Shown piece by piece: positions 1 through 39,000 of a stretch of 39,000 nt of DNA (the stretch's first letter is position 1; each line of letters opens with the position of its first letter). The translations under genes were made by a program, and so were the position numbers. The stretch lies in IMG/VR virus record IMGVR_UViG_3300043803_000411, positions 1 to 39,000 of that record, one strand, 5' to 3'. Source of the DNA: a virus. The notes beneath the pieces were generated by a model that saw only the letters and a program-made list of their open reading frames with translations, was not told where the DNA came from and made no database searches.

Positions 1-1
1 C

Positions 2-259
2 GAGTTGCGCGGCTACAGCATCGGCGGATTCTCTGACCGTGTGCTGGCTGATCTCCCGGAGGAGGCTGCCCGGGATGGGATCGAACTGGAGCAGGAGCCA
101 TCTTTGGCTAAGTCGATCGCTGACGCGGTTGCCGAGGCGATGAGACAATCTCAGCCTGTCGTAAATGTCGTTATGCCGGAGCCTGGGAAGGCGAAGGTGC
201 GTAGGATCGAACGGGACGAGCATGGGAACATCGCTCGCATTATTGAAGAGGATGACTGA
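2..259 (+). CDS. C-terminal end of a head protein (portal or head-morphogenesis type), cut by the window edge
   Basis: The frame is open to the left edge, so only the last 85 residues are visible and the true start lies outside. The tail of the protein has a charged helix, then a VVNVVMPEP stretch and an acidic end (RIERDEHGNIARIIEEDD). Such ends are common on portal or head-morphogenesis proteins of actinobacterial phages, which is from memory of the family and not proof. It lies directly upstream of small structural genes and the scaffold/capsid genes, where a portal or MuF-type protein is expected. Its TGA overlaps the next ATG by one base (TGATG at 257-261). Confidence 0.5.
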   Translation, partial: ELRGYSIGGFSDRVLADLPEEAARDGIELEQEPSLAKSIADAVAEAMRQSQPVVNVVMPEPGKAKVRRIERDEHGNIARIIEEDD

Positions 260-615
260 TGGCTGGTCTTGTTAATGCGGGTAAGCATCTGATGCTGAAC
301 GGGTTCTCCGCTGGGGTGACGCATGTGTCGCTTCACACGGCTGATCCGTCAACGAATGGGGCAAATGAGGTGTCGGCGTCGCCGTACACGCGGGAGTCTG
401 TGTCGTGGGCGAGCGCCGCGTCTGGCTCTCTTCAGAACTCTGCTCAGGTCGTGTTCGATGTCCCCGGGACTACGACGATCACGCATCTCGGATACTGGTC
501 GGCGTCTACGAGCGGCACGTTCTACGGTTCGCGGCAGTTGGATACGAGCCAGACGTTCGCTACTGCTGGTACCTACACGATCGGCGCGAACCTCATCACC
601 GAATCCATCACCTAG
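259..615 (+). CDS. Small virion protein, probable head or tail-fibre-like structural protein
   Basis: 118 residues, mostly beta and rich in Ser, Thr and Ala. The HVSLHTADP motif near residue 22, followed by an N-E-V-S turn and a Y-T-R-E strand, resembles a family of short phage structural proteins found beside capsid or minor tail genes. There are no cysteines, signal peptide or membrane segment. The start is coupled to the stop of the upstream gene. Being a structural protein is inference from fold character and position. Its exact place in the particle is unknown. Confidence 0.6.
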   Translation: MAGLVNAGKHLMLNGFSAGVTHVSLHTADPSTNGANEVSASPYTRESVSWASAASGSLQNSAQVVFDVPGTTTITHLGYWSASTSGTFYGSRQLDTSQTFATAGTYTIGANLITESIT

Positions 616-630
616 CGTTAGGCGCGGGTT

Positions 631-1809
631 ATGCCTGCACGCTTCACGTTAGACAGCGACTATCGCGGTTTGCTGAATGTTCACGAACTTGGCTTCGTCT
701 CACCGTACTTCACGTTAGGTGACTCGCTGCGTGGGCAGTTGGATGATGACCGACTAGCAGGCTTTGGTCACGGATTCGTTACTGGTGATAGCAGTTGGGG
801 CAGCAGCCGTGTCGTCGCGGTAAAGGGACCGGACGTTGGTCCTACCGGCGTAGGCACAGAAATCAGTAGCGATCCGGTCACGGGTCAGGTTGGCTACACG
901 GGTTCCGTGTCCGCCGCGTCCACTACCGTCGGCTCGCTATCTGGCGTAGTGGGATTTGCCGGAGTCGTGTCGGGGGTCGCCGTCACGCTTGGGAATGTCG
1001 GCGGTTTGGCTGCTCGCTTCGGCTCTTCCTTTGGGCAAAGCGCTGCGACTGCCTATGTGAACGGTTCTCCTGCGTTTACTGGCTCATCGTCCGGTCAAGC
1101 GGAAAGCCTAGGGAAGACATCTGGAGCCGCAGAAAGGTTCGGGGCAGCGTCGGGCCAGACCGTCACGGAAGGCGTCCTCGTTGGCGTCCTGGGCGCTCTC
1201 GGCGGTATCACGGCGGTATCAGGCACCGCAGGGGAGGCGACCGGCTCACCGACCCTAACAGGCAGTATCAGTAGCACGAGCGGCAGCGGCGGAACAGCGG
1301 CAGGAGCCGAAGGCAGCAACGGCGTCATTCAGGCAGCCACACAAGTCATCGGAAGCGTCACCGGCAGTCCCGCGCTCCTCGGTGTAAGCACAAACGCTAA
1401 CAGCAGCACGGGTACCGTTATCGGCGTCGCGGACAGCACGATCCTCGCAGGAGCCATCAGAGGCACAAGCGCAACGGCGGGAACCGCTACCGGCTCTGCT
1501 GCACTATCTGGCTCGGCAGCAGGTAGCAGTGTCAGCAGCGGCAGTATCGGATCGGGTACGCCACCGGCTCCCGCACCTGACACGCCGAGAAGCGGCGGGT
1601 ACGCGTGGTCGTTCTCCGGTGACGCGACACTCATCGCGCCAGATGATCTCATTCAGGGACTCACGCAGTCGGTCGCACGAGTGAGCGGCACAATCGGGCA
1701 CACAGGCAGCACGAGCGGGACCATACCCGCCATCGGTAACGTCTCTGGTCGTGTGCGTATCCGCGAGGACGACGATCTGGAAGTTCTGCAACTACTCGGC
1801 ATCCTCTAA
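631..1809 (+). CDS. Repetitive Gly/Ser/Ala/Thr/Val-rich structural protein
   Basis: 392 residues. Residues 1-60 are ordinary (LDSDYRGLLNVHELGFVSPY), and most of the rest is degenerate short repeats of the type x-G-x-x-G-v-x-G with alternating V/T/S. This pattern fits a beta-solenoid or stacked beta-fibre. The last 25 residues become acidic and contain REDDDLEVLQLLGIL. No enzyme motif is visible. It sits among head genes, so a head fibre or appendage is plausible. The repeat character is visible in the sequence, and the role is inferred. Confidence 0.65.
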   Translation: MPARFTLDSDYRGLLNVHELGFVSPYFTLGDSLRGQLDDDRLAGFGHGFVTGDSSWGSSRVVAVKGPDVGPTGVGTEISSDPVTGQVGYTGSVSAASTTVGSLSGVVGFAGVVSGVAVTLGNVGGLAARFGSSFGQSAATAYVNGSPAFTGSSSGQAESLGKTSGAAERFGAASGQTVTEGVLVGVLGALGGITAVSGTAGEATGSPTLTGSISSTSGSGGTAAGAEGSNGVIQAATQVIGSVTGSPALLGVSTNANSSTGTVIGVADSTILAGAIRGTSATAGTATGSAALSGSAAGSSVSSGSIGSGTPPAPAPDTPRSGGYAWSFSGDATLIAPDDLIQGLTQSVARVSGTIGHTGSTSGTIPAIGNVSGRVRIREDDDLEVLQLLGIL

Positions 1810-1819
1810 CATAGACGTT

Positions 1820-2023
1820 ATGGCTAAGACGATCCGACCCGGCACCTACGTCAAGGTTGAAACCGACGCCGGCAGGATTAGGCACGCCAGGGTCACAGCC
1901 GTAACGGATCAGGACAACATTACGACGCGGCTCGGCACCCCGAAGACGAGCGCTTCAGCAACGTTCGAAGCAGATCGAGTTGTCTCAACGGCGACCCGAG
2001 GCACGATCTTCATCGAAGATTAG
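1820..2023 (+). CDS. 67-residue SH3-like or small beta-barrel protein, unknown role
   Basis: I chose the ATG at 1820 because longer in-frame versions overlap the upstream gene. The product starts MAKTIRPGTYVKVETDAG and alternates short strands with Thr/Val-rich turns. That resembles small SH3-like barrels, but I do not recognise a named family. It lies ten bases after the repetitive structural gene and 48 bases before the scaffold gene, so it is probably a small virion or assembly protein. No clear Shine-Dalgarno is seen. Confidence 0.6.
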   Translation: MAKTIRPGTYVKVETDAGRIRHARVTAVTDQDNITTRLGTPKTSASATFEADRVVSTATRGTIFIED

Positions 2024-2041
2024 GCGCTTCCCAAACTCATG

Positions 2042-2065
2042 TATCATTATCCGTGAAGTAGGAGG
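2042..2065 (+). promoter_or_regulatory. Possible -10 box and strong ribosome binding site for the scaffold/capsid genes
   Basis: A TATCAT hexamer at 2042-2047 in the short gap before the scaffold gene matches the TANNNT form of a -10 box. No convincing -35 is seen, so promoter activity is uncertain. AGGAGG at 2060-2065 is a perfect Shine-Dalgarno six bases before the TTG at 2072 and fixes that unusual start codon. Confidence 0.35.
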
Positions 2066-2071
2066 TGCGGC

Positions 2072-2902
2072 TTGGCGCGCAAAGCCCCAAAGATGACTGA
2101 ACTTGTCATTGAGGAAACGTCTGGCGTCGATCATCCGGCGCATTTGCACGAAGGCTGGCTCGTCATCAAGGCGTCTAATACTGAATCTGTGGCAGATGTG
2201 CTCGCCGCTCTGCCCGAACCGTTAGGAGAGAGCATGTCGGAACAGGCCACAGAGGTCACGGCTGCTGACGATGACGTAACTCTTGCCGTCGATGAGGAGA
2301 AGATGGACGGCATGGACTACGAGTCGAAGCAGATGGAAGAGGAACTGGCGATGGCGCAGGCGCGTATCGCTGAGTTGGAGGCTCGCATCTCGGAACTTGA
2401 GGGTTCTGAGGATGAGATGCCGATGGAGGAGGCAGCCGACGATGTCGTTGCTCTCGCGAAGTCCGCACCTGAGCCGATCCGCAAGGCTATGGAGCAGTTG
2501 GCTAAGGCGAAGGCCGAGGCTGAGAATGCTCTCGCGAAGGAGCGGGAGGATCGCGCTGACGCCGACGCTATCGTCAAGGCACGCGACACCTTCAAGCACC
2601 TCACGCTCGACCCGGAGAAGGTTGGGCCTGCGCTCCGCCGCCTCGCGGCTATCGACGCCGATCTTGCGAAGAGTGTTGAGGATGCTCTCGCCTCGGCAGA
2701 CGCGCAGAACGAGTCGGCTGACATCTTCACGGAGGTCGGCAAGGGCTTTGTTCCTGCGGGTGACGCGATCAACAAGATGACTTCCTTGGCTAAGGCAGCG
2801 GTAGCCGAGGGTAAGGCCGCGACCGTGGAGCAGGCAATGGCTCAGGTAGCAATCGACAACCCTGCCCTATACAACGATTACCTGAGTGAGAGAGGAGCCT
2901 GA
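2072..2902 (+). CDS. Capsid scaffolding protein (long form, TTG start)
   Basis: 276 residues. The N-terminal 54 residues contain VDHPAHLHEGWLVIK, recalling the start of XkdF-like or prohead-protease-type phage proteins (I-D-x-V-D-x-P-A). They are far too short to be a protease domain. A strongly acidic, coiled-coil-rich middle follows (MEEELAMAQARIAELEARIS, about residues 88-115), then Ala/Lys/Glu-rich helices and a C-terminal helix. This composition and the place just upstream of decoration and major capsid genes are typical of scaffolds. A second start with its own ribosome binding site lies in frame at 2234. The TTG is supported by AGGAGG six bases upstream. Confidence 0.75.
   Translation: MARKAPKMTELVIEETSGVDHPAHLHEGWLVIKASNTESVADVLAALPEPLGESMSEQATEVTAADDDVTLAVDEEKMDGMDYESKQMEEELAMAQARIAELEARISELEGSEDEMPMEEAADDVVALAKSAPEPIRKAMEQLAKAKAEAENALAKEREDRADADAIVKARDTFKHLTLDPEKVGPALRRLAAIDADLAKSVEDALASADAQNESADIFTEVGKGFVPAGDAINKMTSLAKAAVAEGKAATVEQAMAQVAIDNPALYNDYLSERGA
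2234..2902 (+). CDS. Nested in-frame scaffold (short form from an internal start)
   Basis: The ATG at 2234 is in frame with the TTG at 2072 (exactly 54 codons later). It is preceded by AGGAGA at 2224-2229 with four bases of spacing. The predicted product begins MSEQATEV and keeps the whole coiled-coil scaffold while losing the VDHPAH segment. Phage lambda makes its scaffold Nu3 from a start nested in the protease gene C, so two forms from one frame have a precedent. That both forms are made here is inference from the Shine-Dalgarno alone. Confidence 0.45.
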   Translation: MSEQATEVTAADDDVTLAVDEEKMDGMDYESKQMEEELAMAQARIAELEARISELEGSEDEMPMEEAADDVVALAKSAPEPIRKAMEQLAKAKAEAENALAKEREDRADADAIVKARDTFKHLTLDPEKVGPALRRLAAIDADLAKSVEDALASADAQNESADIFTEVGKGFVPAGDAINKMTSLAKAAVAEGKAATVEQAMAQVAIDNPALYNDYLSERGA

Positions 2903-2904
2903 GA

Positions 2905-3303
2905 ATGGCTTTCGAGTTCTCTAACGCCGCAGTAAAGACCACGTTCGTCGCTGGTGAGGATCTGTCGGCTAAGCAGTACCACTTCGTCAAGATCGACAAT
3001 GGCGATGGCGAGGTCGTTGCCGTCAGCGGCGCTACCGACCGTCCCATCGGTGTCCTCCAGAACGCGCCTACCGCTGGTCAGGCTGCGGAGGTCACCATCG
3101 TCGGAGGCACCAAGATCGCTTGTGGCGGCTCCGCTTCCTTCGGGCAGCCGCTCTTCGCTTCGGCTTCCGCAACTGCCGTTACGCTTACGTTCGGCACGAC
3201 CGCTTCAGCCGCGTTCAGCGTCGGCACGTTCATTGAGAACGCTGCTGCTGGCACTGACGTCGCTGCCGTCATCGACTGCGCCAACGCTGCGCGTGGACTC
3301 TAA
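2905..3303 (+). CDS. Capsid decoration protein (DUF2190-like)
   Basis: 132 residues. The features DLSAKQYHFVKI, ATDRPIGVLQNAP and AEVTIVGGTK are typical of the DUF2190-like head decoration family, where the segment between them forms a beta-tulip/barrel that sits on the capsid surface. The gene starts three bases after the scaffold stop and lies fourteen bases upstream of the major capsid gene, the usual order. No signal or membrane segment is present. The family call is good. The stoichiometry on the particle is not inferable. Confidence 0.8.
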   Translation: MAFEFSNAAVKTTFVAGEDLSAKQYHFVKIDNGDGEVVAVSGATDRPIGVLQNAPTAGQAAEVTIVGGTKIACGGSASFGQPLFASASATAVTLTFGTTASAAFSVGTFIENAAAGTDVAAVIDCANAARGL

Positions 3304-3316
3304 GGAGAGTTGAACA

Positions 3317-4294
3317 ATGCCACAGCCCACTAGCAGTCAGGTCCATGTTGACGCAATCCTGACTAACATCTCCGTTGCTTACCTTCAGCGTGCGGAGTCT
3401 TTCATCGCTGACAAGGTGTTCCCGGTTGTCCCCGTGGACAAGCAGTCCGACAAGTACTTCGTCTACTCCAAGAATGACTGGCTTCGCGATGAGGCCCGCG
3501 TTCGTACGGATGGCACGGAGTCTGTCGGTTCCGGTTACAACATCACCACGGATAACTACTACGCAGACGTCTTCGCGATCCACAAGGACATCGGCGACCA
3601 GACCCGCGCCAATGCGGATGCCCCGATCAACGTGGACCGTGAGGCTGCGGAGTTCGTTACCCACCGACTCCTCACCCGTCGCGAGATCCAGTTCGTGACC
3701 GACTTCATGACGACTGGCAAGTGGTCACAGGACGTTACTGGTGTCGCTGCTTCCCCCACCACGAACCAGACGATCCAGTGGAGCGACTACACCAACTCCG
3801 ACCCGATTGAGGACATTGAGGCTGGCAAGGCGTCGATCCTCAGCACGACGGGCCTGGAGGCCAACACTCTCGTTCTCGGATACGACGTTTTCCGTCGCCT
3901 GAAGAACCACCCGGATCTCGTGGATCGCATTAAGTACACGAGTTCGCAGACGATCACGGAGGACATGCTCGCTCGCATGTTCGACATCGAGCGCGTGCTG
4001 GTGTCGAAGTCCGTGAAGGCCACGAACGCGGAGGGCGCGACTGGCGCTTACTCGTTCACCACGGGCAAGACGGCGCTCCTCGCGCACGTTGCCCCGAATC
4101 CCGGCATCCTGACCCCGTCTGCTGGCTACACGTTCTCGTGGACCGGCGTCTCGCAGGGTCTCGGCCTGACGATCGGTACGTCCTCGTTCCGCCTGGAGTC
4201 GCTGCGCGCGACCCGCGTGGAGGCTGAGTTGGCGTTCGACAACAAGGTCGTCGCGTCGGATCTCGGCTACTTCTGGAACACCATCGTCGCCTGA
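3317..4294 (+). CDS. Major capsid protein (HK97 fold)
   Basis: 325 residues with the pattern of actinophage major capsid proteins of the E-like/HK97 fold. An early segment FIADKVFPVVPVDKQSDKY is followed by an acidic E-loop region (RTDGTESVGSGYN), a helix HRLLTRREIQFVTDFM (spine helix), then the P domain (LVLGYDVFRRLKNHPDLVDR) and a C-terminal beta section. There is no protease cleavage region or delta domain in the gene; the separate scaffold supplies that role. AGGAG lies upstream of the ATG. A strong hairpin follows the stop, so this is probably the most abundant product of the first operon. Confidence 0.9.
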   Translation: MPQPTSSQVHVDAILTNISVAYLQRAESFIADKVFPVVPVDKQSDKYFVYSKNDWLRDEARVRTDGTESVGSGYNITTDNYYADVFAIHKDIGDQTRANADAPINVDREAAEFVTHRLLTRREIQFVTDFMTTGKWSQDVTGVAASPTTNQTIQWSDYTNSDPIEDIEAGKASILSTTGLEANTLVLGYDVFRRLKNHPDLVDRIKYTSSQTITEDMLARMFDIERVLVSKSVKATNAEGATGAYSFTTGKTALLAHVAPNPGILTPSAGYTFSWTGVSQGLGLTIGTSSFRLESLRATRVEAELAFDNKVVASDLGYFWNTIVA

Positions 4295-4322
4295 TCCGGT
4301 ATCCATAACTGAATAGCGCGGG

Positions 4323-4357
4323 AGCGGGATCACCTACACAATGGGTGGTCCCGCTTT
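4323..4357 (+). terminator. Intrinsic terminator after the major capsid gene
   Basis: AGCGGGATCACC (4323-4334) pairs with GGTGGTCCCGCT (4344-4355) through 12 bp, one of them T-G wobble. The loop is nine bases and a short T run (TTT) ends the element. It lies 29 bases after the capsid stop. The weak T tract means read-through to the connector genes is likely, a common way to make more capsid than connector protein. Confidence 0.75.
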
Positions 4358-4382
4358 CGGCTATCTGCTGCCGGATTGCGAT

Positions 4383-4388
4383 TACACT
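4383..4388 (+). promoter_or_regulatory. Possible -10 box upstream of the connector genes
   Basis: TACACT lies 21 bases before the ATG of the adaptor gene, just after the capsid terminator, where a new promoter would be useful. No clear -35 is seen at 16-18 bases upstream. AGGAGG further on (about 4396-4401) is the ribosome binding site of the adaptor gene. Confidence 0.25.
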
Positions 4389-4408
4389 AGGGAACAGGAG
4401 GTTGCCTC

Positions 4409-4822
4409 ATGACTTGGAGTTATTCCGGTAACCCTGGCGCATCGAACCTCGATCACATCAGGTTTCTCATCCAGGACACGGACACGACAGAGCAACTGTT
4501 CAGCAACGAGGAACTGACATTCCTGTTCAACCAGTACGGGGATGCCTACTCCGCTGCGATCGCTGCGGTGACGACGCTGATCGCTAAGGGTTCGCGTGTG
4601 GCGGAGGAGTCGAAGACGGTCGGTGACCTGTCCCTGTCCGTGAAGTCCGGCGCTCTTGTTTCGCAATGGGAAGCGCTACTGAAGTACCTGAAGGCAGAGC
4701 GCTTCCGTTACGCTCCCGCTGCTCCTGTCATCAACCTGAACGCTATCGTGCCAACTGTCGAACGGGTCGAGGAGGACGAATCCACAGACTTCGTAGTCGG
4801 GCAGATGGATAACCGGACATGA
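4409..4822 (+). CDS. Head-to-tail adaptor (connector) protein
   Basis: 137 residues, mainly helical. DHIRFLIQDTD near residue 16, then LFSNEELTFLFNQYG and a helix with AAIAAVTTLIAKGS, match the gp6/gp15-type head-tail adaptor that docks on the portal ring. It is the first gene after the capsid terminator and heads a series of overlapping connector genes. The start is supported by AGGAGG about eight bases upstream. Its stop overlaps the next ATG (ATGA). Confidence 0.75.
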   Translation: MTWSYSGNPGASNLDHIRFLIQDTDTTEQLFSNEELTFLFNQYGDAYSAAIAAVTTLIAKGSRVAEESKTVGDLSLSVKSGALVSQWEALLKYLKAERFRYAPAAPVINLNAIVPTVERVEEDESTDFVVGQMDNRT

Positions 4823-5166
4823 GTATCGAACAGCAGTTCCGTGAACTGTTCTCGCAGACGGTCACCTTGTTTCCGCCAGCATCGTCTGGCTCTATCGACA
4901 AGTACGGGAAGCGCACCTTCAGCGCATCAGCGTCGGTGTCTGCCTGCGCGCACTACGTTAGCGAGACTGTGTTGCGTCGCAGTCCCGATGGGCGCGAGGT
5001 CTTTGAGGACGGGCGGTTCTATCTGTACGGGATCTTCCCGGTGACGACGGACTACAGGTTGCGGCTCGAAGATGGTGCGGAGCCGATCATTGTCGCAGTC
5101 GATACGCCGTACGATCAGAATGGTGCGCATCATACGGTCGTTCACGTTGGAGGTAACGTACAGTGA
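4819..5166 (+). CDS. Head closure (stopper) protein
   Basis: 115 residues, beta-rich, starting MSIEQQFRELFSQTVTLFPP and containing DKYGKRTFSASASVSACAHY. This matches the beta-barrel head-closure proteins (SPP1 gp16 / HK97 gp9 type) that plug the portal after packaging. The position second in the connector series and the ATGA/GTGA overlaps on both sides support the call. It is structural, with no catalytic residues expected. Confidence 0.7.
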   Translation: MSIEQQFRELFSQTVTLFPPASSGSIDKYGKRTFSASASVSACAHYVSETVLRRSPDGREVFEDGRFYLYGIFPVTTDYRLRLEDGAEPIIVAVDTPYDQNGAHHTVVHVGGNVQ

Positions 5167-5579
5167 AGGGTGGCATCGAACTCAAAGGGATGAAGAAACT
5201 CATCGAGATCACCGAGCGTGTCGATGGTGGCGAGCAGATTCTCGCTCAGGCCATGTTCGCGGAAGCAACGACGATCTTGAACGAGTCGAAGAAGATCGTT
5301 CCCGTCGCGACTGGCAATCTGCGCGCTTCTGGCAGGGTCGAACGTCCCGTTACTGGGAAGGGTCGCGCGTCTGTCGAGATCACGTACGGCGGTGCCGCAG
5401 CACCCTACGCTCTCATCGTTCATGAGGTGCCACCGAATACGGGTGGCCGATGGGGCAGTGGCCTGACGCACGCCGCAGGAAAGTCCTACAAGTACCTAGA
5501 GATCCCGGTGATGGCGCACAAGGACAAGTTCGTTGACGGTGTGCGCGGTCGCGTGAACGAGATGCTAGAGGGCTCCTGA
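5163..5579 (+). CDS. Neck / tail completion protein (HK97 gp10-like)
   Basis: 138 residues from a GTG at 5163 that overlaps the previous TGA. IVPVATGNLRASGRVE followed by APYALIVHE is the signature of HK97 gp10-like proteins, which join the head connector to the tail. A small Gly/His/Lys-rich section (GSGLTHAAGKSYKYLE) and a C-terminal helix follow. Gene order (adaptor, stopper, gp10-like, terminator) is canonical. The next gene starts within its stop (TGATG). Confidence 0.82.
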   Translation: MKGGIELKGMKKLIEITERVDGGEQILAQAMFAEATTILNESKKIVPVATGNLRASGRVERPVTGKGRASVEITYGGAAAPYALIVHEVPPNTGGRWGSGLTHAAGKSYKYLEIPVMAHKDKFVDGVRGRVNEMLEGS

Positions 5580-5971
5580 TGCTAGAAGCGTTAGCGGATA
5601 AGTTGCAGTCTGCCAGCATCGCTACTGCTGGTGTGAATCTTTACATTGGCTTGATGCCTAGTTCTCCCGATGTGTGCGTCGCCCTGTATGAGTACGCGGG
5701 TGAGCCGCCGCTAGAGGTGCTGCGCGATAACGGGGCGACGCTGGAACGACCGAGTGTTCAGGTGATGGTACGCGCCAGCCGTAACGACTATCCGACTGCT
5801 CGCAACCTCATCAAGAATGTTCGTGACAGTCTCACCGGCATCACGGATGAAACTATTTCGGGCGTACGGTTTCTACGTGTAAATCAGAACTCAGCGATCA
5901 ACTCTGTCGGCACGGACGAGAACGACAGGCCCATCTTCACGTTATCTCTTCTGACGGTTGTGGAGCGTTGA
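5579..5971 (+). CDS. Tail terminator / minor capsid protein (Minor_capsid_3-like)
   Basis: 130 residues. The N-terminal helix (MLEALADKLQ), LYIGLMPSSPDVCVALYEY, a VQVMVRASRNDYPTARNLI strand-helix and a C-terminal strand (RPIFTLSLLTVVER) match the small alpha/beta tail terminators of siphophages. These form the ring that stops tail tube growth. It completes the head-tail connector series. In most siphophages the tail tube gene follows directly. Here it is about 23 kb away, at 29074. Confidence 0.75.
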   Translation: MLEALADKLQSASIATAGVNLYIGLMPSSPDVCVALYEYAGEPPLEVLRDNGATLERPSVQVMVRASRNDYPTARNLIKNVRDSLTGITDETISGVRFLRVNQNSAINSVGTDENDRPIFTLSLLTVVER

Positions 5972-6108
5972 TGGACCCGTATGGTCGCGGCGCTGTTACG
6001 ATTGAGCGTCCGAGGTGCTGGAGGTGCAACAAGTTACTCGCTGAACAGGTGACTGCCCCGTGGCGGATCACATGCCCCCGCTGCAAGGCGGCGAACCAGC
6101 AGGAGTGA
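5971..6108 (+). CDS. Com-like zinc-ribbon peptide (45 residues)
   Basis: This short frame starts in the stop of the tail terminator gene (TGATG) and ends one base before the next ATG. It encodes CWRCNKLLA near residue 16 and CPRCK near residue 35, a two-knuckle zinc ribbon. The arrangement R-C-x-x-C-N-K-L-L ... C-P-R-C-K-x-x-N matches the Com family of phage Mu, a translational activator that binds mRNA. A translational role here is inferred from the family and its place just before the phosphoesterase gene. A structural zinc ribbon is the alternative. Confidence 0.75.
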   Translation: MDPYGRGAVTIERPRCWRCNKLLAEQVTAPWRITCPRCKAANQQE

Positions 6109-6109
6109 A

Positions 6110-7276
6110 ATGAGCCTAAAGGACGAGTTCACGAAACAGATCCAGGCGGCAGAAGAACTAACAGCAAGGAAGCGCAAGTGGATACCGGGTGTCGAGTGGC
6201 TCGGCTCCGAGGGGACCGTCACTACTGACGCTGTTCAAGGGGACCCCGAATGGGAGCATATTCTTCGGGCTTGGGACCTTGACCCTAACGAATTTCAGAT
6301 CGTCGAACCGGTCTTGTTTAACTCGTGGGGCGGAGACGACGGCCTGACGAATCGGCAGTTCAAGGCAAAGGTGATTCGCCGCGTTCATTCATTTGTGGAT
6401 ATTGAACCGCTGATAGCAGAGGCTATGCGGCACAAGCCCAAGCGGAAGAACTACGAAGGCAGCGGAACGCTGAACGCTGTCCTCGCAGACTGGCAGATCG
6501 GCAAGGCTGACGGAGACGGGCTAGAGGGTACGATTCGACGCGTCATCGACTGCCGTGACGCTCTCATTCATCGGGTGAAGGAACTGCGGAAGATAGGGCG
6601 CTCTGTCGCGCATCTGAACGTTCTCTGGACCGGCGACAGCATCGAAGGCTGCTTCGGACATTACGCATCGCAGACTTTCTCGGTAGAACTTAACCGCAGA
6701 GATCAGGTAAAGGTAACTCGTCGCTTGCTGACGGATACGTTGCAGGCCTGGGCACCGCACTTCGAGACGATCACGGTCGCCGCTGTCGGAGGCAACCACG
6801 GAGAGCATCGTAACGGTAGCGGGAAGATGTTCACCGGGATTGACGACAATGATGATCTGGCGATCGTCGAACAGGTGTCCGAGATCCTTGCCGCGAATGA
6901 AGCCGCATACGGGCACATCCGTTTCGTTATCGCGCGGGATTCGGTCACTTGTACTATCCCATCAGCAGGATGGATATTAGGCATCACGCACGGTCATGTG
7001 TCCCGCAACGGTGCGACTGCCGAGGGAAAGTTGCGTTCGTGGTGGGAGAAGCAGGCTGCGGGTAAGCAGCCGATCGGCGACGCAGACATCCTGGTATCTG
7101 GGCACTATCACCACTTCCGTGTCGCTGATTGGGGAGGGTGCCTGTGGATGCAGTCTCCTGCGTTAGATGGGGGAAGCGACTGGTGGAGGACGTATGCCGG
7201 TGAAGTGTCGGAACCGGGTATGCTCACTTTCGTTACGACCGAGGAGCAGAGGGTCGGCGACATAGCCATACTGTGA
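6110..7276 (+). CDS. Calcineurin-like metallophosphoesterase
   Basis: 388 residues. The metal-binding signature of calcineurin-like phosphoesterases is complete in order: ADWQIGK (Asp127), WTGDSIEG (Gly175-Asp176), VGGNHGEH (Asn229-His230), GITHGH (His294) and SGHYHHF (331-336). The usual D-x-H is D-x-Q here. About 115 residues precede the catalytic domain and look like a helical, possibly DNA- or partner-binding extension. The substrate cannot be read from sequence. Nuclease and nucleotide phosphatase are both possible. The gene follows the Com-like gene by one base. Confidence 0.82.
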   Translation: MSLKDEFTKQIQAAEELTARKRKWIPGVEWLGSEGTVTTDAVQGDPEWEHILRAWDLDPNEFQIVEPVLFNSWGGDDGLTNRQFKAKVIRRVHSFVDIEPLIAEAMRHKPKRKNYEGSGTLNAVLADWQIGKADGDGLEGTIRRVIDCRDALIHRVKELRKIGRSVAHLNVLWTGDSIEGCFGHYASQTFSVELNRRDQVKVTRRLLTDTLQAWAPHFETITVAAVGGNHGEHRNGSGKMFTGIDDNDDLAIVEQVSEILAANEAAYGHIRFVIARDSVTCTIPSAGWILGITHGHVSRNGATAEGKLRSWWEKQAAGKQPIGDADILVSGHYHHFRVADWGGCLWMQSPALDGGSDWWRTYAGEVSEPGMLTFVTTEEQRVGDIAIL

Positions 7277-7283
7277 GGGGTTC

Positions 7284-7559
7284 ATGGACATCGTTGAGGA
7301 ACGCGCGAAGAGTTACGGGGATCCGGCTGAGAACATCACGCGCATTGCGGCTCTCTGGTCTGCGTATCTCGGTGTCGAGATCTATGCTCATGATGTCTCT
7401 TGGATGATGGTGATGTTGAAGGCGAGTCGATCTAAGAACGACCCTGGCAATCTGGACAACTATGAGGACGGGCACGGTTACGTCGAGATCGCTGAACGGC
7501 TACGCTTCGCGGAGAAGTTACGGATGATCGCCCATCGCAGGAAGGACATGCTGCTGTGA
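7284..7559 (+). CDS. DUF6378-like small phage protein
   Basis: 91 residues starting MDIVEERAKSYGDPAENITR, with IAALWSAYLGVEIYAHDV, MMVMLKASRSKNDP and a D-N-Y-E-D-G-x-G-Y end. This pattern recurs in actinobacteriophage proteins annotated as DUF6378, of unknown function. Helices dominate and no metal site is evident. A GTG-started gene overlaps its stop by three bases. Confidence 0.7.
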   Translation: MDIVEERAKSYGDPAENITRIAALWSAYLGVEIYAHDVSWMMVMLKASRSKNDPGNLDNYEDGHGYVEIAERLRFAEKLRMIAHRRKDMLL

Positions 7560-7705
7560 TCTGCCCATCGTGCAAACTAGGGGGAGAACTGAACCGAGAG
7601 GGCAACCCGGATACAGCGGCGAAGTACCACCGCAAATGTCAATGGCCTAATGGCGGGTGCTTCTGCCAGCACGCGGTAGGCGATAACGGATATGTCCGAT
7701 CTTAG
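7556..7705 (+). CDS. 49-residue cysteine-rich zinc-ribbon protein
   Basis: The GTG start overlaps the previous TGA (GTGA) and the frame ends 14 bases into the glycosyltransferase gene. It encodes CPSC near residue 3, HRKC near 25 and CFCQH near 35, giving Cys and His ligands for one or two zinc ions. The length, overlaps and ligand spacing argue for a real gene. Function unknown; many actinophages carry a similar small CPSC...CFCQH protein. Confidence 0.65.
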   Translation: MICPSCKLGGELNREGNPDTAAKYHRKCQWPNGGCFCQHAVGDNGYVRS

Positions 7706-8747
7706 TATCGCGTTCATCAGCGGTGACTGGAATAACCAGGTCGATCCGCCAGAGCCGAACGGATGCGCTTACTACCGTCAGGTGTTGCCTTGCCAACTGA
7801 TGCAGGAGCAGGGCTACGACACGCTAGTTGGGCAGCCGAGACCGTACGACACTATGGGTATCGGCTTAGCGAAAGATGACGGTGCGCTATTCGGCTTTGA
7901 CATAAACATCTTCAAACTGATGATGCACGCTTCTGTCCCTCAACTGTTTGACACGATGCAGTCCGAGGGGCAGATTGTCGCTATCGACATCGACGACTTC
8001 CACTTCGATCTGCACACTGAGAACATCGCGCACTCCGCGACGAATCCGCACACCAACCCCACGAATAACCGCATGTGGTACGAGGTTGGTATACGTCAGG
8101 CAGATTTCATCACCGTATCTACTGCTTTTCTCGCAGACTTCTACGGGCGACGCTGCCGCGATGTGCGCCTAGTGCGTAATGCGGTAGAGACTGACCGCTT
8201 TACACCTGTCGAGCAGCCGGAGACGCCGACGTTTGGATGGCTTGGCGGCACACTTTGGCGGTCCGGCGACATCGAACTTCTGCGCGACTGGCTGCCAGGA
8301 TTCGTGAAGCAGCACAAAGTCCCTGTTTCTCATTCTGGGCACATCCCCGGCGACCCCCGGCATTTCGCCGTGCGCGCAGGACTGAAGCGCGTCGAGACCA
8401 CCCCTATGCGAACGATCAGTAACGTTCCAAAGATGATGACTTTTAACGTCGGGCTGGTCCCTCTCGCCCGTAACGGATTCAATGAGGCGAAGAGTTACCT
8501 GAAGGGTTTGGAGTATGCGGCGGCTGGCATCCCGTTCATCGCCACGCCGACAGAGGAATACAGGCTCTTAGAAGCCGCAGGAGTTGGCAGGCTGGCCTCT
8601 TCCCCTGACGAGTGGATTGACCACGCTACGGCGCTCCTAGACCCGTCTACGCGCATCGCAGAGGCCGAGCGCAACCGCGCCATCGTGAGGCAGAGGTTTG
8701 ACATCTCAAGGATGGGGGAGGAATGGGCTACCGCGATTACTTCTTAA
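7692..8747 (+). CDS. Glycosyltransferase (GT-B fold, GT4-like)
   Basis: 351 residues. The N-terminal Rossmann half begins LSIAFISGDWNNQVDPP and includes AIDIDDFHFDLH. The linker holds VRLVRNAVETDRFTP, a nucleotide-sugar pocket pattern, and the C-terminal half has NEAKSYLKGLEYAAAGIPFI, the E-x7-E motif of GT4 enzymes. The reaction is transfer of a sugar from a nucleotide donor, with unknown acceptor. It is translated just ahead of, and overlaps, a methyltransferase, and faces a dTDP-sugar dehydratase gene, suggesting a shared sugar product. Confidence 0.8.
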   Translation: MSDLSIAFISGDWNNQVDPPEPNGCAYYRQVLPCQLMQEQGYDTLVGQPRPYDTMGIGLAKDDGALFGFDINIFKLMMHASVPQLFDTMQSEGQIVAIDIDDFHFDLHTENIAHSATNPHTNPTNNRMWYEVGIRQADFITVSTAFLADFYGRRCRDVRLVRNAVETDRFTPVEQPETPTFGWLGGTLWRSGDIELLRDWLPGFVKQHKVPVSHSGHIPGDPRHFAVRAGLKRVETTPMRTISNVPKMMTFNVGLVPLARNGFNEAKSYLKGLEYAAAGIPFIATPTEEYRLLEAAGVGRLASSPDEWIDHATALLDPSTRIAEAERNRAIVRQRFDISRMGEEWATAITS

Positions 8748-9328
8748 ACCACGCAGGCTGCATTGCGGTGCAGAGTGAAGCGACGATACATGCACTAGAA
8801 CGCAGTATCCCGCTGCGACCACTCGCGATGCTGCTCATCGGTGTCGGAAACGGCGGAACAGTCGAGATCTGGCGCGACACACTTCCCGAAGGATCAAGCG
8901 TTACCGCGATTGACGAGAATCCTGCTGCTGCTGAGATCCCAAACCTTGACGTTATTGTGTGTGATATGCGAGACCGTATCGCCATGAGGCAAACCCTCAA
9001 AGGCCAATGGTTCGATGTCATCATCGACACGACGGGAACCATGCAGCCCTACGCTTGGCCGTTCCTGAAGGCAGGCGGAGTTCTCATTTACGAAAGTTAC
9101 ATTCCTGAAATGATAATGATGCTTGTGCAGGATCTCGCCTCTGGTGGTGACTCTTGGATTCCCGGAGAAGAGATCATGCGAATCGACACCTATCAATCTT
9201 GTGCCGTTATTGAAAAGCGTAACCCTCGCGTCGTCCCATATCTGAACGTACTGACAGGTAACTTTGCTGAAGTCAAACCCGAATCGGAGTTCATCGCGGC
9301 TGGCTTCAAGCGAGTCATTTCCGCGTAA
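8723..9328 (+). CDS. Class I SAM-dependent methyltransferase, possibly sugar-modifying
   Basis: 201 residues. MLLIGVGNGGTVEIWRD (about 33-49) is the glycine-rich SAM loop, VTAIDEN the acidic motif II, and WFDVIIDTTGTMQPY then GGVLIYESY the later strands of a Rossmann-like methyltransferase. It lacks the PCQ and ENV motifs of cytosine-C5 enzymes and the DPPY motif of adenine enzymes, so a small-molecule or sugar acceptor is more likely. It overlaps the glycosyltransferase gene by 25 bases, and the two are probably translated together. Confidence 0.7.
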   Translation: MGYRDYFLNHAGCIAVQSEATIHALERSIPLRPLAMLLIGVGNGGTVEIWRDTLPEGSSVTAIDENPAAAEIPNLDVIVCDMRDRIAMRQTLKGQWFDVIIDTTGTMQPYAWPFLKAGGVLIYESYIPEMIMMLVQDLASGGDSWIPGEEIMRIDTYQSCAVIEKRNPRVVPYLNVLTGNFAEVKPESEFIAAGFKRVISA

Positions 9329-9331
9329 ACT
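9326..9331 (+). promoter_or_regulatory. Possible -10 box for a leaderless transcript
   Basis: TAAACT lies six bases before the GTG at 9338, and no Shine-Dalgarno is visible in front of that GTG. In actinobacteria a TANNNT box 6-7 bases before a start codon often marks a leaderless mRNA. The box overlaps the stop codon of the methyltransferase gene. There is no clear -35. Confidence 0.3.
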
Positions 9332-9337
9332 AGATTC

Positions 9338-9877
9338 GTGGCAAACTACTGGCGGAAGCGCACATATCAGCAGGCGGCGACTGAGCCTGATGGCCTAGCC
9401 AAGCGTGGACTCGTCTACCTGATGAGTCAGTTTTTCACGGTCGGTGCTGGTGCTTCTGTCTACTTTGCGATTGACACTAACGACGCTGAAGTCGAGTTTC
9501 AGTTCTATGACATCGCTAGTGACCAGGGGGAGATTCAAGCGACACTACTTGAGGCTCCCGCTACGGTGACGCAGTACAACTACATCACCCCCAGGAACCT
9601 GAATAGGAAGTTCCCCGACACCTCAGCGGCATCATTGTCCGCTGCAAGCGCGGTCACAGGAGGAACACCTATCGCTTCCGAACTGGTCGGTAACACTGCT
9701 AAGGCCGGCGGAGATATCACGCAACAGAAGATCCACACCCTGCGCGACGATACGGTTTATGTTATGCGGTTCGTGAACGTGTCAAACCAGTCTTCCACGG
9801 TCCATATGAACCTGGGATGGTCTGAGAATGATCCGCAGCATTACCGACTCATTGAACCCGTAGACCCCGCCTCGTAG
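9338..9877 (+). CDS. Probable virion (minor structural) protein
   Basis: 179 residues from GTG. The start MANYWRKRTYQQAA is basic and helical, followed by beta-rich sequence with an ITPRNLNRKFPDTSAASLSA segment and AVTGGTPIASE. Such segments recur in actinophage structural proteins with Greek-key beta domains. The end HMNLGWSENDPQHYRLIEP is again beta. No catalytic motif is present. It is the last plus-strand gene before the convergent junction. Position and composition suggest an appendage. This is inference. Confidence 0.55.
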   Translation: MANYWRKRTYQQAATEPDGLAKRGLVYLMSQFFTVGAGASVYFAIDTNDAEVEFQFYDIASDQGEIQATLLEAPATVTQYNYITPRNLNRKFPDTSAASLSAASAVTGGTPIASELVGNTAKAGGDITQQKIHTLRDDTVYVMRFVNVSNQSSTVHMNLGWSENDPQHYRLIEPVDPAS

Positions 9878-9879
9878 CG

Positions 9880-10893
9880 TTACAGTTTCAGCCACTCGGG
9901 TCGGGCCAATGTCCACTTGATCGTTCTCTCCAAAGACTCTTCCAGCGACAGAGGCGCGGACCATCCGGCGTCAGCGATCTTCGAACCATCCAACGCGTAG
10001 CGCAAATCGTGCCCAGGGCGAGAAGAGTGGAAGTCCACCAGTTCGTAACGCAGAGGCTTGCCGACATAGGAAGCAATCAACTCAGCCATCTGAAGGTTAT
10101 TCATCTCCCGCTCCCCGACAACATGCCACTTCGCCGGAACATCTGACTCCCCGTAGCGTGGAGTTTCCTGCTGGATAGCGAACAGCAAAGCGTCGGCCTG
10201 GTTCCTCGCATGTAGGTAGAAGCGCGAACCGATCTCTCCGCTCGGCGAAGCGTGGATCGACATAACCTCGCCGGACAACACTCGCTTGATAGTCATAGGC
10301 ACAAACTTCTCGGTGTCCTGCATCTCACCAATAATGTTCATAGTGTTAGTGATGACCAGGGGAATGTCGTAGGTACGCCAGTAGGAGAAAGCGACAGACT
10401 CCTGCGCCGCCTTACTAGCCGAGTAAGGGTTAGAAGGGAAATACTGATCCGCCCATTCCCGATGCGCGTGACCCGCAGGAGCAGGCCCATACACCTCATC
10501 CGTAGACACATGCAGGAACTTCTCCACCGGATACTCCCGCGCATAATCCAGCATGTTCGTAATCAGCGCCACGTTATTCCGAATGAACGGTCCAGGCTCC
10601 GTGATAGACCTATCAACGTGCGACTCAGATGCCACATTCAGGAGATAGTCAATAGGGCCGATCTCCGAAGCAAGGACAGGGGACACAGGAGCAGTCAAGT
10701 CGTGAGTAATAACACGCGTCCGCGTGTAGGAGTCATCCACGCCACCCGCCGCCAGCCGAATACGGTCCGTCAGCCCACGGTGGCGGAAACTCACGAGGCA
10801 GACTACCTCGTAGTCTGTCGTGGTGAGTAGGTGTCGCAGGACATGGGAGCCCACGAAGCCACTTGCTCCGGTGAGGAGTACGCGCTTGCTCAT
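9880..10893 (-). CDS. NAD-dependent sugar-nucleotide dehydratase/epimerase (dTDP-glucose 4,6-dehydratase-like)
   Basis: 337 residues. LLTGASGFVGSHVLRHL is the NAD-binding glycine-rich loop. STDEVYG carries the Thr-Asp-Glu set specific to dehydratases of the RmlB type, and YSASKAA holds the Tyr-x3-Lys catalytic pair. ASESHVDRSI and NTMNIIGEMQ complete the family pattern. The ATG at 10893 follows the terminase stop by two bases; an ATG four codons upstream would overlap it. The product would feed a 4-keto-6-deoxy sugar to the nearby glycosyltransferase and methyltransferase. That link is inference, and no later sugar enzymes are visible. Confidence 0.82.
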   Translation of the reverse strand: MSKRVLLTGASGFVGSHVLRHLLTTTDYEVVCLVSFRHRGLTDRIRLAAGGVDDSYTRTRVITHDLTAPVSPVLASEIGPIDYLLNVASESHVDRSITEPGPFIRNNVALITNMLDYAREYPVEKFLHVSTDEVYGPAPAGHAHREWADQYFPSNPYSASKAAQESVAFSYWRTYDIPLVITNTMNIIGEMQDTEKFVPMTIKRVLSGEVMSIHASPSGEIGSRFYLHARNQADALLFAIQQETPRYGESDVPAKWHVVGEREMNNLQMAELIASYVGKPLRYELVDFHSSRPGHDLRYALDGSKIADAGWSAPLSLEESLERTIKWTLARPEWLKL

Positions 10894-10895
10894 TG

Positions 10896-12455
10896 TCAGA
10901 TCCATCCACTCGTCTGAGTAATGCTCAACGGAGGCGCGAGCATCGGTTCCTTACTAGGCGGTTCGAATAACGCCAACAGTAGTGCTTCAGCACGGTCGGG
11001 ACTGCTAACGCCACGCCGCTTCATATCGGCTTTCGCTTCGATCTGTATGCGGCCGCTGCTGTTTGATCGGTATGTGGGTGCCGTGAGTTGGGCGATCTCT
11101 TTCTTTCCGACCGCGAGGGAGAGTTCCTGCTTGCCCTCCTCGTCTGGCTGTAGGAGGGTTCGCATGTTCCACCACATCTCGGCACGCTGATTGGCGAACT
11201 TGTTATTGTCGTATGCGCGTTCGGCTACGTTCACGGCAACGATGTCAGCGTTATGCCTGGACTCTTTGCCCCATTCTGAGAGGAGTCCGGCGACTCCCCA
11301 GCCGACGCCGATACTGTCGATCTTGACCCGCACTCTTTCCTGTATGCCGTGAAGCGCGTGGTATTCCTGCGCCTTGTGGATCTCATCTAGCACGAGGCCG
11401 GCGACAGTCACCGCGTTATCGTTATGGCTTGATGTGTGTGTGATGTAGGCGCACATGCCGTCTGCACGACCGATGACGAATTCGTCTCCGCCGTCTGCGG
11501 CGACATCGACTCCGATGCGTGCTGGGCCAACGTGAACAGGTTCATGTACGACTGCTGATTCGAGCCAGTCGATCGGAAGTGTTACGTTGGTGGTCGTGCG
11601 TGGGAAGCGTGCGTGGACGCGTGCCTGAACAAAGGGGGACTCTGCCCCGAACTCGCGGATAACGTCTTGCACCCAGGCTCTGTCTACGAGGTTCTTTGAC
11701 CACGGACCGACTGGCTCCCCGGTGAAGTTGGGGGTGGAGTATGCGTCGATCGGGATGACGTTGTAGAGGTCTGAGTTGCAGGCTCGCTCGAACCACGATC
11801 CGACGTTATCTGTCGGCGGGTTACCGAGCAGTAGCAGGCGTGTGTGCCCACCAGTCATCAGGGCTTCTAATGCGTTACCGATGATGGGGCTGATGCCTCC
11901 CGCCTCATCCACCACGATCAAGAGGTTGTCTGAGTGAATACCCTGTACCGCTGTCTCGTTATGGTCTGCGGGGGAGAAGCCGTCTGCAACAACGAGGTCG
12001 TTGATCTTCCACTCTGTTGTTAGTACCTCGCCGGGAAGATTGTGGGCTGTGTGAAGCCTGCGGATGTGGGGCCAGAGGATTCCCCTCACTTGGCGGAACG
12101 TGGTCGCTGTCGTCACTACACGGACCTTCTCGGCTGGGTGTACGGCGCACCACCAGGCGATAGCGCGTGCGGCGATGTGCGACTTGCCGGGAGCGTGGCA
12201 GGCAGGGACGGCTGTGCGCTTGTTATCGCGCACGGAATTGAGGATCTCTACCTGCTTGCTCCATACGCCTTCGCCGAGGCCATCGGTGACAAACGCAACA
12301 GGATCATTACGGTAGCGTGCCCATTTCGGGTCTACCCCTTCACGCAGTTCGTTGACTAACGCGAGAAGTCCCGCTTCGGACATACGTTCGAGCGCGAGTA
12401 CCCGCTTCTCCGTTGGCGCGTCACGGAGGATCTGCTCAGGAGTCATCCTCGTCAT
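10896..12455 (-). CDS. terL: Terminase large subunit
   Basis: 519 residues. ACHAPGKSH (85-93) is the Walker A variant, LLIVVDEAGG (178-187) the Walker B with catalytic Glu, and LLLLGNPP the coupling motif. RIGVDVAADGGDE starts the RNase H-like nuclease domain, which closes with SPDRAEALLLA carrying a late acidic residue. It packages DNA at the portal. The order small then large subunit is normal, but both lie on the minus strand inside the DNA-metabolism block instead of next to the portal gene. The start overlaps the small subunit by 20 bases. Confidence 0.93.
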   Translation of the reverse strand: MTRMTPEQILRDAPTEKRVLALERMSEAGLLALVNELREGVDPKWARYRNDPVAFVTDGLGEGVWSKQVEILNSVRDNKRTAVPACHAPGKSHIAARAIAWWCAVHPAEKVRVVTTATTFRQVRGILWPHIRRLHTAHNLPGEVLTTEWKINDLVVADGFSPADHNETAVQGIHSDNLLIVVDEAGGISPIIGNALEALMTGGHTRLLLLGNPPTDNVGSWFERACNSDLYNVIPIDAYSTPNFTGEPVGPWSKNLVDRAWVQDVIREFGAESPFVQARVHARFPRTTTNVTLPIDWLESAVVHEPVHVGPARIGVDVAADGGDEFVIGRADGMCAYITHTSSHNDNAVTVAGLVLDEIHKAQEYHALHGIQERVRVKIDSIGVGWGVAGLLSEWGKESRHNADIVAVNVAERAYDNNKFANQRAEMWWNMRTLLQPDEEGKQELSLAVGKKEIAQLTAPTYRSNSSGRIQIEAKADMKRRGVSSPDRAEALLLALFEPPSKEPMLAPPLSITQTSGWI

Positions 12456-12909
12456 CCGTGTCGTTGAATCCGAGCAGGCTGCTGATCTCCTCGATCAGTT
12501 CGTCTCGCGTTACCTCGACTTGGATGGGTCCTCTGTCTGGACCGGACAGTTCTGTACGGATCTGCCTGCCGAAGTGCTGCGGCGCGGTCCTTTCGAGGAA
12601 CCATCCTGCGGCCTGCCAGTTGGTCTGCGCGGCCTGCTGGATGATGCCAACGTTACGGACGATCGCCGCTGCCCGAGCGGTATCGACATCTTCGCTGAAC
12701 CGTGCGTAACGCTCCTCGTTGTCGTCTAGTTCCTCACCGGCATCGCGCCTCTCCCGTGCGGCGTCACCCTTCTTCAGCCAGTTGTAGAGCGTGGCCCGTG
12801 AGATTCCCGCATAGGTAGCAGCATGTTCGACGTAGTTACCGAGACGCAGCGCACCGATGATGCGCTCGTGCGTGTCGTCCGTGAGCAGAAGCGCAGTTCG
12901 CTTCGGCAT
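12436..12909 (-). CDS. terS: Terminase small subunit
   Basis: 157 residues. A helix-turn-helix at about 25-50 (VEHAATYAGISRATLYNWLK) is followed by an oligomerising helical section (ARFSEDVDTARAAAIVRNVG), a QAAGWFLERTAPQHFG segment typical of phage small terminases, and an acidic C terminus. It recognises the packaging site and recruits the large subunit. The ATG is preceded by AGGAGAG. It overlaps the large subunit gene in the normal order. Confidence 0.85.
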   Translation of the reverse strand: MPKRTALLLTDDTHERIIGALRLGNYVEHAATYAGISRATLYNWLKKGDAARERRDAGEELDDNEERYARFSEDVDTARAAAIVRNVGIIQQAAQTNWQAAGWFLERTAPQHFGRQIRTELSGPDRGPIQVEVTRDELIEEISSLLGFNDTDDEDDS

Positions 12910-12954
12910 AACTCTCCTTCGTGAATGATGTTTAGGTGAGCATAACGCGGATCT

Positions 12955-13182
12955 TTAGAGATCGCCGCGTGCCACGCTAATCACATAAGTCGCCGAGAGC
13001 CACCTATCGGGTCGCTCTTTCTGACCATCTTCGTAGGTGAGCCAGTCGGTTCGGACGTAACGTGACTCGTCGCGCATCGCCATATCGTGCACAGCGTTAG
13101 CCGCATCCTCTCGTCCCCTCCGGTACCCGTCTATTGCACCGCGTTGGTATGCCTCGTCTACGAGGTCGTTGATCTCTGTCAT
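12955..13182 (-). CDS. 75-residue hypothetical protein
   Basis: I chose the ATG at 13182 because AGGGAG lies a few bases upstream and because it overlaps the stop of the small cysteine-rich gene (ATGA). The product is helical at first (MTEINDLVDEAYQRGAIDGY), with basic and acidic residues, and ends in a beta segment (WLSATYVISVARGDL). I do not recognise a family. It is followed by a 45-base gap before the small terminase gene. Confidence 0.6.
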   Translation of the reverse strand: MTEINDLVDEAYQRGAIDGYRRGREDAANAVHDMAMRDESRYVRTDWLTYEDGQKERPDRWLSATYVISVARGDL

Positions 13183-13340
13183 GGTCTCCCTCTCGCCATG
13201 AAGTTTTTCAAGCATGTGCGGTTGCAGAAGTCCATGATCTCCCCTGCCCCGGTCATGATTCTCATGCTGCCTTCTGTGCGTGTTACGGGGTTGCGGCAGT
13301 TAGGCGCGTCGCACGTTAGCGAGGCCTCTTGTCCTGCCAC
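13179..13340 (-). CDS. 53-residue cysteine-containing small protein
   Basis: The frame runs from a GTG at 13340, which overlaps the gene upstream by 25 bases, to a TGA that overlaps the next ATG (ATGA). It encodes LTCDAPNCRNP near residue 9 and FCNRTCLKNF near residue 40, giving a C-x4-C ... C-x3-C set that could bind one zinc. The double overlap and the ligand pattern support it. The start is less sure; GGGGA stands 11 bases before the GTG. Confidence 0.55.
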   Translation of the reverse strand: MAGQEASLTCDAPNCRNPVTRTEGSMRIMTGAGEIMDFCNRTCLKNFMARGRP

Positions 13341-13540
13341 TTCACAATGATTCCCCATAGGTAATCCGCAATCTCGTGGGAACCAACTCGTTCCGTTACA
13401 GGAGAGTGTATGGCGTATTGCGTTAGTTCCGCCAGTAACTCGTCGTATGTTTCCTTCCGGCTCGCCGCGTATGCAGACATCCGAACGATGTCGTACTGCG
13501 ACGGGTTACCGCTAGCGGATGCACTTGAAGGGGAAGGCAT
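13316..13540 (-). CDS. About 74-residue helical hypothetical protein
   Basis: The convincing part is SQYDIVRMSAYAASRKETYD, then LLAELTQYAIHSPVTERVG and a C-terminal EIADYLWGIIVKWQDKRPR, predicted as two or three amphipathic helices. The ATG at 13540 overlaps the lytic-enzyme gene by 29 bases, and an alternative ATG at 13480 avoids the overlap. Neither has a clear Shine-Dalgarno. The longer 105-codon version reads deep into the upstream gene and was not used. Function unknown. Confidence 0.5.
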   Translation of the reverse strand: MPSPSSASASGNPSQYDIVRMSAYAASRKETYDELLAELTQYAIHSPVTERVGSHEIADYLWGIIVKWQDKRPR

Positions 13541-13997
13541 TGTAATAACGGATGTATGGGTTCCAGATCCAGTTCTGGTGCTGCCAGGAAGACCACGATC
13601 CATAATGCGAAGTATCCAGTCCACGACCATCACTCGTCAGCCCCCAAGGACGCCAGTAGGTTCCCTTATTGCTCATGTATTTGTAGACGATCTGTGACTG
13701 GCGGTATGGGTTGAGCATCGCAGCCCGTGACCACCACCTGTTACCCGAGTGCGCTGACGTCTGGATCTGCCAAATACCTAACGCTCCGCTGTACCACGGG
13801 CTGCTTTCGGAAAGGTTCTGGCCCTTGCTCTCGCGCATGACGATGCCGTATGCGACCCGCAGATTGTTTCCCGTGAAACCAGCCTTCTGTAGCACCTTCA
13901 CGGTGCGGCAGTCACCGGCCTGCGCTGCGGGGGCAAGCACGAACCAGCCGAACATGAAGCCAACTATTAGGGTCAGGATGAATATGTTGCGTTTCAC
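13512..13997 (-). CDS. Secreted lytic transglycosylase/lysozyme-like enzyme (candidate endolysin)
   Basis: 161 residues from a GTG at 13997 with AGAGGAG six bases upstream. Residues 1-27 form a Sec signal peptide: two basic residues, then a hydrophobic core ending LAPAAQA. The mature part has YGIVMRESKGQN with the catalytic Glu and GALGIWQIQTSAH, the pattern of the SLT/goose-lysozyme-like fold. Tryptophans and Tyr are abundant near the C terminus (WSSWQHQNWIWNPY). It cleaves peptidoglycan glycan chains. A signal peptide suggests export by the host. Whether it is the main endolysin or an auxiliary enzyme is unknown, and no holin was recognised nearby. Confidence 0.72.
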   Translation of the reverse strand: MKRNIFILTLIVGFMFGWFVLAPAAQAGDCRTVKVLQKAGFTGNNLRVAYGIVMRESKGQNLSESSPWYSGALGIWQIQTSAHSGNRWWSRAAMLNPYRQSQIVYKYMSNKGTYWRPWGLTSDGRGLDTSHYGSWSSWQHQNWIWNPYIRYYNAFPFKCIR

Positions 13998-14806
13998 TAG
14001 GTACTCCTCTTGGGTCGTCTGTGGCGGAGCGTGATGTGCGATCCCTCGGGCCATCCTTTCTTGCTCTTGTAGGCGATGAACTCTGGATATGTCTCGACTA
14101 GGTACTTCGCTTCCGCAATCTTTCGCGGCATACGCTCTTCTTTGGTGCCACAGCCACCGGGTGTGTAACGCTTGCAGTCGGGGAGGACCCATTGGTTCAC
14201 GACGACGACCCCGAACTCGCGCAGATTGAGAGCGCACCAGCAGTAGTCGTCCATCGTTTGAACGTTTGTGTCGAAGCGAAGGTGGGACTTGCGTAACGCC
14301 CATGCCCGACCATCCGCGAGGATGTTCATTCCCCACTTGTTGCGGCGGTATGGTGCGTTATCGACGCCAGCAAAACCGAGCAGATGAGAGCCGATGCGTG
14401 AGCAGTATCGGGCACCTTGTTCGCAGCGCAGGAGAAACTGCTTCATGCTGATCGGATTCTTGAACCTCTTGGCGTATTCGTTCTGATTGGCGAGCGTGAT
14501 GTCTAGGACTTCCTCGTAGGTCTCGTCGTATCCTGCTAGTTCGGATACTGACTTCAGATCGTCTACTAGAAAGACTGCCCATTCGCCATCGTCCATGAGG
14601 TCGAGTGCGGCGTTGCGGTTGTAGGCGAGTCCGGCAGGCTGACCTGTTACGACGAGGCGGTTCTCGCGCACGGTGCCGCCTTTGATATGGCCTTGCTTCT
14701 GCTCTTCCGTATGAACGAGGACGGTGTGTTCGATGCCCTCTGCTTCCAGCATGAGGCTTGTCGTCATACTGTCGTAACGGTTCGAGGCGAATACGAAGAC
14801 CTTCAC
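13997..14806 (-). CDS. TET-associated glycosyltransferase (GT-A like, DNA base hypermodification)
   Basis: 269 residues. The start MKVFVFASNRYDSMTTSLML is a first Rossmann strand and helix. GEWAVFLVDDLKSVSE (75-90) carries the Asp-Asp metal/nucleotide-sugar motif, and the later segment QTMDDYCWCALNLREFGV (183-200) with WVLPDCKRYTPGGCGTKEER matches the TET-associated glycosyltransferases known from phages that glycosylate 5-hydroxymethylcytosine. It begins with a GTG that overlaps the stop of the TET/JBP gene, which is the diagnostic neighbour. The donor sugar is not predictable from sequence. Confidence 0.78.
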   Translation of the reverse strand: MKVFVFASNRYDSMTTSLMLEAEGIEHTVLVHTEEQKQGHIKGGTVRENRLVVTGQPAGLAYNRNAALDLMDDGEWAVFLVDDLKSVSELAGYDETYEEVLDITLANQNEYAKRFKNPISMKQFLLRCEQGARYCSRIGSHLLGFAGVDNAPYRRNKWGMNILADGRAWALRKSHLRFDTNVQTMDDYCWCALNLREFGVVVVNQWVLPDCKRYTPGGCGTKEERMPRKIAEAKYLVETYPEFIAYKSKKGWPEGSHITLRHRRPKRST

Positions 14807-15678
14807 TTGGCTTTCACGTTCCTACCGGGGATGAAGTCGCTCTCACCGCGAATAGCGGAGGCGATTCCCTCTTCGCGCTCGGTGCGCTTCTCCTGCCCTC
14901 TCGCGGTTTCCATCGCGTAGGTGAAGCAGTCCTTCATGCCGCGAAGCGCATAGTAGACGACGCTGTAACGGTAGCCGTCTCGCTTGGTCTGCGTCATCGG
15001 CGTAACGCCATGAACCAGGCCGTGCCCGTAGAAGTAGAGGGAGTACCCGTCGCGAGCGGAGCATACGATGTCGTACTCGGGGATGTGCAGATATCCGCCA
15101 GTAACGCTGCGGCGCACGACTGGCATCGCTGACCATGTATCGAAGTTGAAGCCGTCGCGATGGTAGGGCAGGGTGCTTGTCTTGTTGATGACGCCGCTGG
15201 TCCAGAGCGCTCCTTCTGCCATACGCCAATCGTCGGCGACCTCTTGGATCACGCGGGAGTCCCGTTCATGCACCTCGGGGAACACCTCTCGCATTTGATC
15301 TGCCAGCGTGTAGGCCATATTGACGATGACCGCGTGCGCCTCGGGATCTTCCTGCGACAGAGTCGTGGGTCGGCAAGACTCTCGTGACACCATCGGCTTG
15401 CGAGGAGACATACCGAATACGCGGGAAACGTTGATGACACCCTTCACCCCCCGCAGGGTATGACCGTACTTGACCCGCAGGACGGCACGCCGAAGTTCAG
15501 CCACCTTTCCCCTGGGCAGCGGAAGGTACGCGAAGAGCGGTTCCCCCGTATCGGCGTCTCGAACGACGCACGCTTCCGTTACATTGGCTTCGATATCGGG
15601 GACCATTTCGCCGACGTACTTATCCGCGTCCTCTTTCGACATGACGCGCCGCATCGTCAGGTTTCTGTAATCTCCCAA
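14803..15678 (-). CDS. TET/JBP-family 2-oxoglutarate/Fe(II) dioxygenase
   Basis: 291 residues. PYHRDGFNFDTW gives the iron ligands His173 and Asp175, GLVHGVTPM gives His223, and GYRYSVVYY gives the 2-oxoglutarate-binding Arg237. This is the double-stranded beta-helix core of TET/JBP enzymes, which oxidise 5-methyl-pyrimidines in DNA. About 150 helical residues precede it. The TTG at 15678 is favoured because AGGAGG lies seven bases upstream, inside the ParB gene; an ATG at 15654 is the alternative. Expected product: 5-hydroxymethylcytosine in phage DNA, then glycosylated by the next gene. No C5 methyltransferase is present in the window. Confidence 0.85.
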   Translation of the reverse strand: MGDYRNLTMRRVMSKEDADKYVGEMVPDIEANVTEACVVRDADTGEPLFAYLPLPRGKVAELRRAVLRVKYGHTLRGVKGVINVSRVFGMSPRKPMVSRESCRPTTLSQEDPEAHAVIVNMAYTLADQMREVFPEVHERDSRVIQEVADDWRMAEGALWTSGVINKTSTLPYHRDGFNFDTWSAMPVVRRSVTGGYLHIPEYDIVCSARDGYSLYFYGHGLVHGVTPMTQTKRDGYRYSVVYYALRGMKDCFTYAMETARGQEKRTEREEGIASAIRGESDFIPGRNVKAK

Positions 15679-16313
15679 CTCGGGGCCTCCTCGTTCGTGT
15701 ACTGCTCAATAAGATAGACGATCGCCTGACTGTTGCTCTCGAAGTCTCGTTCGATACGCAGTTTGCCGAGGCGCTCGGATACCCAAACGAACAGGTGACT
15801 CGGGTAGGCGACGACCAGTTGCCGCGTCGCTCTGTCAGCGTAACGCTCCAAGAGATCGCTGTACGTCGGCTTCAGATCAACATTTGTCGGATGCGTTATC
15901 TCCGGCTCAGTCTCCTCTAGGAGCGCACGAAGATCGTCAATCTCGTCATCTACGAAGCCTGATGCTTCGACCAGGCTCGGCTCTGACAGTTCAGCGAGAA
16001 TGTCGAGCAGCGCTTGCTCATCCCACTCAGCCAGGTCACTCGTCCGGTTATCCGCGACGGAGTATGCGGCGATTTGATCCGGTGTCCAGTTATCCGGTAC
16101 GCGAGTGATTTCAATGTCGGTCCATCCCAGCGCGGTCGCCGCTTGTAGCGTTCCGTTACCGGCGATCACCGTGTCTTTCCAGACGACGAGGGGCTTCCGC
16201 TGCCCGAACTCAGTCAGAGACTTCTGGATCGTTTCGATGTTGCGCTTGTTGTGCTGGCGAGCGTTAGCCGGATCGGGCTTCAAGGTGTCAATCTTGATCT
16301 TCTCGATCTTCAC
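15657..16313 (-). CDS. ParB-like nuclease/NTPase-domain protein
   Basis: 218 residues from a GTG that overlaps the upstream TGA. IDTLKPDPANARQHNKRNIE, then SLTEFGQRKPLVVWK and VIAGNGTLQAATALGW, form the ParB/Srx fold with its G-x-G/N-G-T-L-x-A motif. A Q-I-A-A-Y-x-x-A-D-N-R segment follows. The C-terminal 100 residues are helical and acidic. ParB-like genes are regular companions of phage TET/JBP and DNA methyltransferase genes, and the overlap with the dioxygenase gene fits a joint function. Unlike some relatives it carries no fused methyltransferase domain. Confidence 0.8.
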   Translation of the reverse strand: MKIEKIKIDTLKPDPANARQHNKRNIETIQKSLTEFGQRKPLVVWKDTVIAGNGTLQAATALGWTDIEITRVPDNWTPDQIAAYSVADNRTSDLAEWDEQALLDILAELSEPSLVEASGFVDDEIDDLRALLEETEPEITHPTNVDLKPTYSDLLERYADRATRQLVVAYPSHLFVWVSERLGKLRIERDFESNSQAIVYLIEQYTNEEAPSWEITET

Positions 16314-16567
16314 GGCTGTCCCTTCCGAGACGCAGCGAGAGCCTCAACATCGGAGCGACGGAAGATCGTCCGGCGTCCCGCCTTGCCGACAGGAGTAAGT
16401 TGCTTCTTGTGGACGATCTGGCGCAAGTTATTCGGCGTCACGCCAAGCATCCCCGCAGCAAGGAGACTATCGACTGTATCGCTGACAACGATGGTCGGCG
16501 GTGCGGGTGGCTCGGGGAAACTGCTCGCCCCAACAGTCACGAAAGCGTTAGTCGGAAACTCATTCAT
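16310..16567 (-). CDS. MerR/excisionase-type helix-turn-helix DNA-binding protein
   Basis: 85 residues. A Pro-rich leader (SSFPEPPAPPTIVVSD) precedes AAGMLGVTPNNLRQIVHKKQ, a helix-turn-helix, and RRTIFRRSDVEAL, the wing of the MerR-like fold used by excisionases and small phage regulators. The ATG at 16567 shares a base with the SSB stop; GTG one codon upstream is possible. It sits between SSB and ParB, so it may regulate this operon or act in replication. No integrase is seen, so excision is unlikely. Confidence 0.65.
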   Translation of the reverse strand: MNEFPTNAFVTVGASSFPEPPAPPTIVVSDTVDSLLAAGMLGVTPNNLRQIVHKKQLTPVGKAGRRTIFRRSDVEALAASRKGQP

Positions 16568-16947
16568 CACCAGGGATCTCCTTGGTCGTCGTTCTGCTTG
16601 TTGTTAGTTGGCTTGTCTAGCGGCTTCGGGATCACGCCGATCGCTTCTGCCGTGACCTCGGGGATAGACCGCTTCACACCGTCTTTCTCGAACGATGTCA
16701 TTTCCAGAGTGCCTCCGACGATCACTCGCATGTCTGCGCGTATGTGTTCGGCTGCCGCCTCGGCTGCCTGACGCCAGAGCGCGACGCGGTACCACGACGG
16801 CTCACCCTTTCCCCACTCGCCGTTCTTCTTCTTCCGTGGCGTGACCTTCACCGTGAGGTTACATACGGCATCTCCGTTGGGCATGATGCGTACCTCGGGG
16901 TCTTTCTGAACGTATCCCACGAACCAAAGTGTTGCTTCACCAGCCAT
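16567..16947 (-). CDS. ssb: Single-stranded DNA-binding protein
   Basis: 126 residues. ATLWFVGYVQKDPEVR, a NLTVKVTPRKKK strand, PSWYRVALWRQAAEAAAEHI and MRVIVGGTLEMTSFE give the OB fold of bacterial SSB. The C terminus is short and ends with an acidic, aromatic tip (DDQGDPW), like the partner-binding tail of SSB proteins. It coats single-stranded DNA during replication and Rad52-type annealing, both encoded nearby. The ATG overlaps the HNH gene stop region by 11 bases. Confidence 0.85.
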   Translation of the reverse strand: MAGEATLWFVGYVQKDPEVRIMPNGDAVCNLTVKVTPRKKKNGEWGKGEPSWYRVALWRQAAEAAAEHIRADMRVIVGGTLEMTSFEKDGVKRSIPEVTAEAIGVIPKPLDKPTNNKQNDDQGDPW

Positions 16948-17284
16948 TATTATTTTCCTCTACTATCTGGTAATCGCCGTCGTTTGTGAGTAGCGCCCGA
17001 CTGCCGTTAGGTAGCGTGACGGGTATCTCGGCGGGATCGTCCCAGGAATGAACGAGCCAGCCGTTCTCGTAACTGTCACGAGGGTTCTGATGTACGGAGC
17101 CGGGAGCGATGTTGTGGCAGGGTGAACATAACGCGATGAGGTTAGTGAGTTCGTCTTTGCCTCCGTGCTTACGCAGTTTCCTGTGATGCACGGCGACAGG
17201 ATCTCTTAACGGTTTGCCGCATTTCACGCAGTGGCGGTCGCGTGTGAATACCGCACCCCTCAGTACCGGATCCATTACCGTCAC
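16937..17284 (-). CDS. HNH endonuclease
   Basis: 115 residues. Cys19 and Cys22 (CVKC), VHHRKLRKHGGKDELTNLI with His33/His34 and Asn48, and CSPCHN with Cys53, Cys56 and His57 make the full HNH zinc-finger nuclease. The remaining 50 residues are a small beta domain. The GTG at 17284 overlaps the stop of a short membrane peptide (GTGA); an ATG three codons later also exists. HNH proteins of this size act as homing or packaging-associated nucleases. This one is not beside the terminase genes, so its role is uncertain. Confidence 0.8.
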   Translation of the reverse strand: MTVMDPVLRGAVFTRDRHCVKCGKPLRDPVAVHHRKLRKHGGKDELTNLIALCSPCHNIAPGSVHQNPRDSYENGWLVHSWDDPAEIPVTLPNGSRALLTNDGDYQIVEENNNGW

Positions 17285-17358
17285 TTACCCCTATCAAGGA
17301 GCCAGAAGAGAGGCACGAACAAGAGCCTGTCAACTAGGACGATCAAACATTCCCTCAT
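17281..17358 (-). CDS. 25-residue hydrophobic (single-span) peptide
   Basis: The ATG at 17358 follows GAGGG by eight bases and the TGA overlaps the HNH GTG start (GTGA). The peptide is MRECLIVLVDRLLFVPLFWL plus LDRGK, mostly hydrophobic with basic ends, as in a single membrane span. The start lies next to a relic repeat of the RusA gene end, so the frame may be recent. Translation is inferred from the two signals only. Confidence 0.4.
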   Translation of the reverse strand: MRECLIVLVDRLLFVPLFWLLDRGK

Positions 17359-17363
17359 CACGG

Positions 17364-17399
17364 TTTCCCTCTATCACGAACACCGCTCCCGGTGCCCCA
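17364..17399 (+). repeat. Diverged direct repeat, copy A (relic of the RusA 3' end)
   Basis: These 36 bases match 17736-17773 with a few differences, including a 17-base identical core at 17383-17399. On the minus strand they encode GAPGAVFVIEG again, followed by NRDEGMFDRPS and a stop, but a TAG sits shortly upstream in that frame, so it is not part of an active gene. Confidence 0.75.
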
Positions 17400-17402
17400 G
17401 CG

Positions 17403-17729
17403 TTACGATACTAGGTCGTCCTGCCAATGCGTTACGGTCTGCGGTCGCATGAGCCCGTACTGAACATGGAACAGGCGGTCGTGTATCGCCTTCTGTGTGC
17501 GTCCGTATTTCCGCGCGAGGCCGAGCATCGTCATACCGCCCTCGAAGTCGGCGACGACGCTACGCTTCTCCTCCGCGCTCCACGGGCGACCCGCTTTCAT
17601 CGCGTCTTGTCGCCGCTTCTTCTTCTTAGCAGGCTGCTTCTGCGGCGTCCTGCCGTTAGCGTTCTCGCGAATGAAGTCCTGGTACGTCGCCCAGGCTTGT
17701 AAGAACTCCTTGAATGTCGGCTGCTGCAT
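17403..17729 (-). CDS. Helix-turn-helix protein (Myb/SANT-like), inserted between RusA repeat copies
   Basis: 108 residues. The N terminus (FKEFLQAWATYQDFIREN) is helical, followed by a Lys/Arg-rich linker (KQPAKKKKRRQ), then RPWSAEEKRSVVADFEGGMT and LGLARKYGRTQKAIHDRL, a helix-turn-helix of the Myb/GcrA-like kind. AAAGG lies just before the ATG. Its first 74 bases overlap the RusA gene end in another frame. The gene is flanked by two copies of the same RusA 3' segment, a sign of insertion or local duplication. Probably a DNA-binding regulator. Confidence 0.65.
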   Translation of the reverse strand: MQQPTFKEFLQAWATYQDFIRENANGRTPQKQPAKKKKRRQDAMKAGRPWSAEEKRSVVADFEGGMTMLGLARKYGRTQKAIHDRLFHVQYGLMRPQTVTHWQDDLVS

Positions 17730-18111
17730 CTTGCCTTTCCCCTTCTATGACGAATACCGCTCCCGGTGCCCCATACACTTTCCTCGCCGTTAGCGTGACC
17801 ACCTGTGCGTCGTCAGCAAACGCCGCGCCAGTCAAACCATCTAACGCTGCTCGCGCTAGTTTGTCTACGTCGGGCCTAACGTGCGGTAAGGCTCGCGGCG
17901 CACTACGCGGCGACAGGAGCCTGAACGTCACATCGACCGTAACTGGTCCCTCTAACGGTTCCATAATGGCACGGCACGCTTCGTTGATAGCGTTACGCCA
18001 CGCCGTTAGTTCCTTCGATTTTTGATGCACGATGCGACCGCGAAAGACGCTCATACTGCCTTGCGTGATCGGGGTGCCAGCGAGCGAGAAACTGTAACTC
18101 GCCGCAGCCAT
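17656..18111 (-). CDS. RusA-like Holliday junction resolvase
   Basis: 151 residues. GTPITQGSMSVFRGRIVHQK opens the fold. RPDVDKLARAALDGLTG carries Asp81, Asp83, Lys84 and Asp91, and AFADDAQVV gives Asp100-Asp101, the RusA active-site set, with Lys111 later. It resolves four-way junctions made during recombination and replication. The last 25 residues after VIEGER come from sequence shared out of frame with the next gene and look like a replaced C terminus. Confidence 0.85.
   Translation of the reverse strand: MAAASYSFSLAGTPITQGSMSVFRGRIVHQKSKELTAWRNAINEACRAIMEPLEGPVTVDVTFRLLSPRSAPRALPHVRPDVDKLARAALDGLTGAAFADDAQVVTLTARKVYGAPGAVFVIEGERQDAAADIQGVLTSLGDVPGLHSRER
17736..17773 (+). repeat. Diverged direct repeat, copy B (inside the RusA gene)
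   Basis: This is the active copy of the repeat whose partner is at 17364-17399. It encodes KVYGAPGAVFVIEG in the RusA frame on the minus strand. The 17-base identical core is at 17757-17773. Confidence 0.75.
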
Positions 18112-18125
18112 TCTCTAATGTTACG

Positions 18126-18224
18126 TTATCTTGTGCGGCGTATCAAGATGATGCATGTAACGCAACTGCGTGCCTGGTGTACCCAGCCACCGCATCCGGG
18201 GCACCGGGAGACAGGGCTACTCAT
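18126..18224 (-). CDS. 32-residue zinc-ribbon peptide
   Basis: The ATG at 18224 lies inside the stop region of the upstream gene (ATGAGTAG). The product MSSPVSRCPGCGGWVHQARS then CVTC and a short hydrophobic/basic end gives C-x2-C ... C-x2-C, a minimal zinc ribbon. The overlap and ligand spacing make it a likely gene. No function can be assigned. Confidence 0.5.
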   Translation of the reverse strand: MSSPVSRCPGCGGWVHQARSCVTCIILIRRTR

Positions 18225-18690
18225 CGTGGCTCAAATGCCGATGCCGGATGACGCTGAAGTCGCTATCGGTGCGGCCTCCGGGTGGCCCGACCTTGGCGAG
18301 AACATGCGCGAGACTACTTCTACAAACAGGGCAGGGACTCGTCTCATATTCGCTATCGAACCAGCCCTTGAAGCAAGGTTCTGTGTGCGTACATAAGCAT
18401 CCCGTCTTGCCGCAATGCCGCTCCGGTGCGTGCTGCTCCTGAGCGATGCGTGCCTCGGCAGCGATGCGCCTTGCCTGCTTCCAGGCGTTGACGAGTACGG
18501 CTGGTGTCATCATCGCATCGACCAGGCCATAATGCTTCTTGATCTGGTCCTTGGCGAACTGGACTGTCATGCCCGGTGCGCCTTGCTCCAAGACCTCCTG
18601 CCACGCGTACACCTTTGCCTCGTTCGGGGAGTGCCTGCCGTCTAGTTCGTTCGCGTAGATCAATAGTCCAAGGACCTCGTCGTCGGTCAT
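18217..18690 (-). CDS. Putative replication accessory protein with zinc-binding C terminus
   Basis: 157 residues. The N-terminal half is helical (DDEVLGLLIYANELDGRH, VYAWQEVLEQG), with a DQIKKHYG...MMTPAVLVNAWK section like small helicase-loader or primosome-type actinophage proteins. The C-terminal half has CGKTGCLCTHTEPC and SPCPVCRSS, a zinc-binding set. It follows the replication protein and a cysteine-rich gene through ATGA overlaps. The loader idea rests on resemblance and context only. Confidence 0.5.
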   Translation of the reverse strand: MTDDEVLGLLIYANELDGRHSPNEAKVYAWQEVLEQGAPGMTVQFAKDQIKKHYGLVDAMMTPAVLVNAWKQARRIAAEARIAQEQHAPERHCGKTGCLCTHTEPCFKGWFDSEYETSPCPVCRSSLAHVLAKVGPPGGRTDSDFSVIRHRHLSHDE

Positions 18691-18962
18691 GCCCGATCAC
18701 ACCCCTCCCCTACCGCGCACAGGCGGAAATCCTGATACTGCCGTGTCTCACAATGAAACTGATCTTCACCGCAGCACTCCGCGAGAGTCTTCTCGCAGGA
18801 GTCACCGCAGGGGCACGTCGCTTCTGCCCTCTCGTCTATTCGGACTCTGGCGATCAGGTCGCACTCGCAGATAGCCTGATCGTATTGCGGATCTACTCCG
18901 TAGAGTTTGGCTGGCATCTTTCTTACGCGGCATAGCCGATCGTGTTGTTCTTGCTGATTCAT
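18687..18962 (-). CDS. 91-residue cysteine-rich protein
   Basis: I chose the ATG at 18962, which overlaps the upstream TGA (ATGA) and has AAAGGGG nine bases upstream. The product has many cysteines (ICECDL, CPCGDSCEKTL, ECCGEDQFHC, RLCAVGEGC), enough for two or more metal sites. Longer in-frame versions run far into the replication gene and are rejected. Function unknown; probably a metal-binding accessory factor of the replication operon. Confidence 0.6.
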   Translation of the reverse strand: MNQQEQHDRLCRVRKMPAKLYGVDPQYDQAICECDLIARVRIDERAEATCPCGDSCEKTLAECCGEDQFHCETRQYQDFRLCAVGEGCDRA

Positions 18963-19792
18963 GACTGAATACCCCTTTTCGTTTGCTGGATTCGTGCGTG
19001 TATCTCGGCGTACTGATCCATCCTCCGCTGGCCCCCAACCTTCTGCTGGGAACGTGCTGGCAGCGGATCGTCCTCCCATCTTCCTTGTCTAAGCCAAGTC
19101 GTCGGATGCGCCGTGAACTGATCTTCCCTGTTCGGGTCTGCGGCGTAACGCTTGGCGGCTGCCAGGATGACTTCGGGGTCGGCCTGCTGGATGGCTTGCT
19201 GGTAGGCGTCCCTAGCCGCCTTCTTGCCCACCCTCCGGGGGTAGGCCTGCCAGAACGCTTCGAAGGAGGCTCCCTGAGGCAATCTGAGCGCCTTTCCAGC
19301 CTCGGGGTTAGCCCCGTTAGGGGTCACCCCTGCCGGGGCTTCTGCTTGCTTCCCTTCGGGCAGAGCGATCACGAGGTCTAGATCTTGATCTTGGGTTTGT
19401 GATCTTAGGTGGGTCTGAGTTAGTGCATCGGTTTTGATGCAAGCCTGGATCATTTCCGACCCTAGCCCTTGGCTCAATTTGATCCTAGGGTGCCAATGAA
19501 CGCGATACAAGGATGTCAGCCAACGATCATCAGGACCGCGACGCTGGCTCACCGTGATCGCTCCTGCCGATATGAGTTGTTTCCTGGCGCGGTCCAGAGT
19601 CGGCACCCCGACACCAAGCAGGCTTGCGAGTTTCTGCCGGGACGGGAAGCAGTCTCCCTTCGCATCTGCGTATTTCCGCAGAAGCAGATACAGGCGAACC
19701 GCCAGCGCACTCAGATCGGGACTCAGCAGAATCCAATGCGGAACCATCTCGAATGGTCCCCGTTCCACTTCGACTGTGCTATCGTCGTTCAC
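18959..19792 (-). CDS. Phage replication initiator-like protein (winged helix plus DnaD-like tail)
   Basis: 277 residues from a GTG at 19792 with AAAGGG upstream. The N terminus (FEMVPHWILLSPDLSALAVR, SRQKLASLLGVGVPTLDRAR, then RKQLISAGAITVSQRR) is a winged helix-turn-helix like those of phage initiators. After a low-complexity linker, FEAFWQAYPRRVGKKAARDA and AHPTTWLRQGRWEDD form the conserved C-terminal module of DnaD/phage replication proteins. It probably binds the origin and recruits the helicase. Repeats of an origin were not identified. Confidence 0.7.
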   Translation of the reverse strand: MNDDSTVEVERGPFEMVPHWILLSPDLSALAVRLYLLLRKYADAKGDCFPSRQKLASLLGVGVPTLDRARKQLISAGAITVSQRRGPDDRWLTSLYRVHWHPRIKLSQGLGSEMIQACIKTDALTQTHLRSQTQDQDLDLVIALPEGKQAEAPAGVTPNGANPEAGKALRLPQGASFEAFWQAYPRRVGKKAARDAYQQAIQQADPEVILAAAKRYAADPNREDQFTAHPTTWLRQGRWEDDPLPARSQQKVGGQRRMDQYAEIHARIQQTKRGIQS

Positions 19793-19810
19793 GCGAATAC
19801 CCTTTCGTTA

Positions 19811-19852
19811 GAGTGAGCCACCCGGTATCCCCCCGAGCCGGGTGGCTCACTC
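19811..19852 (-). repeat. Perfect 15-bp inverted repeat (RNA hairpin) between two early genes
   Basis: GAGTGAGCCACCCGG (19811-19825) pairs without mismatch with 19838-19852, leaving a 12-base loop. On the minus-strand transcript the stop codon of the winged-helix gene lies at the base of the hairpin, and the ribosome binding site of the replication gene follows. There is no T run, so a Rho-independent terminator is unlikely. An attenuator or processing/stability element is possible. It has no hammerhead core. Confidence 0.7.
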
Positions 19853-20302
19853 GTTTGCTGCGAGCCATGAGCGACCCTCGTCGGTGATGCGCAGGACGCG
19901 CTGGAACCTACCGGATGATCCGCGCCGTGTGATCTCGTTCCCGTTGACTATCGCTACTTCGATCAACCCTGAGTTGAGCAGATCGCTGACGCGCTTGCTC
20001 GCTGCCCAAGGATCAACCTCGGCAGCGGTAGCCGCTTCTTCTGCCGTAGCGTTCTTATGCCCGAACGCAGCCAGCAGAGCGCGAAGCATAGACTCGCGGG
20101 TAAGACTGCGCGCGGCAGCCTTGCTTGTCGCCGGATCACTACTACGCGCTAGTGCCTTGGGCTTCGGTGCCCTATCGGTCAGCCAGCCGCGCTCGCGGTC
20201 AAGTTCACACACCTGACAGGAATCTCCGCCGCAGGCATGTGGCCGCGTATCGACGCTCGAAGTTACGCTGTCGAACAGGCCGGTCATCCTGCGCTCGGAC
20301 AT
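19847..20302 (-). CDS. Winged-helix DNA-binding protein
   Basis: 151 residues from the ATG at 20302, chosen because GGGAG lies seven bases upstream; an ATG at 20287 overlaps the Cas4-like stop (ATGA) and is the alternative. HACGGDSCQVC near residue 23 may hold a metal. SDPATSKAAARSLTRESMLR, ATAEEAATAAEVDPWAASKR, then VSDLLNSGLIEVAIVNG and RVLRITDEGRSWL form a winged helix like those of phage and archaeal regulators. A role in early gene control or replication is inferred. Confidence 0.65.
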   Translation of the reverse strand: MSERRMTGLFDSVTSSVDTRPHACGGDSCQVCELDRERGWLTDRAPKPKALARSSDPATSKAAARSLTRESMLRALLAAFGHKNATAEEAATAAEVDPWAASKRVSDLLNSGLIEVAIVNGNEITRRGSSGRFQRVLRITDEGRSWLAANE

Positions 20303-20934
20303 CCCACATCTCCCGTCGCGTCGTAGTATTGGCAGTAGTCTCGGCAGAATCGCTTCGGCATCTCCGGTTCCGGGATGACATCGAGATTGCTCTCGATCTG
20401 CGCCAGCCACATCAGGCCATCTATCGCGATACGGGAATCGTATGGTTCGCTGTGGATCTTGATGTCGAGTTCGTTCCCGTCGCGGGGTAGCCCGACGAGA
20501 GTGACCGTATCGACGCGCCGACCCGTGTTCTCCAACAGATACCCGTAGATCTGCACCTGAGTGCGCTGCTGCGATGACGGAAACGCCGAAGCCTTCTTCT
20601 TCGTGATCGTCTTCCAATCAACGACCTCGAACTCCTGCGTGTCATAGCAGTCAACGTGACCGCGCATACCGTCGTACTCAACCTCTACTTCCAGTAGGTA
20701 GCGCGGATTGAAAGGATCATCCTTCCGCTTCATGTTCCTTTCGATAGCGGAATGGATCGCGGTCCCCATCCAAGCCGCCATGCCAAGCGTGTCTTCGTTC
20801 GTTGGCTGAGAGCCAAGGAGACGATGCCAGACACGACGCCGACACCCGCCTACCTCGCTCGGGCCTACCGCCTTCTGCAGCGATCTCTTGCTTCCCTTGT
20901 CGTTAACGAGCGACATCACGAACTCTTTATCCAT
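20284..20934 (-). CDS. Cas4-like PD-(D/E)XK exonuclease with iron-sulfur cluster
   Basis: 216 residues. VDWKTITKKK holds Asp106 and Lys108 of the PD-(D/E)XK core, with GHVDCYD (Asp95) before it and QVQIYGYLL after it (QxxxY motif). AIHSAIERN supplies the early His61. Cys31 and the C-terminal Cys197, Cys201 and Cys212 fit the 4Fe-4S ligands of Cas4/AddB-type nucleases. It likely resects DNA ends for the Rad52-like annealing protein nearby. No cas1 or CRISPR array is present. Confidence 0.82.
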   Translation of the reverse strand: MDKEFVMSLVNDKGSKRSLQKAVGPSEVGGCRRRVWHRLLGSQPTNEDTLGMAAWMGTAIHSAIERNMKRKDDPFNPRYLLEVEVEYDGMRGHVDCYDTQEFEVVDWKTITKKKASAFPSSQQRTQVQIYGYLLENTGRRVDTVTLVGLPRDGNELDIKIHSEPYDSRIAIDGLMWLAQIESNLDVIPEPEMPKRFCRDYCQYYDATGDVGCPSAG

Positions 20935-20955
20935 GACATACCCTTCCGCTAGTTG

Positions 20956-21033
20956 TTATTTGTCATGTGTGTAGCCGAGCCAGTAGCCGATGGCGAGCGC
21001 GAATAACGTGACTACGATGTCAGCGATACCCAT
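20956..21033 (-). CDS. 25-residue single-span membrane peptide
   Basis: The ATG at 21033 lies two bases after the previous stop (TGAGCATG), and the frame ends 21 bases before the Cas4-like start. The product MGIADIVVTLFALAIGYWLG plus YTHDK is a hydrophobic span of about 17 residues with a polar end. Position and composition suggest a real membrane micropeptide. Expression is not proven. Confidence 0.5.
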   Translation of the reverse strand: MGIADIVVTLFALAIGYWLGYTHDK

Positions 21034-21035
21034 GC

Positions 21036-21404
21036 TCAGGCCATCTCCATCGCGGCGCGTACCGCAGTACCAACGCTACGAGCGATGTCGATCTGCACCT
21101 TGATCCGGTTCACGTTAGCGCGAGCAACCTTCACGAGCGCGTCAGCCTTGCAGAAAGCAACGTACTCCAACTCACATAAGATCAAAGCCTCGTCTTCGAT
21201 CTCCTGCACCGTCATCTTTCTGCCAGATTCGTTAGATCGGGCGCGAACGGAGAAGCGAGTCTTGGCTACTTCCAAATCCCAGTCCGGCTTCGCTTTCCCG
21301 TAATCGTTCTCTGCTGTTTCGAGTTGCTTATGCGCCTCATCTAGTTCCCTACTGAGAGAGATGAGTTTGTTCTCAACGTCAGCAGGCGTCACTAACTTGT
21401 TCAT
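21036..21404 (-). CDS. Coiled-coil protein of unknown function
   Basis: 122 residues starting MNKLVTPADVENKLISLSRE, nearly all helix with heptad-like spacing (LDEAHKQLETAENDYGKA), then MTVQEIEDEALILCELEYVA and a basic helix to the end. Many phage recombination operons hold a similar small coiled-coil protein beside the annealing protein. No enzyme motif is present. The ATG overlaps the upstream TGA (ATGA). Confidence 0.65.
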   Translation of the reverse strand: MNKLVTPADVENKLISLSRELDEAHKQLETAENDYGKAKPDWDLEVAKTRFSVRARSNESGRKMTVQEIEDEALILCELEYVAFCKADALVKVARANVNRIKVQIDIARSVGTAVRAAMEMA

Positions 21405-21835
21405 GCCGATACCTTTCTAGGCCAGTAGTACGGAAGATCGTCGGGCACATCGGGCCAGATAGGTCCGTAGTGTTCCGGCATCTTGCGAATGAGGTTGCTG
21501 CGGTGGCTGCGGATCAGATCGTGCGCGGACTTACCCAGCAGCCAGTCGGGGACCGCCGCAGCCGTATCTGGTTTTTGCAGATTGAACTGCATGAGTAGCG
21601 TGTCCTTGTATCCGCGTGAACGCCACTCGCGGCAGACGGCGATACCGTACAGAACAAGTGACTCTTCGTATCCGGCCCACATCTTGACGGCGGGATGATT
21701 CCGCCAGCCGTCGCTGATCCCGACGAGCGTGCGGTAGATCTGCCACGCTTCGACCCGCTGCTTCCCGAGACGCTGCCGGTCTAGTGCAAACGCAGACATC
21801 ACATAGTCTGCGCCGTACGGTAGGAATGTTTGCAT
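21401..21835 (-). CDS. Pyrimidine-dimer DNA glycosylase-like protein (Pyr_excise family)
   Basis: 144 residues. MQTFLPYGADYVMSAFALDR, RLGKQRVEAWQIYRTL and NHPAVKMWAGYEESLVLYG are hallmarks of the MSMEG_6728 / T4 endonuclease V-like family, which removes UV dimers. RSHRSNLIRKMPEHYGPIWP near the C terminus also fits. It starts with a leader like AGGGTATCGCT in front of the ATG. Whether it acts on phage or modified DNA is unknown. Confidence 0.75.
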   Translation of the reverse strand: MQTFLPYGADYVMSAFALDRQRLGKQRVEAWQIYRTLVGISDGWRNHPAVKMWAGYEESLVLYGIAVCREWRSRGYKDTLLMQFNLQKPDTAAAVPDWLLGKSAHDLIRSHRSNLIRKMPEHYGPIWPDVPDDLPYYWPRKVSA

Positions 21836-21855
21836 AGCGATACCCTCTCTTTCGG

Positions 21856-22569
21856 TTAGTCGGCGTCTTTGCCGTCGATGATGTCGAGCCGGTCAAGGAT
21901 GATCTGCCGCAGAGTCGCCCCGGCTTCCCCTGTCGCAACAGCATCATCTAGGCAATCGGCATCGAAAGCGGTGTCCCAGATCATCTTCAATTCGTCACGG
22001 TTCAGGGAGACAGAGGCAGCCTCTACCCATTGGGTCAGGATCTCCTGCCTAGCGGTGTCCGGCTTGGCTCTGACTGGCTCTGTAACGTCTTCCCAGTCCA
22101 GCGGAGGGACGAGCGTAGCCTTCACGACATCGTTCCGGTTCCCGTTGTCGTACAGAGACAGGCCGAACTGCGTGCCTAGGTTGATCGCGGCACGCTTCAG
22201 AGCATCAGACTCGGCGGTCTTGACCGCCATATCGTGGGCCTCCCCCCGCTGCGGCAGAGTAGCCGACCCGACAGCCGCCTCTGTGTAGGTTGTGTAGCCA
22301 AGGAACTCATCGTTCGCGTGAATACTCAGCCGCATGATGACCTTGTATCCGACGTTCCATCGACCCTTCTCGTCCTTGTCCTCAAACATCAGATCCGCAG
22401 AGATGACGTCGGCGGACCAGTTGCCGAATCCGAAGATACGGATGAGATGAGCCTTCACATCCCACGCCTCCAAATAGGAGAGACTGATGCCGGACTGATT
22501 GCGTTGCGCGATGCGCGACGCGTTGAGTGGCTTCAGTAGTTGCGCGTATTGCTCTGTCGTGAGTTTCAT
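21856..22569 (-). CDS. Rad52/Rad22-like single-strand annealing protein
   Basis: 237 residues. LLKPLNASRIAQRNQSGIS, LSYLEAWDVKAHLIRIFGF, then FLGYTTYTEAAVGSA and AHDMAVKTAESDALKRAAIN match the Rad52 annealing fold with its conserved hairpin and Lys-rich helix. The C-terminal part is helical. It pairs complementary strands during recombination. It belongs with the Cas4-like nuclease, SSB and RusA genes on the same strand. GAGGGGAA precedes the ATG. Confidence 0.82.
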   Translation of the reverse strand: MKLTTEQYAQLLKPLNASRIAQRNQSGISLSYLEAWDVKAHLIRIFGFGNWSADVISADLMFEDKDEKGRWNVGYKVIMRLSIHANDEFLGYTTYTEAAVGSATLPQRGEAHDMAVKTAESDALKRAAINLGTQFGLSLYDNGNRNDVVKATLVPPLDWEDVTEPVRAKPDTARQEILTQWVEAASVSLNRDELKMIWDTAFDADCLDDAVATGEAGATLRQIILDRLDIIDGKDAD

Positions 22570-22586
22570 TTCCCCTCATTCCCTAG

Positions 22587-22856
22587 TTAGTGCCAGCCGA
22601 AGATACGGTCTAGCGTCTTGTTGATGTGTTCTTGCTCGTCGTCGTCGGGATCGTTCCCGTTAAGATCGGAGAAGGAATCTGCGGAGAGTCCGTAGTGCGT
22701 GAACAGGACTCCGGCCTGCCGCTTGATGTCACGGACCCCGATGCGGTTCCACGGGATACCCATACGGATCAGTTCTAGTACGGCTGCCTGTGTCTGAATA
22801 TTTGATGGGTCTAGTTGGAATGTGATCGTTACTTGCTTCTCGTTGCGTCGCGCCAT
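22587..22856 (-). CDS. 89-residue hypothetical protein upstream of the annealing protein
   Basis: I chose MARRNEKQVTITFQLDPSNI at 22856, ten bases after AGGAGG; an ATG three codons earlier is too close to it. The product has two short strands, then helices (QAAVLELIRMGIPWNRIG, DIKRQAGVLFTHYG) and an acidic C terminus (DPDDDEQEHINKTLDRIFG). The family is not recognised. It lies 17 bases upstream of the annealing protein gene, so a partner in recombination is possible. Confidence 0.6.
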   Translation of the reverse strand: MARRNEKQVTITFQLDPSNIQTQAAVLELIRMGIPWNRIGVRDIKRQAGVLFTHYGLSADSFSDLNGNDPDDDEQEHINKTLDRIFGWH

Positions 22857-22861
22857 CTTGC

Positions 22862-23053
22862 TCATCCCTCCTTTGTGCGGCGACCCGTGATTGGTCGCCA
22901 TGCGTTGAGTGTGCTGAACTTCCAGACAGGCGTGCGGCCCACCTGGATATCGGGCGGAGGCATCTGGCCCCTCGCCTTGTATGAAGTGATCGTCTTCTCC
23001 GTGATCCCGTAGGCACGGGCGATATCACTAATCGTGAAGAACTCCTCGCTCAC
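22862..23053 (-). CDS. MerR/excisionase-like helix-turn-helix protein
   Basis: 63 residues from a GTG that overlaps the previous TGA. TISDIARAYGITEKTITSYK is a helix-turn-helix and GRTPVWKFSTLNAW the wing. It is the typical small DNA-binding protein of phages. Since no integrase is present, a regulatory role is more likely than excision. Its stop lies inside the ribosome binding site of the next gene. Confidence 0.7.
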   Translation of the reverse strand: MSEEFFTISDIARAYGITEKTITSYKARGQMPPPDIQVGRTPVWKFSTLNAWRPITGRRTKEG

Positions 23054-23505
23054 AGTCTCTCCTTATGCGCGTGCTTGCAGTTCTGGACGAAGTTGACTAC
23101 CTCGTCCGGTGTCTGGGCCAGGATCTCGTCAAGCAGGACTGGCTCGGGTGGCTCGTTTCGCTCGCGGGAGCCGGGAAGCCTGCGCCACCATGACGTCAGG
23201 TATTCCTCTCCTTGGCGGTACACTTCGCACCACTCGTCGCTACCGGGAAGCAGCAACTCTAGGCTGCAAGTGACGGAACCCTTGTGGCCCTCTTCGGTCG
23301 CCCAGCCCCAGTTCAGTCCCTCGTCGTTCATGGTCTTGGTGACTGGTGCGTAGAACCGCCACGCGTCAGCGGCTAGATCCCTCTCGACCGCATCGTAGCG
23401 AGCAGGCCACCAGCAGGACGGGCAGATACAGTCATCGCTGCAACGATCTGACTCGTGACAGGATACGCAGTCGAATCCTAGGTCTAGCGTCAAGTTCATT
23501 CCCAT
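23050..23505 (-). CDS. 151-residue zinc-binding hypothetical protein
   Basis: The ATG at 23505 overlaps the upstream TGA and has AGGAGG eight bases upstream. The N terminus carries FDCVSCHESDRCSDDCICPS followed by CWWP, enough Cys and His for two zinc sites. After it come aromatic-rich strands (WRFYAPVTKTMNDEGLNWGW) and a helical end with ILAQTPDEVVNFVQNCKHAH. Family not recognised. Longer in-frame versions reach into the neighbour gene and were not used. Confidence 0.6.
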   Translation of the reverse strand: MGMNLTLDLGFDCVSCHESDRCSDDCICPSCWWPARYDAVERDLAADAWRFYAPVTKTMNDEGLNWGWATEEGHKGSVTCSLELLLPGSDEWCEVYRQGEEYLTSWWRRLPGSRERNEPPEPVLLDEILAQTPDEVVNFVQNCKHAHKERL

Positions 23506-23849
23506 CAGAGGACCTCCTCTTGCTCGATCGCGGACTCGCAGAGATTGCATCCGAACCACCAGCGCGGAGCAGCGGCAAGGTCCAGCCGCGACATATCGCA
23601 CCAACGGCACATCCCAAACTCATCGAACACGGGAGACGACGCATCAGTCCTGATGTATTCGAGCGCATCGCTCAACGTCCCGACAGTACGGAGCGGAGAC
23701 AGGTAGGTAGGCCCCCACTTCCGCCCATCGACAACGAACATCGGCACCTTCGCCGCTTCCGGCTTATCCCACGGGTCGCGCTCCAAGCGAACCGCGTAGC
23801 GATCATCGCTGCACTCCCAGCGGTCCTCGCTCACTCGTCGTAGTTCCAT
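23505..23849 (-). CDS. 114-residue zinc-binding hypothetical protein
   Basis: The N-terminal half is a small beta domain (RRVSEDRWECSDDRYAVRL), followed by a helix (LSDALEYIRTD). The C-terminal half has GMCRWCDMSR and FGCNLCESA, a C-x2-C pair on each side, a likely zinc ribbon. AAGGG lies seven bases before the ATG. Similar small zinc proteins are common early genes. Function unknown. Confidence 0.6.
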   Translation of the reverse strand: MELRRVSEDRWECSDDRYAVRLERDPWDKPEAAKVPMFVVDGRKWGPTYLSPLRTVGTLSDALEYIRTDASSPVFDEFGMCRWCDMSRLDLAAAPRWWFGCNLCESAIEQEEVL

Positions 23850-23895
23850 GCGAATACCCTTCTCTCGTTAGGCTAACGATCGCTAGCCAAGGCGA

Positions 23896-23927
23896 GGCAG
23901 GAAGGAAAGGGAAGGAACCCTCCTGCC
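23896..23927 (-). terminator. Weak hairpin between the DUF932 gene and the next gene
   Basis: GGCAGGA (23896-23902) pairs with TCCTGCC (23921-23927), with an 18-base purine-rich interior that can add a GGG/CCC pairing. It lies just downstream of the DUF932 gene on the minus strand. It has no T run. An RNA stability element or inefficient terminator is possible. Confidence 0.35.
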
Positions 23928-23943
23928 CCACGTTGGTGAGCGA

Positions 23944-24942
23944 TCAGGCAGACAGCAGCGCGTACGCCTTCTGCTTGATCGGTTCGACAGCGCCCACGAA
24001 GACGCGCTCGGCGCGCGCAACATCGGCGTCACGCTTGCCTGCCTTCACGGGCTTCACCCAGTCAGCCCACTCCGTGATCGCGTTGAACGCTGCCCAGCGG
24101 GTACCGGCGACGTTCTGCTGCGTCGGGGCGAGCCACAGACCGGCAACTTGCTCGCGCGTCTCCTCAACGCGCATCATCTGAAGGCTGCTCATGTCCTTCC
24201 GCATCGGGAAAAGAGCCTCTGTGAACGTGTCGAACTCGCGGCGAGACATCTCACTAGCAACGAGTTCATTGACAGCGGCCTGGAAAGCGTCGGCGTAATC
24301 GACAACGAGACCCATCGCCTCGCGTGCCTGCTGAATCTTGCCGCGAATGTTGGCGGTGTGCTTCATAGACCACTTGCTGACGGCGCTCTGAAGCCCGAAC
24401 TGGACCGTGTTGGCGCAGACGGGACGCACCGCAGTAACGAAAGCGGTGAAAGCCTTGCTCCCGTCGTGGCTCGTGGAGCAGACAAGGTACAGATCAACGG
24501 TGTCCTGGCCTCCGGCGATGCTGATGTGCTGCGGCATCTTCATCGAAACGAACACCTGAGTCCCGCCACGCAGAGATCCGGCTGTCTCAAAGACCGCACC
24601 GGACTCATCGACCAAGTTGTTAAGGAAGTCGAACGCCTCCTTGTTCTGGATGACCGTGTACTGCTTGCCAACGACGCCGAGACCCTGCACTCCCAACTTC
24701 GGGTGGTCACGGTAAGTCATGTAACGATCGGGTGCGCTGACCATCACTACACCGTTCTCGGTCAGCACCGGGGTCTGGACCGGATCATCGGACTTGATGA
24801 CGTCCCAATCCAACTGCGCGAGCCGCAGAGCATCCTCTACGTTCTGCGCGCCATCGGTGATTGTGCCCAACTGGTGCCAAGGAACCTCGCGGTTGGAGAA
24901 GAACGCGGCACTACCATCCTGGAATGTCTCTACTGCGTGCAT
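23944..24942 (-). CDS. DUF932 phage protein
   Basis: 332 residues. MHAVETFQDGSAAFFSNREV then PWHQLGTITDGAQNVEDALR and LDWDVIKSDD, with YTVIQNKEAFDFLNNLVDE, match the DUF932 family (phage/plasmid-related protein). The middle has QVFVSMKMP and CSTSHDGSKAFTAFVTAVRP typical of the family. Function unknown; it is often strongly expressed and found in replication regions. It is the first gene downstream of the last hammerhead element. AAGGG lies upstream of the ATG. Confidence 0.85.
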   Translation of the reverse strand: MHAVETFQDGSAAFFSNREVPWHQLGTITDGAQNVEDALRLAQLDWDVIKSDDPVQTPVLTENGVVMVSAPDRYMTYRDHPKLGVQGLGVVGKQYTVIQNKEAFDFLNNLVDESGAVFETAGSLRGGTQVFVSMKMPQHISIAGGQDTVDLYLVCSTSHDGSKAFTAFVTAVRPVCANTVQFGLQSAVSKWSMKHTANIRGKIQQAREAMGLVVDYADAFQAAVNELVASEMSRREFDTFTEALFPMRKDMSSLQMMRVEETREQVAGLWLAPTQQNVAGTRWAAFNAITEWADWVKPVKAGKRDADVARAERVFVGAVEPIKQKAYALLSA

Positions 24943-24964
24943 TGGAATACCCTTCCGGTTAGGT

Positions 24965-25020
24965 CTGACGATCTCGTCAGCGGCACTATTCAGTACCGGA
25001 CCCCTCGCGGGGTTTCGATC
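24965..25020 (-). ncRNA. Type II hammerhead ribozyme, copy 1
   Basis: Read on the minus strand: stem II 3' strand GATC, then GAA, stem III ACCCC/GGGGT with loop GCGA, cleavage-site C (24999), stem I CGGTAC/GTGCCG with a six-base loop, core CTGACGA, stem II 5' strand GATC. Here stem II is GAUC/GAUC where the other copies have GUC/GAC, a compensated change. The loop CTGA can pair with TCAG at 24965-24968. Predicted cleavage is between 24999 and 24998. It separates the 25024-25290 gene from the DUF932 gene. Confidence 0.9.
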
Positions 25021-25023
25021 TAG

Positions 25024-25290
25024 TCAGCAGAAGACGTACACGGTCCCGTCCCCGTAATCGTCATCGTCATCCTCGGGATCGCTGATCGCGAACTCGCCGT
25101 GGTAGTGACTCCACTTAACGGGCATCAACTCCACGTTGTCGGGGATGAAGCGGTAGGCGATACGAGTGCCCCAATGGTCTGCGCTCGCTGCGCTGAACAT
25201 GATCTGCTTGTCTGGGTCCAGCGTTTGCAGTTGCTCAATCAACTCACCTACCGTGAGCGACTTGCCCTTGATCTCTGTAACTGTTGCCAT
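25024..25290 (-). CDS. 88-residue acidic phage protein
   Basis: The product starts MATVTEIKGKSLTVGELIEQ and has LQTLDPDKQIMFSAASADHW, then a beta section, and ends with the acidic run SDPEDDDDDYGDG before VYVFC. AGGAGG lies nine bases before the ATG, inside the previous small gene. The family (small phage proteins with LTVGELIEQL...P) is widespread and uncharacterised. A hammerhead element follows its stop after three bases. Confidence 0.65.
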   Translation of the reverse strand: MATVTEIKGKSLTVGELIEQLQTLDPDKQIMFSAASADHWGTRIAYRFIPDNVELMPVKWSHYHGEFAISDPEDDDDDYGDGTVYVFC

Positions 25291-25394
25291 TACTGCATAC
25301 CTCCTTCTATCCAGCCGGCGACACCCATCATGGCGATGAGTGCCAGGGTTGCGAGTGTGGCGAGAACGATCTCGCCGCGTGCCGTGAGTCTCAC
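25290..25394 (-). CDS. 34-residue single-span membrane peptide
   Basis: A GTG at 25394 overlaps the previous TGA (GTGA) and has GAGGAGG four bases upstream. The stop TAA overlaps the next ATG (TAATG). The product MRLTARGEIVLATLATLALI then AMMGVAGWIEGGMQ is one hydrophobic span with a basic N terminus. The good ribosome binding site and overlaps at both ends make it a likely gene. Confidence 0.6.
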   Translation of the reverse strand: MRLTARGEIVLATLATLALIAMMGVAGWIEGGMQ

Positions 25395-25600
25395 GATGCC
25401 TCCTCTGTCCTCGTGATCGGTGCGCCGAGCCATTCCTCTACCCCCTTAACGTGGAACAACTCGGGCGCATTACTCATCTGCTTCACTTCAATCGGCTGAA
25501 GCGGATCCCAACCGATCGCTTCCATCTCGTTCAGCATGTTCCTGAGCGAGAAGATTGTCGGGCGACGCAGGATGTAACCTGTCTGAAGTCCTTCGATCAT
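25391..25600 (-). CDS. 69-residue hypothetical protein
   Basis: I chose the ATG at 25600, which overlaps the upstream TGA (ATGA). The product starts MIEGLQTGYILRRPTIFSLR and has a helix NMLNEMEAIGWDPLQP, then PIEVKQMSNAPELFHVKGVE. Unknown family. The longer version to 25663 reads across the neighbouring gene and was not used. Translation is likely coupled, as no Shine-Dalgarno is evident. Confidence 0.6.
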   Translation of the reverse strand: MIEGLQTGYILRRPTIFSLRNMLNEMEAIGWDPLQPIEVKQMSNAPELFHVKGVEEWLGAPITRTEEAS

Positions 25601-25767
25601 GCGATCACATCGACAATCGCGTCGCACAGAATCGCGCAGCGCATGTATGCCGTCGGGTCGCAAACTAAATACAGGTGGCCGTCGCGCTCCTCTGTGTAGG
25701 GATCGGTCATCTGCGTCCCGCGATGCATGTATTTACGATCTAGCCGCGTGATAACGGTTACTGTCAT
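25597..25767 (-). CDS. 56-residue hypothetical protein, first gene after ribozyme copy 2
   Basis: The ATG at 25767 lies eight bases after AAAGGGG in the ribozyme-linked leader. The product is MTVTVITRLDRKYMHRGTQM, then TDPYTEERDGHLYLVCD and a C-terminal YMRCAILCDAIVDVIA helix. Family not recognised. Its leader begins with the stem I hairpin left by ribozyme cleavage. Confidence 0.6.
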   Translation of the reverse strand: MTVTVITRLDRKYMHRGTQMTDPYTEERDGHLYLVCDPTAYMRCAILCDAIVDVIA

Positions 25768-25784
25768 GGTGCTTCCCCTTTCGT

Positions 25785-25845
25785 TAGCCTGTCTCATCAG
25801 GCACAGGCGGCTATCCCTGTGCGACCCCGCGAACGGGGTTTCGAC
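25785..25845 (-). ncRNA. Type II hammerhead ribozyme, copy 2
   Basis: Minus strand: GTC, GAA, stem III ACCCCG/CGGGGT (loop TTCG), cleavage C (25823), stem I GCACAGG/CCTGTGC, core CTGATGA, then GAC closing stem II. The stem I loop holds TAGCC, complementary to GGCTA at 25785-25789. The TAG stop of the upstream gene shares its G with stem II. Predicted cleavage is between 25823 and 25822. Confidence 0.93.
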
Positions 25846-26117
25846 TAAAACGGCGGTGCCGTCACTTCTTTGCCAGACTCGTACCCGGCATCCCAACCCT
25901 TGGACCAGCCGCGATCGAACTCGGCGAACTCGGCGTCCCAAATCAGTTCACGAATCTTCTGGATGTCATCCTTGCTGACTCCCAACTCGCGGAAGTAGTG
26001 GATGAGAGCGTGGTACATGACGCGGCTCTCGTTCGAAGCGCCCATCGTCGGGTACTCCTCAACGAAACGCCACGCGCCAGCGATCGCGGTGTCGATCGGC
26101 GTGCTTGTGATTGCCAT
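25845..26117 (-). CDS. 90-residue hypothetical early protein
   Basis: The product starts MAITSTPIDTAIAGAWRFVE, with a helical body (RVMYHALIHYFRELGVSKDD, IRELIWDAEFAEFDRGWSKG) that resembles small phage proteins of unknown function. AAAGGAAAG lies upstream of the ATG. This is a junction without a ribozyme: only 34 bases separate it from the upstream gene. Its TAG stop is part of ribozyme copy 2. Confidence 0.6.
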   Translation of the reverse strand: MAITSTPIDTAIAGAWRFVEEYPTMGASNESRVMYHALIHYFRELGVSKDDIQKIRELIWDAEFAEFDRGWSKGWDAGYESGKEVTAPPF

Positions 26118-26151
26118 TGGCTTTCCTTTCGTTGCGCGGTGAAGGTGTCAG

Positions 26152-26337
26152 TCAGGAGAGGAGCGCCACGGCATGCTCGTATTCCTCAGCGTCGCACGCG
26201 AGCGAGAACGCCGTGTCCAGGCAGCGATCGGCAGCCATCAGCGCAAGGCGCAGCGACGGGCGGTCCCCGCCAACGCTGGCGATCAAAGACATCAGGTCTT
26301 CCTGGATTCGGTTGATTTTCGATTCGGTCTGATTCAC
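26152..26337 (-). CDS. 61-residue helical hypothetical protein
   Basis: It starts at a GTG (26337) eight bases after AAAGGG. The product MNQTESKINRIQEDLMSLIA then ADRCLDTAFSLACDAEEYEH is all helix, like a small regulatory or adaptor protein. No named family. It is the first gene after ribozyme copy 3 and shares a mRNA with the 25845-26117 gene. Confidence 0.55.
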   Translation of the reverse strand: MNQTESKINRIQEDLMSLIASVGGDRPSLRLALMAADRCLDTAFSLACDAEEYEHAVALLS

Positions 26338-26354
26338 TTGCTTTCCCTTTCGTC

Positions 26355-26413
26355 TCGCCTGTCTCTTCAGCGCCAGGAGGCGAACCCTGACGGACCCCTC
26401 GCGGGGTTTCGAC
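26355..26413 (-). ncRNA. Type II hammerhead ribozyme, copy 3
   Basis: Minus strand: GTC, GAA, stem III ACCCC/GGGGT (loop GCGA), cleavage C (26393), stem I CGTCAGG/CCTGGCG with one U-G pair, core CTGAAGA, then GAC. The U-G pair forms only in the minus-strand RNA, which agrees with the direction of transcription. The loop sequence TCGCCT pairs with AGGCGA at 26355-26360. The upstream TAG stop overlaps stem II. Predicted cleavage is between 26393 and 26392. Confidence 0.94.
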
Positions 26414-26715
26414 TAATCGCGCGTCGCATAGATACGGATGACACGGCGCTCGCCGTACTCGTTCTCGGTGCCGTACTCGTAGGACCAGATCTCCGTGTCT
26501 CCGTGGTGGTCGATCTCGACTGCCTCGGGGTTAGTAGCGAGTGCCTTCAGTACCTTGTTGAGCCGGATCTTGACGGTGCGGTCGCTCTGCGGCGTGTAAT
26601 GATTGACGTCGGCGTGCTCTGGCGCGGCGTAGGTGCCGCCGCAACCGCAGGCGCACCCGGTCTTGCCGCAGTACGTCTTCTGGATGCTCTTGAATGAGAT
26701 ACCGATGGTGGTCAT
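26413..26715 (-). CDS. 100-residue cysteine-containing early protein
   Basis: Residues 13-30 hold SIQKTYCGKTGCACGCGG, a dense Cys/Gly cluster that may bind metal. A helix with SDRTVKIRLNKVLKALATNP and a beta end (EIWSYEYGTENEYGERR, VIRIYATRD) follow. AAGGGAAG lies upstream of the ATG. It shows a partial resemblance to the 27145-27348 gene product, which also has an EYG-x-x-V-R-V strand, so the two may be related. Function unknown. Confidence 0.6.
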   Translation of the reverse strand: MTTIGISFKSIQKTYCGKTGCACGCGGTYAAPEHADVNHYTPQSDRTVKIRLNKVLKALATNPEAVEIDHHGDTEIWSYEYGTENEYGERRVIRIYATRD

Positions 26716-26731
26716 TGTGCTTCCCTTTCGT

Positions 26732-26794
26732 CTGGCCCTGTCTCGTCAGCGGTAGCCGGGCAGTTCTACCGGACCCCGTCGCCGGGGTTTCGAC
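26732..26794 (-). ncRNA. Type II hammerhead ribozyme, copy 4
   Basis: Minus strand: GTC, GAA, stem III ACCCCG/CGGGGT (loop GCGA), cleavage C (26772), stem I CGGTAG/CTACCG, core CTGACGA, then GAC. The loop has CTGCCC, able to pair with GGGC-C-AG at 26732-26738 with one bulge. The upstream TAG stop overlaps stem II. Predicted cleavage is between 26772 and 26771. Confidence 0.92.
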
Positions 26795-27069
26795 TAATAT
26801 CCGAGTCGCTTAAGATCGGCGTTCGCGTACTTGCCGAGAACGCGCGACGTTGCCGCGACATAGGTGCTTCCGTGGATGTCGGTCTTGATGACCGGGTCGG
26901 CGTACACGACCTGAGCGTTGATCGCGTTCACGAGTCGCTGCGCGGTTTGCTTGTTACGCAGGACGTAGCCGTGGGTGCTTGGCCTATCGACCGTGGCATC
27001 CCAGGTCGAGTAGACGCACCACTCGCCGCCAGGCCTCTCGCACTCGTACATATCGGCGTGAACCTTCAT
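26794..27069 (-). CDS. 91-residue hypothetical early protein
   Basis: The product starts MKVHADMYECERPGGEWCVY, followed by strands and a helix (RNKQTAQRLVNAINAQVVYA) and a basic C terminus (RVLGKYANADLKRLGY). The alpha/beta mix is well formed but not a family I know. AAAGGGGAAG precedes the ATG. Ribozymes flank it on both sides, so it would be a single-gene mRNA after cleavage. Confidence 0.6.
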   Translation of the reverse strand: MKVHADMYECERPGGEWCVYSTWDATVDRPSTHGYVLRNKQTAQRLVNAINAQVVYADPVIKTDIHGSTYVAATSRVLGKYANADLKRLGY

Positions 27070-27087
27070 GCGCTTCCCCTTTCGTTA

Positions 27088-27145
27088 CACCTGTCTCGTC
27101 AGCACGGGTCGGTGAGTTCCCGTGGACCCCTCTCGGGGTTTCGAC
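27088..27145 (-). ncRNA. Type II hammerhead ribozyme, copy 5
   Basis: Minus strand: GTC, GAA, stem III ACCCC/GGGGT with loop GAGA, cleavage C (27125), stem I CACGGG/CCCGTG, core CTGACGA, then GAC. The loop CACC pairs with GGTG at 27088-27091. The upstream TAG stop overlaps stem II. Predicted cleavage is between 27125 and 27124. Confidence 0.93.
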
Positions 27146-27348
27146 TATTCAGCACCGCACTCGCAGCCTCGCTTGTTGCAGCGGTGGGGCGCGGCCTGCC
27201 GGAAGACCCGCTCGCCGCAGAGCGAGCAGCATGTCATCGCTGCGATGCAGGACTTCTGCTCGGTCGGGCAAGTGATGACCCGTACCCATGCGCCGTACTC
27301 GTTTCGGTACTCGAAGTCCAGCGTATGAAGCGCCGTCGCGGTCACCAT
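27145..27348 (-). CDS. 67-residue cysteine-rich early protein
   Basis: I chose the ATG at 27348, which overlaps the upstream stop by seven bases (ATGGTGA; the GTG one codon later is also possible). The C-terminal half contains CPTEQKSCIAAMTCCSLCG and HRCNKRGCECG, about nine cysteines, suggesting zinc binding. Its start MVTATALHTLDFEYRNEYGA is a beta hairpin. A long in-frame extension covers the neighbouring gene and is rejected. Confidence 0.6.
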   Translation of the reverse strand: MVTATALHTLDFEYRNEYGAWVRVITCPTEQKSCIAAMTCCSLCGERVFRQAAPHRCNKRGCECGAE

Positions 27349-27536
27349 GACAGCATCGTCATAGTCGGAGGGCGGAGCGCGGTCAGTACGCCACCCGGCT
27401 CGTAGTCGGTGAGCAGGATCTTCTCGGCGGCTTCCTTTGCCTCTTCCCACGTGTCGCCGGTAACGCCGATCTCCTCGACTGAGGCGTACCCGTCGCTGTC
27501 GGTGAATGTCACCTCGGCGGTGTAATGGAATGCCAT
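27342..27536 (-). CDS. 64-residue early protein
   Basis: MAFHYTAEVTFTDSDGYASV, then VTGDTWEEAKEAAEKILLTD and a short end. This is a beta-beta-helix unit like other small phage proteins with W-E-E-A-x-x-A-A helices. It carries no metal ligand. AAAGGGGAG lies upstream of the ATG. It shares a mRNA with the next gene, with coupled stop and start. Confidence 0.6.
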   Translation of the reverse strand: MAFHYTAEVTFTDSDGYASVEEIGVTGDTWEEAKEAAEKILLTDYEPGGVLTALRPPTMTMLSW

Positions 27537-27555
27537 GCGTCTCCCCTTTCGTCAT

Positions 27556-27616
27556 TGACCTGTCTCGTCAGGCACGGTAGGTCAGTTCCGTGCGACCCGC
27601 CGAAGCGGGTTTCGAC
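27556..27616 (-). ncRNA. Type II hammerhead ribozyme, copy 6
   Basis: Minus strand: GTC, GAA, stem III ACCCGC/GCGGGT (loop TTCG), cleavage C (27594), stem I GCACGG/CCGTGC, core CTGACGA, then GAC. Stem III differs from copies 2 and 4 at paired positions, so pairing is preserved by double changes. The loop TGACCT pairs with AGGTCA at 27556-27561 through six bases. The upstream TAA stop abuts the stem II 3' strand. Predicted cleavage is between 27594 and 27593. Confidence 0.94.
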
Positions 27617-27877
27617 TTACTCCCAGGTAGCGCTCTCGGTGATCCTGCCGTCAGACATCCCGAAGGAGTTCTGAAGGCCAATGCGGATCGCATGGAACTT
27701 CTCGCCGTCAGCCTTCGAGAAGTCGTTACGGCGCTCGGTACGGAACTCCATCTGGATCTCGTCACCCTTGTCGGCGATTGCCGAAGCGAGGTCACGGATC
27801 AAGCAGGCAGCCTCCGCCTTGCTCATCGTGAACCAGCAGACGTTACGGTCGTTCATCGGCGTGTGCGTGGTGGTCAT
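27617..27877 (-). CDS. 86-residue hypothetical early protein
   Basis: The product starts MTTTHTPMNDRNVCWFTMSK, with AEAACLIRDLASAIADKGDE and IQMEFRTERRNDFSK, then ADGEKFHAIRIGLQNSFG. The helix-strand pattern looks like a small alpha/beta domain. Family not recognised. The ATG lies downstream of AAAGGGAAGG from the ribozyme leader. Ribozymes lie on both sides. Confidence 0.6.
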   Translation of the reverse strand: MTTTHTPMNDRNVCWFTMSKAEAACLIRDLASAIADKGDEIQMEFRTERRNDFSKADGEKFHAIRIGLQNSFGMSDGRITESATWE

Positions 27878-27892
27878 GATTGTTCCTTCCCT

Positions 27893-27954
27893 TTCGCCTG
27901 TCTCATCAGCACCGGGAGGCGAACTCCGGTGGACCGCCTCGCGGCGGTTTCGAC
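27893..27954 (-). ncRNA. Type II hammerhead ribozyme, copy 7
   Basis: Minus strand: GTC, GAA, stem III ACCGCC/GGCGGT (loop GCGA), cleavage C (27932), stem I CACCGG/CCGGTG, core CTGATGA, then GAC. Stem III is covaried relative to the other copies. The loop TTCGCCT pairs with AGGCGAA at 27893-27899 through seven bases, and this partner runs directly into the AAAGGG ribosome binding site. Predicted cleavage is between 27932 and 27931. Confidence 0.94.
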
Positions 27955-27960
27955 TATGCG

Positions 27961-28209
27961 CTACATGAACTGGCTGACCATCCGGCTGAACGTCGGAAGG
28001 TGAACGGGCTTGGCCTTGGGCCGAACCTTGAAAGACGCAGGCACCGGGATCTCGGTGGCACCCTCCAAGCCGCGACGCGCAATGGCCTTCTCACGGCTGG
28101 ACCACTCGCCACCCATGAAGACGTAGCCATCGGTGTGCAGCGGCGTGATGATGAACAACGTGTAACGGCCATTCTTCTCTGTGAAGAAGTAGGTGCGGTC
28201 GTCGCTCAT
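27961..28209 (-). CDS. 82-residue hypothetical early protein
   Basis: MSDDRTYFFTEKNGRYTLFI, then TPLHTDGYVFMGGEWSSREK and a basic end (FKVRPKAKPVHLPTFSRMV). Beta strands dominate the first half. Unknown family. The ATG follows AAAGGGAAG of the ribozyme copy 8 leader. Its stop lies six bases upstream of ribozyme copy 7. Confidence 0.6.
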   Translation of the reverse strand: MSDDRTYFFTEKNGRYTLFIITPLHTDGYVFMGGEWSSREKAIARRGLEGATEIPVPASFKVRPKAKPVHLPTFSRMVSQFM

Positions 28210-28228
28210 GCGATCTTCCCTTTCGTCA

Positions 28229-28301
28229 TCGCGTGTCTCTTCAGCGTTAGGACGCGACCCCTAACGGACCCTCCTACCAGTAACGGCAGGAGGGTTTCGA
28301 C
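28229..28301 (-). ncRNA. Type II hammerhead ribozyme, copy 8 (longest stem III)
   Basis: Minus strand: GTC, GAA, stem III ACCCTCCT/AGGAGGGT (8 bp with a 12-base loop), cleavage C (28267), stem I CGTTAGG/CCTAACG, core CTGAAGA, then GAC. Loop TCGCGT pairs with ACGCGA at 28229-28234. Stem III is longest here and has a long loop (28276-28287). Predicted cleavage is between 28267 and 28266. It is the first ribozyme after the divergent control region. Confidence 0.92.
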
Positions 28302-28326
28302 TGGGAAGTCAACTGAACGCTCGGGG

Positions 28327-28533
28327 TTACTTCCGGCTCGTCTGTCCTCGCGTCGCCCCTGCCGCTCGCTCTAGCGTTTGCACGGTGATCGCATCGCAAC
28401 GATGGGGGTGGCGAGGAAGGTCCCTTCCGGTTCTCCCTCTGCGCGGATCGGGCTGGTTCACTAGGCGGTTCCGGTCGCGACGCGCGATCACTTGTCTCGG
28501 TGATCTTGCGGTTAGTGGCTCTTCTACGCTCAC
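28327..28533 (-). CDS. Possible 68-residue basic leader protein (uncertain)
   Basis: A GTG-started frame ending 25 bases before ribozyme copy 8. The product begins MSVEEPLTARSPRQVIARRD and is very basic, with no clear Shine-Dalgarno. A competing frame (28274-28537) would have to read through the ribozyme core and end inside stem III, so I prefer this one. Codon use does not decide it. The stretch may instead be an untranslated leader. Confidence 0.3.
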   Translation of the reverse strand: MSVEEPLTARSPRQVIARRDRNRLVNQPDPRRGRTGRDLPRHPHRCDAITVQTLERAAGATRGQTSRK

Positions 28534-28580
28534 CCATTCGCCGGAGGCGGTGCCCCGATCCGCTCTTCAGTTATGCCCCT

Positions 28581-28586
28581 ATCTTA
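28581..28586 (-). promoter_or_regulatory. Candidate -10 box for the early (minus-strand) transcript
   Basis: On the minus strand this reads TAAGAT, a good TANNNT -10, about 50 bases before the first early reading frame and inside the inverted repeat. I could not place a convincing -35, so a phage-specific or activator-dependent promoter is possible. Confidence 0.35.
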
Positions 28587-28670
28587 CCGTGTCAGACGGT
28601 AGATGGTGGTATTTCCCGAAAAGTTTTTTGAGAGCAATTTGAGGCCCCATCCCAGGCCCCTACCCCGGTG

Positions 28671-28684
28671 CCCCCTTAAGGGGG
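28671..28684. repeat. Perfect 14-bp palindrome, possible operator
   Basis: CCCCCTTAAGGGGG is fully self-complementary and lies between the divergent promoters. It could be a dimer-binding operator. It lacks a loop, so a stable RNA hairpin is less likely. Confidence 0.45.
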
Positions 28685-28690
28685 GATAAC

Positions 28691-28711
28691 CCCTCAGATT
28701 GCTTCTGAGGG
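28691..28711. repeat. Hairpin with 8-bp perfect stem in the control region
   Basis: CCCTCAGA (28691-28698) pairs with TCTGAGGG (28704-28711) around the loop TTGCT. It lies upstream of the plus-strand promoter and may terminate stray transcripts or bind a regulator. Confidence 0.5.
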
Positions 28712-28738
28712 CCTTCCAGCCCGACCCTCGCCTGGAGC

Positions 28739-28768
28739 CTGACCGGGAGGCTCTGGCGCGTGTAGAAT
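28739..28768 (+). promoter_or_regulatory. Candidate promoter for the tail gene operon
   Basis: CTGACC (28739-28744) and TAGAAT (28763-28768) are separated by 18 bases. TGTAGAAT also gives an extended -10. Transcription would start near 28775 and run into the plus-strand tail genes. Confidence 0.5.
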
Positions 28769-28861
28769 GGTCCCAGCAACGTGTCCACCCGTGACCCCGC
28801 TTCCGCCGTGGCTCGCGTGGCCCCAGGGATGCCGGGGTTGCCGCGCGTCCATGGGAGCGGA

Positions 28862-29074
28862 ATGGCGACCTACCGAGTCCTCGTAGGAATCGACTACGCA
28901 GGCAATCGTGCCGAACCGGGCACCGTCGTCAGCGACCTACCCGCCAGTAGCGTTACTTGGCTCCTCGCGCAGAACATCATCGAAGCCGCAGATAACGCTT
29001 CAGACGATCAGCCGGTAACACCAAAGACTACTGCTGCGCGTGAGCCTAAGTCTCCCAGCAAGGGAGGCGAATGA
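28862..29074 (+). CDS. 70-residue small structural-region protein
   Basis: I chose the ATG at 28862 after GGGAGCGGA; a longer frame from a GTG at 28781 adds 27 residues without typical protein character. MATYRVLVGIDYAGNRAEPG then VVSDLPASSVTWLLAQNIIE is a beta-strand and helix pattern seen in small phage structural proteins. The C terminus is a Thr/Pro/Lys-rich tail. It precedes the tail-tube genes with an ATGATG overlap. Confidence 0.6.
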   Translation: MATYRVLVGIDYAGNRAEPGTVVSDLPASSVTWLLAQNIIEAADNASDDQPVTPKTTAAREPKSPSKGGE

Positions 29075-29793
29075 TGCCCACATTTCGTCACGGTAAGCGC
29101 ACCGTCGTTCTGCTGAACGGGACCGATATGTCCCCGTTCTTGAACGAGGCTACTCAGACCCAGGAGATCGAGACTGCGGAGACCACTACCTTCGCGGATT
29201 CAGACAAGACCTACATCACCGGCCTCGGCGACGGGACGATCTCCACGAGCGGCCTATTCGACGGAACCGCTAACGCTTCTAACGATGTCCTCAGCGGCGC
29301 TATCGGGCAGGAAGATAACACCTTCACGGTGCTGCCCGAAGGCGCTACCGCAGGCGCGAGAAGCATCATCGCTAACGGCCAGTTGACCTCCTATGAGGTG
29401 TCCTCTCCAGTGGGTGACGTTGTCGCTATCTCAGCAGAAGTTCAGGCCGATGGAGGACTGTTCTCCGGTCGCGCTCTGAACGCTCTCACCAACACGGGAA
29501 CGTCGGCATCGCTGACCGGCATTAACGACGGCTCATCGACCAGCGGTGGGGGCCTCTTTAACCTTCACGTTACGGCGAATACGCGCGACGGTGCGGCAAC
29601 CGTCAAGGTCCAGCACTCAGCAGATAACGCAACCTGGGTGGACCTCGTCACATTCTCTTCCGTCAGCGCCAGCAGCACGGCGGGAGAGAGCATCACCAGC
29701 ACGGGCACGGTGAATCAGTATCTCCGTGCAGCACACACCCTCGCCGGATCGTCCGGCTCCATCACCTATCACGTTTCGGCAGCAAGGAGATAA
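29074..29793 (+). CDS. Major tail protein paralogue 1 (with C-terminal Ig-like extension)
   Basis: I chose the second ATG of ATGATG (29074) because AGGGAGG stands six bases upstream and the paralogue downstream starts the same way (PTFRHGK against PTFKHGK). 239 residues. The N-terminal 130 contain EIETAETTTFADSDKTYITG and TSYEVSSPVGDVVAISAEVQ, as in tail-tube proteins. The C-terminal 100 residues resemble a beta-sandwich (VKVQHSADNATWVDLVTFSS), possibly an Ig-like decoration. Confidence 0.75.
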   Translation: MPTFRHGKRTVVLLNGTDMSPFLNEATQTQEIETAETTTFADSDKTYITGLGDGTISTSGLFDGTANASNDVLSGAIGQEDNTFTVLPEGATAGARSIIANGQLTSYEVSSPVGDVVAISAEVQADGGLFSGRALNALTNTGTSASLTGINDGSSTSGGGLFNLHVTANTRDGAATVKVQHSADNATWVDLVTFSSVSASSTAGESITSTGTVNQYLRAAHTLAGSSGSITYHVSAARR

Positions 29794-29795
29794 CT

Positions 29796-30224
29796 GTGCC
29801 TACCTTCAAGCATGGCAAGAACGCCTACTTCGCCCTCGACGGGACCGCAGCATCACTCGTCAACATCAGCGGCACTCTGAATGAGATCAGCATGCCGCGC
29901 GAGATTGAGACTGCGGAGACGACGGCGTTCGGGCAGAACGACAAGACCTACATCACCGGACTCGGTGACGCCACCATTTCGCTCTCCGGCATGTTCGATG
30001 CCACGACTGACACGATGATTGCTGGCGATATCGCCAACCTGAAGTCGGGTTCGGTGTCCAGCCTCTCGTTCGAGTACGGTCCCGCTGGCTCCGCATCGGC
30101 CCAGCCGAAGTTCACGGGCGAGGCGCTCATCACTTCCTACGAGGTTTCCTCCCCGGTCGGCGATGTCGTCACCTATTCGCTCGAACTTCAGGTCACGGGC
30201 GGCGTTACCGGCACCACGTTCTGA
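29796..30224 (+). CDS. Major tail protein paralogue 2 (short form)
   Basis: 142 residues from a GTG two bases after the previous stop. PTFKHGKNAYFALDG, EIETAETTAFGQNDKTYITG, LGDATISLSGMFDAT and TSYEVSSPVGDVVTYSLELQ align with paralogue 1 along its first two thirds. The Ig-like extension is missing. It may be the main tube subunit, with paralogue 1 as a decorated or minor form. Together they look like a gene duplication. Confidence 0.75.
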   Translation: MPTFKHGKNAYFALDGTAASLVNISGTLNEISMPREIETAETTAFGQNDKTYITGLGDATISLSGMFDATTDTMIAGDIANLKSGSVSSLSFEYGPAGSASAQPKFTGEALITSYEVSSPVGDVVTYSLELQVTGGVTGTTF

Positions 30225-30242
30225 CGCACGGTTCAGTAACTT

Positions 30243-30262
30243 TCCACGTTCCCATGTGGACC
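30243..30262 (+). repeat. Small hairpin between tail-tube and chaperone genes
   Basis: Short arms (TCCAC and GTGGA) flank an eight-base loop within the 57-base gap. It may be a weak terminator or processing site that lowers chaperone transcription relative to the tube gene. The evidence is the pairing only. Confidence 0.3.
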
Positions 30263-30281
30263 AACCAAAGGAGTAACGGTA

Positions 30282-30671
30282 ATGGCTAGTTTGCGTGACA
30301 AGATCTTCGCAGCACAGGACATCCCGACCGAGGTTGTGAGCATCCCCGAGTGGGGAGTCGATGTTCTCGTTCGAGGTATGAGCGCAGGCGACCGCATCAC
30401 CCTGATGCAGAACGCTTTCGACCAGACCACGCAGCAAGTGAACATGAGCATCGTCTACCCCGACGTTGTCGTGTCGTGCACCTTCGACCCTGACAGCAAC
30501 GAGCCGGTGTTCACGACCGCAGACAAGGACGCGATCCTCGCGAAGTCCAGCGCAGCAGTCGAGCGTCTGGCTAACGTCGGGCTTCGGCTGTCCGGTATCG
30601 GCAAGGAAGAGCAGGACGCGGCGGGAAAAGATTCCTCCAAGTCCCAGAAAGACGATTCATCTTCGAAATAG
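30282..30671 (+). CDS. Tail assembly chaperone (G-type, zero frame)
   Basis: 129 residues. MASLRDKIFAAQDIPTEVVS then VLVRGMSAGDRITLMQNAF and TFDPDSNEPVFTTADKDAIL is typical of G-type chaperones that bind the tape measure. The C terminus is Lys/Ser-rich (KDSSKSQKDDSSSK). AAAGGAG lies upstream of the ATG. The slippery site GGGAAAA at 30623-30629 allows the longer G-T form. Confidence 0.8.
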   Translation: MASLRDKIFAAQDIPTEVVSIPEWGVDVLVRGMSAGDRITLMQNAFDQTTQQVNMSIVYPDVVVSCTFDPDSNEPVFTTADKDAILAKSSAAVERLANVGLRLSGIGKEEQDAAGKDSSKSQKDDSSSK

Positions 30672-30817
30672 CGCAACGGTTGGGGAGGACGGTGGATGAA
30701 CTCCTACTTGGAGGCCCAGGCCACCGTCCTCTCACTTCCGCAGAACTAACGGAGTGGATCGCGCTAGAGCATTTGCGGGTCTGGGAGCAGGAACAGGCCT
30801 CGAAGAAGAAGAGGTGA
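30282..30817 (+). CDS. Tail assembly chaperone G-T fusion by -1 frameshift
   Basis: Reading 30282-30629, then -1 and on from 30629 to the TGA at 30815-30817, gives 178 residues. After the shift come RFIFEIAQRLGRTVDELLLG, GPGHRPLTSAELTEWIALEH and LRVWEQEQASKKKR, the conserved helical T-domain of siphophage chaperones. The T frame has no start of its own and ends four bases before the tape measure ATG. Such G/GT pairs are a standard tail assembly device. Confidence 0.85.
30623..30629 (+). other. -1 programmed frameshift slippery heptamer
   Basis: GGGAAAA in the codon phase G-GGA-AAA matches the X-XXY-YYZ rule. The shift joins the G and T frames. The T-domain residues that follow are clear, which fixes the site. 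No downstream pseudoknot was evaluated. Confidence 0.85.
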
Positions 30818-30821
30818 ACTC

Positions 30822-33800
30822 ATGGCGGTAGCAACAGAGGTTGTCGCCCGGTTCACAGCCGACATCAGCGATGTCCAGTCGAAGATGTCGATGGCGCGTG
30901 GCGCTTTCGCGACCGTAGGCGAAGCGGCATCGTTCTCTAGCAAGCGTATTGCCGAGGTCGGCAACGCTATGGCCGACGTCGGCAAGAAGATGACGGTCGG
31001 CATCACCCTCCCCCTGGGTGGTGTAGCGGCTGCCGCAAGTACCGCAGCGATCTCGTTCGAAGCCAGCATGAACAAGATCATCGGCCTGGTCGGTATCGCG
31101 TCTGATGAGGTCGCCCGAATGGGCACCGAAGTCACCGGTATGGCTGGTCAGATCGGCAAGTCACCTGACGAACTCGCTGCTGGCTTGTTCGTTGTGACCT
31201 CCGCAGGCCTGCGCGGGTCTGACGCGATGTCTACCTTGGCGAACTCTGCTAAGGCTGGTGCGGCTGGACTAGGCGAAACGAACGATATCGCTCGCGCAGT
31301 AGCCGGTGCATTGTCTGCATACGGTACTGAAGTCCTCTCCGCGTCCGATGCCACCGACGCTATCGTCGCCACGGCCCGTGCGGGTAACTTCGAGACGAGC
31401 CAGTTCGCTGCCTCCATCGGTCGCGTACTGCCCTTCGCTAAGCAGGCAGGCGCATCCTTCCAAGAAATGGGCGGAGCAGTAGCCCTCCTGACGCGAGTGA
31501 ACGGTGACGCTGCCCAGTCAGTCACTCAGATTCAGGCATTGTTCCGCGCTTTCGTCGTCCCAACCGAGGAAGCCAAGACTGCGCTTGACGAAGTTGGCAT
31601 GAGCGCTCAGGATCTACGCGACTCGATTGCCGCTAAGGGGCTACCCGCTACGCTGCAAATGCTTGACAAGGCGCTCGGCGGCAACCGGGAACAGTTGGGT
31701 AGGCTGCTGGGATCGTCGGAAGCGGCATCTGCGGCGTTCCAAATCCTTGATTCGGACGCTGCCACGATCGAAGCGACCTTCGGCGGGGTGCGCGCGAGCG
31801 CTGGCATGACCGCTGAAGCCTTCAATGCCGTCGCGCAGACGACTCAGTTCCAAATGAATCAGGCGATGGCCCAGTTGAAGGCCACCCTCATCGACCTTGG
31901 GAACCAGTTCCTACCGATTATCAAGACTGTCGTTGACTTCATGCAGGCGAATCTGAAGGCGTTCAGTTCCCTACCGGGTCCGATCAAGACTGTCATCACG
32001 GCATTCGCTGGGATTCTCGCCGTCGTCGGCCCATTGCTGTTCATTGTGGGTAAGTTGATCGTCGTCTTCTCCGGTCTTCTGTCAATTATGCTGAAGATGC
32101 GCGCTGTCGGGGCGCTACGGCTGGCGTTCGCTCAGTTGCGCGGCGAGATGGCCGCTACGCGAGCCAGTCTGAAGCAGACACAGTCCTCTATCGGGATGAT
32201 AGCGACAGCAGCAAATACGGCTAAGGTGACGGTTGTTGCTTCCTTTAAGGCGATTGGCGTTGCCGCGAAGGGTCTGCTCGCGAGTCTCGGGCCGATCGGT
32301 CTCGCGATGATCGCTGTCGGTGCGGCTTTCGAGATCTTCGTCGGGAAGGCTGCCGGGACAGAGCATCATCTGGCGAACCTTCGCGACGAGATCGACCTCA
32401 CGACCGGAAAGATGACTGAAGCGGCGAAGATCTTTATCGCCTCCGAGTTGCGTCACAACATCAGCCAAGAGGACTTGGCGATGATGGAGAACTACGGTAT
32501 CTCTATCTCGGGCTTCATCGCCGCCTTGGAGCAGGGTGGACCGGCACTCGACGCATACCGGGACAAGTTCGCGCAGATGCGACTCGAAGCCGAGGGCTCC
32601 GGTGGCTTGTTCGACACGGGCTTCGGAAACGTAGGCACCATCACTTCGATGGACACGATCATCAACACTATGAACGGGATGATCGACCAGTACGGTAATG
32701 CAAAGTTGGTCGCTGCCGATCTCGCTGCGGCACAGGTGGACGGCGCGCTCGCGGCATCTGACGCGCAACGCGGACTCATGGCAACCCACCGCGCTGCCGC
32801 ACAGGAGCAGCGCGCTATCGCTGCTGGCACGGCATCCGATGGTGCCCTAATGCAGAACGTCATCGACGCGACCACCGAAGCGGTACGCGGACTGCAGACT
32901 GCCTTCTCCGATCTGAATAACGTTGTCGGTGACATTCGCGCGGAGGATGCCGCGAAGGACGCTTATGAGGCGTTGACCGCCAGCATCAAGGAGAATGGGG
33001 ACGGTTTCCGGCGCACGACCGACGAGCAGCGCGCTAACCGTGACGCACTCCTTGACTACATCGACACGCAGGTCGCGTTCGCCGAATCTTTGGATGAGCC
33101 GCAGGCGCAGTTGAAGGCGCTTCAGCAGTTGGAGGCCGACACGAAGGCTGCGCTGAAGGCTGGTGGCGTCAAGGCTAAGGACTCCGCGATCTATCAGAGC
33201 GTCCGTGACGCGGTTGATGAAGCCGAGAAGAAGGTCGGCGACATGAAGACCGCCGTGAGTGATGCCGAGAAGAAGGGGCTGGACGTATCCGAGGCAATCG
33301 CTTCGGGTATCGAGCAGGGCATGAGCCAGCAGGAGGCCACCCTGAACGCTGCCGGTGCCGCCGCTGGCGACTTCACCGCAGACGGATTGAACACCGCTCT
33401 CGGTATCTCCTCGCCTTCCCGTGTCGCTATGGACGCCGGACGGAACACAGGGCTTGGCTTGATCCAAGGCTTGAATCAGATGCGTGCCGCTGCCGAGGGC
33501 GCTGGCATGAACGTCGGCGCTAACGTGGTGCGCGGTATGCTCACCTCTCTGCGTAACGGGCAGGGTCCGGTTGCGTCTGCGGCGCGGGAGATCGTTGCCG
33601 CCGCGATCGCCGCAGCACGGGACGAGTCGCAGGAAGGCTCCCCCTCTAAGGTGTTCATGGGGATCGGACGCAACATGGTCCTCGGCCTCGCACGAGGCAT
33701 CACCTACGAGATCCCACTTGCCAAGGGTGCGGGAAGCAAACTCGCCAAGTCCCTGATCACGGCCTTCCGCGAGGCGATGGAAGACAACTCAGGCTCCGTC

Positions 33801-35672
33801 GCTGGCGCGATCAACCAAGTCTTCGGGTCGATTCCGACCAAGACCCCGCTCGAAATGCAGTTGGGTGTCAAGGGTGCCGAGAAGTTCATCAAGGACAACA
33901 AGAAGGCACTCATGGCGCTCGTCGAACTCGGCGAAGCGATCGACCTTATTAACGCGAAGGTGCAGTATGCGGGGCAGGCTTTCGCGTCGCTCGGAGAGTT
34001 GGTCGCTCGCCCGTTCGGACGCGAGTCGGCGATATCAGAAATGTTCGGCAGCGAAGCCGATATCGACAGAGTTATTGACGGATTCCTGTCTATCCGCGAT
34101 CAGGTTAAGCAGGCATACTCGGTCCTGACTGATGCTTCTATTGTTGGGGCGAAGGCTGCTGCGCGTAATCGCGCCGAGATGTACAAGACGATCGGTGCGC
34201 TAAGGGCTCTGACGGAGCAGGCGATTTCGCTTAGGCAGCAGTACGACACCGTCATGGCTGAACTGGAAACGCTGGAGAAGGATTACCAGAAGTCCGTCAC
34301 GGAGACTAACGCTTTCTATGATGCTGCCGAGAAGAAGGCAGAGGAGAACATCAAGGCGATCGAGGATCGCTGGGCCGCTGCTATACCCAAGTTGGATGCT
34401 GCGCTGAAGAAGGCGAATGAGGCGTTCGATAAGGAGAACGCGGTCCTTCAGAGGCTCATTGGTGAGCGAGATCAGTTCGTCGATCAAATCAAGTCAGGCT
34501 TCCGATCATTCGTGAATAGCCTGTCCTTCGAGTCATCACGGGCCTCTAAGCAGATCGTGAAGGAAACCAAGCGCCTCGCTAACGGCATAACGGTCACGCT
34601 GGAGCGTGAACTGGAGGTGGGCGGCGGTCCTGCCGCGATCCGGCAGACGCTAGAGGAGCGGCTTGCCGCTGTCCGAGAGTTCTCCCGCAACATCAAGACC
34701 CTTATGCAGCGCGGCCTAGACCCTGCGCTCGTGCAGGATTTCGTGTCTGCCGGTGTCTCTGGTGCCGGGTCTGCTGCGGCAGCGCTCGCATCCGGCTCTC
34801 AGGAAGACATCGCCGCTATCAACGCTGTCCAGTCTCAATTGCTTTCCGAGTCGGAAGACTTCGGCAAGTACGCGTCCGCGCAATGGCACGACATCGGTGT
34901 TGCGCAGCAGCAGGCCATCGTCACGCCGCTAGAGGTAGCCAGGGATGCCGCACAGAAGGCTCTCGATGACGCCAACGCTCTGCGGGATCAGGAACTTGCC
35001 GCTGCTCGCGCGCAGTTGGAGAAGTTGCGTACCGAGCGCAAGGCTGCTCTAGACAAGATCGACGCCGACTACAACGCTAAGAAAGCGGAGTTGGAGGCGA
35101 AGGCAACTGAGTTGCAGACACAGATGGACACGGTAGCCGCTCAGATCGAAGAGAAGATCCTGGCGATGCTGAACACTACTGCGACACGGAGCGCAGAGGC
35201 CGGAATGAAGGCCGGGCAGAAACTCCTGGAAGGCTTCCGCAAGGAATACCCAAAGGTGTACGACAAACTGAATCGCCTCATGGATCAGTTGGCGGCGTCG
35301 CTCACGCGTACGGCTACTGTCACGGTGCAGACGGTGTATCAGTCTGTGATGCCTGTGATTCCACCGCCTACGGGTAAGTTGCCTAAGCGCGCGATGGGTG
35401 GCCCCGTTGCGGCGCGTACCGCGTATCTCGTGGGTGAGCGTGGACCGGAACTGTTCGTGCCAGGGTTTAACGGCAACATCATCCCGAATAATCAGTTGGG
35501 TACGGTGCCTGCGATGGGTGCGCGTGGCGGTGCATCCGGTGGCATGGTCGTCAATCTGACGGTGAACGCCGGGATGGGCGCTAACGGTGACGATATCGGG
35601 CGTCAGGTTGTGGATTCGCTGCGCAGATATGAGCGCCGTAACGGACCTATCCCGGTGAAGGTTACGGGATGA
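30822..35672 (+). CDS. Tape measure protein
   Basis: 1,616 residues. The N-terminal part (SFEASMNKIIGLVGIASDEV, then TEVTGMAGQIGKSPDELA) is the phage tail tape-measure TIGR01760-like domain. Two or three hydrophobic segments occur at about 385-430 and 480-510 (e.g. VVGPLLFIVGKLIVVFSGLL). Long coiled-coil regions follow (about 1,130-1,210 and 1,330-1,440) and a Gly-rich C-terminal end. It sets tail length; about 240 nm is expected from the usual 0.15 nm per residue. It overlaps the next gene by ATGA. Confidence 0.92.
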   Translation: MAVATEVVARFTADISDVQSKMSMARGAFATVGEAASFSSKRIAEVGNAMADVGKKMTVGITLPLGGVAAAASTAAISFEASMNKIIGLVGIASDEVARMGTEVTGMAGQIGKSPDELAAGLFVVTSAGLRGSDAMSTLANSAKAGAAGLGETNDIARAVAGALSAYGTEVLSASDATDAIVATARAGNFETSQFAASIGRVLPFAKQAGASFQEMGGAVALLTRVNGDAAQSVTQIQALFRAFVVPTEEAKTALDEVGMSAQDLRDSIAAKGLPATLQMLDKALGGNREQLGRLLGSSEAASAAFQILDSDAATIEATFGGVRASAGMTAEAFNAVAQTTQFQMNQAMAQLKATLIDLGNQFLPIIKTVVDFMQANLKAFSSLPGPIKTVITAFAGILAVVGPLLFIVGKLIVVFSGLLSIMLKMRAVGALRLAFAQLRGEMAATRASLKQTQSSIGMIATAANTAKVTVVASFKAIGVAAKGLLASLGPIGLAMIAVGAAFEIFVGKAAGTEHHLANLRDEIDLTTGKMTEAAKIFIASELRHNISQEDLAMMENYGISISGFIAALEQGGPALDAYRDKFAQMRLEAEGSGGLFDTGFGNVGTITSMDTIINTMNGMIDQYGNAKLVAADLAAAQVDGALAASDAQRGLMATHRAAAQEQRAIAAGTASDGALMQNVIDATTEAVRGLQTAFSDLNNVVGDIRAEDAAKDAYEALTASIKENGDGFRRTTDEQRANRDALLDYIDTQVAFAESLDEPQAQLKALQQLEADTKAALKAGGVKAKDSAIYQSVRDAVDEAEKKVGDMKTAVSDAEKKGLDVSEAIASGIEQGMSQQEATLNAAGAAAGDFTADGLNTALGISSPSRVAMDAGRNTGLGLIQGLNQMRAAAEGAGMNVGANVVRGMLTSLRNGQGPVASAAREIVAAAIAAARDESQEGSPSKVFMGIGRNMVLGLARGITYEIPLAKGAGSKLAKSLITAFREAMEDNSGSVAGAINQVFGSIPTKTPLEMQLGVKGAEKFIKDNKKALMALVELGEAIDLINAKVQYAGQAFASLGELVARPFGRESAISEMFGSEADIDRVIDGFLSIRDQVKQAYSVLTDASIVGAKAAARNRAEMYKTIGALRALTEQAISLRQQYDTVMAELETLEKDYQKSVTETNAFYDAAEKKAEENIKAIEDRWAAAIPKLDAALKKANEAFDKENAVLQRLIGERDQFVDQIKSGFRSFVNSLSFESSRASKQIVKETKRLANGITVTLERELEVGGGPAAIRQTLEERLAAVREFSRNIKTLMQRGLDPALVQDFVSAGVSGAGSAAAALASGSQEDIAAINAVQSQLLSESEDFGKYASAQWHDIGVAQQQAIVTPLEVARDAAQKALDDANALRDQELAAARAQLEKLRTERKAALDKIDADYNAKKAELEAKATELQTQMDTVAAQIEEKILAMLNTTATRSAEAGMKAGQKLLEGFRKEYPKVYDKLNRLMDQLAASLTRTATVTVQTVYQSVMPVIPPPTGKLPKRAMGGPVAARTAYLVGERGPELFVPGFNGNIIPNNQLGTVPAMGARGGASGGMVVNLTVNAGMGANGDDIGRQVVDSLRRYERRNGPIPVKVTG

Positions 35673-37582
35673 GAGCCGATACCAAAGTCTTTATCGCGTT
35701 CGACCTTTCCGTATCAGGGCAGGGAACTTTTTTCACGCTGAACGATGCGGTGAAAGGTGAGTTGGATAGCGCGACGTATGTTCTCGCTGGCGACGTTTTG
35801 ACGGATGTTACTGAGGATGTGCGGTCTGTTCAGGTGCGGCGTGGTCGTTCGTGGCAGTTGGATAAGTTTGAGACTGGTACGGCTAACGTGGTGCTGGCGA
35901 ATAGGGAACGCCAATACGATCCTAGTAACGCGATTGAGACTGCGACTCGCCTTAACTATGTGCCTAATCCGTCATTCGAAGTAGACACTACGGGCTGGTC
36001 TGCGTCGGCTACTGACTTCACGACGGCGGGTGCGTCGTTGGGCACTACTGCGGTGTCTGCGTTTGGGGCTGCTGCCGCGCTTGTGACGACGGGTGATACG
36101 TCTGCAAGTCAAGGTTTCCACACAGTCTTGACGGGGCTGCCTGCTAACACGACGTTCGTGATTAGTGGGTATGTGTTTCCGGTTTCGGGGGCTGGCGTGT
36201 TCCTCGCGACGAAAGACACGACGAATAATGTTGTGGGTACGGTGGGTTTGAGCGCGTCACCTTCCGGTTTGATCGGTCCTAGCGTGGCGACGATTGCTGA
36301 TTGGGACCGCATTTCATCGGTTATTACTACGGGCGCTAGTGTCGCTGACGTTGTTGTCGCGTTCGGGGCTGACGAGAATCCGCAGCGGTTCACGTTGGAT
36401 GATGCGACGTTGGGGCAGTTGGGGAGCGCGTCGCTCGCAGGCGGCACGAGTTCGCAGTTCCGTGTAGATGCGGTGCTGTGCGAGACAGGTAGTACCGTGT
36501 TGCCGTACTGTGATGGTGGGGCTGCTGACGGCACGATCCTGTCAGCGTCTACCTCTTGGAACGGCACCCCGAATAACAGTACGTCTAATCTTGTGTATGG
36601 TATTCCGGGGACGGGTTCCCCGTACTTCCCTAGCGTTAAGCCGCGTAAGGAAATGCAGATCACGCTTGACGGTGGCGCGGTGTTCACAGGGCTTGTGGAG
36701 GATTGGGATTACCAGTTCTCACTCAATAACGATTCGACGGCGACGGTTCGCGGGGCCGACGGGTTCACTCGCCTAGCGCAAACGCTCATTAACCCGGTGA
36801 GTGTGCCTGCCGAAACGAGCGGTGAGCGCGTGGAGCGGGTGCTGGACTTGACGGAAGTTGGGTGGCCTGCTGGCTCGCGTGCGATTGACACGGGCGCGGC
36901 GACGCTAGGGGCGCAGGACAGTGGCGGTACGTCTGATCCGCAGCCCGTGAACACGCTCCAATACTTGCAACAGGTGGAGTCTGCGGAGCCGGGCGCGTTG
37001 TTCATTGACGGGGCGGGGGTTCTCAGGTTCCGGTCACGGGCTACGGCACAAACGCTGACGGGCGTGACGTTCTCTGACGCGGGGGATATCCCATTCGTGG
37101 ATGTGTCTATCGACTACGGCGTCGATAACGTCAGGAATCAGGTGACGATTAACCGTGTAGGCGGGTCGCTCATCACGGTAACGAGTCAGCCTAGCGTGGA
37201 CGAGTACGGCGTTATCGCCTACCAGTTGCAGGACAGTCTGCTATCTAGCGACGAACAGGCTGAGACTCTGGCAACGTGGATCGTGCAAGAGTACGCGCAG
37301 CCTAAGATTCGCATTGACCGGATCACGGTAGACGTAGGCATGTTGACGATCAGCCAAAGGTCAGAGGTGTTCTCGCTGGACTTGGGTGACGTTGTGCGGG
37401 TGACGTTCACGCCACAAGGGGTGGGGCTACCTATTGACCGTTACCTGACGGTGGATGCGTTAGAGCACTCTATTACTCCAAGCGATCACCGGATGACGCT
37501 TGACCTGTCGGACGCCTCCCCAGGATTCGTTCTGGATAGTCCTGCGTTCGGTGTCCTGAACTCTAGTAAACTCGGATTCTGA
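35669..37582 (+). CDS. Minor tail protein with carbohydrate-binding-like domain
   Basis: 637 residues. The N terminus (AFDLSVSGQGTFFTLNDAVK) and RGRSWQLDKFETGTANVVLA give a tail-tip/hub type start. From about residue 95, LNYVPNPSFEVDTTGWSASA begins a jelly-roll of the CBM4/9 kind found in phage minor tail proteins. The C-terminal half (VRNQVTINRVGGSLI, ITVDVGMLTISQRSEVFSLD) is hub-like. It probably binds the host surface at the tail tip. The ATGA overlap with the tape measure gene is typical. Confidence 0.78.
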   Translation: MRADTKVFIAFDLSVSGQGTFFTLNDAVKGELDSATYVLAGDVLTDVTEDVRSVQVRRGRSWQLDKFETGTANVVLANRERQYDPSNAIETATRLNYVPNPSFEVDTTGWSASATDFTTAGASLGTTAVSAFGAAAALVTTGDTSASQGFHTVLTGLPANTTFVISGYVFPVSGAGVFLATKDTTNNVVGTVGLSASPSGLIGPSVATIADWDRISSVITTGASVADVVVAFGADENPQRFTLDDATLGQLGSASLAGGTSSQFRVDAVLCETGSTVLPYCDGGAADGTILSASTSWNGTPNNSTSNLVYGIPGTGSPYFPSVKPRKEMQITLDGGAVFTGLVEDWDYQFSLNNDSTATVRGADGFTRLAQTLINPVSVPAETSGERVERVLDLTEVGWPAGSRAIDTGAATLGAQDSGGTSDPQPVNTLQYLQQVESAEPGALFIDGAGVLRFRSRATAQTLTGVTFSDAGDIPFVDVSIDYGVDNVRNQVTINRVGGSLITVTSQPSVDEYGVIAYQLQDSLLSSDEQAETLATWIVQEYAQPKIRIDRITVDVGMLTISQRSEVFSLDLGDVVRVTFTPQGVGLPIDRYLTVDALEHSITPSDHRMTLDLSDASPGFVLDSPAFGVLNSSKLGF

Positions 37583-37598
37583 CGGAAGGAAAGTCCTC

Positions 37599-37976
37599 AT
37601 GGCTCAGTTTGTTCCCGGTGAAGTTCTCACCGCCGCGAACCTCAATAACGCTATTAACGCGCCTACTGTGAACCAGCAGACTGCTTCCGCATACACGCTC
37701 GCGCTGACGGATGCGGGGAAGGTTGTTCTGCTGTCCGGTAGTGTGGCGCAGACGGTGACTATCCCGGCTGAGTCCTCCGCATCGTTCGTTACCGGGACAA
37801 CTATCGGCGTCCTCTCAGGAGGTAACGCGTCCGTCACGATCCAAGGCGCATCACTCGTGACGCTGAACTCTACGGTCGGTTCTGGTAGCGCGGTGTCTCT
37901 GACTGGTGCTTACACGGCGGCGCAGTTGTTTAAGTCGGCGTCGAATACTTGGATCGCCATTGGGAGCATTGACTGA
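37599..37976 (+). CDS. Short minor tail protein
   Basis: 125 residues. MAQFVPGEVLTAANLNNAIN is the start of many phage tail fibre or tip proteins (the V-L-T-A-A-x-L-N motif). The rest is a beta-rich domain (LALTDAGKVVLLSGSVAQTV, ASVTIQGASLVTLNS, FKSASNTWIAIGSID) typical of tail-fibre needles. It follows the hub gene by 16 bases with GGAAGGAAAG upstream. Confidence 0.72.
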   Translation: MAQFVPGEVLTAANLNNAINAPTVNQQTASAYTLALTDAGKVVLLSGSVAQTVTIPAESSASFVTGTTIGVLSGGNASVTIQGASLVTLNSTVGSGSAVSLTGAYTAAQLFKSASNTWIAIGSID

Positions 37977-37979
37977 GTT

Positions 37980-39000
37980 ATGTCTCTTCTGCGGATTCTA
38001 GGGGCGCTCGCGTCGTCTGGTGCTATCGCGCCGTCATCTCTTTCCCTTCAGTACCTAGTCATTGCGGGTGGCGGCGGTGGTGGCGGTGGAGGTGGCGCAG
38101 GCGGCGGCGGCGCAGGCGGCTATCGCTGCAACAGGACCGGAGAATCTAGCGGCGGGGGTGCAGCGGCAGAGGCGGCGTTTAATGCGGTCACCGCTAGCGC
38201 ATATGCAATCACAATCGGCGCTGGCGGTGCAGGAGCGTCGGCTGGAAGCAACTCCACAGATAACGCCAACGGTAGTAACTCCGTATTCTCTACCGTTACA
38301 AGCACCGGGGGCGGCAAAGGTGGAAACTTCGACATCGGCTCTAGCGGCGGTTCGGGCGGTGGCGGCGGTGGTGGATTCTTTCCGGGCAAGGCGGGTGGCG
38401 CTGGCACAACCAATCAAGGCTACGCGGGAGGTAACGCTGGCGTAGATCAGAGCCCATACAACGGGGGCGGCGGCGGTGGCGCTGGCAGCGTTGGAGGGAC
38501 TAACAGCACATCTAAAAGCCCGGCGGGTGCCGGAGGTAGCGGTATCTCGTCGTCGATTACTGGCAGCAGTATCGCGCGTGGCGGCGGCGGTGGCGGTGGC
38601 GGTCGCCCCGGTGGTGGCGGGAACAACATTGACGTAACAGGTGGTTCCGCGACCGCTGGCGGTGGCACGGGCGGCAACGGCAAAACAAACGCGACCGCTG
38701 GCGGCAACGGGACCGCAAACACAGGTGGCGGCGGCGGTGGCTCTGGCAACTCTGCCGATCTCTCTGGTACCGCGCTCGCTGGCGGCGCTGGCGGTTCTGG
38801 TGTTGTCATCCTCCGCATCCCTAACACGTTCACGGCTGTATTCACTAGCGGCGTAACCTACACAGAAACCGTAGACAGCACGGATAAGGTGTATACGGTT
38901 ACTGCTGCTGGTGTGTCGGATACGGTGTCGTTCTTCGCTAACTCTGCGCTTGTGCTGGCGTCTTACCTGATCGTTGGCGGCGGCGGTGGAGGTGGCGCAG
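37980..39000 (+). CDS. Glycine-rich tail fibre/adhesin protein, cut by the right edge
   Basis: The ATG at 37980 opens a frame that runs off the window (340 codons seen). After MSLLRILGALASSGAIAPSS comes a Gly-rich domain with runs of 8-10 glycines, closed by GGSGVVILRIP, a strand that ends such domains. FTSGVTYTETVDSTDKVYTV follows, and a second domain opens at the right end with YLIVGGGGGGGGA. Gly-rich polyglycine-II-like bundles occur in phage adhesins that recognise receptors. The full length and any C-terminal domains are not visible. Confidence 0.75.
   Translation, partial: MSLLRILGALASSGAIAPSSLSLQYLVIAGGGGGGGGGGAGGGGAGGYRCNRTGESSGGGAAAEAAFNAVTASAYAITIGAGGAGASAGSNSTDNANGSNSVFSTVTSTGGGKGGNFDIGSSGGSGGGGGGGFFPGKAGGAGTTNQGYAGGNAGVDQSPYNGGGGGGAGSVGGTNSTSKSPAGAGGSGISSSITGSSIARGGGGGGGGRPGGGGNNIDVTGGSATAGGGTGGNGKTNATAGGNGTANTGGGGGGSGNSADLSGTALAGGAGGSGVVILRIPNTFTAVFTSGVTYTETVDSTDKVYTVTAAGVSDTVSFFANSALVLASYLIVGGGGGGGA

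Follow-up and report, generated by a model that had tools for sequence, protein, structure and literature searches.

An array of eight type II hammerhead ribozymes at the small-gene borders of a phage operon, and its likely role as RNA punctuation

The minus strand of a 39-kb window, which is the whole stretch of DNA analysed here and comes from a virus record, carries eight type II hammerhead ribozymes within positions 24,960-28,301. This amounts to 8 ribozymes in 3.3 kb. The terminase of the window shares about 50% identity with its counterparts in Arthrobacter phages, Kovu and Wheelbite among them. All eight ribozymes have the same order of elements, namely GUC-GAAA, stem III, GUC cleavage site, stem I, CUGANGA and GAC, and are designated A to H in the direction of transcription. 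The features of the array are listed below with predicted cut sites and with scores from two covariance models, R1 and the Rfam type II hammerhead model.

28303..28590, minus strand: leader RNA of about 270 nt, conserved and structured, no gene; directly before the first ribozyme (A)
28224..28301, minus strand: ribozyme A; predicted cut 28267/28266; R1 54.5 bits, E 2.7e-14; Rfam 40.7
27961..28209, minus strand: 82-aa ORF, no known family
27889..27954, minus strand: ribozyme B; predicted cut 27932/27931; R1 70.9 bits, E 3.7e-19; Rfam 48.6
27617..27877, minus strand: 86-aa ORF, no known family
27551..27616, minus strand: ribozyme C; predicted cut 27594/27593; stem II directly follows the upstream stop UAA; R1 62.3 bits; Rfam 34.8 (below cut-off)
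27145..27536, minus strand: two small ORFs between ribozymes C and D (27342-27536, MAFHYTAEV...; the other ends at 27145, ...CECGAE)
27082..27145, minus strand: ribozyme D; predicted cut 27125/27124; stem II opens with the G of the upstream UAG; R1 59.0 bits; Rfam 29.8 (below cut-off)
26794..27069, minus strand: 91-aa ORF
26729..26794, minus strand: ribozyme E; predicted cut 26772/26771; UAG overlap; R1 54.8 bits
26413..26715, minus strand: 100-aa ORF, weak match to PHROG 5930
26350..26413, minus strand: ribozyme F; predicted cut 26393/26392; UAG overlap; R1 62.9 bits; Rfam 39.8
25845..26337, minus strand: two ORFs (26152-26337 and 25845-26117), no ribozyme between them
25780..25845, minus strand: ribozyme G; predicted cut 25823/25822; UAG overlap; R1 64.6 bits; Rfam 49.3
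25024..25767, minus strand: four small ORFs
24960..25020, minus strand: ribozyme H (outlier); predicted cut 24999/24998; R1 34.1 bits, E 3.5e-8
23944..24942, minus strand: 332-aa DUF932 protein (PF06067, PHROG 1221), the first gene past ribozyme H

Some junctions in the array region carry no ribozyme, for example the one at 26,117-26,152 and the borders between the small ORFs within 25,024-25,767. Almost none of the small-gene products belongs to a known protein family, and hence they give no hint of function. Promoter and terminator scans were uninformative. A five-way alignment of the leader RNA gives 60 consensus pairs, 13 of which show a compensatory change; its closing stem GGAUCGGG/CCCGAUCC becomes GGAGAGGG/CCCUCUCC in the relative L226. 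The leader has no match in Rfam. A DNA search with the array region found no match among public phages, and a single ribozyme used as a blastn query returned only chance hits.

Rfam, an independent covariance model, stem covariation and a pseudoknot all support the identification of the elements as type II hammerheads, whereas self-cleavage is inferred here. The conserved core (CUGANGA, GAAA and UH at the cut site) is intact in 8/8 copies. In every copy stems I and III are closed by loops and stem II is open, which defines the type II permutation. Stem II is GUC/GAC in seven copies; the exception is H, in which it is GAUC/GAUC. The covariance model R1 was trained on 60 ribozymes of other viral contigs with the window sequence excluded. 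It finds exactly eight matches in the window (E 3.7e-19 to 3.5e-8), and the ninth-best match scores 11.4 bits (E 0.2), although the E-values of such home-built models are rough. Consistently, a core search of the minus strand revealed no further element beyond the eight. One sequence on the plus strand, at 7870-7923, resembles the core but receives no hammerhead score and was dismissed as chance. When the Rfam model Hammerhead_II (RF02276) was run on the minus strand, as the initial annotation had proposed, four of the eight ribozymes (A, B, F and G) passed the gathering score, C and D fell below it, and E and H were not reported. Rfam by itself is therefore too low as a census of the array, and the two weakest copies need the better-fitting R1. 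An Rfam search of the array contigs gave no type I or type III hammerheads and no other Rfam ribozymes.

Stems I and III differ in sequence between the copies and remain paired. Across the eight window copies, 93% of cells are paired; 25 cells are double-changed, compared with 7.1 in shuffles, and the covariation score is 0.498 as opposed to 0.128. The same holds for 60 unrelated members, in which 88% of cells are paired and both sides are changed in 289 cells, compared with 92 in shuffles; sliding the partner by 1-3 columns lowers pairing to 32-40%. A pseudoknot joins loop I to the 3' tail directly behind stem II. Matched to their own tails, the eight copies form 41 Watson-Crick pairs; after tails are swapped the number is 27.1 +/- 2.9, and none of 1000 tail-swap shuffles reached the own-tail value. 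Copies A-G have 4-7 pseudoknot pairs, but copy H has only 3-4. This pseudoknot is required for fast cleavage (Perreault et al. 2011, PMC3088659). Comparison of orthologous ribozymes gives 11 covarying stem pairs, 84 without change, one with a one-sided change and three that break. Ribozyme C, for example, has orthologues with compensatory stem I changes in G013, G014 and G059. Every ribozyme matched by the covariance model in the arrays of the clade has an intact core. Ribozyme H, the core of which is able to pair with its own tail in an alternative fold, is kept in G059, G013, G014, G016 and G055, and its competing hairpin is conserved.

The initial annotation had described eight minus-strand type II hammerheads in the order given above, open at stem II with GUC pairing to GAC, with stems I and III that vary yet stay paired and with GAUC/GAUC as stem II of the copy nearest 25,000. 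All of these claims held, the first of them by the core search, R1 and Rfam. The pseudoknot had been missed. The placement of the ribozymes between early genes held only in part: a conserved leader RNA, not a gene, precedes the first ribozyme, and "early" is plausible from gene order only.

The ribozymes are set tightly into the gene borders. The junction layout is a stop codon touching stem II, the ribozyme, a Shine-Dalgarno sequence and then a start codon about 24 nt on. In half of the window copies stem II opens with the G of the upstream UAG stop, and the distance from stem II to the start codon is 22-27 nt. The layout is general: of 153 type II ribozymes taken from other viral contigs, 70% have the upstream stop ending between -6 and +1 relative to stem II, compared with 2.2% of random sites, and none has it past +1. 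A Shine-Dalgarno sequence and a start follow within 80 nt downstream in 79%, against 15% at random sites, with a median of 24 nt. The scan of viral contigs for ribozymes was not exhaustive, so that its counts are lower bounds.

Relatives at 96, 93 and 88% terminase identity with enough sequence carry 8, 8 and 5 ribozymes, and the close relative G059 carries eight. Those at 66-76% have 0-2, and one pair at 68% has one each. Relatives at about 56-62% that were searched have no hammerheads, and hence the device is not essential to the lineage. In the arrays of this clade, insertion, loss and permutation have reshuffled the small genes that lie between ribozymes, and the altered borders bear a ribozyme. 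Stem I identity is 0.95 when both neighbouring genes are shared, about 0.75 when one is shared and 0.54 when none is. The ribozyme sequence tracks the upstream gene in some cases and the downstream gene in others. Movement with the upstream gene only was ruled out because in L226 the ribozymes travel with the downstream gene; therefore, both sides of the junction recombine.

Among contigs with type II hammerheads, one to three copies is the usual number. However, dense arrays recur in unrelated contigs, with at least 8 ribozymes in G001, 6 in G004 and 13 in G003, and the Streptomyces phage Hank144 (contig G002) has 9. Named members of the Arquatrovirinae also carry them: R4 has 9, phiELB20 and Triumph 10 each, Animus, Alvy and Celia 11 each, and Salutena 12. 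All nine ribozymes of phage R4 score above the Rfam cut-off, and so any Rfam scan would list them; no description of the R4 array was found in the literature searched.

Five Streptomyces phages of the genera Likavirus and Camvirus, sisters of the R4 group, have no hammerhead (Sujidade, Lannister, Hydra, phiCAM and Sitrop). Instead, the intergenic gaps of Sujidade and phiCAM contain a 43-nt element that resembles a tRNA reduced to its acceptor and T arm, e.g. GGGUGACCGGCAGACACCAGGGUUCGAGUCCCUGGCACCCACU. The acceptor and T stems are coaxial, and the T-loop is GUUCGAG. In 16 copies of this minihelix 100% of cells are paired, and two-sided changes occur at 8 of the 12 pairs. A minihelix model finds 7-10 copies in each of the five hammerhead-less phages and zero matches in eight hammerhead phages, the window and its relatives. 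Hammerheads and minihelices are thus mutually exclusive in 13/13 phages. Where genes of the two groups are orthologous, the hammerhead in one group and the minihelix in the other tend to flank the gene on the same side. By hand count, both devices are found in 21 of 31 orthologue pairs with gaps of at least 50 nt on both sides. This sharing of junctions partly reflects room, as only gaps can hold a device. Furthermore, the orthologue pairs are not independent, so that Fisher p-values for junction sharing are too small. A minimal RNase P substrate classically has this acceptor/T-arm shape, and therefore both devices plausibly cut RNA at gene borders. That the minihelix is an RNase P substrate is a possibility resting on shape only, and its cleavage is inferred.

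Identity, pairing, the pseudoknot, position, conservation, recurrence and tRNA-like replacement at the same sister-phage junctions are established from the sequence. The ribozymes are likely to be the punctuation marks of one phage operon, cutting its RNA into mRNAs, although both cleavage and its effect are inferred without cleavage, transcript or phenotype data. Self-cleavage of these eight is inferred from published active members of the class; triple arrays of type II hammerheads cut in vitro and in E. coli (PMC3088659). Once transcribed, each copy would fold into the stem III hairpin, the cut site, the stem I hairpin, a stem II of 3-4 bp and the pseudoknot, the tail of which would sit just ahead of the Shine-Dalgarno sequence. 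The RNA would be cut between the stem III and stem I hairpins, leaving both hairpins whole, as the type II layout implies. In type II, stem II alone links the two intact hairpins that flank the cut, and so both products would have a terminal hairpin. The upstream mRNA would end about 20-35 nt past its stop codon with the stem III hairpin and, by inference, a 2',3'-cyclic phosphate. The downstream mRNA would open with the stem I hairpin, presumably with a 5'-OH, followed by its own ribosome site. The presumed benefit is that messages of one to four genes would be separated and stabilised with both ends protected, and such uncoupling may let often-exchanged small genes work independently of their neighbours. 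The initial annotation had proposed cutting into mRNAs of one to four genes. This fits the position, strand and conservation of the ribozymes and the tRNA-like substitute, but it remains an inference without cleavage or transcript data. Against the punctuation role stand the ribozyme-free junctions of the region, the lack of hammerheads in the relatives searched at about 56-62% terminase identity and the ability of copy H to misfold.

A bolder reading, to which we incline by a narrow margin, is that phage operons are punctuated by interchangeable RNA-cutting devices, hammerheads or host-cut minihelices, at the same borders. If so, RNA cutting at junctions would be a selected trait whatever the device, and swapped-in small genes would be expressible as independent units.

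Several other explanations can be considered. The elements may be mainly recombination sites, in which short, near-identical border stretches serve the swapping of small genes and self-cleavage is incidental. The array gene order is mosaic among near relatives, with genes inserted, lost and permuted, and ribozyme identity follows sometimes the upstream and sometimes the downstream gene. However, recombination needs DNA identity and not paired stems, yet stems I and III compensate, the pseudoknot covaries and the cores are intact; moreover, the tRNA-like substitute has no sequence in common with the hammerhead. This explanation is therefore unlikely. It is also improbable that the ribozymes are regulated switches, cut or kept whole by ribosome traffic or another signal so as to tune the ratio of joint to separate messages. 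As stem II borders the stop codon, ribosomes that terminate there would sit over the ribozyme's 5' strand, and copy H has a conserved competing hairpin. However, no conserved extra domain was seen in copies A-G, and the tRNA-like substitute, presumably constitutive, speaks against a need for control.

A third possibility is that paired cuts free one-gene RNAs that are re-joined as circular messages by the ribozymes or a ligase; neighbouring ribozyme halves could form a new complete hammerhead across such a circle. Any two halves can pair because the GUC/GAC stem II is the same in all copies but H, and an RNA ligase is annotated in related Arthrobacter phages. However, hammerheads are absent from those ligase-bearing phages, a search by Perreault et al. 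(PMC3088659) for circles or spliced RNAs from hammerhead clusters found none, and RNase P-type cutting in the sister phages would leave different ends. We regard this model as very unlikely. Selfish or decaying repeats without a role for the phage are hardly tenable either: copy number ranges from 0 to 13 and many relatives manage without, but no broken cores occur among the copies found in clade arrays, orthologues keep their pairing, positions are tied to gene borders and stems differ between copies.

The punctuation model has precedents. The type II hammerhead class (RF02276) and hammerhead clusters flanking single genes in prophages were published in 2011 (Perreault et al., PMC3088659), so that the kind is already known. 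The window array shares with them the core, the permutation, the short stem II, the pseudoknot, the intergenic site in phages or prophages and the single-gene-flanking clusters. It differs in having 8 ribozymes in 3.3 kb (up to 13 per record elsewhere), a fixed spacing of stop, ribozyme, Shine-Dalgarno sequence and start, gene shuffling between ribozymes and tRNA-like substitution. None of these features was found in the consulted sections of that paper. The suggestion that dense serial use is new thus held only in part, as prophage clusters and active triple arrays had been reported. As far as the literature was searched, the dense recurring arrays, the tight junction grammar, the gene shuffling with ribozyme borders and the sister-phage minihelices are new. 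Literature searches on hammerhead arrays in phages and on tRNA-like elements at junctions turned up nothing beyond the 2011 paper and reviews; most subscription journals lay outside the search, which makes this absence weak.

The early RNA of phage T7 is cut at gene borders by RNase III into small mRNAs, the new ends of which carry hairpins. The array model shares with T7 a long phage RNA cut at borders and hairpin ends. However, T7 needs a host protein enzyme, whereas the window RNA would cut itself. Mitochondrial transcripts are punctuated by tRNAs, and model substrates of RNase P have the acceptor/T-arm shape. The minihelices of phiCAM and Sujidade likewise place an RNase P-recognised shape between genes, but they have no D arm, anticodon arm or CCA, they occur in sister phages of the R4 group and not in the window, and their cleavage is not shown.

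The role of prokaryotic hammerheads was listed among the open questions of the field in a 2017 review (PMC6155905). Because dense arrays are present in cultured phages including Streptomyces phage R4, this role is testable by RNA-end mapping in infected laboratory Streptomyces. A natural control is provided by the sister phages, whose RNA-processing element at the corresponding junctions is of another kind. In addition, the array is a compact, naturally occurring design for producing independent mRNAs from one promoter.

A strongly structured and conserved leader RNA, for which no match was found in Rfam, lies upstream of the ribozyme array (28303-28590, minus strand), and its closing stem shows covariation in L226, one member of a five-way alignment of this RNA. 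Cleavage by ribozyme A, the first of the array, would release the leader RNA from the mRNA. Junctions without a ribozyme within the array region, such as 26117-26152 (minus strand), retain a plain Shine-Dalgarno leader.

In ribozyme H, the last of the array (24960-25020, minus strand), a competing hairpin, CUGACG/CGUCAG, can mask the core (energies, -26.3 for the competing hairpin versus -20.3 kcal/mol). Because this core-hiding hairpin is conserved in five relatives, ribozyme H may be slow or regulated. In the viral contig G004 (L306), which is otherwise unrelated to the window, a DUF932 relative (29.5% identity) follows the last ribozyme of the array, as in the window.

The early regions of the Streptomyces phages Sujidade (L330) and phiCAM (L331) carry repeated intergenic tRNA-like acceptor/T-arm minihelices that are absent from Rfam. 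ARAGORN labels one of them tRNA-Arg (phiCAM, 5922-6004), a call that is probably false. In Streptomyces phage R4 (L332, NC_019414), the annotated gp60.1, gp67.1 and gp75.1 overlie hammerhead ribozymes and are unlikely to be real genes.

The window also contains a putative DNA modification gene:
14803-15678, minus strand, queuine tRNA-ribosyltransferase-like gene (DpdA-type), adjoining ParB-like genes
This gene and its location suggest that the virus carries 7-deazaguanine DNA modification.
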